Origin: Occallatibacter sp.
GTDB lineage: Bacteria; Acidobacteriota; Terriglobia; Terriglobales; Acidobacteriaceae
Assembly: GCA_031296215.1 (NCBI GenBank)
Contig: JARLGE010000114.1
Span: forward strand, 62,001-126,000
Direction of reading: 5' to 3'
DNA: 64,000 bases
Shown here piece by piece: positions 1 to 64,000 of this stretch. Position 1 is the stretch's first letter, and each line of letters begins with the position of its first letter. Both the position numbers and the translations under genes were made by a program. The notes under the pieces are model-generated. The model ran no database searches and was not told where the DNA came from. It saw only the letters and a list, made by a program, of their open reading frames with translations.

Positions 1-413
1 TCCGCATTCTGCGCAGCTTTGAGCAAGGGCGTGAACATCTTTATGGCACTGTTGTATAGGCCGTCCTTGAAGTAGGCCAGGCCCAGGTTCAAGCGCAGGC
101 CGGGCAGGTCGGGGGCCAGCTCCATGGCCTTGCGGTAGAAAGCAATGGCCTGGGCGTAGTGCTCCTGACGCGCCTCCAGAAGGCCAAGGTGGGCAAACGG
201 CGCCGGATCGGCGGGGTGAGCGCTCGAGGATGCCTTCCACGCAGCCTCGGCCTCAGTCGTTTTTCCCTGGTGCTCCAGGGCCATCGCTGCCTGGTCGGTA
301 CTGGTTTGCGGCCCAGCCTGCGCACTCGAAGCTGCCATGGCCAGAGCCAGCGATCCAATGAACCCGAGTCTAGCCAGCCCGCGTCGCAATGTATGTCTCA
401 CATCGATCTCCAT
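1..413 (-). CDS. Secreted TPR-repeat protein, 3' end cut by window
   Basis: Reading the minus strand from the ATG at 413 gives an open frame to the window edge (137 codons, no stop), so this is the N-terminal part only. Residues about 1-33 form a signal peptide: Arg-rich start, hydrophobic stretch LGFIGSLALAMAASS, then AQA. From about residue 40 two tetratricopeptide-like units follow, for example FAHLGLLEARQEHYAQAI and LRLNLGLAYFKDGLYNSAIK, each with the small and aromatic residues at TPR positions. TPR proteins usually act as protein-binding scaffolds; the partner is unknown. The gene is divergent from the symporter at 573. The first 137 residues cannot show whether a C-terminal enzyme domain is attached. 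Confidence 0.8.
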   Translation of the reverse strand, partial: MEIDVRHTLRRGLARLGFIGSLALAMAASSAQAGPQTSTDQAAMALEHQGKTTEAEAAWKASSSAHPADPAPFAHLGLLEARQEHYAQAIAFYRKAMELAPDLPGLRLNLGLAYFKDGLYNSAIKMFTPLLKAAQNA

Positions 414-572
414 TTGGATTCTCTCGCGTGGACCGCAGTCGGCGCAACCTTCGCTTGAGCTCCGCTAACTTGAGCGTTGTACCGAGATGATAGATTGGAG
501 TTAGTTTTTCCGGGTTCCGCAACAGACGAGTTCGGTTAGCGAGAGGGTCGCGGGCCGGAAAGGGAGCGGTTG

Positions 573-2069
573 ATGGGATTGAATGAGCTAGACTTGGCCG
601 TCATCGCCGCCTATCTCGCCGGAGTAACTCTGTTCGGGTTGCGCTTCCGACGGAAGCAGCGGACCTTGAGGGACTACTTTCTTGCCGGTAACACGATTCC
701 GTGGTGGGCTATCTCGCTGTCGATCGTCGCGGCGGAGACCAGTACGCTGACCATCATCAGCGTGCCCGGCCTGGCCTATGAGAAGGACTTCCGCTTCCTG
801 CAACTGATTATCGGATACTTTCTCGGGCGCGTGGTCGTAAGTCTGGTGCTCATTCCGCAGTATTTTCGCGGCCGGCTAGTAACTGCTTACGAGTTGATCG
901 AAAGGCGATTCGGCGGCAAGCTGCGATCGTTGACTGCGGGGATGTTTCTGCTGACCCGCGCGGCTGCCGAAGGGGTGCGGGTCTTCGCCGTGGCCATTGT
1001 GATCCGGGTTGCATTGGGCGGTCTGCTGGCGGGCCTGGGCGAAACCCAGCGCGATGTGGCCGCCATCGCCATTGTGACTGTGCTGACTCTGCTCTACACC
1101 TTCGAGGGAGGCATGGCCGCGGTCATCTGGACGGACGTTGTGCAGTTGGCGATCTACCTGACGGGGAGCATGGCAGCCGCCTATTGCATCTTGGGCCTGG
1201 TGCCGGGTGGATGGGAGACGATTCACGGAGTGGCCGGCCAGGCGAGTAAGTTTCGGGTGTTCGATGTCTCCTGGAATCTTTCAGCGACTTATACCTTGTG
1301 GTCGGGAGTGATTGGCGGCGTGTTCTTGACCATGGCCAGTCATGGCACCGACCAATTGATCGTGCAGCGACTGCTTTCAGCACGCAGCGAGCGGCAGGCC
1401 AAGATGGCGCTGATTTCGAGCGGCGTGGCGGTCTTCTTTCAGTTTTTTCTTTTTCTTCTTATCGGCGCCATGCTTTATGTGTTTTACAAGTTATTCCCGC
1501 CCGCAGCGGCGTTTACGCGCACGGATACGATCTTTCCCAACTTTGTTGTTACCCGCCTGCCGCATGGGGTGGGCGGCCTGTTGATCTCCGCCATCCTGGC
1601 GGCGGCCATGTCGAACCTGAGCGCCGCGTTGAATTCATTGTCGTCGACGACAATTGTCGACTTCTATGCGCGGATTTGGCCGCTGGCGACGGAGGAGCGC
1701 CGCGTACGGCTTTCGCGGCTGGCTACGCTCGGCTGGGGGGGTGTGCTATTTGGGCTGGCATTGCTGGCGCGGCACGGAGGAAAGGTCCTGGAGATGGGGT
1801 TGTCGATCGCATCGGTCGCGTACGGATCGCTGCTGGGGGTCTTCCTTTTAGGTGTGCTCACCAGGCGCGCTTCGGAACGCGGCGCAATGGTTGGGATGCT
1901 GACTGGCTTCGTTTTGAATCTCTACCTGTGGCTGTTTACCGGCGTGCCGTTCACTTGGTACGTTGTTCTGGGGAGCATTGCGACGTTTCTTGTTGGCTAC
2001 GGCGCGAGTTGGATATTGCCCAAGTCGAGTTACTCACAATCAATCGTTCAAGCGGAACAGTGCGAGTAG
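573..2069 (+). CDS. Sodium:solute symporter (SSS family)
   Basis: A 498-residue polytopic inner-membrane protein, the usual length for the SSS family, with about 13 hydrophobic segments. Family signatures include DYFLAGNTIPWWAISLSIVA near residue 40, where the GxxxxWW-type motif sits between TM1 and TM2, and the ISAILAAAMSNLSAALNSLS segment near residue 340 that contributes to the sodium site. It should import a small solute with Na+. The start is taken at ATG 573 because GGGAG lies 6-10 bases upstream; a TTG directly before it is also in frame. It is followed after 10 bases by the NamZ fusion gene, so the two are probably one operon and the solute may be a muropeptide sugar or sugar acid. 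Substrate cannot be read from sequence. Confidence 0.9.
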   Translation: MGLNELDLAVIAAYLAGVTLFGLRFRRKQRTLRDYFLAGNTIPWWAISLSIVAAETSTLTIISVPGLAYEKDFRFLQLIIGYFLGRVVVSLVLIPQYFRGRLVTAYELIERRFGGKLRSLTAGMFLLTRAAAEGVRVFAVAIVIRVALGGLLAGLGETQRDVAAIAIVTVLTLLYTFEGGMAAVIWTDVVQLAIYLTGSMAAAYCILGLVPGGWETIHGVAGQASKFRVFDVSWNLSATYTLWSGVIGGVFLTMASHGTDQLIVQRLLSARSERQAKMALISSGVAVFFQFFLFLLIGAMLYVFYKLFPPAAAFTRTDTIFPNFVVTRLPHGVGGLLISAILAAAMSNLSAALNSLSSTTIVDFYARIWPLATEERRVRLSRLATLGWGGVLFGLALLARHGGKVLEMGLSIASVAYGSLLGVFLLGVLTRRASERGAMVGMLTGFVLNLYLWLFTGVPFTWYVVLGSIATFLVGYGASWILPKSSYSQSIVQAEQCE

Positions 2070-2079
2070 GAAAATAGAG

Positions 2080-4500
2080 ATGGAGCAGATTACTTTCAGA
2101 CGGGCGACGATGACCGGTACCCGGAGAAGCTTACGCCTGCTGTCGTGCTTCGCGGCTTTCATGCCTTGCATTTTTGTTTCCGCGCTTGCCCGGGAGCCGC
2201 AGAGGGACTTGGACGGCGGCTTCAAGGCGGTCGACGTGATTGTGGAGAAGGCGGTTGCGGAGGGCAACATCCCGGGCGCTGTGCTGGTGGTCGGGCACAG
2301 CGGCAAGGTGGTTCATCGCAGGGCCTTCGGATCGAGGTCGCTGGAGCCGGTGCGCGAAGCGATGACGATCGACACGATCTTCGATCTGGCATCGATGACC
2401 AAGTGCATTGCCACCGCGACCTCGGTGATGAAACTGGTGGAGGATGGGCGCCTTCGGCTGGGCGACTCTGTGGCTACGTACCTGCCGGAGTTTGCCCAGA
2501 ACGGCAAGATGGACATTACGGTCCGCGATCTGCTGACGCACTACTCAGGGTTGGCGCCGGACCTGGACCTGAAGTCCCAGTGGTCGGGGCGCGAGGCGGC
2601 CTACTTTATGGCCATGCGCGCGAAGCCTGCGAATCCGCCCGGTTCGCAGTTCGTCTATAGCGACATCAACTTCGAGGTTCTCGGCTTTCTGGTCGAAAAG
2701 ATTACCGGCCAGCCGCTGAATGAGTTTGCCGACGCGAACATCTTTGCGCCTCTGGGGATGAAGGAGACGCGGTTTCTGCCCCCGCAGGCGTGGAACGCGC
2801 GTATCGCGCCCACGCAATACGATGAGCAGGCCAGGATGCTGCGCGGTACGGTGCACGATCCCACCGCGCGGCGCATGGGCGGAGTTGCCGGCCACGCGGG
2901 ATTGTTTTCGACCGCCGACGACCTGGCGCTTTTTGCGGAGGATTTGCTGAGCGGCTTCACGGTGTTGAGCCGGCCGGCGATTGCGAAGATGTCGTCGCCG
3001 CAGCAGCCGCCGAACGCTTCGGTCTTACGAGGGTTGGGATGGGATATCGACTCGCCGTTTTCGACCAATCGAGGCGAGCTGCTGCCGGTGGGCTCGTTCG
3101 GGCACACCGGGTTTACCGGAACCTCGTTGTGGATCGATTCCGTGACAGACACTTACATTGTTCTGCTTACCAACGCCATTCATCCGCACGGGGGCAAGTC
3201 GACGGTTTCGCTTCGATGCAAGGTCGCGACGGCCGTAGTGCAGGCACTTGGCCTGACCGTAAGCGAGCAGGAAAAGCTGCGTATGGCGGAGATCACGGGC
3301 TACAACGAGTTGATGCCTGCGGCGCGGCGCATTGGCTACCGAAACGGCGACGTCAAGGCGGGGATCGATGTGCTGGAGGCGCATGGATTCCGCGAACTTC
3401 ACGCGGATGCGAACCATCCGGTGCGCGTGGGACTGGTCACGAATCAGACAGGGATCGACGCGCGCGGAGAGCACACGGCGGACGTGCTGGCGCAAGCGCG
3501 TGGAGTCAAGCTGGCCGCGATCTTCAGTCCGGAGCACGGCATTCAAGGCAAGCTCGACACGACGGAGATTGGTAACTCGAAAGACGAAGTTACCGGCGCG
3601 CCCGTTTATAGCGTGTATGGCGACAGCGATGCCAGGCGGCGGCCATCGAGCGAAGTCATGGCAGGGCTCGACGTGGTCATCTTCGACATACAGGACGTTG
3701 GCGTGCGGTTCTATACCTACGAGAGCACACTGGGTTACTTTGTTGAGGCGGCGGCAAAGGCGGGCAAGGAGATCGTTGTGCTCGACCGTCCCAACCCGAT
3801 CGGCGGCGCGTATGTGCAGGGCCCGGTTGCCGACGCGGGCAGGGAATCGTTCGTGAGTTACTGGCAGACTCCGGTGCGGCACGGGATGACGATGGGCGAG
3901 CTGGCAAAGATGTTCAATGCGGAGCGCGCGATCGGCGCCAGGCTGACGGTAGTTCCGATGGAAGGATGGATACGCGGCGACTGGTTCGATGCGACCGGTG
4001 AGTTATGGGTAAATCCCTCGCCGAACATGCGGAGCCTGACCGAAGCCACACTTTATCCTGGCATCGGCATGATTGAAGCTTCCAATATCTCGGTAGGGCG
4101 GGGAACAGATACTCCATTTGAGTTAGTCGGCGCGCCTTGGGTTAATCCGGTTGGGCTGGCCAGAGCTCTCAACGCGCGGGAGTTATCGGGCGTGCGCTTT
4201 ATTCCTGTCGAGTTTACGCCGGATAACTCGGCGTATGCTCATCAAGAGTGCGGCGCCGTGCGGATTGTTGTTATGGATCGGAACGCGCTGGATGCGCCGG
4301 AGCTGGGTATCGAAGTCGCGGCTGCCCTGCAATCGCTATACCCGGTCGACTATAAGGTTGCGGGAGTGGATACGCTGATGGTGAACAAGGCTAGCCTGGA
4401 TGCGATTGCAGCGGGACAGGATCCGCGACGCGTGGCGGAGCAATGGCGGGAGGGGCTGGAGCGGTTCGAAGCGGTGCGGGCGAGATATCTGCTTTATTGA
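2080..4500 (+). CDS. Serine hydrolase (AmiE/beta-lactamase fold) fused to NamZ-type exo-muramidase (DUF1343)
   Basis: An 806-residue exported protein with two enzymes in one chain. Residues about 1-37 are a signal peptide (LRLLSCFAAFMPCIFVSALA). Residues about 45-390 form a class C beta-lactamase-like serine hydrolase: SMTK with Ser105 and Lys108, the tyrosine motif YSD in QFVYSDINFE, and HTG in SFGHTGFTGTS. Residues about 428-806 match DUF1343, the family of NamZ exo-beta-N-acetylmuramidase (GH171): VGLVTNQTG, FSPEHGIQG, DIQDVGVRFYTYESTLGYF and LDRPNPIGG. In Bacillus subtilis, separate AmiE and NamZ proteins strip peptide and release terminal MurNAc; here both would be tethered. The start at 2080 has AGGAAA upstream; ATG 2110 is an alternative that leaves a shorter signal peptide. 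The fusion state is seen directly; the muropeptide role is inference. Confidence 0.88.
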   Translation: MEQITFRRATMTGTRRSLRLLSCFAAFMPCIFVSALAREPQRDLDGGFKAVDVIVEKAVAEGNIPGAVLVVGHSGKVVHRRAFGSRSLEPVREAMTIDTIFDLASMTKCIATATSVMKLVEDGRLRLGDSVATYLPEFAQNGKMDITVRDLLTHYSGLAPDLDLKSQWSGREAAYFMAMRAKPANPPGSQFVYSDINFEVLGFLVEKITGQPLNEFADANIFAPLGMKETRFLPPQAWNARIAPTQYDEQARMLRGTVHDPTARRMGGVAGHAGLFSTADDLALFAEDLLSGFTVLSRPAIAKMSSPQQPPNASVLRGLGWDIDSPFSTNRGELLPVGSFGHTGFTGTSLWIDSVTDTYIVLLTNAIHPHGGKSTVSLRCKVATAVVQALGLTVSEQEKLRMAEITGYNELMPAARRIGYRNGDVKAGIDVLEAHGFRELHADANHPVRVGLVTNQTGIDARGEHTADVLAQARGVKLAAIFSPEHGIQGKLDTTEIGNSKDEVTGAPVYSVYGDSDARRRPSSEVMAGLDVVIFDIQDVGVRFYTYESTLGYFVEAAAKAGKEIVVLDRPNPIGGAYVQGPVADAGRESFVSYWQTPVRHGMTMGELAKMFNAERAIGARLTVVPMEGWIRGDWFDATGELWVNPSPNMRSLTEATLYPGIGMIEASNISVGRGTDTPFELVGAPWVNPVGLARALNARELSGVRFIPVEFTPDNSAYAHQECGAVRIVVMDRNALDAPELGIEVAAALQSLYPVDYKVAGVDTLMVNKASLDAIAAGQDPRRVAEQWREGLERFEAVRARYLLY

Positions 4501-4538
4501 GTGATGGATGCGGGTTGGCAGCGACAGGACGAGCCGGA

Positions 4539-5834
4539 TTAAAAAAAGGTCTGAACAATATCGATAACCTGATAGTCAGCGTTCACAATGGGCACGGTGC
4601 GCCATTTATCGAAGGTCAGGCAGGGATGGCAGATGTCGAAGGCGATCATGTCTCCGACGCGAAGATCGTCTCCTGGGTGGATTTGCAGGTAGGCATGCTG
4701 GTCCATCATCTTTGTAACTTGCCAGTGGGTGGGAGTTAGTTGCGGAGTTAGGCTACCGGGCCGGTAGTAGAGCGCCGGCACGGGCAGTCCAGAGTCAAAT
4801 GCGGCGTCGCGCTTGCCCAAGGCCACGATTGCCCTCTGCGATTCCGGAATCGATTGCACGTAGGCCCAGATATGCAGGGCGGGCACGAGTCCGGAGTTCA
4901 TGCGATGGGCGATGGGGTTCTGTTCCAGGATTCTTTCCTGGGCCTGGCGATAGGCGCCGACGTCGTGAGTGAGATAGCAGCCGGGACGCAGGACGATATC
5001 AACTGCGTCTCCGAATCCGGCTGAAGAGAAGACTTCCGCGACAACGTCGTACCAGGCAGAGCCCGCGCCAGAGAGCAGGAAGGGTGCGCGCCGGAGGCGA
5101 TTCTCTTGGGCGAGCTTGCGCGTGACTTCAACCGTGCGGTGGAGGAAGGCGCGGATGGAAGACTCGCCGTTGAGAACGCCCTCGTAGATTTCGACCCCAT
5201 CGAGGGCGATAGCCGTTTGCCAGCGAGACAACGCCTGGAGCACCGATTGCAACTTTAGATTGTCACGGACGCCGGTGCGGCCGCCCTCGACGCCGAGTTC
5301 GAGGAGCACGTGGAGGCGGAGGCCGAGGAGCGAATAGAATGCGCCCAATTGATCCACCTGGTCTGCTGAGTCGACCAGACAATAGAAATCGAACTCCGGG
5401 TCGCGAAGCAATTCCGCGATGACGTTCATGTTCTGTTTGCCTATCAATTGGTTCGCCATCAGGACGCGGCGCACACCGTGAGCGTGGGCGACTTGCACTT
5501 GGTGAGCGGTGGCGAGCGTGATCCCCCACGCGCCTGCTTCGAGTTGGAGATGGAAGAGTCGAGGAGCCATGGTGGTTTTGCCGTGGGGCGCAAGCTTTAA
5601 TCCATAGGCGGAGATGAATTGGCGCATCCAATTCAAGTTGTGCAGCAGCTTTTCCTGGTAAAGAACGGCCGTTGGAAGACTCAGGTCTTCGCACAGGAGG
5701 TTCCAGTCGAGCTGATTGATGGCGGCGGCATCGAGCACGCGGTTGAACGAGCCCAAGCCCTTGTTCAGCGGGGCGATTGCGGCCGAGTGTGCGATTTGGA
5801 TGGAGTCCTTGTCGGTCAACGAATGCGCTCCCAT
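4539..5834 (-). CDS. PLP-dependent D-amino acid deaminase / D-threonine aldolase-like enzyme
   Basis: A 431-residue cytoplasmic enzyme of the fold-type III alanine racemase-like group. The N-terminal barrel carries the PLP lysine in LAPHGKTTMAP near residue 84, and phosphate-binding and barrel strands follow (VRRVLMANQLIG, LHVLLELGVEGGRTG). The C-terminal domain has the HxC metal-type motif DICHPCLTFDKW near residue 410, as in D-serine dehydratase (DSD1) and related D-amino acid deaminases or D-threonine aldolases. It would deaminate or cleave a D-hydroxy or other D-amino acid. The gene points away from the D-aminoacylase at 5907, only 72 bases apart, which suggests shared control of D-amino acid use. 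The substrate is not decided by the motifs. Confidence 0.85.
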   Translation of the reverse strand: MGAHSLTDKDSIQIAHSAAIAPLNKGLGSFNRVLDAAAINQLDWNLLCEDLSLPTAVLYQEKLLHNLNWMRQFISAYGLKLAPHGKTTMAPRLFHLQLEAGAWGITLATAHQVQVAHAHGVRRVLMANQLIGKQNMNVIAELLRDPEFDFYCLVDSADQVDQLGAFYSLLGLRLHVLLELGVEGGRTGVRDNLKLQSVLQALSRWQTAIALDGVEIYEGVLNGESSIRAFLHRTVEVTRKLAQENRLRRAPFLLSGAGSAWYDVVAEVFSSAGFGDAVDIVLRPGCYLTHDVGAYRQAQERILEQNPIAHRMNSGLVPALHIWAYVQSIPESQRAIVALGKRDAAFDSGLPVPALYYRPGSLTPQLTPTHWQVTKMMDQHAYLQIHPGDDLRVGDMIAFDICHPCLTFDKWRTVPIVNADYQVIDIVQTFF

Positions 5835-5906
5835 GCGCTTCCGGCATCGAGATGGAATAGATGTGGAACGCGCAGCATGAATAGTCTATATTCTGAACGA
5901 GCACCT

Positions 5907-7361
5907 ATGCTGCGCTGCGACACTCTGATCCGAAATGCGAAGGTTCTGGACGGCAGCGGGGGCGCCGCGGAACTCAAGGATGTTGCGCTTTGCGGGGGGC
6001 GAATCGGCGCCATCGGTCCATCGCTTGAGTGCGCAGCGTCCGCGGTCACGGATGCGGCGGGGCTGGTGCTTGCGCCCGGCTTCATTGACGTACACACCCA
6101 CGACGACATTTGCGTGATTCGCAATCCGGCGATGCTGGCGAAGCTGTCGCAGGGCGTGACGACGGTGATCGTGGGCAATTGCGGGATCAGCGCGGCGCCG
6201 TTTCAGTTAGCCGGCGAACTGCCGGAGCCGATGAACCTGCTGGGCGACGCGGGCGATTTTTGCTACCCGACCTTCGCTTCGTACGTTGCGGCTCTTGGCG
6301 AGGCGCGGCCGGCGGTGAACGTGGGCGCGCTGGTGGGCCACACGGCTCTGCGCAACAACCACATGGATAGGCTGGACCGCGCGGCGACTAGTGCCGAGAT
6401 TGAAGGGATGCGGGAGCAGCTCTGCGAGGCGCTGGAGAACGGGGCGCTGGGACTGAGCACGGGGCTGGCTTATCTTTCGGCGGATGCGGCAACTACAGAA
6501 GAAGTGATGGTGCTGGCTGAGCCACTCGGACGGGCTGGTGCGGTGTACACCACGCACATGCGCACGGAGGCGGAGGCGATTCTGGAGGCGATGGAGGAGG
6601 CCTTTGCGATTGGACGAGCGGATCATGCGCCGGTGATCGTGTCGCATTTAAAGTGCGCGGGGATTGGCAACTGGGGACGGGCCGGCGAGGTGCTTCAACT
6701 TCTGGATGCTGGACGCACTGGGCAGCAGATCGGATGCGATTGCTATCCGTATGCGGCCGGATCGAGCACGCTCGACTTGCGGCAGGTGGACGAGCGGTTG
6801 AAGATCACGATTACGTGGAGCACTCCGCACGAGGAAGTTGCCGGACAGACGCTGAAGGAGATTGCGGAGAGCTGGTCTGTGACGCAACTGGAAGCGGCGC
6901 GGCGGTTGCAGTCGGCGGGGGCCATTTATCACAGCATTTCAGAGGGCGACATGCGGCGGATTCTGGCGCATCCGGCGACCATGATCGGGTCGGATGGATT
7001 GCCTTGCGATCCGCGGCCGCATCCGCGGCTGTGGGGCACATTTCCGCGCGTGCTGGGACGCTATTGCCGTGGGGAGAATTTGTTTTCGTTGCCTGAGGCG
7101 GTGCACAAGATGGCGGGGATGCCGGCGCAGCGATTTGGGTTGGCGGAGCGCGGGCTGATCCGCGAGGGCTATTGGGCCGACCTGGTGCTCTTCGATCCGG
7201 AGAGGATCATCGACACAGCGACCTATGAACAGCCAGTCAGCGCGGCGAAGGGAATTGCGGGCGTGTGGGTGAATGGAGAACTCTCTTACACGGCCCGCGG
7301 GGCGACTGGAAATCGTGCGGGGCGTTTTGTTAGGCGCGGGAAGACGGCCTGGGTGCAGTAA
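5907..7361 (+). CDS. N-acyl-D-amino-acid deacylase (D-aminoacylase)
   Basis: A 484-residue amidohydrolase-superfamily enzyme, the usual length of D-aminoacylases. It removes the acyl group from N-acyl-D-amino acids using zinc. Seen motifs are the first metal site DVHTHDD, GNCGIS, GHTALR, THMRTE, the histidine of IVSHLKCAG, and the late aspartate in IGSDGLPCDPRPHPRLWG. The C-terminal small beta domain (LIREGYWADLVLFDPERI) is typical. The start at 5907 gives the canonical beginning MLRCDTLIRNAKVLDGSG; an in-frame ATG at 5877 would add ten residues without family support. It is divergent from the PLP enzyme and 60 bases ahead of the GntP permease, probably in one transcript with it. N-acetyl-D-amino acids could come from peptidoglycan or other D-residues. 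Confidence 0.92.
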   Translation: MLRCDTLIRNAKVLDGSGGAAELKDVALCGGRIGAIGPSLECAASAVTDAAGLVLAPGFIDVHTHDDICVIRNPAMLAKLSQGVTTVIVGNCGISAAPFQLAGELPEPMNLLGDAGDFCYPTFASYVAALGEARPAVNVGALVGHTALRNNHMDRLDRAATSAEIEGMREQLCEALENGALGLSTGLAYLSADAATTEEVMVLAEPLGRAGAVYTTHMRTEAEAILEAMEEAFAIGRADHAPVIVSHLKCAGIGNWGRAGEVLQLLDAGRTGQQIGCDCYPYAAGSSTLDLRQVDERLKITITWSTPHEEVAGQTLKEIAESWSVTQLEAARRLQSAGAIYHSISEGDMRRILAHPATMIGSDGLPCDPRPHPRLWGTFPRVLGRYCRGENLFSLPEAVHKMAGMPAQRFGLAERGLIREGYWADLVLFDPERIIDTATYEQPVSAAKGIAGVWVNGELSYTARGATGNRAGRFVRRGKTAWVQ

Positions 7362-7421
7362 GCGATGCGTTACTATTTCGGTGGCGTGGCCGCCTGAACG
7401 GAGCTTTTTTCTGATCTGCCT

Positions 7422-8771
7422 ATGATCGATCCGCACAGTTTGTTTCTTATTTCGGCGGCGTTTGTGGCTGTTGTCGGGCTGATTGTACTGATTACCGTCT
7501 TCAAGCTCAATCCATTCATTACGCTGCTGCTCACCTCGCTGGCGCTGGCGGTGGCGACGGGGATGCCGCTGGCGACGGTGGTGCACTCGTTTGAAGCCGG
7601 CGTGGGCGGAACGCTGGGGCACATTGCGATCATTGTGGCGCTGGGGACGATGCTGGGCAAGATGATGGCGGAGTCGGGCGGCGCGGACCAGATTGCTCAC
7701 ACGCTGATCCGCTTCTTTGGAGAAAAGCGAGTTCATTGGGCGATGATGGTGATCGGCCTGGTGATCGGGCTGCCGGCGTTCTTCGAAGTGGGATTTGTTC
7801 TGCTGATTCCGATTGCGTTCACGGTGGCGCGCCGGACGCGGACTTCGCTGATCCTGGTGGGTCTGCCGATGGTGGCTGGACTTTCGGTGGTGCATGGACT
7901 GGTGCCGCCGCATCCGGCGGCGCTGCTGGCGGTGACGATCTACAAGGCGGACGTGGGGCGCACCATCTTCTATGCGCTGCTGGTGGGCATACCGACGGCG
8001 GTGATTGCGGGGCCGCTGTATGCGAAAGTGATTGCGCCGCACATTCATTTGCCGGCGGAGAACCCGATGGCAGCGGAGTTTGTGGACCACGGAAATGAGC
8101 AGAGCCTGCCGGGCTTTTGGCTGACGCTTTTCACCATTCTGTTTCCGGTAATTCTGATGCTGGCGGGGAGCTGGGCAGATGGCATTTCGACGCCGAAGAG
8201 CGCGGTGAACGAGGGATTGCACCTGATCGGCAACGACGACATGGCGCTGCTGATTGGCGTGCTGCTGAGCTTTTTCACTTTAGGACGGATGCGGGGGTTT
8301 ACGCGCGCCACGATCTTGCGCTTCAGCAATGAGTGCCTGGCGCCGACGGCGATGATTACGCTGCTGGTGGGCGCGGGCGGAGGGTTCGGAAGGATTCTGC
8401 AGGACAGCGGCGTTTCGCTGGCGATTATTGGCGTCGCGATGCGGAGCCATGTGCCGCTGCTGCTGCTGGCGTGGCTGCTGGCGGCCGCGATGCGGCTGGC
8501 CACGGGGTCGGCGACGGTGGCGATGACGACGGCGGCGGGCATTGTTGCGCCGATCGCGTTGCATGCCGGAGGCGTTCATCCGGAACTGTTGGCGATTGCC
8601 ACGGGAGCGGGGTCGCTGATCTTTTCGCATGTGAACGACGGCGGGTTCTGGCTGGTGAAGGAGTACTTCAACATGAGCGTGGCCGATACGATGAAGACGT
8701 GGTCGGTGTGCGAGACGATTATTTCGGTGACGGCGCTTGTGTTTACGCTGGGGCTGGCGTGGGTGGTGTGA
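7422..8771 (+). CDS. GntP-family permease (gluconate/D-serine type)
   Basis: A 449-residue inner-membrane transporter with about 12-14 hydrophobic segments, matching the length of GntP and DsdX proteins. Family-like stretches are GTMLGKMMAESGGADQIA near residue 83, GLPAFFEVGFVLLIPIAF near residue 115, PPHPAALLAV near residue 162, and GSATVAMTTAAGI near residue 365. Family members import gluconate, other sugar acids, or D-serine with protons. It follows the D-aminoacylase by 60 bases. Because the two genes upstream handle D-amino acids, a DsdX-like D-amino acid substrate is a reasonable guess, but the lactonase-like gene downstream keeps gluconate possible. Confidence 0.9.
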   Translation: MIDPHSLFLISAAFVAVVGLIVLITVFKLNPFITLLLTSLALAVATGMPLATVVHSFEAGVGGTLGHIAIIVALGTMLGKMMAESGGADQIAHTLIRFFGEKRVHWAMMVIGLVIGLPAFFEVGFVLLIPIAFTVARRTRTSLILVGLPMVAGLSVVHGLVPPHPAALLAVTIYKADVGRTIFYALLVGIPTAVIAGPLYAKVIAPHIHLPAENPMAAEFVDHGNEQSLPGFWLTLFTILFPVILMLAGSWADGISTPKSAVNEGLHLIGNDDMALLIGVLLSFFTLGRMRGFTRATILRFSNECLAPTAMITLLVGAGGGFGRILQDSGVSLAIIGVAMRSHVPLLLLAWLLAAAMRLATGSATVAMTTAAGIVAPIALHAGGVHPELLAIATGAGSLIFSHVNDGGFWLVKEYFNMSVADTMKTWSVCETIISVTALVFTLGLAWVV

Positions 8772-8820
8772 TGCGGAAGTTCCTGGGAACCTCTGAAGAA
8801 GCAATTCGGTGAAGCAACCA

Positions 8821-8893
8821 TTCCCTCAGGGGCTGAAGCCCGCGATCATTTTGCTGCATCTACGGCACGACTGAAGTCGTGCCCTTTCAAAAC
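8821..8893. repeat. Palindromic intergenic repeat, copy A
   Basis: Between the GntP permease and the lactonase lies a structured block. It has the block ttccctcaggggctgaagccc at its left end (first 20 bases matter), then the perfect hairpin at 8864-8883 (GGCACGACT, loop GA, AGTCGTGCC), then gccctttcaaaac at 8881-8893. The same three blocks occur in the same order on the other strand at 33011-33097. This looks like a REP-like dispersed element; the wider distribution is not visible from one window. Confidence 0.65.
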
Positions 8894-8930
8894 GGCGACT
8901 TAGCCAGAGGTTCCCTTGAGGATGGACGGA

Positions 8931-10172
8931 ATGAAAGAGGAAGTTTTGCGGCGGGGAGTTAGCCGGCGGGATTTTGTGAAGAGCGCGGGAGCTGTGGCCC
9001 TGGCGCATTCCTCGCTGGGGACTTCGCAGGAGGCTGTGCGGCGGATGGCGGCGAAGCGGACGCTGGCCTACGTGGGCACGTATACCGGCGCATTTGGGGC
9101 GGGAAGCAATGGCGAGGGGATTTACCGGTTCGAGATGGATGCGGCGACGGGCGAACTGACGCGGCGCAAGCTGGTTGCGAAGACACCCGATCCATCTTGG
9201 ATTGCGATTCATCCGTCGAAGAAGTATCTCTACGCGGTGAATGAGGTGAGCGATTACGGCGGGAACAGCGGGTCGGTGAGCGCGTTTGCGATCGATCAGG
9301 CGAGCGGGGATTTGACGGCTCTGAACGTGGTGAGCTCGGAGGGCGCAGGGCCTTGCTATCTGAGCATCGATGCGCTAGGGAAGCACGCGTTTGTGGCGAA
9401 TTATGGCGGCGGGAGCGTGGCGGTGTTGCCGATTCTTGAAGGCGGACTGCTGGGAACTGCGACGGGCGTGCATCGCGATAGCGGGCGTCTGGGCGCTGCG
9501 CAAGCGACGGATGCGCCGGCAGGCAGCTTTGCCGTGAGCGGGCACGACGCCCCGCACGCGCACATGATTGCGCCTGACCCGCAGGGGAGATTTGTGTTGG
9601 CGACGGACCTGGGGCAGGATGGAATCTATGTCTATCGCGTGGATGCGAACACGGCAGCGGTGAGCTTCGGGGACGAAGTGCTCGGTGCGCAGTTGCCATC
9701 GGGCGATGGGCCGCGGCACTTTGCTTTTCATCCCAACGGCCGTTGGTTCTACTCGATTCAGGAAGAGGCTGCGACGGTTGTGTTCTTCCATTACGACGCG
9801 TCGACCGGGACGCTCAAGGCCGAGCAGACGGTTTCCGCTCTGCCTGCGGGATTCGGAGGAACGAGCTTCGCTTCGGAGATTCTGATTTTGCCGGATGGGA
9901 GATTCTTGTATGCGGCACACCGGCTGCACGACACGATTTCGGCGTTCTCGATCGGCGCGGATGGCAGGCTGAAGTGGATTGGAGAGACATCGACGATGGG
10001 CGATTATCCGGGGCAGTGCCGGATTGCGCCGGGCGGGGATTTTCTCTACGCATGCAACCGTCGCAGCGACAGCATCACCTGCTTCAGGATTCATCGCGAG
10101 TCGGGCCTGCTTCAGTTCACGGGCCAGTACACGGCGGTGGGAAGCCCGGCGAGCATTACGTTTCTGAGTTGA
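8931..10172 (+). CDS. Secreted lactonase-family seven-bladed beta-propeller (6-phosphogluconolactonase-like)
   Basis: About 413 residues. The N-terminus has a twin-arginine-like signal (VSRRDFVKSAGAVALAHSS), so export by Tat is likely. The rest is a seven-bladed propeller of the lactonase (Pgl/YbhE) family: repeated units such as PSWIAIHPSKKYLYAVNEV, GPCYLSIDALGKHAFVANYG, DAPHAHMIAPDPQGRFVLAT and GPRHFAFHPNGRWFYSIQEE. Cytoplasmic members hydrolyse 6-phosphogluconolactone; exported members have unproven substrates, perhaps free lactones. The start is uncertain: ATG 8931 has GAGG nine bases upstream, while ATG 8922 and TTG 8916 are also in frame. It stands 159 bases after the permease, separated by a hairpin repeat, and converges with fhs. 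Confidence 0.85.
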   Translation: MKEEVLRRGVSRRDFVKSAGAVALAHSSLGTSQEAVRRMAAKRTLAYVGTYTGAFGAGSNGEGIYRFEMDAATGELTRRKLVAKTPDPSWIAIHPSKKYLYAVNEVSDYGGNSGSVSAFAIDQASGDLTALNVVSSEGAGPCYLSIDALGKHAFVANYGGGSVAVLPILEGGLLGTATGVHRDSGRLGAAQATDAPAGSFAVSGHDAPHAHMIAPDPQGRFVLATDLGQDGIYVYRVDANTAAVSFGDEVLGAQLPSGDGPRHFAFHPNGRWFYSIQEEAATVVFFHYDASTGTLKAEQTVSALPAGFGGTSFASEILILPDGRFLYAAHRLHDTISAFSIGADGRLKWIGETSTMGDYPGQCRIAPGGDFLYACNRRSDSITCFRIHRESGLLQFTGQYTAVGSPASITFLS

Positions 10173-10197
10173 CGGCCTCGGCAGACACCGCTTCGCA

Positions 10198-11835
10198 TCA
10201 GACGCCTGTGATGGCGCCGTTTTCGTCGACATCGATGGCCAGCGCGCGCGGGGCGTGGGGCAGGCCAGGCATGAGCATCATGTTGCCGGCGATGGCAACC
10301 ACGAAGCCTGCGCCGGCGGCGAGCGATGCATCGGTGATGTTGAGCGTCCAATCGGTGGGAGCACCGGTGATTTTGGGGTTGTCGGTGAGCGAGTACTGGG
10401 TCTTGGCGATGCAGACGGGCAGCGAGGCGAATCCCCATTCCGCGTAGCGCGCGAGTTTGGCGCGGGCCTGATCGCTGAGGGAGACTCCGGCCGCGCCATA
10501 GACCTGGGCAGCAACCTTATGGATTTTTTCTTCGAGCGTGTCCTCAAGCGCGTAGACGGGATGGGCGTTGGGCTTGGGATTGGCTTCGATGGCGAAGACG
10601 ACCTTTTGCGCCAGATCGACCGCGCCGCGGCCGCCCTTGGCGAAGGCTTCGACGATGGAGCAGGCGACGCCTTGCTCATGGCATTCATCGGCGATCGCGA
10701 TCAACTCCGAAGGCTGATCGGAGGGGAAGTGGTTGACCGCCACCACGACCGGAACGCCAAAGTTCCTGAGTGCGGCGATGTGGTGAGCGAGGGTGGAGAA
10801 GCCGGCCGCGAGCGATCCCTGGCCCTGGGCGCACAGGCTCTGCACGGACGTGACGAGCACGGCGACGGCGGGGCGGACGCCGGAGGAGCGCATGACGATG
10901 TCGAAGTATTTTTCCGCGCCCAGGTCGGAAGCGAAGCCGGCTTCGTTGACGACGTAGTCGGCGAGACGAAGGGCCATCTGCTGGCAGAGGACGCTGCTGG
11001 TGCCGTGGGCGATGTTCGCGAAGGGGCCGGTGTGAACCAGCGCGGGTGTGCCTTCGGTGGTCTGCACCAGGTTGGGCAGAATGGCGTCGCTCAGCAGGGC
11101 CATCATGGCGCCGGTTGCGCCCATAGCGGCGGCGGTGACGGGGCGGCCGGAGCGGGAGACGCCGACGACGATGGCGCCGAGGCGGCGGCGGAGGTCGGCG
11201 AGGCTGGTGGCGAGGCCGAGGATGGCCATGATCTCCGACGCGGCGGTGATGACGAAGCCGGTTTCGCGGCCGGCGCCGTCGCCCTTGGAACCGAGCGCGA
11301 TGGAGATGCGGCGCAGGGCGCGGTCGTTGACGTCGAGCGCGCGCGGCCAGGAGATTTGCGCGGGGTCGAGATCGAGGTCGTTGCCGTGGAAGAGGTGGGA
11401 GTCGACCATGGCGGCGAGCAGGTTGTGCGCGGCGGTGATGGCGTGGAAGTCGCCGTGGAAGTGGAGATTGATCTTCTGGCTGGGCTCGACTTGCGAGAGG
11501 CCGCCGCCGGCCGCGCCGCCCTTGAGGCCAAAGACGGGGCCGAGGGAGGGCTCGCGCGAGGTGACGATGGACTTGCGGCCGATGCGCTCCAGGCCCTGCG
11601 CCAGGCCGATGGAGACCACGGTCTTGCCTTCGCCGGAGACGGTGGGAGTGGTGGCGGTGACCAGGATGAACTTGCCGCGGACGGGGAAGGCCGGGTCGGC
11701 GAGCAAATCGAGCCTGAGCTTGGCGCCGTGAGCACCGAGCGTCTCGTAGTGATGCGGGGCTAGATGAAGCTTGGCGGCGATGTCCTGGATGGGAAAGAGG
11801 GCAGTTTTCTCGACTGGCAGAAGTGCGGTCGTCAT
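10198..11835 (-). CDS. fhs: Formate-tetrahydrofolate ligase
   Basis: A 545-residue enzyme joining formate to tetrahydrofolate with ATP to give 10-formyl-THF, feeding one-carbon metabolism in the cytoplasm. The ATP-binding loop is TPTVSGEGKTVVSIGL near residue 66, followed by the family-specific REPSLGPVFGLKGGAAGGG. Other conserved stretches are NLHFHGDFHAI, AAHNLLAA, VHTGPFANIAHG and NEAGFASDLGAEK. The length matches the usual 540-560. The start at 11835 is chosen because GGGAG lies five bases upstream; a longer frame to 11868 lacks this. It is a single gene convergent with the lactonase and downstream of nothing obviously related. Confidence 0.97.
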   Translation of the reverse strand: MTTALLPVEKTALFPIQDIAAKLHLAPHHYETLGAHGAKLRLDLLADPAFPVRGKFILVTATTPTVSGEGKTVVSIGLAQGLERIGRKSIVTSREPSLGPVFGLKGGAAGGGLSQVEPSQKINLHFHGDFHAITAAHNLLAAMVDSHLFHGNDLDLDPAQISWPRALDVNDRALRRISIALGSKGDGAGRETGFVITAASEIMAILGLATSLADLRRRLGAIVVGVSRSGRPVTAAAMGATGAMMALLSDAILPNLVQTTEGTPALVHTGPFANIAHGTSSVLCQQMALRLADYVVNEAGFASDLGAEKYFDIVMRSSGVRPAVAVLVTSVQSLCAQGQGSLAAGFSTLAHHIAALRNFGVPVVVAVNHFPSDQPSELIAIADECHEQGVACSIVEAFAKGGRGAVDLAQKVVFAIEANPKPNAHPVYALEDTLEEKIHKVAAQVYGAAGVSLSDQARAKLARYAEWGFASLPVCIAKTQYSLTDNPKITGAPTDWTLNITDASLAAGAGFVVAIAGNMMLMPGLPHAPRALAIDVDENGAITGV

Positions 11836-11951
11836 ACGGGCTCCCAACTGATTACCGCGGAATACCATACTCCGTCAGGTTGGCAGCAAGGTGTGACGGA
11901 TGAACATTGCAGGCGGATGCAGGACACAGTCTTGCGCCCGCCTGGGACGGC

Positions 11952-14780
11952 CTATTTTGGCAAGGCGTTGAGCTTGTCGAGGGTGCGCTTCAGGTCGTCG
12001 AGCTTCTGGCCGGCTTCGGAGAGCTTTCCTTCCGATGTGAGGCGCTGGTAGTCGGCGAAGTCCTTGCCGGCCTGGGCGACCAGGGATTTGAGGTTGTCCG
12101 CGGGTTGGGACTGGGCTGGTGCGCCGGGCTGGGGCGCGGCGTGGGGGGCTTCGGTTGAGCTGAGGGAGGAAGACTCGGAGCCAAAGAGGGAAGCGAGGGC
12201 GGCCTCGAAAGTGGGGGCGTAGGCCAGCCGGTCCTGCAGGGCGAGCACGACCAGGCGCAGCTCCGGCATGGGACTGCGCTCGGCCTGCAGGTAGATGGGC
12301 TCGGCGTAGAGCAGGGCGCGGCCGCAGGGGATGACCAGCAGGCTGCCGCGGCGCACGTGGGAGCCCTGCTGATTCCAAAGGGTGAGCTGCCCGGAGAGCT
12401 GGGCGTTCTGGTCGATGCGGGCTTCGATTTGCTGTGGCCCGTCGACCAGGCGGGTCTTGGGGAAGTCGTAGACCACTGAGGTGCCGTAGTGCTCGCCGTC
12501 GCTGCGGCCGGCGATCCAGCCTATGAGGTTGTTGCGGTTGGCGGGCGTGAAGGGCAGAATCTCTACGAACTCCAGGCCGTCTTCTCCGGGCAGCTTCATC
12601 AGCACAAAGTTGGGCTGTATGGGCTGTGTGGTCTGCTCGCCGCCCTGGGCCATGCCGGTCTCCGTGGCGACGGTCCACAGGTCCTCTCGGTTGTAGAAGA
12701 CCTCCGGATTGGTCATGTGGTAGAGGCCGTAGACCTCGGCTTGCAGGCTGAGCAGCAGCTCGGGGTAGCGGACATGCTTACGCAGCCAGGCGGGCATGGC
12801 CGAGGCGTCTTTGAACAGGCTGGGAAAGATGCCGCGATAGGCTGCGAGGATGGGATCGTTCTGGTCGAAGACGTAAAAGGTAACTGTTCCGTCGTAGGCG
12901 TCCACAACCACCTTGACGCTGTTGCGCATGTAGTTGAGGGGGACATTGTCGACGCTGCGATGGACGGAGTAGGGATAGGTGTCAGAGGAGGTGAAGGCGT
13001 CCATAATCCAGGAGAGGCGGCCGTCGTCGCCGACAACGATGTAGGGGTCCTGGTCGAAGGTGAGGAAGGGCGCCAAGGCGGCGACGCGGTCGCGCACGTT
13101 GCGGCGCATGAGTAGCCGGCTTTGGGCATTTACATCGTCGCTGAAAGGGAGCTTGGCGATGTCGCCGCGGTCGAAAGCGATGAGGATGCGGCGAAGAAAA
13201 CTGCCGATAACGATGCCGCCGGTGCCCTGGTACGAGGTGAGGTTGTTGCTCTGGCCTTCGGGGTAGTTGAACTCCTGTTGGCGGGTTTTCACATAGACAT
13301 CGGTGTTGGTCATCTCGCCGAAGTAGATCTCGGGGCGGGTGACGCTGAGAGAGGGAACGGAGCTCTGCACGGGCATGTTGCTGAGCATCAGCGTGGGCAG
13401 ACCTTCGCTGTCGAAGCCGTTGACGGGGTTCATGGTGATGCCGTAGCCGTGGGTGTAGATCAGCTTCAGATTGATCCAGTTGCGGCTGCTTTCGGGAAGC
13501 TTGTCGACGTTGAGCTCGCGCACCGCCAGCATCACCTCGCGCTGGTTGCCGTCGATCTGGTAGCGATCGATGTCGATGCCGGGAAAGTCGTAGTAGGTGC
13601 GAATCTCCTGAATCTGGCGCAGGGTGTCCTGCAGCGCGTTGACGTCCCACAGGCGGATGTTCTGCAGAGTGGGCTGATTGTTGGCGGGATCGGTTGCGCC
13701 CACGGTGATTTCGGCGGGGAATTCGCGCTGCGCGAAGGTGTCGAGGCCATAGGCCCGGCGGGTCATCTGGATGTTGTAGGCGATGAAGGGCTGCTCACGC
13801 ACCAGTTCGTTGGGCTTGACCAGGAAGCTAGTGACGTACCAGCCAGCCACGCCCGCCACGATATAGCAAACCGCGGCGGGAAGAACGGCGGCAATGAGCC
13901 AGCGGCCGCGCGGCTTGAAGACTCCGCCGGCAACGGCGATGAGCGCGCCCAGGGCAAGGGCCGCGGAGACAAACAACATGCCGGTAAGCGTGACGTGCGC
14001 GTCGGTGTAGGTAACACCGTCGAAGATGGTGTGGTGCTCGAACAAGAGTTCGAAGCGGCCGATGTACTCGCGCAGCGCCAGGACCAGGAGCAGAAAACCG
14101 GCCGAGAGGGAAACCTCGCGCCAGGGCAGCGGGATGCCGCCCGCGATGCGGCCGGTGAGGGCGCGTGAGCCGCCGCTGATGAGGATGAACAGGACGGCGA
14201 GAACGGCGGTGAGCACCGCCAGCGTTAGCAGCCAGCCGGCGAGCAGTTGCCAGGCGGGCAGCGTGAACAAATAGAAGTTGAGAGGGCGGCCAAAGATAGG
14301 GTCGGCGAAGGCGCCGGGCGAGCCTGCCGCGGCTTGCGGTGCGTACCAGTAGAGCGCCAGTGTGGTCCATTGGGCCTGCATCGCGGCGGCGGTGACCAGA
14401 GCGATGACCAGCGAGACGCCGATGGCGGCCAACCGAAGCACCGGCGCGACAGGTAGCTTAATCGGATTGCCGGCGATGAAAATGGTGTGATCTTCGGGGA
14501 GGTCGCCGGAGTGGGCGCGCTTGAAGGCGGAAAAGACGCCAAAGAGAAACAGGAACGTGACCACGGCAAAAGCGGCGAAGACGCCCCACTCGAGGCCGCG
14601 CGCCTTCCAAAAGACTTCAGAGTAGCCGAGAGAGCGGAACCAGAGCAGATCGACCCAGTAGGAGAGCGCAGTGCGGCTGCCGAAGACGATGACCGCCACC
14701 ACGGCGAAAACAAAAAGAAGAACGCGGCGGCGCGGCCGCGCGGGCTTTGCTGGAACAGGCCAATCGATCGATTCGTGCAC
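11952..14780 (-). CDS. UPF0182 family large membrane protein
   Basis: A 942-residue protein of the UPF0182 (COG1615) family, of unknown function. The first 320 residues contain about seven membrane segments (for example VLLFVFAVVAVIVFG near residue 20). A long extracytoplasmic region follows, with the family stretch IRLWDVNALQDTLRQIQEIR and YYDFPGIDIDRYQIDG. The C-terminal 90 residues are low-complexity (Ser, Ala, Pro, Gln) ending in a likely coiled coil (KSLVAQAGKDFADYQRL). The start is GTG 14780 with AGGTGGGG about seven bases upstream. Same strand as fhs with a 116-base gap. The length is in the family range of 880-1000. Confidence 0.93.
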   Translation of the reverse strand: MHESIDWPVPAKPARPRRRVLLFVFAVVAVIVFGSRTALSYWVDLLWFRSLGYSEVFWKARGLEWGVFAAFAVVTFLFLFGVFSAFKRAHSGDLPEDHTIFIAGNPIKLPVAPVLRLAAIGVSLVIALVTAAAMQAQWTTLALYWYAPQAAAGSPGAFADPIFGRPLNFYLFTLPAWQLLAGWLLTLAVLTAVLAVLFILISGGSRALTGRIAGGIPLPWREVSLSAGFLLLVLALREYIGRFELLFEHHTIFDGVTYTDAHVTLTGMLFVSAALALGALIAVAGGVFKPRGRWLIAAVLPAAVCYIVAGVAGWYVTSFLVKPNELVREQPFIAYNIQMTRRAYGLDTFAQREFPAEITVGATDPANNQPTLQNIRLWDVNALQDTLRQIQEIRTYYDFPGIDIDRYQIDGNQREVMLAVRELNVDKLPESSRNWINLKLIYTHGYGITMNPVNGFDSEGLPTLMLSNMPVQSSVPSLSVTRPEIYFGEMTNTDVYVKTRQQEFNYPEGQSNNLTSYQGTGGIVIGSFLRRILIAFDRGDIAKLPFSDDVNAQSRLLMRRNVRDRVAALAPFLTFDQDPYIVVGDDGRLSWIMDAFTSSDTYPYSVHRSVDNVPLNYMRNSVKVVVDAYDGTVTFYVFDQNDPILAAYRGIFPSLFKDASAMPAWLRKHVRYPELLLSLQAEVYGLYHMTNPEVFYNREDLWTVATETGMAQGGEQTTQPIQPNFVLMKLPGEDGLEFVEILPFTPANRNNLIGWIAGRSDGEHYGTSVVYDFPKTRLVDGPQQIEARIDQNAQLSGQLTLWNQQGSHVRRGSLLVIPCGRALLYAEPIYLQAERSPMPELRLVVLALQDRLAYAPTFEAALASLFGSESSSLSSTEAPHAAPQPGAPAQSQPADNLKSLVAQAGKDFADYQRLTSEGKLSEAGQKLDDLKRTLDKLNALPK

Positions 14781-15228
14781 GTGTTTACCCCACCTTGACT
14801 GCTGCTTCGATTGAAGAAATCCGGGGCCCGCGGGACGCCAGTTGTTTGGTGTCCGAACCGGGTTAACAGTCTCGCCAACTACACTTTAGTCCTTTCGTCC
14901 GGGTTTTGCAGGCGGGGGGGCGGGATTCCTGCTTTAGCGGCGCAGCTCTGGATTTGCGGCGGGGAGGTGGCCGCAGCCTACCTTTTCACCGCGGAGCGCA
15001 AGAGCATTGTGCAGTTCGATGCGTTTTGGTACTATGAATTCACACATGGTTCGCGCTGCCCAAAGCTCGTCTTGTTGTCGCCTGTCGAACATCTTCGACG
15101 GGTGTCCCTTCTAGTCTTCGATCTCCTTCGCAATCGATCTAGACGACTCGCCCGTTGCTGAACAGCCGGGCGTTTGTGCACGTGTTGCTCCGGCCTTCAG
15201 CGTTTCCCCACGAAACCAGGAGGTCACC
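14781..15228. other. Non-coding region before the sulfate operon
   Basis: This 448-base stretch separates the divergent UPF0182 gene and cysD and must hold both promoters. No open frame has coding character. A weak hairpin occurs at 15149-15172 (CGCCCG ... CGGGCG) followed by TTTG. The 11-mer GTGCACGTGTT occurs at both 14775-14785 and 15175-15185. I could not match a known cysteine or SAM riboswitch. Confidence 0.5.
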
Positions 15229-16218
15229 ATGCCGCTCGCAGAAGATGCGGTTCCGTCAACAACCGATTCCGCAACACTCTCCGGGCCCGAGCCTCTGCGT
15301 GGGCCGGAGCGGCTGAGCCATCTACGGCTACTGGAGGCGGAGAGCATCCACATTCTGCGCGAGGTCGCCTCGGAGTTCGAGCGGCCGGTGATGCTCTACT
15401 CCATCGGCAAGGACTCGTCGGTGATGCTGCGACTGGCGCAGAAGGCCTTCTTCCCAGGGCCGATTCCGTTTCCGCTGCTGCACATCGACACCGGGTTCAA
15501 GTTCGTCGAGATGATCGCGTTTCGCGACTGGATGGCGCGGCAAGTGGGCGCGGACCTGCTGGTATGGCGCAATGAAGACGCGATTGCGGCGGGGACCAAT
15601 CCCATCGCACTCGACACCAAGCGCTGCTGCGGCCTGCTTAAGACACAGGCGCTTCTCGATGCGCTGAAGCACTACAACTTCGACGCGGCCTTTGGTGGGG
15701 CGCGGCGCGATGAGGAGAAGTCGCGCGCCAAGGAACGCATTTATTCATTCCGCGACGGCGCGGGGCAATGGGACCCGAAGAACCAGCGACCGGAACTGTG
15801 GAACCTGTACAACGCGCGCATTCATCCCGGCGAAAGCATTCGCGTCTTTCCGCTTTCCAACTGGACGGAGATGGACGTGTGGCAGTACATCCACGAAGAA
15901 AAGATTCCGGTGGTCGATCTTTATTTCGCGAAGGAGCGGCCCATGTACGTGCGCCCAACGGCTTCGGGCCAGGATGGGCTGTTGCCGATCGAACAGGGTT
16001 TTGTGGCGCGGCTTGGCGAGAAACCGCAAATGGTCAAGTCGCGGCTGCGGTCGCTCGGTTGCAGTCCATGCACCGGAGCCATCCGGTCGGATGCGGAGAC
16101 GATTCCGGAGATCATTGCCGAACTGATTTCGTTTCGCTCCTCCGAACGAGCCAACCGCGTGATCGATCACGACCAGGAAGGATCGATGGAATTGAAGAAG
16201 CGGGAGGGGTATTTCTAG
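15229..16218 (+). CDS. cysD: Sulfate adenylyltransferase subunit 2
   Basis: A 329-residue PP-loop adenylyltransferase that makes APS from sulfate and ATP together with CysN. The PP-loop is [13 protein letters not shown] near residue 62. Other conserved parts are [39 protein letters not shown], and [15 protein letters not shown], and the C-terminus [13 protein letters not shown] and KKREGYF is typical. It is about 25 residues longer than the usual 300 because of an N-terminal extension of low-complexity character. The ATG has AGGAGGT six bases upstream, a strong ribosome site. It begins the operon cysD-cysN-cysH-permease. Confidence 0.97.
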
Positions 16219-16240
16219 GGACTAGGGACCAGGAGCTGAG
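16216..16240. repeat. GGGACTAGGGA-type short intergenic repeat
   Basis: The 31-base gap between cysD and cysN starts with tagggactagggaccagg. The same degenerate theme (gggactaggga, agggaacaggga) occurs at 27783-27840, 30597-30632 and 36272-36300. Here the repeat runs into the ribosome-binding site of cysN. Confidence 0.45.
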
Positions 16241-16249
16241 GAGGCAAAT

Positions 16250-18016
16250 TTGCCGGTAGCGGAAGACAAGGGGAAAAAGTTTGAGATTGGAGAGTTTCTG
16301 GCGCTGGAGCGCGAGAAGGATCTGCTGCGCTTCTCGACAGCGGGCAGTGTGGACGACGGCAAATCGACGCTGATCGGGCGGCTGCTCTACGATACGCAGT
16401 CCGTCTATGAAGACCAGGTGCGGTCGATCGAGGGCAAGGGGACGACGGCTCCGGGGCAGATCGATTTCGCGCTGTTGACGGATGGATTGCGCGCGGAGCG
16501 CGAGCAGGGAATCACGATCGATGTGGCGTATCGCTACTTCTCGACGGCGCGGCGGAAGTTCATCATTGCGGACACGCCGGGCCACGAGCAGTACACGCGC
16601 AACATGGCCACCGGAGCTTCGACGGCGGACGCCGCGGTGGTGCTGATCGACGCGGCCAAAGGGGTGCTAATGCAGTCGCGGCGGCACGCGTACATTGCGT
16701 CGCTGCTGCGCGTCAAGCACGTGCTGGTGGCGGTAAACAAGATGGACCTGATTGGCTACGACGAGGAGGTTTTTCACGCGATCGAGCGGGGCTTTTCACG
16801 GGTTCTGGACGAAATTGCCGCCGACACGGGCAATGCAATGAGGGCGATTTTCGTTCCGGTGAGCGCGCTGGTTGGGGACAACGTGGTGCACAGGACCGGT
16901 CAGGCCGTTGGGCGCGGGCCTGGCGCCATGCCGTGGTACGCGGGGCCGTCTCTGCTGGAGCTGCTTGAATCGCTGCCGGCCGCGCTGGAGACGCACTCCG
17001 CGCCGTTCCGTTTTCCCGTGCAGCGCGTGCTTCGGCCCGACCACACCTTTCGTGGATTTGCAGGGCAGATTGCCTCGGGCACCATCCGCGTGGGCCAGCG
17101 GATCACGGCGCTGCCTTCCGGGCGCAGCGCGGAGGTCGAGCGCATTGTGACTTTCGATGGCGACCTCGAGCAGGCGCGCGCACCGCTTTCGGTGACGCTG
17201 GTGCTGAACCAGGAGGTCGACATCAGTCGCGGCGATCTGATTGCCGCAGCGGACGCGCCGCCGAGAGTCACGCGGCACATCGGCGCCTCGTTGGTATGGA
17301 TGGACCAGAGGCCGCTTGCGCTTCGCCGCCGCTACTTGCTCAAACACACCAGCCACACGGTCCCGGCTTTCATCACGTCTGTCGCGTATCGCACCAACAT
17401 CGGCACCCTCGCTCATGAAGCGGGCGACACGCTGGAGATGAATGCCATCGGGTCGGTTTCGATTGAGTTGCTGCGGCCCATTGCGCTCGATCTGTACGCG
17501 GAGAACCGCTCCACCGGAGCCTTTATCCTGATCGATGCCGCGACCAGCGGCACGGTGGCAGCGGGGATGATTACCTCTGTTGCCGACGACACATCGGACG
17601 GTGTGGACGAACCGGCTTACCTCTCCGGTCCGGTGACTGCGGCGGAGCGCGCGGCGCGCTGGGGACACCAGGGAGGCGTGCTCCGGCTGGACGGGCCGGC
17701 GGAGTTGATCAACCTGGTAGAGCGCTCGCTGTTTACGGCGGGGGTAATTACGCAGCGCATCGAGACCGCCAGTACAGGCGCGAATGACGCAGCGATTGCG
17801 AGGCCGGAGTTCGTGGAGGCGCTTAAGCGCCTGCAGGCGGAGGCCGGTTTACTGTTGCTCGAAGTGACTGTGAATGAGAGCGAGCAGTTGGTGGCGCGGG
17901 TTGGCAGCCGGCAACTGGTTCTTGACGACACCAATCGCAACGCCGCGGTTGCGGCCGTGCACCGGTTGTTGCATGAGGCAGAGATTCTGTACGACACAGA
18001 GAGGGCGGGACTGTAG
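16250..18016 (+). CDS. cysN: Sulfate adenylyltransferase subunit 1 (GTPase) with degenerate APS-kinase-like tail
   Basis: A 588-residue GTPase that drives APS formation by CysD. The G domain has GSVDDGKST at residues 32-40, DTPGHEQYTRNM and NKMDL; EF-Tu-like beta-barrel domains follow to about residue 430. Known CysN proteins end near 470, while CysNC fusions carry an APS kinase. Here residues 471-588 begin WGHQGGVLRLDGPAELINLV, which lines up with the start of an APS kinase (HQG, V-L-W-x-T-G-L-S-G-A-G-K-S-T) but the ATP-binding loop is gone. The tail is therefore probably inactive as a kinase. The start is TTG 16250, supported by GAGGAGG six bases upstream; no ATG fits. The gene ends directly at the cysH start. 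Confidence 0.95.
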   Translation: MPVAEDKGKKFEIGEFLALEREKDLLRFSTAGSVDDGKSTLIGRLLYDTQSVYEDQVRSIEGKGTTAPGQIDFALLTDGLRAEREQGITIDVAYRYFSTARRKFIIADTPGHEQYTRNMATGASTADAAVVLIDAAKGVLMQSRRHAYIASLLRVKHVLVAVNKMDLIGYDEEVFHAIERGFSRVLDEIAADTGNAMRAIFVPVSALVGDNVVHRTGQAVGRGPGAMPWYAGPSLLELLESLPAALETHSAPFRFPVQRVLRPDHTFRGFAGQIASGTIRVGQRITALPSGRSAEVERIVTFDGDLEQARAPLSVTLVLNQEVDISRGDLIAAADAPPRVTRHIGASLVWMDQRPLALRRRYLLKHTSHTVPAFITSVAYRTNIGTLAHEAGDTLEMNAIGSVSIELLRPIALDLYAENRSTGAFILIDAATSGTVAAGMITSVADDTSDGVDEPAYLSGPVTAAERAARWGHQGGVLRLDGPAELINLVERSLFTAGVITQRIETASTGANDAAIARPEFVEALKRLQAEAGLLLLEVTVNESEQLVARVGSRQLVLDDTNRNAAVAAVHRLLHEAEILYDTERAGL

Positions 18017-18715
18017 ATGAGCACTGCTGAGATTCAAACCGAAGTCGAAATCAAGCTGGATGCGGTGTGCGCGCTGCTCAAGCCTGAGATCACGGGACGC
18101 GGCGACGTTTGTCTCACGTGCAGCTTTCAGGCCGAGGATGTGCTGCTGACGAAGTTGGCGCTGGCGCTGGACCCGGCACTTCCGATCTTGTTCCTCGACA
18201 CCGGCTACCACTTTCGCGAGACCTACGAGTATCGCGACCGGATTGCCAAGGAATGGAACCTGAACCTGATCAACCTGCCCCCGGAGAAGACAGTTGCCGA
18301 GCAGGAGGCAGAGCATGGGCTGCTGTATCAATCGGCGCCTGACCAGTGCTGCAAGCTGCGCAAAGTGGAGCCGCTTTTTAAGGCGGTTTCGGGATATCGC
18401 GTGTGGCTGACCGGGCTGCGTAGGGAGCAGGCAAAGAGCCGCGCTGCGCTGGAGGAGTCGGCGCTGTTCGCGCTCCCCGGTGGCAAGCATGTGCTGAAGC
18501 TCGCGCCACTTGCGACCTGGACAACGCGCGACGTGTGGTACGCATGCGAGCAGCTTTCGATTCCGCTGCTGCCGCTCTACGCGCGGGGATACGCATCGAT
18601 CGGCTGCGAGCCATGTACTTCGCTTCCATTGGATGCGAACGATCCGCGGTCGGGGCGATGGGCCGGCCGCAAAGTTGAATGCGGCATTCACATTGAAGCA
18701 GCGCCGGCGCAATAG
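18017..18715 (+). CDS. cysH: Adenylylsulfate (APS) reductase, CysH family
   Basis: A 232-residue reductase that converts activated sulfate to sulfite with thioredoxin. The paired cysteines in SAPDQCCKLRKVEPLF near residue 110 and the pair GCEPCT near residue 197 are the iron-sulfur ligands of bacterial APS reductases; PAPS reductases lack them. The LFLDTGYHF and WLTGLRREQ motifs for the nucleotide are present. The ATG follows the cysN stop with no gap, so translation is probably coupled. Because APS rather than PAPS is the likely substrate, no APS kinase is needed, which fits the broken kinase-like tail of CysN. Confidence 0.95.
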   Translation: MSTAEIQTEVEIKLDAVCALLKPEITGRGDVCLTCSFQAEDVLLTKLALALDPALPILFLDTGYHFRETYEYRDRIAKEWNLNLINLPPEKTVAEQEAEHGLLYQSAPDQCCKLRKVEPLFKAVSGYRVWLTGLRREQAKSRAALEESALFALPGGKHVLKLAPLATWTTRDVWYACEQLSIPLLPLYARGYASIGCEPCTSLPLDANDPRSGRWAGRKVECGIHIEAAPAQ

Positions 18716-18739
18716 GACGGACGAGACGGAGTCTACGGA

Positions 18740-19546
18740 ATGCAGTACTTGATTGGATTCATCATCGCGTTGTTCATAGCGCTCACCGGAGTAGGCGCGG
18801 GCACCATTACGGTGCCGGTGCTGGTGTTGTTTCTTGGAGTGCCGGCGCCGGTTGCGGTGAGCATCGGGCTGACGTTTTCGGCTGCGGTCAAGCTGATCCT
18901 GGTGCCGTCACAGATTCTGCGCAAGAACGTCGCTTGGCGGACGCTGGGATTCATGCTGGCCGGCGGCGTGCCGGGCGTGGTGATCGGGTCGCTGTTTCTG
19001 AAGCATCTGGTCACGGTGGGCGAGCAGAATCTGCTGAATGCGCTGCTCGGCTCGATCCTGGTGACCACGGCGGCCTGGCAGATTGCCAATTCGTTCAAAC
19101 CGATGAAGGCCAATGAGAACGCGCGCGACCGCAGCCCGTTGCTGGCGTGGCTGATGCTCCCCGTCGGCGCGGAGGTGGGTTTCTCTTCGGCGGGCGCGGG
19201 CGCGCTGGGCTCGGCGGCGCTGCTGAGCCTGACGCCGCTGCTTCCGGCGCAGGTGGTGGGCACGGACATTGCCTTCGGCTTCATCGTCTCGCTGATCGGC
19301 AGCGGAGCGCACTGGTTTTCACACGCGTCAAACACGGAACTGTTGCTGCAACTGATTGCGGGAGGCGTGCTGGGGGCGGTGAGCGGAACGCTGCTGAGCG
19401 CACATGTTCCGCGGCGGCCGCTGCGGTTTGCGCTGTGGGTGTGGCTGCTGATCCTGGGCGGGCAGTTTCTCTTCAACAGCTACCAGGTGTGGGCTGCGCC
19501 GCGCAAGGCCGCGGTGGTCGAGGTGCATGCGGCGGGGTTGAAATGA
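18740..19546 (+). CDS. TauE/SafE family anion permease
   Basis: A 268-residue inner-membrane protein with seven to eight hydrophobic segments, typical of the TauE/SafE family. Seen features are the ALTGVGAGTITVPVLVLFLG repeat motif at the N-terminus and its inverted counterpart GAEVGFSSAGAGALGSAALL near residue 140. Members export or import sulfite, sulfoacetate or other organosulfur anions. It follows cysH by 24 bases in the same operon, so sulfate uptake or sulfite release is plausible. No dedicated sulfate ABC transporter (cysTWA) is present here, which favours an uptake role, but direction is not shown by sequence. Confidence 0.9.
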   Translation: MQYLIGFIIALFIALTGVGAGTITVPVLVLFLGVPAPVAVSIGLTFSAAVKLILVPSQILRKNVAWRTLGFMLAGGVPGVVIGSLFLKHLVTVGEQNLLNALLGSILVTTAAWQIANSFKPMKANENARDRSPLLAWLMLPVGAEVGFSSAGAGALGSAALLSLTPLLPAQVVGTDIAFGFIVSLIGSGAHWFSHASNTELLLQLIAGGVLGAVSGTLLSAHVPRRPLRFALWVWLLILGGQFLFNSYQVWAAPRKAAVVEVHAAGLK

Positions 19547-19572
19547 GCCTCTGCGCGCCTGATTGACCACGC

Positions 19573-21855
19573 TCAGAAGTGGAAGCGGTAACGGAACTCT
19601 GCGGAAATCTGTCGCGGATCGTTGTAGTGGAATCCGCCGATGGTCAGTGAGCTGTCGGTGAGTACGCGATGGTTGGTGACGTTGACGACCGTCACGGTGA
19701 ACTTCACGTTTTCGCCGAATGTCTTCCCGGCGGCCACGTCGAAGGTGGTATGCACCGGCAGATAATTACTCTGGTAAGGGCTGATCAGGTTGCCGTTGGC
19801 ATCGGTGGCGCCGGCGGTGCCGTTGGAAAAACCCGAGCCGTAGTAGACGTTGGTTGAGAACCAACTGCGCATCGGCAAAGTGGCAGTGAAGCCGGTGTTG
19901 AGCGTTTGGCGCTGGTCGTGATCCACCGGGGTGTAGTCGAAGCTGCCGTCGCAGCCCGATGTGCATATGAGGCCGCCATTGATCGCTCCACGCTGCTCGG
20001 CAATCTGATTGGAGTAGGCCAGATGGAACTGACCGCGACGCCACAGCGACGGGCTGCGCAGCGTAGCTTCCCAGGCGCGCACCAGGGCCCCGTCCACAGT
20101 AATCGGGATGTACACGTTGGACTCACCGATATTGGAGTGGTCGAGGAAGTTATTGACCCGTGTTTTGAAGTTGTCGACATCCAGCGCCCAGCCGCGCCAG
20201 GGAATCTGAATGCTGAACTCGTGCTCCTCATCGCGCTCGCCGCGCAGCACGGCGAAGCCCGTGTTGTTGGCATTGGCGTAAGCGAGCAGAGGACCTTGAA
20301 TACTGACCAGAGGCGGCGCCTGGTAATAGCGGCCGTAGAAGCCGCGCAGCACCCAGTTCAGGCGGGGAATGTTGAGCGCTGCACCGAAGCGAGTGGCGGC
20401 ATGGTTTTCAGTGATGGCGCCATGGAAGGTTGAAAAGCGGACACCGGCCAGCAGAGTGAGCCAGTCGGTGACGCGCAGACTATCGGAGAGCGACCCCTCG
20501 ACGATGCCGCCGGAGACAACATCTGTCTCGTGGATTGGCGCTGTCCCAGACCCGTCGTTGAAGACCACACCGAACAAAGATGAATCGTGTTGATAGAAGG
20601 AGTAGAAGCCGCCCGCGAGGTTATTGCGCTTGACTTCACCGCGCACATTGGCCTGCAATCCAGCGTAGTTTGAGGTGCGATCCCATGTGGTGGCGGTAGG
20701 GGTGTCCGCAGGCCTCGAGTCGTAGTTGGCTACGTTCCAGTGGTAGAAAGGAGCCACCTCAATCATGGCGGTGGGCGATAGGGTATGCACCCAGTCGGCG
20801 ATAAAGAAGCCGTCGCGCTCGGTTTGCCCGTCACGGAGGCCTCTGGAATCGTAGAGCTGGTTGAGCCAGCTATTGGGATTCGGATCGTAGGGAACCTGAA
20901 AGAAGTCCTGGCGCAATTGGCCGTTGAAGCGGAACTGGTTGGTTGCATTCGGATTCACAAGAAAGGAGCCGAAGCCGCTTTGCGAATTGGTGGCGTCGTG
21001 AACGACGGCAGCAATCGGGGTCTCCAGTCCGTAGTAGGAGCGGGCCGCGGACAAGCTTGCATACCATGCGGCTTTTTGCGAGTGGTCCCCCGCTGAGAGC
21101 GCAGTCTCGCCGGTGTAGAAGTTTCCGCTGGTGATGTGCAACTCCGCCTCGCGGTCGCGTTCAAAGCCATTGCGTGGTGCGACGTTGAAGACGCCGTAGG
21201 TTCGGTCGCCGATGTCGGCGGCATAGCTTCCGCGCTGGACCTCGATTTGATCCGTGTCGGACGGAGCAATTTGCGGACCGACATTCGCGGCAATGTTGGT
21301 GTTGGGGATGTTGATGCCGTCGATGAGCCAACTGGTCTGGTGGCCTCCGCGCATGTGCAGCATGTCGTGGCACATGTAGGCGCCGGGCACGTAATCGGTG
21401 ATAGCGGCAAACGACGTTGCGCGACTGGCGCCCGGCGTCTCCTCGATCATCTCTCGTGTGACAAGTGTGGTCGGCGTTACGGAATCCACCTGAGCCGTCG
21501 CGCCTTCCACCTCAACGGATTCCGTGGTTGAGGCTACGGGCAACGCGACATGCACAACCGGGTTGGTGGCGGACGCGATCGAGATGGTCTCGGTGACCGC
21601 AGTGAATCCGGGGGTGCTAACCTGCAGGTGGTAAATGCCGATGGGCGCCTGGAGCAGCTCGAACGCTCCTTCGGCATCCGTGGTGGCGCTCAACGTGAAG
21701 GCGGAGTCGGCAGCATGGAGCGTGACCTTGGCGTTGGCGATGGGGCGATGTTGGGGATCGTGGACGACACCGTGGACGTTGGCAAAGACGGTGGCGCGCG
21801 CGGGGAGGAGCGCACACAGGAAGACGAGAACGATAAGGAGAGCAGAGCAGCGCAT
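19573..21855 (-). CDS. TonB-dependent receptor with carboxypeptidase-regulatory-like N-terminal domain
   Basis: An outer-membrane receptor of about 760 residues. After the signal peptide (RCSALLIVLVFLCALLPARA), residues about 25-110 form a carboxypeptidase-regulatory-like beta domain (VHGVVHDPQHRPIANAKVTL). The plug follows, with TTLVTREMIEETPGASR, MRGGHQTSWLIDGINIPN and IEVQRGSYAADIGDRTYGVF. The barrel ends in the usual aromatic residue (EFRYRFHF). The plug stretch MCHDMLHMRGGH is unusually rich in Cys, His and Met. The start at 21855 is chosen for GAGGA nine bases upstream and a clean signal peptide; 21873 and 21915 are in frame. It lies downstream of a Cys/His-rich secreted protein, so a metal or metal-chelate substrate is possible. 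Substrate is inference. Confidence 0.9.
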   Translation of the reverse strand: MRCSALLIVLVFLCALLPARATVFANVHGVVHDPQHRPIANAKVTLHAADSAFTLSATTDAEGAFELLQAPIGIYHLQVSTPGFTAVTETISIASATNPVVHVALPVASTTESVEVEGATAQVDSVTPTTLVTREMIEETPGASRATSFAAITDYVPGAYMCHDMLHMRGGHQTSWLIDGINIPNTNIAANVGPQIAPSDTDQIEVQRGSYAADIGDRTYGVFNVAPRNGFERDREAELHITSGNFYTGETALSAGDHSQKAAWYASLSAARSYYGLETPIAAVVHDATNSQSGFGSFLVNPNATNQFRFNGQLRQDFFQVPYDPNPNSWLNQLYDSRGLRDGQTERDGFFIADWVHTLSPTAMIEVAPFYHWNVANYDSRPADTPTATTWDRTSNYAGLQANVRGEVKRNNLAGGFYSFYQHDSSLFGVVFNDGSGTAPIHETDVVSGGIVEGSLSDSLRVTDWLTLLAGVRFSTFHGAITENHAATRFGAALNIPRLNWVLRGFYGRYYQAPPLVSIQGPLLAYANANNTGFAVLRGERDEEHEFSIQIPWRGWALDVDNFKTRVNNFLDHSNIGESNVYIPITVDGALVRAWEATLRSPSLWRRGQFHLAYSNQIAEQRGAINGGLICTSGCDGSFDYTPVDHDQRQTLNTGFTATLPMRSWFSTNVYYGSGFSNGTAGATDANGNLISPYQSNYLPVHTTFDVAAGKTFGENVKFTVTVVNVTNHRVLTDSSLTIGGFHYNDPRQISAEFRYRFHF

Positions 21856-21969
21856 GGGGAAGAATCCTCGCATAGGGCGGCTGCGCGAAAGCACCGAGGC
21901 TGCAGGGACACTCATCCTTGCTGTCGATTGCGCAGGCAGAAGAAAACGGCTTTCTCTTCAGCGAATGTC

Positions 21970-22356
21970 TCAGGCGAGGAGGGATGCGGGAGGGCCGCGG
22001 CCGGCGCGGGTGCAAATCTGGCTCACCTGCGCGGAGACATGCAGTGCGGCGGCAGAGTAGGGAAGAGCGAGCAGGGCCGGCAAGCTGGTGGATGCGGCGG
22101 CCAGGGCCTGCGGCGCGGGGGCTATAGCAGCGAGGGAGCCGGGGAACGCTGGGCAGGTTGCCGGTGCGGTGAGAACGGATCTGCCGGGTGCGGCTTCGGC
22201 GAGCATCGATACCATGCTGGTGGACATGGCGCAGTGGTGTGTGCCATGGCGGCGGCAGCAGGCGGGCAGGCGCGCGTCGTCGCCGGCTTCAAGCATGGCC
22301 GCAAGCGGGCCGAGGCTGAAGGACAGGACGAGCAGAATGGATAGGACGCGCCGCAT
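21970..22356 (-). CDS. Small secreted Cys/His-rich protein upstream of the TonB receptor
   Basis: A 128-residue protein with a signal peptide (RRVLSILLVLSFSLGPLAAML). Just after it sits LPACCRRHGTHHCAM, containing three cysteines and three histidines in 12 residues, and a further Cys appears later (TCPAF, QICTR). The remainder is Ala/Pro-rich. It has no enzyme motif that I recognise. It is 114 bases upstream of the TonB receptor on the same strand, consistent with one transcript, and both genes share metal-ligand-rich segments. I infer a role in binding or sensing a soft metal such as copper; the protein could also be an uncharacterised acidobacterial lipoprotein-like family. Confidence 0.7.
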   Translation of the reverse strand: MRRVLSILLVLSFSLGPLAAMLEAGDDARLPACCRRHGTHHCAMSTSMVSMLAEAAPGRSVLTAPATCPAFPGSLAAIAPAPQALAAASTSLPALLALPYSAAALHVSAQVSQICTRAGRGPPASLLA

Positions 22357-22555
22357 TCGAGATTTATCTTACATGAGTTGTTGGTTTGCCACCCTGGCGC
22401 TGGTAAGAGCGCAACGGTTGGGCACGGGAACTCTCTGAACCTGAAAGGGAGCGGGTTTGAGCCATTCGTTTCCCAGGTCTCGGAATCGAGGCCTGGGGCT
22501 TCCAGCAGTCGGGTATCATCGGGTTAATCCGATTTTGATCGACTCATGTGAGGAA

Positions 22556-23869
22556 ATGCCGGTGTCTGGAGTGAATATTTCGGTTTCGCCGCAACAGGTT
22601 TCGCCGCAGGCCGCGCGGGAATCACGCTTGCAACGGCCTCTGCGCATCGCGATTTTTGGATTTGGCACGGTGGGCAGCTCGGTGGCGCGGATTCTGGTCG
22701 AGTCCGCGCCGCGAGGCCTGGAGCTGACCCACGTGTTCAACCGCGGCGTCGAGCGCAAGCGTGTGGACTGGGTTCCATCGAGTGTGACCTGGAGCGAGGA
22801 CGCGGACGCCGTGCTCGGCTCCGATTGCGATGTGGTGGTTGAGCTGGCCGGCGGGCTCGATCCGGCGGGGGGCTGGGTGCGCCAGGCGCTGGACGCGGGC
22901 AAGAGCGTGGTGACGGCCAACAAGAAACTGATTGCGTTTCACGGCGTGGAGCTCGAACAGTTGGCGGCTTCTCGCGGTGGACACCTGAAGTATGGCGCCG
23001 CGGTTGCGGGCGGGATTCCAGTCATTCCAGGCCTCGAGCAGGGATTGGCCGGGGACAGAATCGAGCGCATCGAGGGAATCCTGAATGGGACCTGCAACTT
23101 CATCCTCAGCCAGATGGAGGATGGCGCCGAGTATGCGGCCAAGCTGGCCGAGGCACAGAGGCTGGGCTATGCCGAGACTGACCCGACCGAGGATGTGGGC
23201 GGGTTTGACGCGCGGGCCAAGCTGTCCATTTTAATGCGGCTGGCGCTGCGCGTGGCGGTCAACCCGGAAGAGATTATCCCCCGGCCGATCACGACGATCA
23301 CAGCTGTGGACTTCAGCTATGCGCGGGATCTGGGCTGCACCATTCGGCAAGTGTCGCGCGCCGACCAGTCTCAAGGCCGGGTGGCGGCAACGGTGGGGCC
23401 GATGCTGGTGGCCCTGCGCTCGCCGCTGGCCTGGTCAAGGGGCACGGAGAACATGGTGGTGGTGAGTGGACATTACGCCGGGGATGTGGTGTTTTCGGGG
23501 CACGGGGCGGGCGGGCATCCTACCGCCGTAGCCGTGGTCAGCGACCTGCTGGCGCTGGCGCACGGATCGCGGCGGGTGGAGCTACCCGCCTTGCCGGCGA
23601 CAGTGAGCGGGGAGTTCGAGGTTCCGCACTACATCCGCTTCCTGGTGCGCGACCGGCCGGGGATTGTGGCGGCGATTACAGGCGCTTTGGCCGAGGAGAA
23701 GATCAACATCCGTGCCATTGTGCAGAAGCCCGGCTATCCGTCGGACGCGTTGCCGTTTGTGGTGACCGTGGAGCCGTGCAAGTCGTCGGCGCTGAAGCGG
23801 GCTCTGGAGAAGGTGAAGACCCTGGACTGCATGATCGAGGAGCCGTTGGATTTGCAGATGCTGGAATAG
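22556..23869 (+). CDS. hom: Homoserine dehydrogenase with ACT domain
   Basis: A 437-residue cytoplasmic enzyme reducing aspartate semialdehyde to homoserine for threonine and methionine. The Rossmann motif is IFGFGTVGSSVARIL near residue 38, the catalytic region has VVTANKKLIA, GAAVAGGIPVI and GILNGTCNFIL, and YAETDPTEDVGGFDARAK carries the catalytic lysine. A C-terminal ACT domain follows (HYIRFLVRDRPGIVAAI) for feedback control. The start at 22556 is chosen because AGGA lies just upstream, and it leaves a 30-residue N-terminal tail; a frame extending to TTG 22457 is also open. It is divergent from the small Cys/His protein. It probably works with the sulfate genes in methionine supply. Confidence 0.95.
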   Translation: MPVSGVNISVSPQQVSPQAARESRLQRPLRIAIFGFGTVGSSVARILVESAPRGLELTHVFNRGVERKRVDWVPSSVTWSEDADAVLGSDCDVVVELAGGLDPAGGWVRQALDAGKSVVTANKKLIAFHGVELEQLAASRGGHLKYGAAVAGGIPVIPGLEQGLAGDRIERIEGILNGTCNFILSQMEDGAEYAAKLAEAQRLGYAETDPTEDVGGFDARAKLSILMRLALRVAVNPEEIIPRPITTITAVDFSYARDLGCTIRQVSRADQSQGRVAATVGPMLVALRSPLAWSRGTENMVVVSGHYAGDVVFSGHGAGGHPTAVAVVSDLLALAHGSRRVELPALPATVSGEFEVPHYIRFLVRDRPGIVAAITGALAEEKINIRAIVQKPGYPSDALPFVVTVEPCKSSALKRALEKVKTLDCMIEEPLDLQMLE

Positions 23870-24053
23870 CACGACAGTTGTCAGTGATCAGTGGTCGGGC
23901 CGCTGTGGGAGTCCGCAATCACCGGAGCGGGAAGATGAGACGCGGCAGCATGTGAAGTCGGTAGCGGAAGAGGTCACTCTCAACCAGCCGGCTGTTCCCG
24001 GTCCCGATCCGGATGCCGAGAGCAGGCACGAAAACCGATCCCTGACCCCTCTC

Positions 24054-25118
24054 TTACCGCGCCGGGCCGGTGGACTCGCGGACGACCAGTTCCGGGGTCA
24101 TGACGATTTCCGTGGGGTATTCCGCTTCGCGGTTGGCGATGCGTTCCAGCAGCGTCCGCGCGCCGCGGCGGCCCATCTCCAGCAGCGGCTGCCGGACGGT
24201 GGTGAGCGAGGGCGTGGAGTAGGCGGCAGACTGGATGTCGTCGAAGCCGACCACCGAGACGTCTCCTGGGACGGAGCGGCCGGCGTCCTTGAGGGCGCGG
24301 ATGGCGCCGATGGCGGCGATGTCGTTGAAGCAGAAGATGGCGGTGAAGTCGCGCGTCTGTTCGAGCAGCGCCTGCATGGGCTTGTAGCCGATTTCGGGGG
24401 CCATGGGATGGTAGTTGTCTTTCATGGACCAGCCGGCGGAGTCGATGCGGATGACCAGGGCGGGGTCAATCTTGAGGTGCACCTCGCGCGCAACCTGCTG
24501 GATGCTCGCCCAGCGGTACTCGGAGTCGGGGATGGCGTGCGGGCCGCGCATGAAGGCGATGCGGCGATGGCCCAGCGCGACCAGGTGGGTGAGCGCCTGC
24601 TCGACGGCCAGATGATGATCGAGGATGATGTTGGTCACGTTTTCAACCGCGCTGTGGGCGGAGATGGCGACCACCGGAACGGGAACTTCGATGGCATTGG
24701 CGGGCGTGTTGAGCAGCAGAAAGCCGTCCACGGAGCGCTCCACCAGCATGCGCGGGTACTTTTCGATCAGGTCGCGTTTCCAGTCGTGGCAGGCAGTGAA
24801 GTAGAAGTAATGAGCTGCCGTCAGCTCCTGGACCACGCCGCTCATGACGCGGGTAAAGTAGCCTTCGCTGAGATCAGGAGCGAGCACACCGACGCTCATG
24901 GACTTGCTCTGGCGCAGGGAGCGGGCGAAGTAGTTGGGGCGGTAGTTGAGGCGTTCCGCGGCCTCGGTAACCCGGTTGCGGGTCTCCTGGGGGATGGACT
25001 TTGCGGAGGGGGAGTTGTTCAGGACCAGCGAGACGGTGGTCTGCGATAGCTCCAGATGCTCGGCCAGCATTCTAAGGTTGACGTGTCCAGACGGCGTAGA
25101 AAGCTTTCCCTTTGCCAT
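24054..25118 (-). CDS. LacI-family transcriptional regulator
   Basis: A 354-residue repressor-type protein. The N-terminal DNA-binding domain has VNLRMLAEHLELSQTTVSLV and the hinge NYRPNYFARSLRQ; the ligand-binding half contains VGVLAPDLSEGYFTRVMSG, GHRRIAFMRGPH and SVVGFDDIQSAAYSTPSL. It should bind a sugar and release an operator. The gene lies 157 bases downstream of the GH78 rhamnosidase on the same strand, so it may regulate that enzyme and itself. A 22-base near-palindrome at 25134-25155 sits 16 bases upstream of the start. The ribosome site is weak, so the start at 25118 rests on the intact domain start. Confidence 0.9.
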   Translation of the reverse strand: MAKGKLSTPSGHVNLRMLAEHLELSQTTVSLVLNNSPSAKSIPQETRNRVTEAAERLNYRPNYFARSLRQSKSMSVGVLAPDLSEGYFTRVMSGVVQELTAAHYFYFTACHDWKRDLIEKYPRMLVERSVDGFLLLNTPANAIEVPVPVVAISAHSAVENVTNIILDHHLAVEQALTHLVALGHRRIAFMRGPHAIPDSEYRWASIQQVAREVHLKIDPALVIRIDSAGWSMKDNYHPMAPEIGYKPMQALLEQTRDFTAIFCFNDIAAIGAIRALKDAGRSVPGDVSVVGFDDIQSAAYSTPSLTTVRQPLLEMGRRGARTLLERIANREAEYPTEIVMTPELVVRESTGPAR

Positions 25119-25133
25119 GTTGGAGTTGTAACA

Positions 25134-25155
25134 CGTTTCCCATGCATGGGGAACG
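25134..25155. promoter_or_regulatory. Candidate LacI operator, near-perfect palindrome
   Basis: The bases CGTTTCCC ATGCAT GGGGAACG form a 22-base inverted repeat with one mismatched pair. Its centre is 26 bases upstream of the LacI start, a usual position for autoregulation. The sequence is seen directly; the assignment to this LacI protein is inference. No second copy was found upstream of the GH78 gene. Confidence 0.5.
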
Positions 25156-25275
25156 GTGTTTCCCTTTTAGTACATCGATTTTTCTGTTTTTCAGGACCGG
25201 ATACAGGGGTGGATAGACCAAAGACCCATCCCCGGCGGCAGGCGGCGGCTACCGGGGACGGACAGCCTGGATCCG

Positions 25276-27744
25276 TCACGGCGCGAGGATGTGGTTAAGG
25301 CCGGGTTTGAGCGGCCAATTTCTGCTGTTGAAGGCGAAGCTGCCGGTCAGGCTCCCCGGCAGGGTAATGGTGGCGCTGAGCCCGGCCCCCTGGCGCTGGT
25401 ACTCGACCTTGATCTCGCCCTGCGGATGCGGGTAGGTGGCCGTGAGCGAGGGCAGCGTGCCGAGGTGCGGGGCGATGCGGACTGTCGAAAAGCCGGGGCT
25501 GGCGGGCTCGATACCGGCGACCAGGGTGAGGAAGTCGTAAATGGGGTGGGCGCTCCAGGCGTGGGAGTCGGAGCGGGTGGGCTCAGGGGTCTCGGGCCAG
25601 GTGGAGAAATGCAGGGGCAGCAGCTTACGCCAGGGCGCCAGGGCGTCCAGGTACCTGTCGCCGAGGCCCGCGTGCTCCAGGGCGCGGGCCAGGTAGAAGC
25701 GGAAGTAGTAGCTGGCCGACATGACTCCGCCGGGCGAGGCGCCGGGCTCCATTTGGGTGAGCTGGCTGAGGACGGCCGCCTGCTTGTCGGCGGGGATCAC
25801 GTCCAAGAGCACGGCCAGGATATTGGCCTGTTGGGAGAAGATTCTCTTGTCGGGGTTGTCCGCGACGAGGCCGTGATCGGCTGCCCAGCATTGCGCCTGG
25901 AGGCCCTGGCGGACGCGGGCGGCGCGGGCCGAGAATTGGCCGGCCAGATGCGCATCGCCCAGGCCGAGCTCGAGCGCGGAGGCGTCTTCGAGCGCGCCCA
26001 GATACTCAAGCGTTGTGACGCAGGACTCGCCGGTGGAGGAGTAAGTGGGGATCTGCTCGTGCTCGCCGACCCAGTCGACGAAGCTCCACCAGGGGAGCTG
26101 GCGGAGCAGGCCGTCGGGCTGTTCGTAGCCCTGGTACCAACCGAGTACGGCACGGACGCCGGGCAGCGAGGCGCGGGCGGGCTCCGGGTCGGGTCGGTAC
26201 ATCCACCAGTCGCGCACCATGCCGATCCAGAGCAGCGAGAAGGTGGGGATATTCTGGGGCAGCATCGATGGATAGCGGGAGCGCGTGATGCCATCGGGGA
26301 TGCGGGAGCTGTCGAAGGCTTCAAGCGCCTGGCGGCCGAGGCGGTCGTCACCGCCCACGGAGTAGGAGATGAGGGCCTGGATGCGCGTGTCGCCGACGTA
26401 CTGGAGCTGCTCCCAGTAGGGGGTGTCCATGTAGGTTTCATGGGCGTCGAGCCGCGCGGTGCGCCAACTGATCTCCCAAATCTTGGCCAGCTCGGGATCG
26501 GCTGACTCGAAGCGGGCCTTCTCTTCGAAGGGGTAGGCGGTGAAGTGGGCGGTGAGCCCTTCCAGAGTTAATGGTTCTGGACCAGTCTCCACGTCGATTT
26601 GCAGATAGCGCCAGGTGCGCCACCAGAGGGGCGAGAAACTGCGGTGCGGACCGCCGTCCGGCAGGACAACGTCGGTGATGCCCAGAGCCTGGCGGTTGGC
26701 CACCTCGTCGCGGTCGCCTTTTTTGTGGTCCTTGTCGTAGAGAGCCTCGGTGTAAGTGAGCTTGATGCGGGCGCCCTTGCCGCCGGAGAAGACAAGCTCG
26801 GGGTAGGCGGTGGTGAGGGTTTTGCGGTCAAGGAGCAAGCGTGCATGCGCTCCGGATTGGATCGTTACCAACCGACTCGGAAAGTCATTGATCTCCAGAG
26901 TCGGCGAACTGCCTTTCATTGGCATCTTGCCCGGCTCCCCAACAACTTCGGCGGCTGAAAGGAACTCTGAATGCACATTCGTTCCAACTATTGTGTCTGA
27001 GTACTCCATGGGCGGCAGCCCGTCCGGGACCAGGCCCCAAAAGTTGGGCGAGTCGGAGGCGAGGGCGGATTCGGCATGGGCCGAGGTCGGGTAGATGCTT
27101 TCGCGCATGGGCGAGGCGGCCTTGACCCACCCGGCTTTGGCCGCAGGGTCCTGCCAGGACCAGTCGAACTTGGCCGCGTCCAGCTCCTCGGCTGGGCCGG
27201 AGGCCATGTAGTCCCAGTTGCCGTCGATGGCGCGCGGCATGGGGCGCTGGCCAGCCTCGATCTCGGTCTCCCAGCCCTCGGGGGTTGAGATGCCCTTGTC
27301 GCCCTGGGCCTCGCTCTCCAGCAGGAAGGCGGTGCGATCGGTGATCTGAGCGACGGGGGCCAGGATGCCGAAGTTCCAGACGGTGGCGGTGACGAGGTTG
27401 GCTCCGGGGTGGAGCAGCGGGGCCAGGTCGAAGCGCTCATAGCGCCAGTGGCCGAGGTCGCCGCGCGCCGGACCCTCCCCGGCACGCCTGCCATTTACGT
27501 ACAGAATGAAGCGGTTGTCGGCCGAGACGCGGACGATATAGCTGGCCGGGACGGCGTCGAGCGCGAGGGCGCGGCGGAAATGGAGCACGACCGGGTCCTT
27601 GAGCGGGGCGGCGGGGTGGGTGGTCCAGGAGGCCTGCCAGTCGCGCTGGACCGGGTCGGGCTGGTTGGCGGATTGGGTTGGCGACTGGGCTCCAAGAGCG
27701 ATGGCGGCGAGTGCGAGGGCGACTGCGGAGAAAATCGGACGCAT
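25276..27744 (-). CDS. Secreted alpha-L-rhamnosidase, GH78 type
   Basis: An 822-residue exported enzyme. The signal peptide is RPIFSAVALALAAIALGAQS. An N-terminal beta domain (YIVRVSADNRFILYVNGRRAG) precedes the (alpha/alpha)6 barrel, which contains ETYMDTPYWEQLQYVGDTRI, where Asp and Glu of the MDTPYWEQL motif are the usual GH78 active-site area. Later come PSMLPQNIPTFSLLWIGMV and the C-terminal beta domain (TVRIAPHLG). It would release L-rhamnose from plant glycosides or pectin. The start at 27744 has GGAAGG nine bases upstream; a frame to 27774 is open but lacks this. It is followed by the LacI gene. The rhamnose pathway genes are at 53.6-59.8 kb. Confidence 0.9.
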   Translation of the reverse strand: MRPIFSAVALALAAIALGAQSPTQSANQPDPVQRDWQASWTTHPAAPLKDPVVLHFRRALALDAVPASYIVRVSADNRFILYVNGRRAGEGPARGDLGHWRYERFDLAPLLHPGANLVTATVWNFGILAPVAQITDRTAFLLESEAQGDKGISTPEGWETEIEAGQRPMPRAIDGNWDYMASGPAEELDAAKFDWSWQDPAAKAGWVKAASPMRESIYPTSAHAESALASDSPNFWGLVPDGLPPMEYSDTIVGTNVHSEFLSAAEVVGEPGKMPMKGSSPTLEINDFPSRLVTIQSGAHARLLLDRKTLTTAYPELVFSGGKGARIKLTYTEALYDKDHKKGDRDEVANRQALGITDVVLPDGGPHRSFSPLWWRTWRYLQIDVETGPEPLTLEGLTAHFTAYPFEEKARFESADPELAKIWEISWRTARLDAHETYMDTPYWEQLQYVGDTRIQALISYSVGGDDRLGRQALEAFDSSRIPDGITRSRYPSMLPQNIPTFSLLWIGMVRDWWMYRPDPEPARASLPGVRAVLGWYQGYEQPDGLLRQLPWWSFVDWVGEHEQIPTYSSTGESCVTTLEYLGALEDASALELGLGDAHLAGQFSARAARVRQGLQAQCWAADHGLVADNPDKRIFSQQANILAVLLDVIPADKQAAVLSQLTQMEPGASPGGVMSASYYFRFYLARALEHAGLGDRYLDALAPWRKLLPLHFSTWPETPEPTRSDSHAWSAHPIYDFLTLVAGIEPASPGFSTVRIAPHLGTLPSLTATYPHPQGEIKVEYQRQGAGLSATITLPGSLTGSFAFNSRNWPLKPGLNHILAP

Positions 27745-27782
27745 GGGATCTGGCCTTCCGTTGGACAGACACAAGGATAGAA

Positions 27783-27840
27783 CAGGGAACAGGGATCAGG
27801 GACTAGGAACTAGGGACTGAGGGACCGGGGATTGAGGAAC
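27783..27840. repeat. GGGACTAGGGA-type intergenic repeat, longest copy
   Basis: Seven to eight irregular units of about 8-10 bases (gggaac, aggggatc-like, gggacta, ggaacta, gggactga, gggaccg) are arrayed upstream of the GH78 gene. Related shorter arrays are at 16216-16240, 30597-30632 and 36272-36300. The function is unknown. Confidence 0.5.
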
Positions 27841-27871
27841 CATGGATTCTGGGGATTCCGGCTTTCGACGG

Positions 27872-28006
27872 CTATTTCCGCTTGCCGATCTCCGGCTTTT
27901 CGAAGGGGAAGTTGAGGATGGGGTCCTGGGTCCAGTCCTTGCAGGCGAAGAGCCGGCTCTTTTTGCCGGCAACAGCGAGGCCGATGAACTGGATGGCCTC
28001 ATCGAT
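27872..28006 (-). pseudogene. C-terminal remnant of an unidentified protein
   Basis: On the minus strand the frame ending at 27872 reads DEAIQFIGLAVAGKKSRLF and ACKDWTQDPILNFPFEKPEI before GKRK and a stop, with strongly G/C-ending codons as in real genes here. It is preceded by an in-frame stop at 28007-28009 and has no start codon. The other frame upstream carries a short DDTIPATLN stretch that could join by a one-base frameshift. I do not recognise the family. It is best read as the tail of a decayed gene. Confidence 0.4.
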
Positions 28007-28185
28007 TCAGGGTCGCCGGGATTGTATCGTCCGGCGCTGCCATCGCTGCATGGTCCGTTGGCTGAAAAGCAAAAGCCCCCATTGCGGGGGGGAGCGTGCG
28101 CACTGAAACCTGGGGCGGTGTGCGCACTCTCCCTGCAAGGAGGACTTTGGGTGTAGCCTGGTTTGTCCTTCGCGGCTTCAGCGAG

Positions 28186-28383
28186 CTAGCTGATGTAGGA
28201 GCCGAGCGTGGTGCTGATGCCCTGGAATGCAGAGTTGAGGCCGGTGGCCAGAGCCTTCATGCCGGCGGTGGCGCCGAACGCGATGAGGGCAACGACCAGA
28301 GCGTATTCAACCAAATCCTGACCCTCTTCGCGGCTGGCCAGATCCTGGAACTTGACGTAAAGCTTGAGAAGCATGGTGTTCAT
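28186..28383 (-). CDS. Flp/Fap-type type IVb pilin, copy 3 in transcript order
   Basis: A 65-residue prepilin. The short leader ends at the glycine in REEGQDLVEYALVVALIAFG; the processing motif G-(x)4-E-Y and the following hydrophobic helix are those of Flp major pilins of Tad systems. The start at 28383 is chosen because GGAGAGGGAA lies 5-7 bases upstream and it matches the paralogues; a frame to 28401 is also open. The product is identical to that of the gene at 28540. No Tad secretion genes (prepilin peptidase, ATPase) are in the window. Confidence 0.93.
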   Translation of the reverse strand: MNTMLLKLYVKFQDLASREEGQDLVEYALVVALIAFGATAGMKALATGLNSAFQGISTTLGSYIS

Positions 28384-28539
28384 GGTGTTCCCTCTCCGCA
28401 TTCTTGTGCGGCTGGTTGCGAACCGTGGATGAACTCTCTGCGGGGTGAGTGCGCGATGATACCGGTTAGGGTGTGCGCACTCTCCCCCGAAAGGACGAAA
28501 CTGCAGGCTATGCTGTTCTGTCCTCGCGGGGACGAAGAA

Positions 28540-28737
28540 CTAGCTGATGTAGCTGCCGAGCGTGGTGCTGATGCCCTGGAAGGCAGAGTTGAGGCCGGTG
28601 GCCAGAGCCTTCATGCCGGCAGTGGCGCCGAACGCGATGAGGGCAACGACTAGGGCGTATTCAACCAGATCCTGACCCTCTTCGCGGCTGGCCAGATCCT
28701 GGAACTTGACATAGAGCTTGAGAAGCATGGTGTTCAT
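28540..28737 (-). CDS. Flp/Fap-type type IVb pilin, copy 2
   Basis: A 65-residue prepilin identical in amino acid sequence to its neighbour at 28186. It has the EEGQDLVEYALVVALIAFG processing and helix region and ends LGSYIS. GGAGAG lies about seven bases before the start. It is 156 bases downstream of the 28882 gene and 156 bases upstream of the 28383 start, so all three are probably cotranscribed, or each may have its own signals. Confidence 0.93.
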   Translation of the reverse strand: MNTMLLKLYVKFQDLASREEGQDLVEYALVVALIAFGATAGMKALATGLNSAFQGISTTLGSYIS

Positions 28738-28881
28738 TTTTTCTCTCCGTATTAGGGGCTGGATTGCGGTTGAACAAATTCCTTGCTTGAAAGGCGCCCG
28801 TTTTCAGCCTGTTTGCTTTCGGTGCCTTTTGCCAGGGAGCGGACGTTCCGGGTGGCGCCATGTCCACGCGGGGACGAGTGA

Positions 28882-29079
28882 CTAGCTGATGTAGCTGCCC
28901 ATAGTGGAACTGATGCCTTTGAACGCGCTGTTCAAGCCGGTGGCCAGGGACTTCATGCCGGAGGTTGCGCCGAACGCAAGCAGAGCGACAAGCAAGGCGT
29001 ATTCCACCAGGTCTTGTCCTTCCTCGGAGTTGGCCAGAGATTGGAACTTGATGTACAGCTTCAGCAGCAGGTCGTTCAT
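28882..29079 (-). CDS. Flp/Fap-type type IVb pilin, copy 1 (divergent)
   Basis: A 65-residue prepilin, first in the transcript order. It has NSEEGQDLVEYALLVALLAF at the processing site and ends STMGSYIS. It differs from the other two at about a dozen positions (for example SLANSEEG versus DLASREEG, and KGISSTMG versus QGISTTLG), so it is the older paralogue. The ribosome site GAGGTG lies six bases upstream of ATG 29079. A possible -35 element TTGACG is on the minus strand at 29118-29123. Confidence 0.93.
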   Translation of the reverse strand: MNDLLLKLYIKFQSLANSEEGQDLVEYALLVALLAFGATSGMKSLATGLNSAFKGISSTMGSYIS

Positions 29080-29501
29080 GGTGTCACCTCAGTTTTCAGA
29101 ATTGCGTTTTAAAACTACGTCAAGAACTTACTGTCCCAGAATAGGTCCGGTGCGGCCGGGATGATATCCCTCAAGGGTGTGATACTGGCAATCAAATGGG
29201 GCGGTTGGGTTGTGGTCTTTGTGGTTACCTGCCGATTACCGCAAAGCGTTGAGGTTGTTTGCGGTTAAGATCCGTGCAACGTTGCCGTTTCGTGATGCCG
29301 CATTGCCTTGTGGATGCGGTCGCGGGACGGTTCCTGTCCGGTCGTGCGCCAGGGAGCAGCCGCTGGGAGGGCGCGTGGAAGCACTCTGGGCGCGGTTGGA
29401 TCCCAAGGGGAGTGCCTATTCGGGCGACTATTCTTGCTCTATGCGCTTGATTTAGTAGAGTTGTAACCTCCTATTCATCTTGGCCCGGTAGCCTGTTTGA
29501 G
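29080..29501. other. Divergent intergenic region between pilins and pst operon
   Basis: This 422-base region must carry the promoters of the pilin array (minus) and pstC (plus). Short frames such as 29210-29455 on the plus strand have no domain, no clear ribosome site and atypical codon use. No RNA gene is recognisable. Confidence 0.5.
29461..29478 (+). promoter_or_regulatory. Weak candidate Pho box upstream of pstC
   Basis: The 18 bases TTGTAAC CTCC TATTCAT show two 7-base half-sites spaced by four bases, the spacing of PhoB direct repeats. Each half matches CTGTCAT at only four of seven bases, so this is a position-driven suggestion. Confidence 0.2.
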
Positions 29502-30590
29502 GTGATCGCCAACGTGCCCGAGATTCCGACCGCCCAATCTGCAATCGAGACCCAACCGAGTTCTGGCGGCGGCCAGCGGCCCGCGGGGCCGGCGGCGGCG
29601 GTTTCGCCCATTCGGGAGTTTCTGCTGTCGCGGGGGAACTCGGCGCTAGCGGACCGCGGGTTTCAGTGGCTGATGGTGCTGTGCGCGCTCAGCATCTTCG
29701 GCATCGTGGTGCTGATCGCCGCGGAGCTTGTGCGAGGCTCGCAATTGTCCTGGGCCAAATCCGGTCTTGCCTTCTATTTCTCGAGGTTTGTCGATCCGGA
29801 AACCAGACTGCCCCTCTACTGGGACCCGGTAAACGGGCACTTCAGCGCCCTTCCGTTCGTGTTTGGAACGCTGGTGTCGTCGTTTCTGGCGCTACTGCTG
29901 GCGGTTCCGCTGGCCATTGGCGTAGCGGTGTTCCTGACAGAAATGTGCCCGCGGATGCTGCGCGGCCCACTGGCGTTTCTTACCGAACTGCTGGCCGCGA
30001 TTCCCAGCGTGATCTATGGCCTGTGGGCGGTCTTCGTGCTGGTGCCGCTGCTGCGAGAGTATGTGAACCCCTCGCTGATCAAGCTGCTGGGCTGGACGGG
30101 CTTTTTCAACGACGACAATCCCACCGGCCTGGGCTTTGTTGCGGCCGGCGTGATTCTGGCTATTATGATTCTGCCCATCATCTCGTCGCTTACGCGCGAG
30201 GTGATGAACGCGGTTCCAGGTTCGCAGCGCGAGGCAGTGCTGGCGCTGGGCGCGACGCGCTGGGAGATGATCACCATGGGCGTGCTGCGCAACGCGCGCA
30301 TCGGCATTGTGGGCGCCATCATTCTCGGCTTGGGCCGAGCGCTGGGCGAGACCATGGCGGTGACCATGGTGATCGGGAATACGCCCCAGATCCAGCGTTC
30401 GCTGCTGGCCAGCGGAGCCTCGATGGCGTCGGTGATTGCCAATGAGTACGCCGAGGCGGCCAGCGATTTGCATCTGAGCGCGCTCACCGAGATTGGCCTC
30501 GCGCTGTTTATTGTGACGATTATTGTGAATGCACTGGCGCGCCTGTTGGTGTGGGCCGTGACGCGCGGAGCGCCGGCATCGGCGCATTGA
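29502..30590 (+). CDS. pstC: Phosphate ABC transporter permease
   Basis: A 362-residue permease of the high-affinity phosphate importer, with about six membrane segments. The N-terminal 40 residues are a polar Ala/Pro/Gly tail. The permease signature is in SQREAVLALGATRWEMITMG and GIVGAIILGLGRALGETMAV. Length is slightly above the usual 300-330 because of the tail and the periplasmic loop at residues 85-110. The first codon is GTG at 29502, abutting GAGG; GTG 29514 has better spacing, so the start may be four codons later. Operon pstC-pstA-pstB-phoU follows. No pstS precedes it, so the binding protein must be encoded elsewhere. Confidence 0.94.
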   Translation: MIANVPEIPTAQSAIETQPSSGGGQRPAGPAAAVSPIREFLLSRGNSALADRGFQWLMVLCALSIFGIVVLIAAELVRGSQLSWAKSGLAFYFSRFVDPETRLPLYWDPVNGHFSALPFVFGTLVSSFLALLLAVPLAIGVAVFLTEMCPRMLRGPLAFLTELLAAIPSVIYGLWAVFVLVPLLREYVNPSLIKLLGWTGFFNDDNPTGLGFVAAGVILAIMILPIISSLTREVMNAVPGSQREAVLALGATRWEMITMGVLRNARIGIVGAIILGLGRALGETMAVTMVIGNTPQIQRSLLASGASMASVIANEYAEAASDLHLSALTEIGLALFIVTIIVNALARLLVWAVTRGAPASAH

Positions 30591-30596
30591 TAAGAG

Positions 30597-30632
30597 CGGG
30601 GACCAGGGAATAGGGGATTAGGGACTAAGGAA
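30597..30632. repeat. GGGACTAGGGA-type repeat between pstC and pstA
   Basis: The gap between pstC and pstA consists of gggaccagggaatagggg and ttagggactaagg, the same theme as in three other gaps. AAGG at its end is the probable ribosome site of pstA. Confidence 0.45.
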
Positions 30633-30635
30633 CTG

Positions 30636-31517
30636 GTGGAGGCACAGAAACTGCGGACAGGAAACAAATGGCGGGATAGATTTCGGAGGGCGACCGATGG
30701 CTTGGCCACAGGGTTGGCCGTCCTGTCGACGGGGCTGGTGGTGGCGCCGCTGGTGGCGATCTTTGTCTATCTCATCTATAAGGGCGCTAGTTCATTGAAT
30801 TTTGCGTTCTTTACGCAGATCCCGAAGCCGGAGGGCGAGGTGGGCGGCGGGATGGCCAACGCCATCGCCGGTTCCGGCGTCCTGCTGGGGCTGGCGAGTG
30901 CCATCGGCGTTCCGATCGGCATTGCGGGCGGAATCTTTCTTGCGGAGTTTGGGCGCGGAACCAAGCTTGCCAATGCGGTGCGGTTTACCGCCGACGTGCT
31001 CAACGGGGTTCCCTCCATCGTGATGGGCGTCGCCGTCTACGGGCTGATTGTGACGCCGGCGATGCCGTTTTCGGCCTTGTCGGGGGGCGTTGCGCTGGGC
31101 ATCATGATGATTCCGACGGTGACACGGACCACCGAGGAGATGCTGCTGATGGTGCCTCACGCGGTGCGCGAGGCGGCGCTGGCTTTGGGCGTTCCCAACT
31201 GGCGGTCGGTGCTGTCGATCACGGTGAAGACGGCCTCTCCGGGCATCATCACCGGCTGCATGCTGGCGTTTGCGCGGGTGGCAGGCGAGACGGCGCCGCT
31301 GATTTTTACTGCATTCGGGAACTCCAACTGGAGCGTCGCTCTCAACCGGCCCATCTCCGCGCTGCCGCTGGAGATTTATCGCTATGCGATTTCGCCTTAC
31401 GACGACCAGCACAGGCAGGCATGGGCGGCGGCGCTGGTCTTGGTGATTTTGATTGTTACGGCGGTGTCGCTGGTGCGTTTCGTGACCGGCCGCGGCGTGC
31501 TGAAGGGAGCAAGCTAG
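30636..31517 (+). CDS. pstA: Phosphate ABC transporter permease
   Basis: A 293-residue partner of PstC with six membrane segments. Key stretches are GGMANAIAGSGVLLGLASAI near residue 72, ADVLNGVPSIVMGVAVYGLI near residue 118, and the permease loop VREAALALGVPNWRSVLSIT near residue 185, followed by ARVAGETAPLIFTAFGN. The start codon is GTG with AAGG five bases upstream. It ends directly before the GTG start of pstB. Confidence 0.95.
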   Translation: MEAQKLRTGNKWRDRFRRATDGLATGLAVLSTGLVVAPLVAIFVYLIYKGASSLNFAFFTQIPKPEGEVGGGMANAIAGSGVLLGLASAIGVPIGIAGGIFLAEFGRGTKLANAVRFTADVLNGVPSIVMGVAVYGLIVTPAMPFSALSGGVALGIMMIPTVTRTTEEMLLMVPHAVREAALALGVPNWRSVLSITVKTASPGIITGCMLAFARVAGETAPLIFTAFGNSNWSVALNRPISALPLEIYRYAISPYDDQHRQAWAAALVLVILIVTAVSLVRFVTGRGVLKGAS

Positions 31518-32276
31518 GTGGGCGTTGGCATCGAAGTAGTGAGCCTGAATGCGTGGTACGCGGCCAATCATACGCTGCAGGACATCAATCTGAACATACC
31601 GGCCAACCATGCGACCGCCCTGATTGGACCTTCAGGCTGCGGCAAGAGTACATTTGTTCGTTGCCTGAATCGCATGCACGAGACCAACCCGATTGCACGC
31701 GTCACCGGCACGGTACGCATCGGCAATCTGGACATATACAAGGACGCCAAGCCGGTGGAGATCCGGCGGCGCGTGGGAATGGTGTTTCAGCGGCCTAACC
31801 CTTTTCCGACCATGTCCATCTACGACAACGTGGCGGCGGGGCTGAAGCTGAACGGATACCGCAACCATCGCGTGCTGGATGAGATTGTGGAGCGGTCGCT
31901 GAAAAACTCGGCTCTGTGGGAGGAAGTGAAGGACGACCTGAAGAAGAAGTCGGGAGCGAGCCTGAGCGGCGGGCAGCAGCAGCGGCTGTGCATCGCGCGG
32001 GCGCTGGCAGTCGACCCCGAGGTCCTGCTGATGGACGAGCCGGCCTCGGCTCTAGACCCGGTTTCGACCTCCAAGATCGAGGACCTGATCTTTGAACTGA
32101 AATCGCAGTACACCATCGTGATTGTCACGCATAATATGCAGCAGGCAGCACGCGTGGCAGAGAAGACGGGCTTTTTTTTGAACGGCCGCATGGTGGAGTT
32201 CGACTCCACCCACAAGATTTTTACAAACCCCAGTGACAAGCGCACTGAGGATTACATCACGGGCAGGTTCGGATGA
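31518..32276 (+). CDS. pstB: Phosphate ABC transporter ATP-binding protein
   Basis: A 252-residue ATPase that powers phosphate uptake. Walker A is GPSGCGKST near residue 38, the Q loop is VFQRPNPFP, the signature is [15 protein letters not shown], Walker B is [13 protein letters not shown], and the switch is [13 protein letters not shown]. These are the standard PstB sequences and the length is usual. The start is GTG 31518 with AAGGGAG eight bases upstream, and the end overlaps the ATG of phoU by four bases, so translation is coupled. Confidence 0.97.
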
Positions 32277-32983
32277 CGCGCATACGGTTTCAACGCAGCC
32301 TGGACGAGTTGAAGGAGAACCTGCTGGTAATGGCCGGGTTGGCCGAGCAGGCCATCCAGCGCGCCATCGAGGCCTACCGGGTACGCGACCTTTCGATCTG
32401 CGACCTGGTCAGCCGCAGTGAGATCGCTATCAATCGCCTGGAGCGCGACATCGACCAGACGGCGCTGGACCTGCTGGCGATGGAGCAGCCCATGGCCATC
32501 GATCTGCGCTTCATTCTCAGCGTGATCAAGATCAACGCTGATCTCGAGCGCGTGGGCGACGCGGCCAAGAACATCAGCGACCGGGTGCGCAGCATGGAGC
32601 AGATGGCGGTAGTCGATCTGCCCGTGGACATTCCCCGCATGGCTTCGCTGGCCGCGGACATGGTGCGCAAGAGCCTGCAGTCGTTCATCGAGGCCGATCC
32701 GGAGATGGCGCGTGCGGTGCTGACAATGGACGACGCGGTGGATGCGATGAACCGCGCGGCCTACAAGTCGCTTACCAAGGTGATGGAAGAAGAGAGCCAC
32801 CTGGCGCCGCAGGCGCTGAACGCGCTGATGATCGCGCGAGCGCTGGAGCGGGTAGCCGACCACGCCACCAACATTGCCGAGGACGTGATCTTCTGGGTGC
32901 AGGGCGCCGATGTGCGCCACCACAAGAGCCTGAAGAAGGGCCCCGACCCTCATGCAATGGGCGAGACCGAGGGAGCTGTTTAG
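32273..32983 (+). CDS. phoU: Phosphate signalling protein
   Basis: A 236-residue all-helical protein built from two PhoU repeats. The metal-binding E/DxxxD motifs appear in [20 protein letters not shown] and its repeat [20 protein letters not shown]. PhoU links PstSCAB to the PhoR/PhoB sensor and restrains phosphate uptake. Its start lies inside the pstB stop (ATGA). It ends before the hairpin-rich intergenic region that separates it from the convergent carboxypeptidase gene. Confidence 0.96.
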
Positions 32984-33196
32984 CCCTCAGAGATTGCTGC
33001 ATCTTCCCGGGTTTTGAAAGGGTGCGGCGGGGTACCCTCTGGGTCCCGCGCCGCCAAGAAGAGTTGATGGAGGGATGGGCTTCAGCCCCCAAGGGAAGCT
33101 ATCTCCAGCAACTGCCCTTCCCTCTGCGCCTAAGGCCCAGCCTCTGTTTGGTCCATGTGCGGCGCGGCTGACCCCGCGCCCTTTCAAAGCAAAGGT
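32984..33196. repeat. Palindromic intergenic repeat, copies B and C, between convergent genes
   Basis: Copy B on the minus strand runs from 33097 to 33011: ttcccttgggggctgaagcc, a long imperfect GC hairpin (stems 33024-33037 and 33041-33054, 12 of 14 pairs), then ccctttcaaaac. Copy C on the plus strand has hairpin stems 33161-33167 and 33174-33180 followed by ccctttcaaagc. The two units face each other between phoU and the S10 gene. They may serve as a bidirectional stop as well as being dispersed repeats. Confidence 0.6.
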
Positions 33197-34849
33197 TTAC
33201 TTCGTGTCGGCCAGGGTGCTCTTGATGAAAGCGGCGACGCGGCCGTGCAACTGCTTGAGGCTTTCGTCGCGGACATAGACCATGTGGCCCGATTCGTACC
33301 AGTCGTACTCGATGTTCTTGGCCAGCGACTGCGGAATGGGCAGGTGCTTCTCCTCATATTGCGCAGCGAAGAAGGGCGTGGCCAGATCGTAGTAGCCGCC
33401 GTTGACCATGACGTGCAAGCGGGGATTGATCTTCAGGGCCTCGGCCAGGTCGTTGGCCACGTTGAGGTCGATGGGATTGCCGTTGTGCTTGAAATCCCAT
33501 TGCGCGCCGCCGAACTGCGCTTCCGGCAGGTAGGTCTGGCCGTCGCCATACTTCAGGTCCTTGCGCACGTAGTCGTTGAACAGCGACACGTAGGCCGAGG
33601 AGATGGCCGAGCTTTGCGGGTCATATTCGGCGTATTGGCTCAGGGGGTCGAGATGGGGCCCTGAGAAGCGTGTGTCGAGGCGGCCGGTGGTCAGGTCCTG
33701 GTCGTCCTGCAGGTTCTTTTCAAACTCGCCGCCGTTCACGCGCAAATTGGCCTTTTTCAAGTAGGCGACAGGCAGGCCGGTGTACTCGTGCAACTTGCCC
33801 GCCACGGTCTCCTTTTCGTCGGCGCCGATGTCCGTTCCCAGCGCCAGCGCGTGCGTGTAGGGGCCCATGGCAAACTCTTCCACGTCCTTCAGGAAGGGTT
33901 CAAGGTCGGCGGGCTGCTGGGGAAGCTTCTTGTGATACCAGGCCGTGGCGGCATAGGTGGGCAGGGCCAGCACGTAGGGCAGATCCACGCCGGGATTGCC
34001 GCTGGGGAAGTCGATGTCGGTGGTGAAGTTGAAGATTTGCGAGAGCAGGATGACGCCGTTCAGGTCGATGCTCTTGGAGTTCTCCAGGATGTCGGCCAGC
34101 ACCGCCGAGCGGGTGGTGCCGTAGCTCTCGCCGAAGATGTACTTGGGCGAATTCCAGCGGTTGTACTTGGTGATGAAGCGGACGATGAAGCGGGCAAAGG
34201 CGTTGGCGTCTTCGTCGACGCCCCAGAAAGCCTTCTCCGCGTCCTTGCCGGCCAGGCGGCCGAAGCCGGTGCCGGGCATGTCGATAAAAACCAGATCGCT
34301 TGTGTCGAGCAGCGACTCGGCGTTGTCAATCATCTTGTAGGGCGCGGCAGGCAGGTGCTGGTCGGTGCTGGTGACCACGTGCTTGGGACCCAGCGAGCCC
34401 ATGTGCAGCCAGACGGTGGAGCTGCCAGGGCCGCCGTTATAAAAGAAGGTGATGGGGCGGTCTTCTGCCTTAGCGTCCTTCTTGAAATAGGCCACATAGA
34501 ACATCTTTGCAACTGGGGTCGCGTCCTTGGGCTCCTTGGGCTCCGCGTTCGCCAATTGGCTGCCGGGCTGGGGCTTGCCTTCCATGCCCAGTTGCGCGTC
34601 CTGCGCGTCGGTCGAGCCCACGGTCAGCGTGCCGGCGACGGCGGTGTAAGCAATGTGTTGGCCGCCCACGTCGACCGTGCCCTGGGTGGTGGATTCGGCC
34701 GGCGGGTTCTTGTCGGCGGCGGCCTTTTCAGCTGCTGCCTTGTCCGCGGCTGCGGGCTTGGCTGCCTCGTCCTGGGCGAGAACCAGTGCTGGTGCGGCGA
34801 CAAGAGCGGCTGCGAACAAAGCTGCCGTCAGAAGTTGGGGAATGCGCAT
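33197..34849 (-). CDS. Secreted serine carboxypeptidase (S10 family)
   Basis: A 550-residue exported peptidase. The signal peptide (LLTAALFAAALVAAPALVLA) is followed by an Ala/Lys/Asp-rich linker (residues 26-52). The oxyanion region is ITFFYNGGPGSSTVWLHMGS, the nucleophile lies in FGESYGTTRSA near residue 253, the acid in GYYDLATPFF and the histidine in ESGHMVYV near residue 520. These are the S10 triad motifs. It should trim C-terminal residues from peptides in the periplasm or outside. AGGAGA precedes ATG 34849 by eight bases. It lies 72 bases downstream of the M19 dipeptidase on the same strand, so the two probably form a peptide-degrading unit. Confidence 0.93.
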   Translation of the reverse strand: MRIPQLLTAALFAAALVAAPALVLAQDEAAKPAAADKAAAEKAAADKNPPAESTTQGTVDVGGQHIAYTAVAGTLTVGSTDAQDAQLGMEGKPQPGSQLANAEPKEPKDATPVAKMFYVAYFKKDAKAEDRPITFFYNGGPGSSTVWLHMGSLGPKHVVTSTDQHLPAAPYKMIDNAESLLDTSDLVFIDMPGTGFGRLAGKDAEKAFWGVDEDANAFARFIVRFITKYNRWNSPKYIFGESYGTTRSAVLADILENSKSIDLNGVILLSQIFNFTTDIDFPSGNPGVDLPYVLALPTYAATAWYHKKLPQQPADLEPFLKDVEEFAMGPYTHALALGTDIGADEKETVAGKLHEYTGLPVAYLKKANLRVNGGEFEKNLQDDQDLTTGRLDTRFSGPHLDPLSQYAEYDPQSSAISSAYVSLFNDYVRKDLKYGDGQTYLPEAQFGGAQWDFKHNGNPIDLNVANDLAEALKINPRLHVMVNGGYYDLATPFFAAQYEEKHLPIPQSLAKNIEYDWYESGHMVYVRDESLKQLHGRVAAFIKSTLADTK

Positions 34850-34921
34850 TAGAGTATCTCCTGTTTTTTGAGGATTGGGCCAAGAGCCAGCACTGCGATG
34901 GTCTTCTGAGCTGGGGTCCGG

Positions 34922-36244
34922 CTACTTCTGCGGCTTGTTGAACGGCTGCTTCTCGGTGATGCGCGGCCGGCTTTCGGCCTGCAGTTCCTTTGAGACGGCC
35001 TCCGCTTCGCGAAAGACGCGCAGCAGATTGCCGCCCAGAATCTTGCGGCAGTCTTCGGCCGAGTAGCCGCGGTCGAGCAGGGCCTGTGTGATCTTGGGCA
35101 GGTCGGCCGGCGAGTCGAGCCCTAACGGCAACTGGCCGCTCACGCCGTCGAAGTCCGAACCCAGGCCCACATGGTCCACGCCGGCCACCTTGGCGATGTG
35201 GTCGATGTGATCGATGAGCATGGAAAGCGGTGGGCGCGGAATGCGGTCCGCAAAGGCGCGTTGAATCTTCTCTTCGTCGGCGTAAACAAACTCGCGCCCC
35301 TCGGCCTTGGCCTTGTCTTTTGCCTCGGAGACGGCCTTGTCCACCTCCGCCTGCTGCGCCTTCTGGGCGTCGCGATAGGCCTGCGAGAGGAAGCCGGAGT
35401 AGAAATTGACGTCGATGACGCCTCCCTTGGAGTTGGGTCCGCCGGAGCGTGCCACGGCGCGCAGCATGTCGTCGGTCATGTTGCGGGGCGCGTCGCACAG
35501 CGCCCGCGCCGATGAGTGCGAGGCAATGACCGGGGCGCGGCTGATGACCAGCGTCCGGAAGAAGGTGCGGTCGGAGACATGCGAGATGTCGATCATCATG
35601 CCCAGCCGGTTCATCTCGTAGACCACATCCTTGCCGAACTCGGTGAGGCCCTCCTTGGTGTGCGGGATCGACTTGTCGTCGATGTCGCCGGAGGAGTCGG
35701 CCCAGTCGTTGGAGTTCGACCAGGTCAGCGTCATGTAGCGCACGCCCAGCGCGTAGTACTGGCGCAGCAGCCCGAGCGAGTTTTCGATGGAGTGGCCGCC
35801 CTCGATGCCCATAAGCGCCGCAAACTTGCGGGTGCGATGTGCGTACTCGATGCCCTCGGGCGTGGTCACGAACATGATTTGATCGGGGTGCTTCGCCACC
35901 TGTTGCTTGACCGAATCGATCAGTTCCAGCGTGCGCCGCGCATACTGGCCCTTGTAAAGGCCCGGCTCGACCCAGATGGAGAAGAACTCGGCGCCCAGGT
36001 TGCCCTTATGGATTGACTCCAAATTGAGATTCCCCCCCTGCAGGGGATCGCCCAGGTCGAAGTGCTCGTCCACAAAGCGCTGCGGCGTGTCGGCGTGCGT
36101 GTCGATGATGAGGGCGGACTTCTGGACCTGGGCGGCTGTCGGTTTTGCTGGGGTCATTTTCGGGGCCGGCTTGGCTGGACTTTGGGCGCAGAGCAACGCG
36201 GGGAGGGCGAAGAGCAGCAGAGAGAGGCAGACACGAGTGCGCAT
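34922..36244 (-). CDS. Secreted membrane-dipeptidase-type peptidase (M19)
   Basis: A 440-residue zinc dipeptidase. Signal peptide RVCLSLLLFALPALLCAQS, then a Pro/Lys/Ala linker. Metal ligands fall in ALIIDTHADTP (HxD), GIEGGHSIE (Glu), ISHVSDRTF and VIASHSSARAL (His), with HVGLGSDFDGV (Asp) near residue 360. An insertion of about 45 residues rich in Lys, Glu and Ala occurs at 285-330. M19 enzymes cleave dipeptides, including those with a D-residue at the C-terminal side. A TATACT element lies 13-18 bases before the start, so the transcript may have a very short leader. Divergent from the lactate permease. Confidence 0.94.
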   Translation of the reverse strand: MRTRVCLSLLLFALPALLCAQSPAKPAPKMTPAKPTAAQVQKSALIIDTHADTPQRFVDEHFDLGDPLQGGNLNLESIHKGNLGAEFFSIWVEPGLYKGQYARRTLELIDSVKQQVAKHPDQIMFVTTPEGIEYAHRTRKFAALMGIEGGHSIENSLGLLRQYYALGVRYMTLTWSNSNDWADSSGDIDDKSIPHTKEGLTEFGKDVVYEMNRLGMMIDISHVSDRTFFRTLVISRAPVIASHSSARALCDAPRNMTDDMLRAVARSGGPNSKGGVIDVNFYSGFLSQAYRDAQKAQQAEVDKAVSEAKDKAKAEGREFVYADEEKIQRAFADRIPRPPLSMLIDHIDHIAKVAGVDHVGLGSDFDGVSGQLPLGLDSPADLPKITQALLDRGYSAEDCRKILGGNLLRVFREAEAVSKELQAESRPRITEKQPFNKPQK

Positions 36245-36271
36245 AGGCTTGGCGTCAGTATAGAACGGTGA

Positions 36272-36300
36272 GGCAGGGAACAGGGAAGAGCGAGTAGGGA
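36272..36300. repeat. GGGAACAGGGA-type short repeat
   Basis: gaggcagggaacagggaag and agcgagtagggataag lie upstream of the dipeptidase gene and belong to the same degenerate repeat theme as the other three sites. Confidence 0.35.
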
Positions 36301-36424
36301 TAAGCGCGACATGCGCGGCGGAGGCTCCGGCTTTGGACAGGAATAGACGGGCTGCCGCGCAGCCGTTACTCTTGTCTGGCGAAGCCAGTGTGCAACTGGC
36401 GGGAGTTTCCTCAGGTCAGACCGC

Positions 36425-38212
36425 ATGAGATCGAATCCTTCTTCAAGCAAAGTGACGAAAAACCCGGGCGCCGGCAAGGCTGCCGGTCCGGTGGCGACGG
36501 CCTCCGCCCTGTTTGGAATTCTCGCGCTGGCGGTTGGCGCGATCTACCTGTTCAACACCAATGCAACAAGCGGAACGTGGGCCCAGGTCTACGATCCAAC
36601 CGGGTATTGGTGGCTCTCGACAATCGTGGCGGCGCTGCCGGTAATGGTGCTGCTGGGCTCGATGGCGCTGCTGCGCATGAAAGCGCACGTTGCCGCGATG
36701 GTGGGCTTGTTGACGGCGCTTGTGGTTGCGGTCGCGGTCTTCCATATGCCGTTGCGGCTGGCGCTGACCACAGTGAGTTTTGGGGCGGGCTACGGGCTGT
36801 TTCCCGTCTGCTGGATCATTTTGCCGGTGATATTTCTCTACCAGTTGACGGTGAAGACAGGCCGCTTTGCGGCGCTCCAGCGGAGCTTGACCAGCATCAC
36901 CGACGATGGCAGGCTGCAACTGGTGCTGATTGCCTTTGCACTGGGAGCGTTCATTGAGGGCGCGGGAGGATTTGGCGCTCCTGTCGCGGTCTGCGGAGCC
37001 ATCCTCGTGAGTCTCGGCTTTCGCCCCATCCAGGCCGCGGGGCTCTCGCTGATCGCCAACACCGCGCCGGTGGCCTTCGGTTCGCTGGGAATCCCGGTCA
37101 TCGCTCTACACGGAGTGACGGGCATCGATGTGCTGGTGTTATCCAGGGTCATCGCGGTCCTTCTGGCTCCGTTTTGCCTGCTGGTGCCGTTCTGGCTGGT
37201 TTGGATCTACGCCGGCTTTCGCGGCATGGTCGAGGTTTGGCCGGCGCTAGCGGTGGCCGGCGGCGTCTTCGCTCTGACGCAATGGGCCATGGCCACGTAT
37301 ACCGGGCCGGGCCTCGTCGACATTGCAGCGTCGGTTGCGACGATCGTCGCGCTGATCGTCTTCTTCCGATTCTGGAAGCCGAAGCGGGTGTTCAACGCGC
37401 GCGGCGAGGAGATCGCGGCGCAGGCCAGCTCGCACGCCGGGTTGGGTGCACGAGCGACCTTCCAGGCCTGGCTCCCCTGGCTCACGCTGAGCGTGCTGGT
37501 CTTCGCCTGGGGCATTCCAGCGTTTTCACATTGGATGGATGGGAAGACTTCCATCGCCATTCCTATGGCGGGACTGCACAACGTTGTCCAGCGCGTCCCG
37601 CCTGTCGCGGCAATGCCGGCGGCAGAGCCCGCGGTCTTCAATCTGAATTGGCTGGCGGCGACGGGGACCGGCATCCTGGTGGCGGCCGTGCTGGCGGGAC
37701 TACTCATGGGGCTGGGCCCGCTTTCTCTGGCGAGGGCGTTTGCGCACACGGTCTTCAGCGTGCGCTTTACCATGATCACTATTGCCGCCATGCTGGCTCT
37801 GGGCTACCTGATGCGCTACTGCGGCCTGGATGCGACGCTGGGACTGGCGTTTGCCCGCACCGGCGCGCTCTATCCCTTCTTCGGCACGCTGATCGGCTGG
37901 GTGGGTACGGCGACCACGGGTTCCGACACGGCCTCGAACGTGGTGTTCGGAAGCCTGCAGCAGGTCACCGCGCGCCAGATCGGGGTTTCGCCGGTGCTGA
38001 TGGCCTCGGCCAACTCGGTCGGCGGCGTGATGGGTAAGATGATCGCAGCGCCCAGCATCGTGGTGGCTTCGACCGCCACGGAAAGCTATGGCCAGGAAGG
38101 TGCGATTCTGCGCTTCGTCTTCCTGCACAGCCTGGCGCTGGCGGCGCTGGTGGGGTTGCTGGTTCTTTTCATGGCCTATTGGCCGCCGTTTATGGTCCTG
38201 GCGGGGAAGTAG
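36425..38212 (+). CDS. L-lactate permease (LctP family)
   Basis: A 595-residue polytopic membrane protein of the LctP/GlcA family, about 40 residues longer than Escherichia coli LldP because of a hydrophilic N-terminus. Family stretches are SFGAGYGLFPVCWIILPVIF near residue 118, ALGAFIEGAGGFGAPVAVCG near residue 177, LIANTAPVAFGSLGIPVIAL near residue 205, and WVGTATTGSDTASNVVFGSL near residue 495. It imports L- or D-lactate, and some members take glycolate, with protons. It stands alone, divergent from the dipeptidase. L-lactate would be the product of the aldolase-dehydrogenase in the rhamnose cluster, so a link is possible. Confidence 0.93.
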   Translation: MRSNPSSSKVTKNPGAGKAAGPVATASALFGILALAVGAIYLFNTNATSGTWAQVYDPTGYWWLSTIVAALPVMVLLGSMALLRMKAHVAAMVGLLTALVVAVAVFHMPLRLALTTVSFGAGYGLFPVCWIILPVIFLYQLTVKTGRFAALQRSLTSITDDGRLQLVLIAFALGAFIEGAGGFGAPVAVCGAILVSLGFRPIQAAGLSLIANTAPVAFGSLGIPVIALHGVTGIDVLVLSRVIAVLLAPFCLLVPFWLVWIYAGFRGMVEVWPALAVAGGVFALTQWAMATYTGPGLVDIAASVATIVALIVFFRFWKPKRVFNARGEEIAAQASSHAGLGARATFQAWLPWLTLSVLVFAWGIPAFSHWMDGKTSIAIPMAGLHNVVQRVPPVAAMPAAEPAVFNLNWLAATGTGILVAAVLAGLLMGLGPLSLARAFAHTVFSVRFTMITIAAMLALGYLMRYCGLDATLGLAFARTGALYPFFGTLIGWVGTATTGSDTASNVVFGSLQQVTARQIGVSPVLMASANSVGGVMGKMIAAPSIVVASTATESYGQEGAILRFVFLHSLALAALVGLLVLFMAYWPPFMVLAGK

Positions 38213-38279
38213 CGAGGCGCCGAGTCAGCGCTAGCCGGCCGGACCCTGCAAGCAGGGAATGCGCAACTGCGGGCGGGGC

Positions 38280-38474
38280 CTACTCCCTGACCGCCTCTGC
38301 CACAAAGACATCGCCACCCTTGTGCCACTGGCCGGGCTGGTTGAACCCCGCCCCCTCCAGGCCAATCCTGTAGGCGCTGGCGCCATCCTCGCCGGTGGCG
38401 CGCTCCATGATAAAGCCTTCGTAGGCGATTCCCTTGTCGGTGATGACAACGACTTTCTGACCCAAATCGAGCAT
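38280..38474 (-). CDS. Small conserved-looking protein, 64 residues
   Basis: A 64-residue protein starting MLDLGQKVVVITDKGIAYEG and continuing FIMERATGEDGASAYRIGLE. It is a compact, likely SH3-like or OB-like beta protein by its alternating hydrophobic pattern. AGAGAAC lies seven bases upstream of ATG 38474. The codon use is like real neighbours and the frame has no overlapping gene. I do not recognise a named family; its position between the lactate permease and the membrane synthase gives no functional hint. Confidence 0.7.
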   Translation of the reverse strand: MLDLGQKVVVITDKGIAYEGFIMERATGEDGASAYRIGLEGAGFNQPGQWHKGGDVFVAEAVRE

Positions 38475-38743
38475 AGCGTGTTCTCTCCGTTCGCGGGATG
38501 TCTACCCAACAGGCTAATCCTTTGTTCAGCATATTTCACCGTAATTTCCAACCAAAGCGAACTGCCCGGCTCGATTCGGTCACCTCACCGCCGCCTGATG
38601 TCGAAGGAGCTCGGGATGGGCCACTGAGGGTGGATTCTTGCAGGTCAGTCTTCGGGTCCCCACTCAAATCTGTCTTCTCGGAGAACTCTGTTCATCAGCT
38701 TCTCGATGTGAGAGGATATTCCCTCAAAGGAGACACTCGATAG

Positions 38744-41218
38744 ATGGCTATTTTTCCCAGCATGCGCAAGACCCCGTTTCTTGTCGGTGTTTTCCTCATC
38801 ACATTTTCCTCGCTGGTGTTTCAGGTACTTCAGACCCGCATCACATCTGTTATCGCTTGGTATTACCTAGCCTTTTTTGCCATTAGCGTAGCCATGCTGG
38901 GCATGACCGTCGGCGCCGTCTGGGTCTATCTCTGGCGTGAGCGGTTCCCGCCCGCACAACTGCCTGTAACCTTGTCCAACTTCGCACTGCTCACTGCGAT
39001 CGCCATGCCGGCGTCCATCATGGTGCAGTTTTGTCTGGTCACCTCGCTTGCATTCTCGCTCACCACGGTAATCTCGTGGGCTCTGCTGGCCAGTTCCATG
39101 GCCGTGCCCTACGTATTTGCCGGGGTCGTCGTGAGCCTGGCACTGACGCGCAGCCCGTTCCCTGCGGGACAGGTTTACGGCGTTGACCTTCTCGGTGCGG
39201 CACTGGGATGCGCAGCGGTGCTGGGCCTTCTGAATATTCTCGACGGTCCCAGCGCTGTTGTCGTGGCCGGCGCAGTGTCTGCTCTCGCCTCCGTGGCTTT
39301 TGCCGCCAGTGCCTCCGCCGAAGACCGTTTGCGTCTCAAGTCGAACCCGTGGTGGCGAAAGCCCCCGACGGTCGTCGTCGCGTTGGCGGCCCTGGCTTTA
39401 TTCAATGCGCTTTCGCCTGTGGGCTTCAGTCCCATCCTGGTCAAAAGCAATCTCGAGATAGCGGGAAGACATGGCTCCTTCGAGAAGTGGAACTCTTATT
39501 CCCGTATCAGGGTTCATAGCCGCATCGTAGGGTACCCGGAAATGTGGGGCGCTTCTCCCTACCTGCCGGCGGACACGAGCGTAGCCCAGGCCAAGATGAA
39601 TATCGATGGCGCGGCCGGCACCTCAATGTACCACTACGATCCTTCGCCCGATTCGAATTCCTTCCTTAAACTCGATCTGGTCAACCTGGCCTATCATCTT
39701 CCCGGCATTCACAAGTCCGCGGTCATCGGCGTCGGAGGCGGTCGCGATATCTTGTCGGCCCATCTGTTCGGCGTCACGGACATCACCGGCGTGGAACTGA
39801 ACCCCATCTTCATCAACCTGCACACGCGCGATCCCTACTTCAAGGATTTTTCCAACATCACTGCTATTCCCAATCTGAAGCTGCACGTCGACGACGCGCG
39901 CAGTTGGTTTGCGGCCACCCATGAAAAATTCGATCTGGTGCAGATGAGCATGATCGACACATGGGCAGCCACCGGGGCCGGCGCATTCTCGCTTAGCGAG
40001 AATGGCCTCTACACCCTGGAGGGTTGGCGCGCCTTCCTCAATTCCCTCAACAGCAATGGCATCTTCACCGTTAGCCGTTGGCACAGTCCCAACGAGTCCG
40101 ACGAGACCGGGCGCATGATCGGTTTGGCTACCGCCGCTTTGCTCGATTCCGGCGTGAAGGATGCCCGCCCCAACTTGTTTGTGGCCAACACTCCCACGCT
40201 GGCGACCCTGGTGTTGTCCAAGTCGCCATTTACCGGCGAACAGCTACGCATCCTCCATGAGGCGGTGCGCGATGAAGGGTTCACCGAACTCGTCTCGCCC
40301 GACCGTCCGCCGGATTCCACTCTGCTGCTCCAGATCGTCGAGAGCCAAGACATTCCCTCCATGAACCGCGTGTTGGGTTCAACCTATCTCGATCTCACCG
40401 TGCCCACCGATTCCCGGCCGTTCTTCTTCAACCAGCTGCGCATCTTCGATGTCCCCAGTCTTTTAGAAGTCCTGCGGCTCGAGTTTGCTGGGAAGTTGAA
40501 AGGTGGCGCGATCTCGGGTAATCTGATTGCCTCCGCCACCATCATGATGATCTTTGTCATCGCCATCGTCGCGGTGATCCTGACCATCCTCGTGCCGCTC
40601 AGGGGCGCGGCGCGCGAGTGTCCGCGGCCGCTGGCCATCGCCGGCAGCCTTTACTTTTCGCTCATCGGCATGGGCTTCATGCTGGGTGAGATTGCGCTGC
40701 TGCAGTATTTCAGCGTGTATCTCGGTCATCCCGTCTACTCGCTGGGCGTGTGCCTGTTCAGCCTCATCCTGGCCTCTGGCCTCGGCAGCCTCACCTCCGA
40801 TCTGCTCAAACTGAACTCGCGGCCAAGGCTGCTTGTCTGGGGCGCTGTCGTCGTTGCTTACCTGCTGGCCATGCAATGGGTTCTGCCGTCCGTATTTCAC
40901 GCCACCACCGATCGCGAACGCCTGGTGCGCATCGGCATATCGCTGGCGGCAATCCTCCCGCTGGGTTTTCTGCTCGGTTTCGCATTCCCCACGGGCATAC
41001 GCCTGGTATCGGCCATCGACACCCAGCCAACTCCGTGGTTCTGGGGCATCAACGGCGCCACCGGCGTTCTGGCGTCGGTTTTGGGCGTCATGATCAGCAT
41101 GTCCTTCGGCATCAACGTGACCATGCTAATCTCTGCTGCATGCTATCTCCTGGTCATCCCAACCAGCTTTGCCCTCGTCGCTTTGGTCCCCCGCATCGCT
41201 GCGCCGGTCTCGGCATGA
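38744..41218 (+). CDS. Polytopic membrane protein with spermidine-synthase-like methyltransferase domain
   Basis: An 824-residue protein in three parts. Residues about 10-240 hold seven or so membrane segments (VFLITFSSLVFQVLQTRIT). Residues about 290-550 form a Rossmann-like SAM-binding domain of the spermidine synthase type: SAVIGVGGGRDILSAHLFG near residue 325, GVELNPIFINLHTRDPYF, HVDDARSWFA and YTLEGWRAFLNSL. Residues 585-824 add about seven more membrane segments. Soluble SpeE proteins are about 290 residues, so only the middle third corresponds. Such fusions occur in several bacterial phyla with no assigned substrate; a polyamine or lipid-linked reaction is conceivable. The ATG has AGGAGA about nine bases upstream (cctcaaaggagacactcgat, ending before ATAG-ATG). 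Confidence 0.85.
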   Translation: MAIFPSMRKTPFLVGVFLITFSSLVFQVLQTRITSVIAWYYLAFFAISVAMLGMTVGAVWVYLWRERFPPAQLPVTLSNFALLTAIAMPASIMVQFCLVTSLAFSLTTVISWALLASSMAVPYVFAGVVVSLALTRSPFPAGQVYGVDLLGAALGCAAVLGLLNILDGPSAVVVAGAVSALASVAFAASASAEDRLRLKSNPWWRKPPTVVVALAALALFNALSPVGFSPILVKSNLEIAGRHGSFEKWNSYSRIRVHSRIVGYPEMWGASPYLPADTSVAQAKMNIDGAAGTSMYHYDPSPDSNSFLKLDLVNLAYHLPGIHKSAVIGVGGGRDILSAHLFGVTDITGVELNPIFINLHTRDPYFKDFSNITAIPNLKLHVDDARSWFAATHEKFDLVQMSMIDTWAATGAGAFSLSENGLYTLEGWRAFLNSLNSNGIFTVSRWHSPNESDETGRMIGLATAALLDSGVKDARPNLFVANTPTLATLVLSKSPFTGEQLRILHEAVRDEGFTELVSPDRPPDSTLLLQIVESQDIPSMNRVLGSTYLDLTVPTDSRPFFFNQLRIFDVPSLLEVLRLEFAGKLKGGAISGNLIASATIMMIFVIAIVAVILTILVPLRGAARECPRPLAIAGSLYFSLIGMGFMLGEIALLQYFSVYLGHPVYSLGVCLFSLILASGLGSLTSDLLKLNSRPRLLVWGAVVVAYLLAMQWVLPSVFHATTDRERLVRIGISLAAILPLGFLLGFAFPTGIRLVSAIDTQPTPWFWGINGATGVLASVLGVMISMSFGINVTMLISAACYLLVIPTSFALVALVPRIAAPVSA

Positions 41219-41251
41219 TTGGATGACCGGCACCCCTTTGCATCCTTCCAT

Positions 41252-41273
41252 CCGGACCGCGGAAGCGGTCCGG
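41252..41273 (+). terminator. Strong GC hairpin after the membrane synthase gene
   Basis: CCGGACCGC, loop GGAA, GCGGTCCGG: a perfect nine-base stem 33 bases after the stop codon at 41218. No T-run follows, so it is not a classical intrinsic terminator, but it may stabilise or end the transcript. Confidence 0.45.
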
Positions 41274-41471
41274 GCGGGGGCATCTCCGCATCTCCGTCCG
41301 ATTCCCCGATACACGTATCCGCCAAGACTCGCGACGACAGATGGACAATTGAATCGAACCGGGGATGCCTGCCTGAGCAGCGCCAGTCTCCAGTGACCTT
41401 CGGCAGCGTGAAGGTTTGCAAGAACGAGTCAGAGCAGCTCTCAAGTTGAATTCCTGGGGTGATACTGGGGC

Positions 41472-41654
41472 ATGAAAAAGGCTCTTCTCGGATTGGTTCC
41501 ACTCTCCAGCTTAGCGGTTCCTTATGCGCCGCGGGCGCAGGTTGTGGCGGCGGGCGAGCGGCTGGTGGCGGCTGTCCCGGGCGGCTGCTGGAAGGCGCTG
41601 CAGCTTCACCACGGCATGAGCTATGCGCTGATGGCCAACGCGCTCTCGCCGTAG
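41472..41654 (+). CDS. Short orphan frame, 60 residues, possibly a truncated secreted protein
   Basis: Reads MKKALLGLVPLSSLAVPYAP then RAQVVAAGERLVAAVPGGCW and ends in ALMANALSP. The start has a secretion-signal look. After the TAG stop the same frame continues with TPDRVKIGADRD and another stop, so a nonsense change in a longer gene is possible. No clear ribosome site; I do not recognise a family. Confidence 0.25.
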   Translation: MKKALLGLVPLSSLAVPYAPRAQVVAAGERLVAAVPGGCWKALQLHHGMSYALMANALSP

Positions 41655-41796
41655 TGGACGCCGGACCGGGTGAAGATCGGCGCGGACAGGGATTGAGTGA
41701 AGCGCTGCACGGGAGCAGCACCTTGGGCAACCGATGAGAGTTTGCGAGCACTGATTGGGCCGAACTGGAGGCCTTGAGCCTCTTCCTTCGTCATGT

Positions 41797-42063
41797 CTAG
41801 TGGCGATTTGCCGCCTCGGCGGCCAGCTTCACTTCCGAGTATGCCTTATCCAGATGTTCTTTTGCTTTTGCCGCATGACCATTCATGTCATACTCATTGG
41901 CCTGCTGCGCGGCGCTAATTTTGTCGATGGCCTGCTCGATGAAACGTTGCGCGGCGGCCAGGTTCGGATGCCGGTTTGGATTGACGTTTTGGCCGACGAC
42001 GACGCCGGATGCGAAGAGTCCCAGGCTGAGAACGCTGCCCAACAGCAGTCTGCGAGAAATCAT
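41797..42063 (-). CDS. Small secreted protein, 88 residues, unknown function
   Basis: A signal peptide (RRLLLGSVLSLGLFASGVVV, ending near GQN) leads to a mature part of about 65 residues predicted to be helical and amphipathic: HPNLAAAQRFIEQAIDKISA, AQQANEYDMNGHAAKAKEHL. The helices are regularly spaced and could form a hairpin or coiled coil. The start at 42063 is well set by GGAGGGAA six bases upstream, although the frame stays open to 42306. I do not recognise the family; by composition it resembles short periplasmic helical proteins common in acidobacteria (inference). Confidence 0.8.
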   Translation of the reverse strand: MISRRLLLGSVLSLGLFASGVVVGQNVNPNRHPNLAAAQRFIEQAIDKISAAQQANEYDMNGHAAKAKEHLDKAYSEVKLAAEAANRH

Positions 42064-43023
42064 GGAAGTTCCCTCCGCAGACAAAATACAGAGCTTGGTG
42101 CGGTCTGGCAATAGGAAAGATTTTGCCTGGGGGGACTTAGCATGTTGCGATGCAGCGAGTTCCGGTCTGCCCGGTTCCAGGGCTGACAAGCGGAACCTGG
42201 GGGCTCCCAGCTCCCCCAGGCATCCTGAGCATTTGGAACTGTCTGAGGAGGCGATCGGAATCCGTTCGCTGGACCCGAACAACAAGAGACCCAAATACCC
42301 GATCAAGAAGCTCCAAGGGGCTTCGGCGTGAGAAGGCTAGCACCGGCTTTGCTCGGGGGATTCCGTTTTCGCTGCGACATCGCGGCGCGCGAGGTCGTGC
42401 TGCTGTATTGTGGATTGCGCCGGGAGGAGACGTATTGAATCATATCCTGTCTTTCGCCGCCAGATGCCGTAAGTTCTTTGTTTCGGGGGTTGATTTTGAC
42501 TCTTTTTCGTGTAACCTGATTGTTTTCATTGGGCTGCGGCAAAAAGGGGGGAGGGGTGGGGGGTACACCCCCTATGGGTACTGGCAGTTCAGAGAAGACA
42601 AGGCGAAAGTGGGGGTGTTTCTTTGCAACGCGGCTGGCCTCCATGGCCGATCTCCCGCATGCATATTGACATTGTGCGCCAAAGAGGGGAAATGATCTGC
42701 AACCATCTGCGGTGGGGTCCGCCGCGGCGGACCGCTTGCTCGGCATGAGGTTCGTGGCCTCCCATGTCTCAGAAGCCTGACATGGGGCACGGCCTGGTCT
42801 TTGTGGCCTCCCACCTTTGCCGCAAAGGACGCGTCAAGGATGGGGCACCCGGCGTTGCGGCGACGCATAGAACGCCCCCGGATCGAGGTGTCACACGGCA
42901 ACATAATACGCCGGTTCTTTCGGTGGGCTCCAATCCGACCTGCTTTTCCTCAGCGGGCTGTGATTTCCGCTGCGTTCTTGACCGGCTATAGGAGGTGCTC
43001 GGCGACTAGAATCGTAATCAACC
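42064..43023. other. Non-coding, hairpin-rich region before dnaE
   Basis: A 960-base stretch with no supported gene. It holds several hairpins: 42196-42220 (CCTGGGGG ... CCCCCAGG), a G-run and complementary C-run around 42546-42572, a perfect 18-base palindrome at 42716-42733 (GGTCCGCC GC GGCGGACC), and two related units at 42754-42790 and 42803-42848. The middle part, about 42440-42545, is more AT-rich than the neighbours. TAGGAGGTG at about 42990 looks like a ribosome site but lies 27 bases too far from dnaE. Confidence 0.6.
42754..42848. repeat. Two tandem hairpin units with shared flanks and different stems
   Basis: Unit 1 (42754-42790) is gtggcctccca ... tggggcac with the stem CCCATGTC/GACATGGG. 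Unit 2 (42803-42848) has the same outer bases with the stem CCCACCTTTG/CAAGGATGGG (8 of 10 pairs). The ends are constant while the inner stem bases change together, so the pairing itself seems to be conserved. Confidence 0.6.
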
Positions 43024-46000
43024 ATGACCGAATTCACGCACCTGCATTTGCATACGGAGTACTCGCTGCTGGATGGGGCTTGCGACCTCACCAAACTTGT
43101 CGACCGGGTGGCGGCGCTGGGGCAGACTTCTGTGGCGATGACGGACCACGGGAATATTTATGGGGCGGTACACTTCTTCGACGCAGCGAAGGCAAAGGGC
43201 GTGAAGCCGATTCTGGGCTGCGAACTTTATATCTCGAAGAAGGAAGACCACCGCGCGCCGGGCGAAGGCGACGACAACAATCACCTGCTGGTGCTGGCGC
43301 AAAACGAAGAGGGATACAGAAACCTGATCCGGATTACTTCGGAGGCGTCTCTGCACGGCTTCTATCGCAAGCCGCGCGTGAGCAAGCGTTACTTGGCGGA
43401 ACATGCGGAGGGGTTGATCGGGTTTTCCGGCTGCCTGAGCGGGGAGCTGTGCGAGGAGCTTGTCGCCGGGCGGTATGAGAAGGCCAAAAGCGTGGCGCAG
43501 CAGTATGAAGATATCTTCGGCAAGGGCAATTTCTTTCTCGAGATTCAGGATCAGGGGCTCGAGGACGAGAAGAAGATTCATGAGGCGCTGTTTCGCCTCG
43601 AGCGGGAGCTGAACATTCCGCTGGTGGCGACCAACGACTCGCATTACCTGTGCGGCGAGGACAGCCATGCGCATGACGTGATGCTGTGCGTGCAGACGGG
43701 CGCGAAGGTGCACGACAAGGAGCGGTTCCGCTTCGACAGCGACCAGTTCTTTGTGAAGAGCGCCGACGAGATGGCAGTCATGTTCAAGGACGCGCCCGAC
43801 GTGCTCAAGCGGACGCAGGAGATTGCGGAGCGCTGCAACCTGAAGCTGGCAAAGGTGGAGAATCCGTTTCCGGAGTTTGCGGTGCCGGAGGGCCACACCA
43901 TCGACAGCTACTTCGAGCAGGTGTGCAGGGAGGGCTTCAAGAAGCGCCTGGATACATCGATAGCGCACCTGGCGGCGCGCGGGGTTCTGAGGGCGGCTCA
44001 GCATCAATACGAGGCGCGGCTGGATTTTGAGATCGGAATCATCAAGCAGATGAGCTATGCGGGGTACTTCCTGATCGTGTGGGACTTCATCAAGTATGCG
44101 CGCGACAATGGGATTCCGGTGGGTCCGGGGCGCGGATCGGCTACAGGGTCGCTGGTGGCGTATGCGATGGAGATCACCAACGTTGATCCGCTGCAACATT
44201 CGCTGCTGTTTGAGCGTTTTCTGAATCCGGAGCGCGTGACGATGCCCGACGTGGACGTTGACTTTTGCCAGAACCGGCGCGGCGAAGTGATCGAGTATGT
44301 GACACGCAAGTATGGGCGCGAGCAGGTAGCGCAGATCATCACGTTCAATACCATGGCGGCGAAGGCGGCGATCAAGGACTGCGGGCGCGCCCTGGATATG
44401 CCGTATGGCGATGTGGACCGCATCGCCAAGCTGGTTCCGGCTACCGTGGGCATGACGTTGGACAAGGCACTTGAGGATGTTCCGGAGCTGCGGAAGGTGT
44501 ATGACAACGACCCGGTGATTCGCGAGCTGCTGGATACGGCGAAGAAGCTAGAGGGCCTGGTGCGCGGGTCGGGGGTTCATGCGTCGGCGGTGGTGATCGC
44601 GCCGCGTCCGCTGACGGAACTGGTTCCAATCAACAAGACCAAAAACGATGAAATTGTGACCGCCTACGACATGAAGGCGGTGGAGAAGATGGGCCTGCTG
44701 AAGATGGACTTCCTGGGCCTGGCGACGCTGACGGTGATCGACGATTGCCTGAAGCTGATCGAGAAGAGCCGAGGCGAGAAAGTTGATATCGATGCGATTC
44801 CGCCAGACGACGAGGCGACCTTCAAGAAGGTGTTTCACGCGGCGCTCACATCGGGGATCTTCCAGTTCGAGTCGAGCGGCATGCGGGATATTCTGCGGCG
44901 CTACAAGCCGGACAGCGTCGAGGAGCTGACGGCGCTCAATGCTCTCTACCGGCCGGGACCGATGAGCATGATCGACGACTTTGTCGAGCGCAAGTGGGGG
45001 CGGCGCAAGGTGGAGTACATGCTGCCGGAGCTTGAAGGGATTCTGAAAGATTCGCTGGGCGTGATCGTCTACCAGGAGCAGGTGATGCAGATTGCGAACG
45101 TGCTGGCGAGCTACTCGCTGGGCGAGGCGGATCTGCTGCGGCGCGCCATGGGCAAGAAAAGCGCCGAGGAGATGGCCAAGCAGCGCGATCGCTTCATGAG
45201 CGGTGCGGCGGCGTTGGGGCATCCGAAGAGTACGGTGGGCGAGATCTTCGACCAGATGGAGAAGTTTTCCGGATACGGGTTCAATAAATCGCACTCGGCG
45301 GCCTATTCGCTGGTGGCTTACCAGACGGCTTACTTGAAGACGCATTATCCGGTGGAGTTCATGGCGGCGCTGCTGACGTCGGAAACTTCGAAACCGGAGA
45401 ATGTGGTGAAGTATATCGGCGAGTGCAAGGAGATGAACATTCGCGTGGAGCCGCCCGATGTGCAGGTTTCAGGGGCGCTATTTACGCCGCACATTACGCC
45501 GGAGGGCGACGCGATTCGCTTCGGGCTGGCCGCCGTGAAGAACGTGGGCGGGAATGCGATCGAGTCAATTATGAAGGCGCGCGCGGAGGTGCGCGGCCGG
45601 TTCAAGAGCCTGTGGGAGTTTTGCGAAAAAGTCGACCTGCGGGTGATGAACAAGCGGGTGATCGAGTCGCTGATCAAGGCCGGGGCGTTGGACTCGCTGG
45701 GATCGCGGGCGGCGCTGATGAAGGCCGTGGACAAGGCGATGGAGCGGGCGCAGAAGACGCAGAAGGATACGGCGCAGGGGCAGCACGGGCTGTTCGGGCT
45801 GTTCAACGAAGCGCCTGTGGCGGGCCGCGATGCGGATGAGTTGCCGCGCACGGCGGACTGGGAAGAGGGCGAGCGGCTGGCCCATGAGAAAGAGGTGCTG
45901 GGGTTCTTTGTATCGGGACATCCGCTGGATAAGTACGCCGAAAAGCTGCGCAATCTGACGGGCGTGATTTCAACGGCGGAGGCTTTGGAGCGCAAACCGC

Positions 46001-46539
46001 CGGAGAAGCGGTGGGGTACCCAGGCCGATCCGGCCGATGAAATTCAAGTCGCCGGAATGATTCTCGGGCTGCGCGTGCAGAAGAGCAAGCGCGACCAGAA
46101 GCTCTATGCGCAGGCGGCGCTCGAAGATGCGACCGGCAAGATCGACCTGATTTGTTTCTCGCGCGACTACGAGAAGCTGCAAGGGCAATTGAAGATTGAA
46201 GCGCCGGTGTTGGTGCGCGGGGTGCTGATGGGCGAAGAGGATGCTGCGCCGAAGATTGCGGTGAGCTCGATTGTGTCGCTCGAAGAGGTGCAGGTGAAGC
46301 TGCCTGCGGGGGTGCGGATCCGGATCAACCTCGACCTTGCGACTGAGCGGATGTTTGCCGAGCTGAAGAGCGCGGCGGATGCGCAGCCGGGGCCAGGGAA
46401 GGTGATGCTGCAATTGGAAAAGAAGGGCGAGTACGCGGTGATTTTGGAGCCCGAGGGTATGAGCGTGGCGGCGGATCGCGGTTGGGTGGAACGTGTGGAA
46501 CAGTTGGTGGGCAAGGGGACGGTGCAGGCGGTAGGTTAG
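43024..46539 (+). CDS. dnaE: DNA polymerase III alpha subunit
   Basis: The 1171-residue replicative polymerase. The PHP domain starts at once with FTHLHLHTEYSLLDGACDLT. The palm carries the metal-binding aspartates in MPDVDVDFCQNRRGEVIEYV near residue 410, and GPGRGSATGSLVAYAMEIT is also typical. Later parts are VIVYQEQVMQIANVLASYSL, GYGFNKSHSAAYSLVAYQTA, a helix-hairpin-helix part, and the C-terminal OB fold (VAGMILGLRVQKSKRDQKLY). Length fits the DnaE1 type. ATG 43024 matches the family start. It is a single gene followed after 41 bases by the fucosidase. Confidence 0.98.
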   Translation: MTEFTHLHLHTEYSLLDGACDLTKLVDRVAALGQTSVAMTDHGNIYGAVHFFDAAKAKGVKPILGCELYISKKEDHRAPGEGDDNNHLLVLAQNEEGYRNLIRITSEASLHGFYRKPRVSKRYLAEHAEGLIGFSGCLSGELCEELVAGRYEKAKSVAQQYEDIFGKGNFFLEIQDQGLEDEKKIHEALFRLERELNIPLVATNDSHYLCGEDSHAHDVMLCVQTGAKVHDKERFRFDSDQFFVKSADEMAVMFKDAPDVLKRTQEIAERCNLKLAKVENPFPEFAVPEGHTIDSYFEQVCREGFKKRLDTSIAHLAARGVLRAAQHQYEARLDFEIGIIKQMSYAGYFLIVWDFIKYARDNGIPVGPGRGSATGSLVAYAMEITNVDPLQHSLLFERFLNPERVTMPDVDVDFCQNRRGEVIEYVTRKYGREQVAQIITFNTMAAKAAIKDCGRALDMPYGDVDRIAKLVPATVGMTLDKALEDVPELRKVYDNDPVIRELLDTAKKLEGLVRGSGVHASAVVIAPRPLTELVPINKTKNDEIVTAYDMKAVEKMGLLKMDFLGLATLTVIDDCLKLIEKSRGEKVDIDAIPPDDEATFKKVFHAALTSGIFQFESSGMRDILRRYKPDSVEELTALNALYRPGPMSMIDDFVERKWGRRKVEYMLPELEGILKDSLGVIVYQEQVMQIANVLASYSLGEADLLRRAMGKKSAEEMAKQRDRFMSGAAALGHPKSTVGEIFDQMEKFSGYGFNKSHSAAYSLVAYQTAYLKTHYPVEFMAALLTSETSKPENVVKYIGECKEMNIRVEPPDVQVSGALFTPHITPEGDAIRFGLAAVKNVGGNAIESIMKARAEVRGRFKSLWEFCEKVDLRVMNKRVIESLIKAGALDSLGSRAALMKAVDKAMERAQKTQKDTAQGQHGLFGLFNEAPVAGRDADELPRTADWEEGERLAHEKEVLGFFVSGHPLDKYAEKLRNLTGVISTAEALERKPPEKRWGTQADPADEIQVAGMILGLRVQKSKRDQKLYAQAALEDATGKIDLICFSRDYEKLQGQLKIEAPVLVRGVLMGEEDAAPKIAVSSIVSLEEVQVKLPAGVRIRINLDLATERMFAELKSAADAQPGPGKVMLQLEKKGEYAVILEPEGMSVAADRGWVERVEQLVGKGTVQAVG

Positions 46540-46580
46540 TAATGGAAGGGAAGCGATCCATCGACTTTTGAGGAGGCGCA

Positions 46581-47948
46581 ATGTCTTCATTCCTTCGCAT
46601 CAAACTGCAATTGTTGTTCATCGTTGCGTCCTGTGTTCCATTGTTGAATGCTCAATGGGCTCCGTTCGTCAGCGATCCGGACGCAGCGCAGCGCATTGCC
46701 TGGTGGCGCGAGGCGCGGTTCGGCATGTTCCTGCACTGGGGCGTGTACTCCATTCCCGGCCGCGGCGAGTGGGTCGAGTGGGCCGAGCAGATTCCCGTGG
46801 ACCAGTATGCCAAGTTTGCGGACCAGTTCCATCCCGAGCGCTTCGACGCGGACGCCTGGGCCAGGATCGCCAAGGCGGGCGGCATGAAGTACATGGTGCT
46901 GACCGCGCGGCACCATGACGGATTCGCCCTGTTCGACGATCCCGGCAGCAGCTTCACGGCGATGAAATCCGCCGCGCGCCATGACTTTGTTGCCGACTAT
47001 GTGAAGGCGGTGCGGAAGGCCGGGTTGGGCGTGGGCCTGTACTATTCGCCCCTCGACTGGCGCTTCCCAGGCTTCTATTTTCCCGGCATCTACCAGGCAA
47101 ACGCCATCGAACTGCGCGAGCAATACCAGCGCCAGATCGACGAACTGGCCACACACTACGGCAAGCTGGACATTCTATGGTTTGATGGCGGCGGCAACGA
47201 GTGGCTGGGCTTTGGCGGGCTTCAATTCACGGGCAGCGGGTGGCGCGCGCGGCCCAAGGACGAGCCTTACTCCGGCAGTTTCGACTGGCAGGACGTGAAG
47301 ACCGTCGCCCACCTGCGCCAGTTGCAGCCAGGAATCATCCTCAACGACCGCACCAATGCGCCCGCCGATTTCCGTTCGCGCGAGGGCGACGGGGCGCTGG
47401 GCGACTTCGACAACCAGCACCCCTGGGAGCTTTGCACAACGATCACCGAAGGGGCATGGGGCTTCCAGGCCAATGCCAAAGTTAAGCCGCTCGCGCAGTT
47501 GCTGCGCTTGCTGGTGGGGGCAGCCGGCCGCGACGGCAACATGCTGCTGAATGTGGGGCCGCGTCCCGATGGCCAGATCGACCCGCCTCAGGCCGAGCGT
47601 CTCGCCGAGATCGGCCAATGGCTCAGCCAGTTTGGCGAAAGCATCTACGGCACCCGCGGCGGACCGTGGCTGCCAGGAGCCTACGGCGTGTCCACGCATA
47701 ACGGAACGATGGTCTACCTTCATGTTCTCCATCCGCCCGAGGGCGGCCCGCTGGTTCTGCCCTCGCTGCCCGTTCGCGTGGCGAAAGCCTGGATTCTTCA
47801 TGGGGGCGATGTGCCTTTCCAGCAGACGGACCAGACCCTGATGCTTCATTTGCCGGCGGGTTCCTCGGACGCAATCGATACGGTCGTCAAACTGGAACTG
47901 GCCGAGCCATGGACTTCGAGCGCCGTGGTGCCCGTTCCAGAGAAGTAG
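46581..47948 (+). CDS. Secreted alpha-L-fucosidase, GH29 type
   Basis: A 455-residue exported glycosidase. Signal peptide LQLLFIVASCVPLLNAQ. The TIM barrel starts ARFGMFLHWGVYSIPGRGEW, with MVLTARHHDGFALF near residue 110 and YYSPLDWRF near residue 150. The nucleophile is Asp202 in LDILWFDGGGN. Further GH29 sequence is GRDGNMLLNVGPRPDGQI near residue 315, followed by a small C-terminal beta domain. It would cleave terminal L-fucose. AGGAGG lies six bases before the ATG. Its place 41 bases after dnaE is a chance neighbourhood as far as can be seen. Confidence 0.93.
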   Translation: MSSFLRIKLQLLFIVASCVPLLNAQWAPFVSDPDAAQRIAWWREARFGMFLHWGVYSIPGRGEWVEWAEQIPVDQYAKFADQFHPERFDADAWARIAKAGGMKYMVLTARHHDGFALFDDPGSSFTAMKSAARHDFVADYVKAVRKAGLGVGLYYSPLDWRFPGFYFPGIYQANAIELREQYQRQIDELATHYGKLDILWFDGGGNEWLGFGGLQFTGSGWRARPKDEPYSGSFDWQDVKTVAHLRQLQPGIILNDRTNAPADFRSREGDGALGDFDNQHPWELCTTITEGAWGFQANAKVKPLAQLLRLLVGAAGRDGNMLLNVGPRPDGQIDPPQAERLAEIGQWLSQFGESIYGTRGGPWLPGAYGVSTHNGTMVYLHVLHPPEGGPLVLPSLPVRVAKAWILHGGDVPFQQTDQTLMLHLPAGSSDAIDTVVKLELAEPWTSSAVVPVPEK

Positions 47949-48014
47949 CCCGATCCATCGTCAGGCGGTGGGATAATAGGAGGTTCGCAGGACGGGCAGA
48001 GAAGAGGCGGCGGC

Positions 48015-49217
48015 ATGCGGCGGTTCATTGTCCTGGCGGCGTTGGTAGGGTTCGCGGTTCCCTGTTTGGCGGCCAAGCGGGCGACGGTGGCGCAACTGGA
48101 AGAGGCAGTGGCCGCGGCCGCTGCGGCGCACAAGCCGGCCTCGGAGTTGGCGAAGCTGATTGCCGGCATGGAACTCTCCGAACGGCTCAGCGAGGCGAGC
48201 GCAGAGCGGCTGAATACGCGGTTGCATGCGGACTCCGAAGTTGCCCAGGCGCTGGCGTTGCAGGCCGATCGTTCGGCATTTCTCGATCTGCCTGCCAGCG
48301 AGCAGCCTGCCACGCCGGCTCCCGATCGGGCCGCCCAGTTGCGGATGTTCGATGCAGCGGGCAAGTTCGTTGCAGAGACGATGCCGCGCCTACCCAATTT
48401 TCTTGCAACCCGAACGACCGTTCATTACGACGACAGTCCGCAGGTGATGAAGAAGGGCGCGTGGCCGGTGCGTGCGGGACTTCACTTTGTGGGCCGTTCA
48501 AGCCGGGAGATTTCCGTTTCCGGGGAGCGGGAGAATGCTTCCGGCGGCAGGAATTCGGGCGACGCCGAAGAGCGGGGTGGATTGGTCTCCTGGGGCGAAT
48601 TCGGGTCGGTGCTGGGCATGACCCTTGCCGACAGCGTCAACGGCACTGTGAGCTGGAGTCACTGGGAAGACACGTCCGCGGGCCGGGCAGCTGTTTTTCA
48701 TTACTCAGTGCCCAAGTCCGCATCGCACTTCCAGGTGGTCAACTCCCTTCGGCGGCAGGCGGAACTCGAAGGCTTCGCATCGCGGACACCTGGCGCCAGG
48801 GCTTCCAGCATCAACGTCAGGCCAAACGGCGATCCGGCTCAGATTTCCGTCGAGCACGCCAGCCGCGCCTACCAAGGCTCCCTGTGGCTCGACCCGGCGA
48901 CCGGGGCCATTCTGCGCATCGCCATCGAGGCAAACTCGAAAGACGCCTCCGCCTTCCAAACAGCCGAGATGCTGGTCGAGTACGGAGCCGTGGAGATCGG
49001 CGGCGCCACTTTCATCTGCCCGGTGCGCAGCGTGGCGCTCTCCAGGACGCTGCTCGACGCGAACGCCAACATCAACGGAGTTGGCTCCGAGTGGCTGAAT
49101 GAAACGCTGTTCACCAACTATCACCGCTTCGTCGGAACCACGCGCATTCTGACCGGTGCGGATGCAACGCCGCAGGCGCCGGAGAAGCCCGCGGACAGCA
49201 CCTCGAAGCCGCAATAA
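48015..49217 (+). CDS. Secreted protein of unknown function, 400 residues
   Basis: A signal peptide (RRFIVLAALVGFAVPCLA) is followed by a helical stretch (residues 22-80, ATVAQLEEAVAAAAAAHKPA), then a mostly beta region from about residue 120 to 390, with repeated strand patterns (FHYSVPKSASHFQVVNS, SLWLDPATGAILRIAIEA, TFICPVRSVALSRT). The GTTGAA-type beta part resembles outer-membrane lipoprotein-sorting or LolA-like sheet proteins only in general pattern. No catalytic motif is visible. It is convergent with the VWFA-type gene 39 bases away. I do not recognise a named family, though this kind of secreted protein seems common in acidobacteria. Confidence 0.8.
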   Translation: MRRFIVLAALVGFAVPCLAAKRATVAQLEEAVAAAAAAHKPASELAKLIAGMELSERLSEASAERLNTRLHADSEVAQALALQADRSAFLDLPASEQPATPAPDRAAQLRMFDAAGKFVAETMPRLPNFLATRTTVHYDDSPQVMKKGAWPVRAGLHFVGRSSREISVSGERENASGGRNSGDAEERGGLVSWGEFGSVLGMTLADSVNGTVSWSHWEDTSAGRAAVFHYSVPKSASHFQVVNSLRRQAELEGFASRTPGARASSINVRPNGDPAQISVEHASRAYQGSLWLDPATGAILRIAIEANSKDASAFQTAEMLVEYGAVEIGGATFICPVRSVALSRTLLDANANINGVGSEWLNETLFTNYHRFVGTTRILTGADATPQAPEKPADSTSKPQ

Positions 49218-49255
49218 CGGCTGGTTCCGGCTTGATTTATTTCTGCCGAGCGATT

Positions 49256-50569
49256 CTATTTCCTGTTCTTCTCCGGCTTGGGGATAACGTACCCGTGGCG
49301 GGCCTGGACCACCAGGCCTTCACGATCGACGTTCACTTTCAGACGATGGTAGGCGCCGTCGGACTTCAGGTTCTCGGGTGAAAGTTCGAGGACGTACTCC
49401 ACCTCCGGGGCCTCGGCCAGACGCTTGAGGCCCTCGCCCAGATCGTTGCTGTTCTGAAGGAATGTGCCGCCTGTGGCGTCGGCGAGTTCGGACATGGGGG
49501 CCTCGGCCAGCTTGTCGGCGCTGCTTCGGTAGTCTGAATTCTGCTGCAGACTCGGCCCGGCCAGGGCCGGACTGCGGTCGCTGGCCGTCAACTCCGCCGT
49601 GTACAGCCCGCGCGCATCCAGGGCGCTGATGGTCACATTGGACTCCGCGGCCAGATTCATCAGCTGCGATTCGGCAGTCAGCGTCTCCGGCTCAATGCGC
49701 AGAAAGCCGGGCGACACCAGGATCATGGTTCGCTCTCCGGGCAGGGTGGCCATGGTGCGCACAAACGCGGCGATGGTGGCATACGTTGACAGAGCATCCT
49801 GATGGCCCAGAGCCAAAGCTCGCCGGGCAGCGGATTCAGCCTCGTTCTGCGCCGCGGTGATCTGGTATTTCGGGTCGATGCCGGGGTCGCAATTCAAGAC
49901 CTTGCGGACGGCGTCCCCCATGGCCCCGCTGTCGCGCTTGTTTTCCATCAGGTCGGCCTGGTAGTAGCCTATGTCGGGGCATTCGTTATGGCTCGTCTTG
50001 TAGACGCCGCGCGATTGCAGGCTCATGATGGCGTCTTGCAGGCGGGCATGATCTCGGGTGAGGCCGCTGTTGGTTTTTTGCGAGAGAGAGATGACTGCCC
50101 CGATATCCTGCCCAGTCAAGGTCCCGGCCAGCACCTTCGCTGCTGCCTGCTTGGCCTGCGCCAGGTTTTCCGGGCTGAGGTGCAGGTCGTCGAACACCAG
50201 GACAACGAAGCGCTGCGCCGGCGGCGTCGCGGCCGCCGCTGCATCGGCAGTTGCGGTCGCCGGCTGATTGCTCACAACCGTGTTTTCCTGGCGCCCTTCC
50301 GCGGCGGCGCGCTTCTCCACCGTGAAAGAGGAGATGGGATGCGCCTTGTCGTTGTCGAAGACCTGGAAATCTTCTTTCTTCAGATCGCCCACCACGCGGC
50401 CCTGCCTGTCGTGGACTACAACTGGAACCAGGATTCTGTTCACGTTGACTTGCAGCTTGAGGGGGACATCCTGAGGCTCGGCGGCTTGTTGCGCGCGGGC
50501 CCAGAGGCAGGCGGTGAGCGCCAGGCAACACAGGACAGGAACTCGCTGCAACTGTACACTCACATTCAT
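49256..50569 (-). CDS. Secreted VWFA-domain protein of the acidobacterial type
   Basis: A 437-residue exported protein. After the signal peptide (QRVPVLCCLALTACLWARAQ) an N-terminal beta region (LKLQVNVNRILVPVVVHDRQ) leads into DFQVFDNDKAHPISSF, a pattern of VWFA-related acidobacterial proteins. The VWFA-like domain runs about residues 120-330 (RFVVLVFDDLHLSPENLAQA, LPGERTMILVSPGFL). The metal-site pattern DxSxS is replaced by DDLHL, so normal metal binding is doubtful. Start at 50569 chosen for the signal peptide; a frame to 50605 adds twelve residues. Members may act as adhesion or surface complexes, which is not established. Confidence 0.85.
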   Translation of the reverse strand: MNVSVQLQRVPVLCCLALTACLWARAQQAAEPQDVPLKLQVNVNRILVPVVVHDRQGRVVGDLKKEDFQVFDNDKAHPISSFTVEKRAAAEGRQENTVVSNQPATATADAAAAATPPAQRFVVLVFDDLHLSPENLAQAKQAAAKVLAGTLTGQDIGAVISLSQKTNSGLTRDHARLQDAIMSLQSRGVYKTSHNECPDIGYYQADLMENKRDSGAMGDAVRKVLNCDPGIDPKYQITAAQNEAESAARRALALGHQDALSTYATIAAFVRTMATLPGERTMILVSPGFLRIEPETLTAESQLMNLAAESNVTISALDARGLYTAELTASDRSPALAGPSLQQNSDYRSSADKLAEAPMSELADATGGTFLQNSNDLGEGLKRLAEAPEVEYVLELSPENLKSDGAYHRLKVNVDREGLVVQARHGYVIPKPEKNRK

Positions 50570-50713
50570 AGAAGATCCATCTTGAGACTGAGGCCCGCCT
50601 CGCACTCAAACACTCCGGTCATCATACGCCGGGACCGGAAGTGTTTGAAGCGGACGATTCAGTCTTCAACTCTCAATTCGAGCAGATGCAATGCCCGGCG
50701 GGAAACCGAACGT

Positions 50714-51688
50714 ATGCGAGACAGGCAATTGGGCCATGGCCCGCTGGAGGCTTCGGAGTTGAGCTTCGGCACCTGGCTCACGGTGGCCGGGGGCATTGGG
50801 CGCGAGCAGGCCATCCGCTGTGTTCATGCGGCCGTGGACCACGGGATTACGCTCTTCGATACGGCCAACCAGTATGGGGCGGGCGAGGCGGAGCGGGTGC
50901 TTGGCGAGGCGCTCAGGGCCTTTCCGCGCGACCGGTACTTGATTGCGACCAAGTTGTTTTTTCCGGTGGGGGACGAACCGGACCGGGGTTTGTCGGCGGC
51001 GCAAGTCGAAAAACAATTGGATCGGTCGCTCATGCGGCTGGGCGTGGACTGCATCGACCTCTACCAATGCCATCGCTTCGACAAGGAGACGCCGCTTGAG
51101 GAAACGCTGACGGCGCTGGACAAAGCTGTCAAGGGCGGCAAGGTGCGGGCGATCGGCTTCAGCGAGTGGACGGCGGAGCAGATCGATGCTGCCGCAGCGG
51201 TCTGCGAGGCCAACGGGCTCACGGCATTTTCGTCGAGCCAGCCGCAGTACTCGATGCTGTGGCGGAAGGCGGAGGCAGCCGTGTTTGCTTCGTGCGCGCG
51301 GCATGGGATCGGGACGCTGGCGTTTTCGCCGCTGGCGCATGGGGTGCTGACGGGCAAGTATGCGCCGGGCGAGCCGCCTCCCGCGGGCAGCCGCGCGGCC
51401 AGCGCAGAGATGAACGCCTTCATGGAGACGGCGGGGCGGCATTACCGGTCGGATTCTCTGTTGCAGGCGGTTGCGGAGTTGAAGCCGATTGCCGCCGATC
51501 TGGGCCTGACCATGGCGCAAATGGCGCTGGCCTGGGTGCTGCGGCGGCCGGAGGTCGCGTCGGCGATTATCGGGGCGTCTCGGCCGGAGCAGATTGCGGA
51601 CAATGTGCGCGTCATTGGCGTCGAGCTGCCGGCCGAGGCGCTGGAACGGATCGACCGGACGCTGGGCGCCGTTGTAGTTTGGGAGTGA
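50714..51688 (+). CDS. Aldo/keto reductase
   Basis: A 324-residue NADPH-type oxidoreductase of the Kv-beta/YghZ branch. The catalytic tetrad is visible as Asp and Tyr in LFDTANQYGAGEAERVLGEA, Lys in LIATKLFFPV and His in DLYQCHRFDKETPLEE. The C-terminal cofactor site is in ASAIIGASRPEQIADNVRVI. It would reduce an aldehyde or ketone of a sugar or its derivative. The start at 50714 fits the family beginning (MRDRQLGHGPLEASELSFGT); the upstream open frame is not coding. Divergent from the VWFA gene by 144 bases. Confidence 0.92.
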   Translation: MRDRQLGHGPLEASELSFGTWLTVAGGIGREQAIRCVHAAVDHGITLFDTANQYGAGEAERVLGEALRAFPRDRYLIATKLFFPVGDEPDRGLSAAQVEKQLDRSLMRLGVDCIDLYQCHRFDKETPLEETLTALDKAVKGGKVRAIGFSEWTAEQIDAAAAVCEANGLTAFSSSQPQYSMLWRKAEAAVFASCARHGIGTLAFSPLAHGVLTGKYAPGEPPPAGSRAASAEMNAFMETAGRHYRSDSLLQAVAELKPIAADLGLTMAQMALAWVLRRPEVASAIIGASRPEQIADNVRVIGVELPAEALERIDRTLGAVVVWE

Positions 51689-51726
51689 GCTGGGTGCGGA
51701 ATCGGGCCGTCCCATGAGCGGTGCTC

Positions 51727-52122
51727 TTATGGCAGTTTGGAGTCCGGTATGAAGTACAGAACGACTCCCAGGGCACAGAGGAGCAGCGGCCAATATTTTA
51801 CGGGGATGAAGAACAGGGAATCGTAATCCCGGAACAGAGTTAGTTTGAAGGCGGATGGCTCGGTTTCAGGGATCGGCGATTCCTGGCTGTGTGAGACCAA
51901 AAAGGATCTGTCGAAATGAGGCGCCACCAGGGCTTTTTCTGTTCGCGGAGATAGCCACCAAACCAGAGCGGCGGCGGCAAGGCAGGCGAGGAGCTTTGGC
52001 CAAGGGTGCTGTTGGTAGTAACTGTCATCGTGGAAATGGATTCGTGTGAACGCCTCGGCGGCGAGCAGGCAGAGAAATGCGATGAGTGCGATTAGGCCTC
52101 CCCGGCCGCGATGGATAATCAT
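51727..52122 (-). CDS. Small membrane protein of unknown function, 131 residues
   Basis: Three hydrophobic segments are visible: near residues 9-26 (LIALIAFLCLLAAEAF), 45-60 (LLACLAAAALVWWL), and 109-126 (WPLLLCALGVVLYFIP). The middle region (SPRTEKALVAPHFDRSFLVS) is hydrophilic. The start at 52122 begins with MIIHRGRGG; a larger open frame extends upstream but enters the neighbouring gene's region with poor codon use. It converges with the aldo/keto reductase gene. No family is recognised. Confidence 0.7.
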   Translation of the reverse strand: MIIHRGRGGLIALIAFLCLLAAEAFTRIHFHDDSYYQQHPWPKLLACLAAAALVWWLSPRTEKALVAPHFDRSFLVSHSQESPIPETEPSAFKLTLFRDYDSLFFIPVKYWPLLLCALGVVLYFIPDSKLP

Positions 52123-52203
52123 GGAAACGATTGAAGCACGGCGTGGAACTGGACGGCAATCGGAGAGCCGTGGTTCGGCTGGATGGCGTTCGAGAAAGGT
52201 TGA

Positions 52204-53589
52204 GTGCGCGGGATGACATTGGCTGGCGAATGGACAAGACGGAAGTTCTTGAACGGGGCATTGGGTTCGACGGCGTCTCTTGCTTTGGCCGGGGCGGCTC
52301 CAGACTTGCTCGCGGCAACGGATCGACCCGCCGGATTGCGCGGCAGATTTCTGACCCACGTCTCGGTGGTGCGCGTGAATCAGATCGAGGTGACACCGAC
52401 GCGCTCCATCGGCGAAGACGAGGTTCCCGACAACCGGCCGGAGAAGATTCAGGCGCGGAGAGACGCGTTTGCGCGGGGTTGCCCTGGGGGACGAATGACC
52501 TGGGCAATTAGCTGGCTGGCGCTGATCGACGAGAGGCAGCAATACAAGGACGTGCGCAAGCTGCTGGCTTCGTATCACGACAAGTACGACGATGAGATTA
52601 CGTTCATTCCCGGCGGGTACTTTGCGCCGATGTACGACACGCGAGAGCACAACCGCCAGACCATCCACAAAGCTTTGGCGATGATTTCGCAGATGGTGGG
52701 CGGCGGCTACCGGCCGGAGTGCGTGGTGGCGGGCTATCTGGACGCACAGAACCAGGCTCATCTGGCCGCCGACGAGGGGATTCACGTTTGCCAGGGGCAG
52801 ATCTGGAGCCAGCACGGCATCGACAACGGCGACGGCGACGGGGGCATCTGCTATCCCTACTACCCCAGCCGCGAGCATTACCTGAAGCCGGCGCAGGGTG
52901 CGTTGGATTTTATCGACTGCGTCTGCCTGGACGGATGGACCTGCGATTTTCTCACCGCGCGGCGCGAGGGTTTTGAGGGAGGGTTCAACAGCCGCTTGGG
53001 CGTAGGCCCCATTGAGACAGTGGGAAACCTGGGCGTGGAAGCCGGACGCAGGGAGATGATGGCGACCGCGGCCATACACTTCGACCGCGGCCACGAGTTA
53101 AATGGATTCGGCTTTGTGACGGGGATCTGGGAAGTCTCGGTGGGCCACGACGACGACCTTGCATGGTGGCTCCAGGCCGTTCGAGAGCGTTGGCCGGACA
53201 CGCAAGTCATGACCGAAGGGGCCTTTGGGTTGGAGTGGCGCAAGCATACGCCAAGCAACGCACGGCTCGATTACCGGTTCGTGGCCAGGGGCACAGGCGC
53301 GCCGGGCTCGGAGAAGAATCTCGAGATCGAGTGGCGCATGAACCGGGAGTTTCGGTTGGCACTGCTCAAGGACTGGACTGCGGGCGCACCGCCGATGGCC
53401 ATCGACTTTACGCGCTACGACCTGCCGGCGCATGAGCCGGAGGGCTTGCAGCGGGAGTGGAGCCTGATGAACGTGCTCAACCAAAAGGGCACGCGGCCTC
53501 AGGACAAGCCGATTCGCCTGGGACAACTGAGCGCAGAGGATCGGCGCCGCATCTACGCCCGCTACCCGGAGCTCGCGAAGCTGGCCTGA
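52204..53589 (+). CDS. Tat-type secreted protein of unknown function, possibly DUF3863-like
   Basis: A 461-residue protein. The N-terminus EWTRRKFLNGALGSTASLAL carries a twin-arginine motif, so export in folded form is likely. The body is rich in aromatic residues and contains LTHVSVVRVNQIEVTPTRSI, GYFAPMYDTREHNRQTIHKA, WSQHGIDNGDGDGGICYPYY and LDGWTCDFL. Several invariant-looking His, Asp and Cys residues suggest an enzyme, maybe a glycosidase or esterase. I recall a DUF3863/DUF3864 family with this kind of architecture but cannot confirm the match. The start is GTG 52204 (GAAAGG four bases upstream) or ATG 52213. It converges with rhaB and may belong to the sugar cluster. Confidence 0.75.
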   Translation: MRGMTLAGEWTRRKFLNGALGSTASLALAGAAPDLLAATDRPAGLRGRFLTHVSVVRVNQIEVTPTRSIGEDEVPDNRPEKIQARRDAFARGCPGGRMTWAISWLALIDERQQYKDVRKLLASYHDKYDDEITFIPGGYFAPMYDTREHNRQTIHKALAMISQMVGGGYRPECVVAGYLDAQNQAHLAADEGIHVCQGQIWSQHGIDNGDGDGGICYPYYPSREHYLKPAQGALDFIDCVCLDGWTCDFLTARREGFEGGFNSRLGVGPIETVGNLGVEAGRREMMATAAIHFDRGHELNGFGFVTGIWEVSVGHDDDLAWWLQAVRERWPDTQVMTEGAFGLEWRKHTPSNARLDYRFVARGTGAPGSEKNLEIEWRMNREFRLALLKDWTAGAPPMAIDFTRYDLPAHEPEGLQREWSLMNVLNQKGTRPQDKPIRLGQLSAEDRRRIYARYPELAKLA

Positions 53590-53652
53590 ACAAGTTGCAG
53601 CGATTTCTCTGACGGAGTCTGGAGCGAAGGTCGGCGCACCGAGCTTGTGGTT

Positions 53653-55068
53653 TTAGCACTCACTCAGCAGCTCCGCCCACTTGCGGACGGCTTCGGCCGT
53701 CACGGACTGGCCGTCGGACTCGTTGGCGGCCAGTTGCACCGCGAAGTTGCCCAGGGTGGAGCTTTCCGGGTGGCCGGTCTCGACGGGACGGTGGGTGCGC
53801 TGCGCGGTGAGCTCGGTGAGCAGGCGGTTGCGGCTGGCGCCGCCCAGGATGTGAACGCGGTCGAGGGTGCGGTCGAGCAGCTTTTCCAGGCTGCTCAGCG
53901 CAAAAGAGTAGCGGTCGGCCAAGCTCTCGAAGATGACTCGGGCAAAGACCGGCTCATTGCCGGCCACGTCGGGGATGGTGGCCCAGCGGTGGCACCAGAG
54001 CTGATGATTGATGCGTTCGGGCATGTCGGAGTCCAGCAGCAGCGACTCGGCGTCAACGTCGATGAGGCCGGGATAGCTGGATTGGGCGGCCTGGGCTACC
54101 AGGTCTTCGATCTTCCACGGGCGGCCTTCGGCGGCCCAGGCTTCCATGCACTGCTTGACCAGCCACATGCCGTTGACCAGGGAGTGGAAGCAGAGGCCTC
54201 CGCCTGCCGCGCCCAGGTTGGTGTAGCGGGCGTCGAAAGCCTGGGCGCTGGTGACGGGCTCGGCGATGAGAGTGCCGACCAGCGACCAGGTTCCGGAACA
54301 GATGTAGAGCGCGGCGTCGAGGCTGGAAGGAATGCCGGCGATGGCCGAGGCGGTATCGTGGCAGGCGGGAGCGATTAGCTGAGTGTGCCGGAAGGCCTTG
54401 AGCGCGGCCAGGGGGCCCTGAAGCCTGCCGAGATTGACGCCGGCACGGACGATGGGCGGCGCAGCGTCGATGGAGAGGCCGAGCAGGCGAAACAGTTCTG
54501 CATCCCAGTCGCCGGTCTTGAGATCGACCAGGCCGGTGTGACTGGCGTTGGTGTGCTCGCCGACGCGGCGTCCGCCGAGCCAGTGGAGCACATATTCGGG
54601 CAGCATCACCCAGGGAGCGCTGGGATCGATGCCGGCGGCCTGATCGGCGAGCAACTGGTAGAGGGTGTTGATGCGATGGGGCAGTGCGCCGGTGCGCGCG
54701 AAGAGTTCGGCGGGCGGGATGATCTTGTCCGTGGCCTCTTTGACGGATTCGGTGCGGGGGTCGCGATAGCAGAAGGGCGGACGCAGGGGACGGCCATTGT
54801 GGGCCAGGCGCACATAGTCCACACTCCAACTGTCGACGGCGATGGAGGCGACGCCCTCGGTGGCAATGTGGGCGGCTTTGCGCAGGCCTTCTTCCAGGCC
54901 GGCAAGGATGGCCTTGAGGGGCCAGTGCATATGCTTGGCGCGATGAACGGGGCCGTTGGGAATTCGATGGACGACTTCGACGGCCGCTTGGCCATCGAGC
55001 CAGCGCAGCAATGAGACGCGACAGCTCTCAGCGCCCAGGTCGATGGCGATGCGTGCGGGTTCTTGCAT
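53653..55068 (-). CDS. rhaB: Rhamnulokinase-type FGGY sugar kinase
   Basis: A 471-residue cytoplasmic kinase that phosphorylates L-rhamnulose at O-1. The first ATPase motif is RIAIDLGAESCRVSLLRW, typical of rhamnulokinases (GAxSxR). Further family sequence is VDSWSVDYVRL near residue 75, HTGLVDLKTGDW near residue 185 and the ATP site YICSGTWSLVG near residue 265. The late VHILGGASRNRLLTEL near residue 405 is also typical. The start at 55068 gives the canonical beginning; a frame to 55155 would run into the aldolase gene. The gene lies 26 bases downstream of rhaD and is the last of a minus-strand set that starts at rhaI. Confidence 0.92.
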   Translation of the reverse strand: MQEPARIAIDLGAESCRVSLLRWLDGQAAVEVVHRIPNGPVHRAKHMHWPLKAILAGLEEGLRKAAHIATEGVASIAVDSWSVDYVRLAHNGRPLRPPFCYRDPRTESVKEATDKIIPPAELFARTGALPHRINTLYQLLADQAAGIDPSAPWVMLPEYVLHWLGGRRVGEHTNASHTGLVDLKTGDWDAELFRLLGLSIDAAPPIVRAGVNLGRLQGPLAALKAFRHTQLIAPACHDTASAIAGIPSSLDAALYICSGTWSLVGTLIAEPVTSAQAFDARYTNLGAAGGGLCFHSLVNGMWLVKQCMEAWAAEGRPWKIEDLVAQAAQSSYPGLIDVDAESLLLDSDMPERINHQLWCHRWATIPDVAGNEPVFARVIFESLADRYSFALSSLEKLLDRTLDRVHILGGASRNRLLTELTAQRTHRPVETGHPESSTLGNFAVQLAANESDGQSVTAEAVRKWAELLSEC

Positions 55069-55094
55069 AGAGGCGGTTGAACCCCTCCTGGAGT

Positions 55095-57314
55095 TTATCG
55101 CAGGAACGCCTCGGTGAGGCCGCCGTCGACGGGAATCAGGTGGCCGGTGGTGCAACGGGAACGCGGGCTGCCCAAAAAGAGAATGGCCTCGGCGCAGTCC
55201 GAGGGTTCGATTGGTTGGTGGGTCAGTGTGCGTTTGGCATAGTAGGTGGCGAGCAGGTTGCGCAGCTCGTCGTCGGAGAGCGATTCGTCAAAAGGAATTC
55301 TGTATTTGGCGAGAGAGGCTTTGACGCGGTCGCCGGGAAACATCATCGATCCCTTCACGACGGTGGCAGGGCTGATGCCGTTGACGCGTACACATGGCGC
55401 CAGGGCCACGGCAAGTTCGCGGACCAGGTGGGAGACAGCGGCCTTGCTCACATCGTAGGCCTCGCTGCCGTGCTTGGAGACAACGGCGTTGGCGGAACTG
55501 GTGAGCACGATGGACCCGTCGAGCGCCTGCTCCTTGAAGACTTTTGCGGCTTGGTCGGCGAGCAGGTAGTTGGCGGTTACGTTGATGTCGAGCGTGGTGG
55601 CCCAGAGGGCGTCGGGAATCTTGCCTGCGGTCGAGGGCGGGAACATGGCCGCGGTGTTGATGAGCATGTCGAGGCCGCCGAACGCCGCGACGGTTGCGTT
55701 GATGGCGCTGGCGATGGCTTCGCGGCTGCGGATGTCAACCGTGGTGACGGCAATGAACTCGCCGGAGGTAGCGGACTTCAGCTCGGCGGCGACGCGGGCG
55801 GCCGCGGCTTCGTCACGATCGGCAACCACCACGTGCGCGCCGCGCGCGGCGGCCAGGTGGGCAACTTCGCGGCCGATGCCGCTGCCTCCGCCCACGACCA
55901 AAGCGATGCGGCGGCTGAGCTCCTTCTCCGGCGGCTGACGGCGGATTTTGGCCTCTTCCATCGCCCAGTATTCGATGCGGAAGGCCTCGATGGGCGGAAG
56001 GGCGACGTAGTTGGAGAAGACCTTGAAGCTGGCCGGGGCATTGGCCGGGCCGCATTGGGGGAGCGTTCCGGTGACATTCCCCTCGGCCAACAACGTCGCG
56101 CCCTCCATGACGTGGATGGCGTTGGTATAGAACTCGCCGACGATCCGCGCCTCGGTCTTGTTCTTGCCGAAGCTGAACATGCCCAGGCCCTGGATGAGCA
56201 CGACCGTGGGGCTGGTGTCGCGCAGGGCGGGAGAATCGGGCATGGCGAACCCGTGATAGTAGTCGCGGTATTGCTGGCGGTATTCAATCAGCGAAACCTC
56301 GATCTGCCGCTTGAGGGCAGCGAGGTCGGCGTCCGCGGCCCAGGGAACAAACAGCGGACGGATTTTGGTGCGGATGAAGTGGTCGGGGCAACTGGTGCCG
56401 AGGAAGGCCAGATCGCGAGCGTGGACGGAGTTGACGAATTGAAGCACGTCGGGCGCGTCGGTAAAGCTGGCGATGTAACGGCTGTGCGCGCTGACGCGTC
56501 CGCGCAGGTAGGGCGCGATCTGGACGGCGAGATGCGGTCGGTGTCCACGGGCGGATATAGCCAGTCCCCCGAACCGCGCGGGACCCTTCGCGATGCCGTG
56601 GCGTTCGATAAACTGGCCGATCTGGTCGATGACCGTGATGGTGTTGAGGTAGCATTCGCGCTGCGTGTCGCCCCAGGTGAACAGGCCGTGGCCGCCCAGT
56701 ACGATGCCGTCGCAGCCGGGATTGTCGCCGACCGCCTGGCGCAGCATCAGGCCCAGCTCAAAGCCGGGACGCTGCCAGGGAATCCAGACCAGCGAATGGT
56801 TGAACTCGCGGTTGAATTCCTCCATTTTGGTTTTGCCGTTGGCCGATGCGGCCAACGCGATGGCCCAGTCGGGGTGGAGATGGTCGACGTGGAGGAAGGG
56901 AAGAAAGCCGTGCAGCGGCGTGTCGATGGAGGCGGCTACGGGGTTGTTGCGGAAGGTGCACAGGGGGTACATGGCTACCATGTCGTCCTCGTGCTCCACG
57001 CCCTTGTAACTGCGCTCCAGAGCCAGAAACTTCTCCTGATAAAGAGTGGCCAGCCCCGCGCGTTTCATGCTGCCCAGGTCGCCGCCAGAGCCCTTGACCC
57101 ACAGCACCTCGACCGGCTCGCCGGTGAGCGGATCTATCTCCGTGACTTTGGAACTGGTGTTGCCACCGGCAAAGTTGGTGATGCGCAGGTCCGAGCCGAG
57201 CAAGTTGGAGCGGTAACGGAGCTGTTCCGGTCCGTCGAGAACAGCGGCGACTGCCGGGTCCCAGCGGTCTTCAAGGAACTTGAGTGTAGCGGAGGGGGAA
57301 GCGGATAGGGTCAT
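55095..57314 (-). CDS. rhaD: Bifunctional rhamnulose-1-phosphate aldolase / lactaldehyde dehydrogenase (SDR)
   Basis: A 739-residue two-domain enzyme. Residues about 20-430 form a class II aldolase (HVDHLHPDWAIALAA near residue 140, then GGHGLFTWGDTQRE), which splits L-rhamnulose 1-phosphate to dihydroxyacetone phosphate and L-lactaldehyde. Residues about 465-739 form a short-chain dehydrogenase with GGGSGIGREVAHLAA (NAD loop), the serine SSANAVVSK and YDVSK (Tyr and Lys); it should oxidise L-lactaldehyde to L-lactate. In Escherichia coli these activities lie on separate proteins. The start at 57314 begins with MTLSASPSA. It sits directly before rhaB in the transcript. L-lactate from this reaction may use the lactate permease at 36.4 kb. 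Confidence 0.92.
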   Translation of the reverse strand: MTLSASPSATLKFLEDRWDPAVAAVLDGPEQLRYRSNLLGSDLRITNFAGGNTSSKVTEIDPLTGEPVEVLWVKGSGGDLGSMKRAGLATLYQEKFLALERSYKGVEHEDDMVAMYPLCTFRNNPVAASIDTPLHGFLPFLHVDHLHPDWAIALAASANGKTKMEEFNREFNHSLVWIPWQRPGFELGLMLRQAVGDNPGCDGIVLGGHGLFTWGDTQRECYLNTITVIDQIGQFIERHGIAKGPARFGGLAISARGHRPHLAVQIAPYLRGRVSAHSRYIASFTDAPDVLQFVNSVHARDLAFLGTSCPDHFIRTKIRPLFVPWAADADLAALKRQIEVSLIEYRQQYRDYYHGFAMPDSPALRDTSPTVVLIQGLGMFSFGKNKTEARIVGEFYTNAIHVMEGATLLAEGNVTGTLPQCGPANAPASFKVFSNYVALPPIEAFRIEYWAMEEAKIRRQPPEKELSRRIALVVGGGSGIGREVAHLAAARGAHVVVADRDEAAAARVAAELKSATSGEFIAVTTVDIRSREAIASAINATVAAFGGLDMLINTAAMFPPSTAGKIPDALWATTLDINVTANYLLADQAAKVFKEQALDGSIVLTSSANAVVSKHGSEAYDVSKAAVSHLVRELAVALAPCVRVNGISPATVVKGSMMFPGDRVKASLAKYRIPFDESLSDDELRNLLATYYAKRTLTHQPIEPSDCAEAILFLGSPRSRCTTGHLIPVDGGLTEAFLR

Positions 57315-57448
57315 AGATACCACTTTACGGGGAATTCCTGCAGCGTAGACAGGATAACACTCAAAATGCAATAGGAAAGCGATTTCTAATAAGGATCGCA
57401 ATTGACGATTCAATCCTGGAAGATCGTATCGCAAATATCGCGCGGTCT

Positions 57449-58549
57449 CTAGCTTTCGGCCTCCGCGCCCAGGGTTTCGGCCGTGACCGCTCTGTGCCGG
57501 ACGTAGTTGTAGGGCGGGACGGTGTAGCCGCGCAGCAGGGAAATGCCAAGCTGGATGAGGCGCGGGCCGTAGGTCTCCACTTCGTGCGAGATGCTGCCGA
57601 TGAGGGCGCTCTTGCCCGAGCGCATCTCTTCCAGGGCCTCGGGAATGCAGTCCTGTCCGACGATGGCGAAGTCAGATTCGCGGCCAGCCTGGCGGGCGGC
57701 GTCCAGCACGCCCAGGGCGCTGGTGTCGTTGGCCGCGGCTACAAGGATGTTTCCTCCGGTTCCGGATTTGGAAAGAAACTCGGTCACGGCGAGCTGGCTG
57801 GGCAGCCTCATGCCGCTGCCTTCGAGCCGCACGAAGCGGTCGGCGGGGATCTCCCGGCTGCGCTCGCGTATTCCGTCGAAGGCACCCAGGATGCGGCCCT
57901 GGACGAAGCTCCCGGCCTCGGCCATGCCCACCCCCAGCACCCAGTTGACAGTGCCCTTCCACCTGCGCTGGGCGTGTTGAGCCAGAAGGGAGCCGGCTTC
58001 CAGGCCGCACTCAAAATTGTCCACACCGAAGTACGTGGCGTTGGGATGGGGAACATCGACGGCTACCAGGGGGATGTCGGCTTGCTTGAAAATGTGGGCT
58101 ACGCGCGGCGCGGCGGCCTCTTCCGCCTGGAACCCGAGGACAAGGTCCACGCGCTTGGCCACGAACTCCTCGGCGTTGCGGATGGCCACCGCAGAGTCGT
58201 AGCGGTTGTCCAGGACCAGCAACTCGACGCCGGCGGCTGCCGCGGCGGCGGTTACGCTTGCGGCCACGGCGACTGAGAACGGCAGCTCCGCGCTCTGCAC
58301 GCTCAGACCGAAGCGCAGGCGGCGGGGCCGCGAAACCAGCCGGTAGAGTCCGTTCTGCGCCTGCGCTACATAGCCGCGATGGACCAAGGTCTTGAGGATG
58401 CGGTAGACGCTGGTCTTTGAGATGCGGGTCTTCTGGAAAACATCCTCCAGAGACACCGGCGCCTGATTCTCCTCCAGCAGCTCGATTACGTCGAGGGCCT
58501 TGGAGAGGATGGGAATCAGGTAGAGGCGCTTGATTTTTACCTTGGGCAA
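57449..58549 (-). CDS. Unusual regulator: IclR-type helix-turn-helix plus periplasmic-binding-protein-like sugar domain
   Basis: A 366-residue protein with two parts. Residues about 10-75 are a winged helix of the IclR type (LSKALDVIELLEENQAPVSL, RISKTSVYRILKTLVHRGYV). Residues about 90-350 are a sugar-binding fold of the RbsB class (VAVDVPHPNATYFGVDNFEC, ANDTSALGVLDAARQAGRES, and FAIVGQDCIPEALEEM). IclR proteins normally use a GAF-like effector domain; LacI proteins use another helix-turn-helix. The start is TTG 58549 with GGAG eight bases upstream and no suitable ATG. It stands between rhaI and rhaD on the same strand, so it is the likely rhamnose-responsive switch for the set. Confidence 0.88.
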   Translation of the reverse strand: MPKVKIKRLYLIPILSKALDVIELLEENQAPVSLEDVFQKTRISKTSVYRILKTLVHRGYVAQAQNGLYRLVSRPRRLRFGLSVQSAELPFSVAVAASVTAAAAAAGVELLVLDNRYDSAVAIRNAEEFVAKRVDLVLGFQAEEAAAPRVAHIFKQADIPLVAVDVPHPNATYFGVDNFECGLEAGSLLAQHAQRRWKGTVNWVLGVGMAEAGSFVQGRILGAFDGIRERSREIPADRFVRLEGSGMRLPSQLAVTEFLSKSGTGGNILVAAANDTSALGVLDAARQAGRESDFAIVGQDCIPEALEEMRSGKSALIGSISHEVETYGPRLIQLGISLLRGYTVPPYNYVRHRAVTAETLGAEAES

Positions 58550-58608
58550 CTGGTGGTCTCCGTGGTAACTACACTCTGGGACTCAGGTTGCAACCAGCAT
58601 AAACCCTC

Positions 58609-59805
58609 TCAGGCGTAGCTGCTGACGGCGGAAGCCCGGCCTCCGCGTTGCAGGGCGATGCGCTCGACGTACCCGCCTTCGCGCAGGGCGGCGAGGGGGG
58701 AGGCGGCCAGGCCACGACGCTCACGCCAGGCTGCGGCCAGGGGGCGGACGTCGGTCCAGAATGCGCCGCGGAACAGCTCTTCGGCGGCCACAATGCCGCA
58801 GGACTGCTGCTGCCGCGTCAACTCCTCGCGATCGATGAGCGCCGCCTTCAGCCAAAGCTCCTGCGCGGTGACGACAGTTTGCACGGTGGCTTCGATCTTG
58901 CCTTTCAGGTTGTGGCTCTGATCAATCATGTACGCGACCCCCGCGGAGGCCAGACCGTCGGACTGAGCGCATTGCAGTTCATGGAAGATGCGAAAGATCT
59001 GGTAGGGGTCAATGGAACCGAGCGTGAGATCGTCATCGGCGTAGCGGCGGTCGTTGAAGTGGAATCCGCCCAACTGCCCGGTGTGCAGCAGCCAGGCGAC
59101 AATCTGCTCGATGTTCTGCGCCGAGTAGTGGTGACCGGTGTCGACCAGCACGCGGGCCTGGGGGCCGGCGGCCCGCGCCAGGTGCGACGCCATGCCCCAG
59201 TCGGCGATGTCGGTGTGGTAGAAGGCCGGCTCGAAGGGCTTGTACTCGATGAGCAGGCGCTGGTCGGGAGCGAGAGCGTCGTGGGCTGCGTGCAGGGCCT
59301 CTTCGAGCCAGGCGATGCGGGCTCTTATGCTCTGTGAGCCTGGGTAGTTGGAGCCGTCCGGAAGCCAGAGAGAGATGTCGCGGGAGCCGGTTTGTTTGGC
59401 GATTTCGATCGAATTGAGCACGTGCTCCAGGGCCTGGCGGCGGATGGCCGGATCGGGATTGCAGAGCGATCCGAATTTGTACTCCTGATCCTGAAAAAGG
59501 TTGGGATTGATGGAGCCGGCCTTGACGCCGTAGCGCTGCTCCAGCCGCTTCAGTTCCGGGATGTCGTCGATGCCGTCGGGCAGATCCCACAGGACATGCA
59601 GGGCAATCGTAGGGGTGACACCGGTCAGGCGGTTGACCTCGGCTGCGTCGGCAAACTTCTCTTCCAGCGTAGAGGCGGCGGCTGCCTGGACAAATTTGCC
59701 GAAGCGGGTGCCGGTGTTGGCGAAGCCCCAGGAAGGAATCTCGATCTGGAAGGCGTCGAGGGCCTCCATTACATGATCGAAGAGAGCGGAATCGGAGTGC
59801 GGCAT
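58609..59805 (-). CDS. rhaI: L-rhamnose isomerase (RhaI type)
   Basis: A 398-residue metal-dependent TIM-barrel isomerase that converts L-rhamnose to L-rhamnulose. It resembles the Pseudomonas stutzeri-type rhamnose isomerase rather than E. coli RhaA. Visible parts are IEIPSWGFANTGTRFGKF at residues 21-38, HVLWDLPDGIDDI, SINPNLFQDQEYKFGS, and the metal and substrate area KPFEPAFYHTDIADWGM with VLVDTGHHYSAQNIEQI and FHFNDRRYADDDLTLGS. The start at 59805 has AAAGGCG seven bases upstream. It is the first gene of the minus-strand rhamnose set, and a palindrome at 59859-59874 lies ahead of it. Confidence 0.92.
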   Translation of the reverse strand: MPHSDSALFDHVMEALDAFQIEIPSWGFANTGTRFGKFVQAAAASTLEEKFADAAEVNRLTGVTPTIALHVLWDLPDGIDDIPELKRLEQRYGVKAGSINPNLFQDQEYKFGSLCNPDPAIRRQALEHVLNSIEIAKQTGSRDISLWLPDGSNYPGSQSIRARIAWLEEALHAAHDALAPDQRLLIEYKPFEPAFYHTDIADWGMASHLARAAGPQARVLVDTGHHYSAQNIEQIVAWLLHTGQLGGFHFNDRRYADDDLTLGSIDPYQIFRIFHELQCAQSDGLASAGVAYMIDQSHNLKGKIEATVQTVVTAQELWLKAALIDREELTRQQQSCGIVAAEELFRGAFWTDVRPLAAAWRERRGLAASPLAALREGGYVERIALQRGGRASAVSSYA

Positions 59806-59858
59806 GGGAGACGCCTTTCAGCTATCTGGGGCCGGGGAAGCGACCCCCTCAGACGGCA

Positions 59859-59874
59859 CTATCGTATTCGATAG
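59859..59874. promoter_or_regulatory. Candidate operator upstream of rhaI
   Basis: CTATCG TATT CGATAG is a perfect six-base inverted repeat with a four-base spacer, 54-69 bases before the rhaI start. ATCGTAT also occurs upstream of rhaD near 57424-57430. It may be the site of the IclR/sugar-binding regulator; this is inference from position and symmetry. Confidence 0.35.
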
Positions 59875-60100
59875 AGAGACGAGTTGTCTATTGCAAATGG
59901 GGTTAGAGTCGCTAACAAACATTTCCCCTTCGGCTCGACAGCATTGCCACTCGTCCCAGGCAAGTGGAGCCTAGACAAATCTTCCGATGGTGGTTGGTCG
60001 GGCGTATGCCGGGCTGGGCGGGCGCCCAGGTCAGGGCGCGTCACTGACCGGAACCAAGGCGCTGTTTTAGAATTGGCGGGTTCGACATTCAGGAGGCAGC

Positions 60101-62695
60101 ATGCAGCAACAATGGCAAGGCAGAGGGACGCGGCGCACTTTCCTGGCGCTGGTTGTGGTTTTTTTCGTTTGGTTGGGCGGGCTGGCGAGCCGGGCGCAGA
60201 CGGCGGACGACGAAAAGAAGATCAACGACACCATCGCCAAGATGACGCTCGAGGAGAAAATCCAGATGCTTTCGGGGTCCAGCATGATGGCCTCGACGCC
60301 CCTGGTCCGGCTGGGCATTCCGGCCTTCCGCATGAGCGACGGGCCGGTGGGCGCGCACATTCCTCCGCCCTCGACGGCCTACGCGGCGGGCATTGGCCTG
60401 GCCGCCAGTTGGGATCGCGATCTCGCCTTACAGATCGGCGCCCAGATCGGCCGCGACGCCCGTTCGCGCGGCGCCAGTTACCTGCTTGGCCCTGGGGTAA
60501 ACATCTATCGAGCTCCCATGAACGGGCGCAACTTCGAGTACTTCGGCGAAGACCCATTTCTGGCCGGAGAAACAGCCGTGGGCTACATCGATGGCGTTCA
60601 ATCCCAGGGCGTGAGCGCCACCATCAAGCACTATGCGGCCAACAACTCGGAGTACTTCCGCTTCACCTCGGATTCGGTGGTCAGCGAGCGGGCGCTGCGC
60701 GAGATTTATCTGCCTGCCTTCGAAGCCGCGGTGAAGAAGGCCCACGTGGGCTCCCTGATGGACAGCTACAACTTCCTGAATGGCGAGCACGCCACGCAGA
60801 ACTACCACCTGAACGTGGAGATCGCCAAGCAGCAGTGGGGCTTCGACGGGGTAATGATGTCGGACTGGACGGCGACCCACGACGGCGTGGCCGCGGCCAA
60901 CGCGGGCCTCGACCTGGAGATGCCCTTCGGCACCTATATGAACGCCAAGGCGCTGCTGCCGGCGGTCAAGGAGGGCAAGGTCAAGGAGCCGACGATCGAC
61001 GACAAGATTCGCCGCATTCTGCGCAACGCCTACCGCTTCGGATGGATCGACCATGACCCGCTGGACAACTCGATTCCGCGCTACAACCAGCAGGGGCGGG
61101 TGGCGGCCCTGCAAGGCGCGCGCGAGGGCATCGTGCTCCTGAAAAATCAGGGTAACCTGCTGCCGCTCGACCCGGCGAAGGTGAAGACCATTGCGGTGAT
61201 CGGGCCGGATGCTTTTCCGGCTATTCCGACGGCGGGCGGCAGCGGCCAGGTTCCCACCTTCTCCGACGTGAGCGCGCTCAAGGGCCTCAGCGACCGGCTG
61301 GGCCTGAATGGCAATGTGCTCTACGATCGCGGCGTTCCCAATCTTTCTGTTCTGGCCATGCGCTCCGGGTTCATGCTGGCTCCGGACAAGTTCGTCCCCG
61401 GCCTCACCGTGGACACCTTCGACAACGACAAGTTCGAGGGCAAGCCGGTGGCCACGCGGACCGAGATGACAGCCAACACCGGGCAGAACATTCTGGACAG
61501 CCCGGACCTGGCCGAGCTGATCAATTCGATTACCGCGGAGCAGATGGCCATGTTCATGGGCGGCGGCGGCCCGCCGCGATTCGAGCGCTGGACCGGCTAT
61601 TACTTTGCCCGCGGTCCCGGCAACTACCTGATCTTTGTGGACGATCAGGGACAATACCGGTTCAAGGTCGACGACAAGATCGTGATCGACCACGCGGAGG
61701 TTCCCAAGTCGGCTATGGCTCAGATCGACCTGCCATTGACACCAGGGCCGCACAAAGTCGTAATCGAGATGCTCGGCTCGGCGCCATTCACCGGGACGGC
61801 GCTCAAAGTTGGCATTGCTCTCGAAGGCACGCTGGTCAACCAGTCGGCCATCGACATCGCAAAGAAGGCCGACGCGGTGATTGTGGCCGTGGGCTACAAC
61901 GCGGACATCGAAACCGAGGGGGCGGATCGCGAGTTTCAACTGCCTCCGGGGCAGGATGAGCTGATCGCCAAGATCGCCGCGGCCAACCCCAACACCATTG
62001 TCACCGTCACCTCCGGCGGCAGCGTCGATGCGTCGCGCTGGATCGACAATGTGGCGGCGCTGCTCGAGAACTGGTACCCCGGCCAGGAGGGCGGCACGGC
62101 GCTGGCCGAGGTGGTCTTCGGCGACGTCAACCCCTCCGGCCGCCTGCCCATCAGCTGGGAGCGCAGCCTCAACGACAACCCCTCCTATCCGTACTACTAC
62201 CCCACGCCGGGAACGCTGAAGATTCCCTACCGGGACGACGTGTTTGTGGGCTATCGCGGCTACGAGCATAACGGCGTGAAGCCGCTGTTCCCATTCGGCT
62301 ACGGGCTCTCCTACACCAGCTTCAAGTACTCCGGCCTGGCTATTCAGGCGGGAACGGGCGCAGGCACCTACGCCGTCAGTTTCGACGTGACCAACAACGG
62401 GACGCGCGCCGGTGCAGATGTGGCTCAGGTCTACGTCAGCGAGGAACATCCGCAGGTTCCGCGTCCGCCGCAGGAGCTGAAGGGCTTTGCCCGCGTCGTG
62501 CTCGATCCGGGCCAGACGCGGCACGTGACAGTGCCGCTCGATGCGCGGAGCTTCACCTGGTACGACGAGAAGGCCGCCGCCTGGCACGCCGACGCGGGCA
62601 GCTTCACCGTCCACGTGAGCCGTTCCTCGGCTGATCCGCAACTGGAGGGGAAGATCAAGCTGGAGCAGGCGATCGTGCTGCCGGTGAAGCACTGA
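60101..62695 (+). CDS. Secreted GH3 beta-glucosidase-type enzyme with PA14-like insert and FnIII-like end
   Basis: An 864-residue exported hydrolase. The signal anchor is TFLALVVVFFVWLGGLAS, ending near ASRAQT. The GH3 N-terminal barrel has RLGIPAFRMSDGPVGAH, and the nucleophile is Asp255 in GFDGVMMSDWTATHDG. A PA14-like insert is suggested at about 450-590 (RFERWTGYYFARGPGNYLIF). The GH3 C-terminal domain (VGYNADIETEGADREFQLPP) follows, and the last 110 residues are an FnIII-like beta domain. It should act on beta-glucosides or xylosides. AGGAGG lies seven bases before the ATG. Divergent from rhaI by 295 bases. Confidence 0.93.
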   Translation: MQQQWQGRGTRRTFLALVVVFFVWLGGLASRAQTADDEKKINDTIAKMTLEEKIQMLSGSSMMASTPLVRLGIPAFRMSDGPVGAHIPPPSTAYAAGIGLAASWDRDLALQIGAQIGRDARSRGASYLLGPGVNIYRAPMNGRNFEYFGEDPFLAGETAVGYIDGVQSQGVSATIKHYAANNSEYFRFTSDSVVSERALREIYLPAFEAAVKKAHVGSLMDSYNFLNGEHATQNYHLNVEIAKQQWGFDGVMMSDWTATHDGVAAANAGLDLEMPFGTYMNAKALLPAVKEGKVKEPTIDDKIRRILRNAYRFGWIDHDPLDNSIPRYNQQGRVAALQGAREGIVLLKNQGNLLPLDPAKVKTIAVIGPDAFPAIPTAGGSGQVPTFSDVSALKGLSDRLGLNGNVLYDRGVPNLSVLAMRSGFMLAPDKFVPGLTVDTFDNDKFEGKPVATRTEMTANTGQNILDSPDLAELINSITAEQMAMFMGGGGPPRFERWTGYYFARGPGNYLIFVDDQGQYRFKVDDKIVIDHAEVPKSAMAQIDLPLTPGPHKVVIEMLGSAPFTGTALKVGIALEGTLVNQSAIDIAKKADAVIVAVGYNADIETEGADREFQLPPGQDELIAKIAAANPNTIVTVTSGGSVDASRWIDNVAALLENWYPGQEGGTALAEVVFGDVNPSGRLPISWERSLNDNPSYPYYYPTPGTLKIPYRDDVFVGYRGYEHNGVKPLFPFGYGLSYTSFKYSGLAIQAGTGAGTYAVSFDVTNNGTRAGADVAQVYVSEEHPQVPRPPQELKGFARVVLDPGQTRHVTVPLDARSFTWYDEKAAAWHADAGSFTVHVSRSSADPQLEGKIKLEQAIVLPVKH

Positions 62696-62762
62696 ACCGG
62701 TAGTGAGCTTTCAGTGGTTGGTTCGGCTGCGGGGTTATGCCGCCTCAAGCTGCCAGGAGAAT

Positions 62763-62805
62763 CGCCGGTGGGGCCTTTCACTGAAGACCCCATCGGCGTT
62801 TTTTT
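62763..62805 (+). terminator. Intrinsic terminator after the GH3 gene
   Basis: The stem CGCCGGTGGGG / CCCCATCGGCG (11 pairs, one G-U) is followed at once by seven T. It begins 67 bases after the GH3 stop codon. This is the clearest rho-independent terminator in the window. Confidence 0.9.
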
Positions 62806-63080
62806 GGCGGCCGGTGGCCGGTGAGGTTCCGCTGGCGGCCTTGCGCGGGTCGACTTTCCTGGCGCGGGCTCGACTAATCAGGCTGCTTTCTCCCATTTTT
62901 CCCGTCGGGATGAGCCCTTGGCTCCGCCCCTCCGGTTCTCACTTCCTGCTTGTTTTGGAGGACAGCCGCAGTTCAGCGCAGAAACCCGCAGTGAGGGTTC
63001 TTCATAAAGCGCGATTTCCGCGTCTGGTCTTCTTCCGATCCGGGCAGAGATTGCCTCTCGACTCCACCAGCAAACTGCCG

Positions 63081-63104
63081 CAGGATGACAGTTCTGTCAT
63101 CCTG
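63081..63104. repeat. Perfect 11-base hairpin, likely dispersed repeat
   Basis: CAGGATGACAG, loop TT, CTGTCATCCTG: a perfect inverted repeat without a following T-run, lying in the GH3-S53 gap. Its form is like short dispersed palindromes; only one copy is in the window. Confidence 0.5.
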
Positions 63105-63222
63105 GCCTGTTCTCATCTGAAAAATCAAACAGGAGCAGGCTGGCATGTTATTTTTGATTGCAACCGGAAGCCGCTGTTTGTTCTGTAGGGGTTTCGCGGG
63201 AGAAAGGGCCAGGTAGCCTCCC

Positions 63223-64000
63223 ATGCGCGCACTCCCCTTCAGTGTTTTGTCCGTTGCATTCCTCGTTTCAACAACAGGGATTGCGCAGCAGGCGGGGCCG
63301 GCTTCGCGGATAGTCAACCCCATCGACGAGAGGCAACTGGTCACCATCAAGAGCACGGTGCATCCGCTGGCGAACGCGAGAAACGATCGCGGCGCGGCCC
63401 CGGACGAGATGCAACTGGAGCGGATGCACCTGGTGCTGAAGCGCGGCAGCGCCCAGGAGACGGCGCTCCGGCAGACGATTGCCGACCTGCACACGCCGGG
63501 CCATCCCAGCTTCCACAAGTGGCTGACGCCGGACGAGTTCGGCAAGCAGTTTGGTCCGTCGGACCAGGACATCGCCGCCGTCGAGACATGGCTCTCGGGT
63601 CACGGGTTCACCGTGGCCAAGGTCAATCCCGGCCGCCAGACCATCGAGTTTGCCGGCAACGTGAAGCAGTTCCGCTCGGCCTTCCACGCCGCGATTCACA
63701 AGTATTCAGTGAACGGCGAGACCCATTTCGCCAACGCCGCCGATCCGCAGATTCCAGCGGCCCTGGCCGAGGTGGTGGGCGGATTCGTTTCGCTCAATAA
63801 CTTCCCCGCCAAAAGCTATCTGAAGTACCTGGGCAAGGCGCGCTACGACCCGAAGACCGACCACGCCACGCCGGAATGGACCATCGGCGGCAATAACAGC
63901 TATAACTTTGTCCTCGCGCCGCAGGACTATGCCGTTCAATACGACCTGAACCCGCTCTACACGGCGAACATCGACGGCACGGGCCAGACCATCGCCATCA
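63223..64000 (+). CDS. Start of a secreted S53 (pro-kumamolisin) peptidase, cut by window
   Basis: The plus-strand frame from ATG 63223 stays open to the window end (259 codons). A signal peptide (LPFSVLSVAFLVSTTGIAQ) is followed by the prodomain of S53 peptidases: LVLKRGSAQETALRQTIADL, GHPSFHKWLTPDEFGKQFGP, VETWLSGHGFTVAKVNPGR and FRSAFHAAIHKYSVNGETHF. The linker and start of the catalytic domain (YDLNPLYTANIDGTGQTIAI) come last. The catalytic Ser-Glu-Asp residues lie outside the window. These acid peptidases are abundant in acidobacteria. Confidence 0.93.
   Translation, partial: MRALPFSVLSVAFLVSTTGIAQQAGPASRIVNPIDERQLVTIKSTVHPLANARNDRGAAPDEMQLERMHLVLKRGSAQETALRQTIADLHTPGHPSFHKWLTPDEFGKQFGPSDQDIAAVETWLSGHGFTVAKVNPGRQTIEFAGNVKQFRSAFHAAIHKYSVNGETHFANAADPQIPAALAEVVGGFVSLNNFPAKSYLKYLGKARYDPKTDHATPEWTIGGNNSYNFVLAPQDYAVQYDLNPLYTANIDGTGQTIAI

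Follow-up and report, generated by a model that had tools for sequence, protein, structure and literature searches.

A fused S12-type hydrolase-NamZ protein and an adjacent sodium symporter as candidates for muropeptide salvage in Acidobacteriaceae

The 64,000-nucleotide stretch of Occallatibacter sp. DNA analyzed here (the window; contig JARLGE010000114.1, positions 62,001 to 126,000) raises the question of whether one exported protein can remove both the peptide and the MurNAc from muropeptides and supply the sugar to a transporter encoded next to it. The gene in question (2080..4500, plus strand) is a single uninterrupted ORF of 806 aa encoding an S12-type serine hydrolase fused to a putative NamZ exo-muramidase. 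On the plus strand, it comprises a predicted signal peptide (residues 1-37; 2080..2190), a beta-lactamase/S12-type serine hydrolase domain (residues 54-370; 2239..3189; PF00144, 232 bits), an inter-domain region (residues 371-449; 3190..3426), a NamZ N-terminal domain (NamZ_N, residues 450-653; 3427..4038; PF07075, 269 bits), and a NamZ C-terminal domain (NamZ_C, residues 658-806; 4051..4497; PF20732, 148 bits). Both NamZ family domains scored above their curated cut-offs of 26.9 and 25 bits, respectively. The S12 domain has the PF00144 motif set, i.e., SxxK (S105-M-T-K108; 2392-2403), a YxN/YxD-type motif (Y193-S-D195; 2656-2664), and K/H-T/S-G (H342-T-G344; 3103-3111), while the NamZ part contains FSPE485HG (Glu485 at 3532-3534) and RPNPIGG. 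The Glu of the PEHG motif is presumably the NamZ active-site residue. In a 71-row alignment of fusions, S105, K108, Y193, D195, H342, and G344 as well as E485, H486, D536, R543, Y547, D569, R570, and E607 were invariant, which supports that both active sites of the fusion are constrained. The original prediction of a true fusion that keeps its signature residues in both halves (SMTK, HTG, NPIGG, and FSPEHG) is borne out by one ORF, three full Pfam domains, invariant motifs, and recurrence in relatives.

Hydropathy analysis of the 806-aa fusion placed its strongest hydrophobic segment at the N terminus (residues 18-36) and gave no second signal ahead of the NamZ part. This is consistent with one signal peptide for the whole protein, as had been proposed, with a cleavage site that we read by eye from the sequence near SALA-RE; the fusion is accordingly annotated here as a predicted exported protein. 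An AlphaFold2 model based on the 71-row alignment had a mean pLDDT of 92.3, supporting that both domains are well folded, and because the pTM was 0.60, the relative placement of the domains was left uninterpreted. The pLDDT was below 50 at model residues 373-382, which correspond to a linker at residues ~410-419 of the full protein within the inter-domain region. Using Foldseek, the NamZ half matched 4k05 with a target-normalized TM score of 0.90 and 35% identity. Based on these features, the NamZ half is a predicted exo-beta-N-acetylmuramidase.

The proposed search for the same architecture elsewhere showed that it is common. In the same family, 100 genomes were sampled; 98 had matches, and the two domains were joined in ~78 of the 100, a tally of listed places that takes in symporter-carrying frames (see below) and a few places listed partly or in pieces. 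The family copies were 49-72% identical to the window fusion. Phylum-wide, 210 of 297 genomes had matches at an E value of 1e-60 or better, of which the long ones are fusions; in some families of the phylum, e.g., in L093, the two halves are separate genes. Among named genomes, full fusions were found in Acidobacteriota, Planctomycetota, Verrucomicrobiota, Pseudomonadota, Myxococcota, and Armatimonadota and in metagenome-assembled genomes (MAGs) labeled Desulfobacterales and Syntrophales, i.e., in about seven phyla, with the proviso that many fusion-bearing named genomes are MAGs and that binning errors may account for a few of the labels. Plasmid copies occur in Cupriavidus and Burkholderia, the latter annotated as a NamZ domain protein. 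This recurrence and conservation, in the family and in several phyla, rule out a one-off or an assembly or frame artifact. The fusion is not novel but widespread and already known: a 2008 survey listed PF00144-DUF1343 (DDPept-DUF1343) once in a table with a function then unknown (PMC2605481). On haloarchaeal plasmids, the halves are near neighbors and not fused; on the one inspected (L213, Halorussus halophilus), genes for an S12 hydrolase and DUF1343/NamZ lie close to nagZ and anmK. Haloarchaea should be without murein of their own, and this plasmid gene set suggests scavenging of bacterial walls. We also observed S12-domain homologs with 55-57% identity adjoining a symporter gene in Gluconacetobacter diazotrophicus (L177) and Komagataeibacter xylinus (L178), the latter locus also having murQ. 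No NamZ was found in these two genomes, indicating that the hydrolase can serve without NamZ. Finally, the fusion on a short contig labeled Rhodanobacteraceae (L109) groups within the symporter-fused clade of Acidobacteriaceae, reflecting either mis-binning or transfer.

Upstream of the fusion lies a gene for an SSS-type sodium:solute symporter (573..2069, plus strand; ATG at 573, with the longest ORF starting from TTG at 570). The ORF scored 148 bits against PF00474 (cut-off, 22.8) and 224 against TIGR00813 (cut-off, 184). It stops at 2069 and the ATG of the fusion is at 2080, confirming the spacing of 10 bases, and the two genes are probably co-transcribed. The closest solved relative of the symporter is SiaT of Proteus mirabilis (5NV9). 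In an alignment, SiaT Ser60, Thr63, and Asp182 are kept, while the carboxylate-binding Arg135 is aligned to Ala, Gln82 to Tyr, and Ser343 to Asn; at the Na2-site pair (Ser342 and Ser343), the first Ser is therefore kept and the second is Asn (residue roles from PMC5931594). No paper linking Acidobacteria, MurNAc, and a symporter was found in the literature. By analogy to the known carriers discussed below, the symporter probably imports the released acidic amino sugar, MurNAc.

The gene neighborhoods of the fusion in relatives contain genes for MurQ, NagZ-type GH3, GH20, NagA-like proteins, and SSS symporters. In 44 of 78 family genomes, murQ was located within 10 kb of the fusion, compared to ~0.6% expected per genome, although these genomes are related and a binomial statistic overstates their independence. 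In the commonest layout in the family, MurA-MurQ-second S12 hydrolase and the fusion face each other (L035-L042). The orders symporter-MurQ-fusion-GH3 (G019), symporter-fusion-GH3 (G072), and MurQ-symporter-GH3-fusion (L125, L173, L202, and L203) were also found; in L106, murQ, the symporter, and a NagZ-type GH3 likewise accompany the fusion, and in the Planctomycetota loci L146 and L176, MurQ is divergent from symporter-fusion. The neighboring GH3 proteins bear the NagZ-type KHFPGHG...DSH signature. Among the named loci, 43 had long flanks; at least one recycling gene of the tested set was located within 7 kb in 24 of these, and 19 had none of them within that distance. Overall, gene context supports MurNAc salvage. 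For the earlier proposal that the protein processes muropeptides, these neighbors provide backing, while the amidase role within it is unproven. As a separate observation, the second S12 hydrolase gene clusters with those for MurQ and MurA in many family members (L035-L042 and L191), the genome of the window included.

That genome, which is 88% complete, has one NamZ gene. Its MurQ is encoded on another contig (C218) together with the second S12 gene and MurA, a signal-less NagZ-type GH3 adjoins AnmK (C12), NagK-like BadF kinases adjoin NagA-like genes (C236 and C30), and there are two GH20 genes. Among the 8 of 10 GH3 places that were searched for a secreted NagZ, the signal-less neighbor of AnmK was the only one with the NagZ motif. 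With MurQ, AnmK, NagK-like kinases, and NagA, a route from MurNAc to GlcNAc-6P is encoded, provided that one of the kinases accepts MurNAc. Downstream of the fusion (4539-10172), the window encodes a D-serine-dehydratase-like/alanine-racemase-N protein (minus strand), a D-aminoacylase-like amidohydrolase, a GntP/DsdX-type permease, and a lactonase. All of these genes but that for the lactonase also lie close to the fusion in L110, the closest relative, and a link of the locus to D-amino acids from wall peptides is therefore possible.

In 16 relatives, the symporter, the S12 hydrolase, NamZ_N, and NamZ_C are encoded in one frame of 1258-1574 aa (L043-L048, L079-L085, L089, L090, and the Granulicella MAG L113), as assigned using Pfam for six and phmmer for the rest. 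L048 and L113 start at a contig edge, and two of the symporter-fused genomes (G095 and G305) are single contigs. An initial reading of the frames of 1258-1441 aa as NagZ triple fusions was wrong; Pfam identified them as symporter fusions. Between the symporter part of these proteins and the window symporter, identity is 54-60%, and the suggested link between symporter and enzyme is real in that this symporter is found joined to the enzyme in relatives. In a FastTree phylogeny, all symporter-fused rows were in one supported clade with a few separate rows inside and three changes of state, supporting that the symporter fusion represents one lineage and not repeated convergence. In neighboring clades, separate symporter genes 0-60 bp upstream of the fusion, some overlapping it, are common and suggest how the symporter fusion came about. 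Past the last helix of the symporter, the junction continues with basic residues and a hydrophobic stretch and, in many of the proteins, with a site resembling AxA followed by Q; as read from these features, the segment is the old signal peptide retained within the chain. Symporters of this type have a 13-helix topology, and helix counts by hydropathy were 12 to 14. From this topology and the positive-inside rule, we infer that the hydrolases lie in the periplasm, where they may be either tethered or cut at the retained signal-peptidase-like site. An internal re-start was considered as an alternative to true fusion; only a minority of the proteins (e.g., L043 and L044) have an in-frame Met ahead of the former signal peptide, and translation as one chain is likely based on this check of ATG starts. 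An AlphaFold2 model of the symporter and hydrolase of L113 was set aside (mean pLDDT 65.7, with a poor symporter part). Many symporter-fused loci have genes for GH20 and a NagA-like protein (weak Pfam match) upstream.

NagZ is also fused to these domains. In another family, L086 (5676-9725) encodes a protein of 1349 aa with a NagZ-type GH3, an S12, and a NamZ part, and L166 (4795-7821) encodes GH3 plus S12 and has a separate S12-NamZ fusion, MurQ, MurA, and a symporter as neighbors. A literature search that excluded most subscription papers found no paper on symporter-hydrolase-NamZ or NagZ-hydrolase-NamZ proteins, and both appear undescribed.

Together, these data make it fairly likely that the window fusion is an exported muropeptide-salvage enzyme with two active sites that removes the peptide, then MurNAc, and feeds the adjacent Na+ symporter. 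In this scheme, the S12-type hydrolase would most likely remove the stem peptide at the MurNAc-L-Ala amide, as AmiE does, and the NamZ domain would then take off the peptide-free MurNAc from the non-reducing end. NamZ reportedly acts on peptide-free MurNAc ends. A separate beta-hexosaminidase (GH20 or NagZ-type GH3) would remove the next GlcNAc, the SSS symporter would import the freed acidic amino sugar, probably MurNAc, and the imported sugar would pass to a kinase, MurQ, and NagA. Here, we infer the export, amidase specificity, NamZ activity, order of cuts, and transported substrate, and the first domain is a candidate amidase by gene-neighbor logic and analogy to AmiE. Several observations speak against salvage: the downstream genes of the window look like D-amino-acid metabolism, murQ is on a different contig, the equivalent of SiaT Arg135 is Ala, and the 19 loci mentioned above are without the tested genes nearby.

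The first cut could be of a different kind in an otherwise identical pathway, with the S12 domain acting as a D,D-carboxypeptidase, an endopeptidase, or an esterase (e.g., for O-acetyl removal) that prepares muropeptides for NamZ. The best curated match of the domain is penicillin-binding protein 4B/YfeW (NF002968) at 156 bits, below the cut-off of 385, and the nearest solved folds by Foldseek are EstG, EstB, family VIII esterases, class C beta-lactamases, and the R61 DD-peptidase; both the low score and the esterase-like fold argue against an amidase. However, YfeW, the same relative, is itself encoded with murQP, the PF00144 member of the equivalent Bacillus subtilis cluster (AmiE) is an amidase, and fusions and neighborhoods tie the S12 domain to NamZ and NagZ. 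We regard a non-amidase as unlikely. Somewhat less unlikely, yet still doubtful, is a symporter that carries GlcNAc, a muramyl peptide, or another solute and is linked to MurNAc only indirectly. SSS is a broad family, this symporter is missing from many fusion loci that have murQ nearby, and the GH20 and NagA-like genes found with the symporter-fused version relate to GlcNAc, but murQ adjoins symporters of this type across several phyla, the symporter is joined in relatives to the putative MurNAc-releasing enzyme, MurT sets a precedent (PMC5790795), and the closest solved homolog carries an acidic amino sugar.

The source of the muropeptides is a further matter. That the fusion chiefly feeds on the peptidoglycan of other bacteria, and not on recycling of the cell's own wall, is a possibility that we take somewhat more seriously than the previous two while still not favoring it. 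The classical cytoplasmic pair of signal-less NagZ-type GH3 and AnmK means that own-wall recycling may go another route, and the unfused gene set is present on a plasmid of haloarchaea, which should have no murein; on the other hand, the locus has no sign of lysis of other cells, and MurA beside MurQ in many relatives fits own-wall metabolism. More tentatively, and with the odds against it, the Na+ symporter and the two periplasmic peptidoglycan hydrolases may form one physical digest-and-import unit in the Acidobacteriaceae lineage (adjacent genes in the window), in which a single polypeptide, either remaining tethered or being cleaved at an internal signal-peptidase site, would cut MurNAc from muropeptides directly at the entrance of the transporter that takes it up.

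For the salvage reading, the parts of the pathway recur in varied fusions, i.e., hydrolase-NamZ widely, symporter-hydrolase-NamZ in one lineage, NagZ-hydrolase-NamZ in another, and NagZ-hydrolase elsewhere. From a comparative viewpoint, these different combinations are good evidence for a single muropeptide-salvage route that comprises the S12 hydrolase, NamZ, NagZ, and the SSS symporter in Acidobacteriota and in further, mostly environmental phyla, in which peptidoglycan recycling appears little studied. The new part appears to be the symporter and NagZ fusions, which are in relatives outside the window; testable proteins are gained, including a seemingly undescribed transporter-hydrolase polypeptide.

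Among known systems, the DDPept-DUF1343 entry of 2008 has the same two domains in one protein as the window; no biochemistry of such proteins was found in the literature. RmNag3 of Rhodothermus marinus is a characterized enzyme in which a peptidoglycan-type GH3 hexosaminidase is fused to a beta-lactamase domain, with assayed hexosaminidase activity (PMC6987092); it shares the PF00144 domain with the window fusion, whereas its partner is GH3 and not NamZ. E. coli PBP4B (YfeW) and the window S12 domain are PF00144 homologs with 33% identity over 352 aa, and YfeW is encoded in murRQP-yfeW beside MurQ and the MurNAc importer MurP; however, YfeW is a single-domain protein without a NamZ part, and the window domain is below the PBP4B cut-off. 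In Tannerella forsythia, the SSS-superfamily transporter MurT takes up MurNAc, followed by the kinase MurK and MurQ (PMC5790795). MurT is not fused to hydrolases, and its likeness to the window symporter is one of superfamily and operon logic. SiaT is likewise an SSS protein that carries an acidic amino sugar, although sialic acid and not MurNAc. A further likeness, in gene content, is to the muropeptide-rescue cluster of B. subtilis, in which AmiE (YbbE), NagZ (YbbD), and ybbC (NamZ, YbbC) are clustered with murQRP and the enzymes AmiE and NagZ act in sequence on muropeptides outside cells (PMC5061867); a PF00144 hydrolase, NamZ, a NagZ-type GH3, and MurQ are all found in the neighborhoods of the relatives. 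While Bacillus uses separate proteins and PTS import, the window encodes one polypeptide and an SSS symporter.
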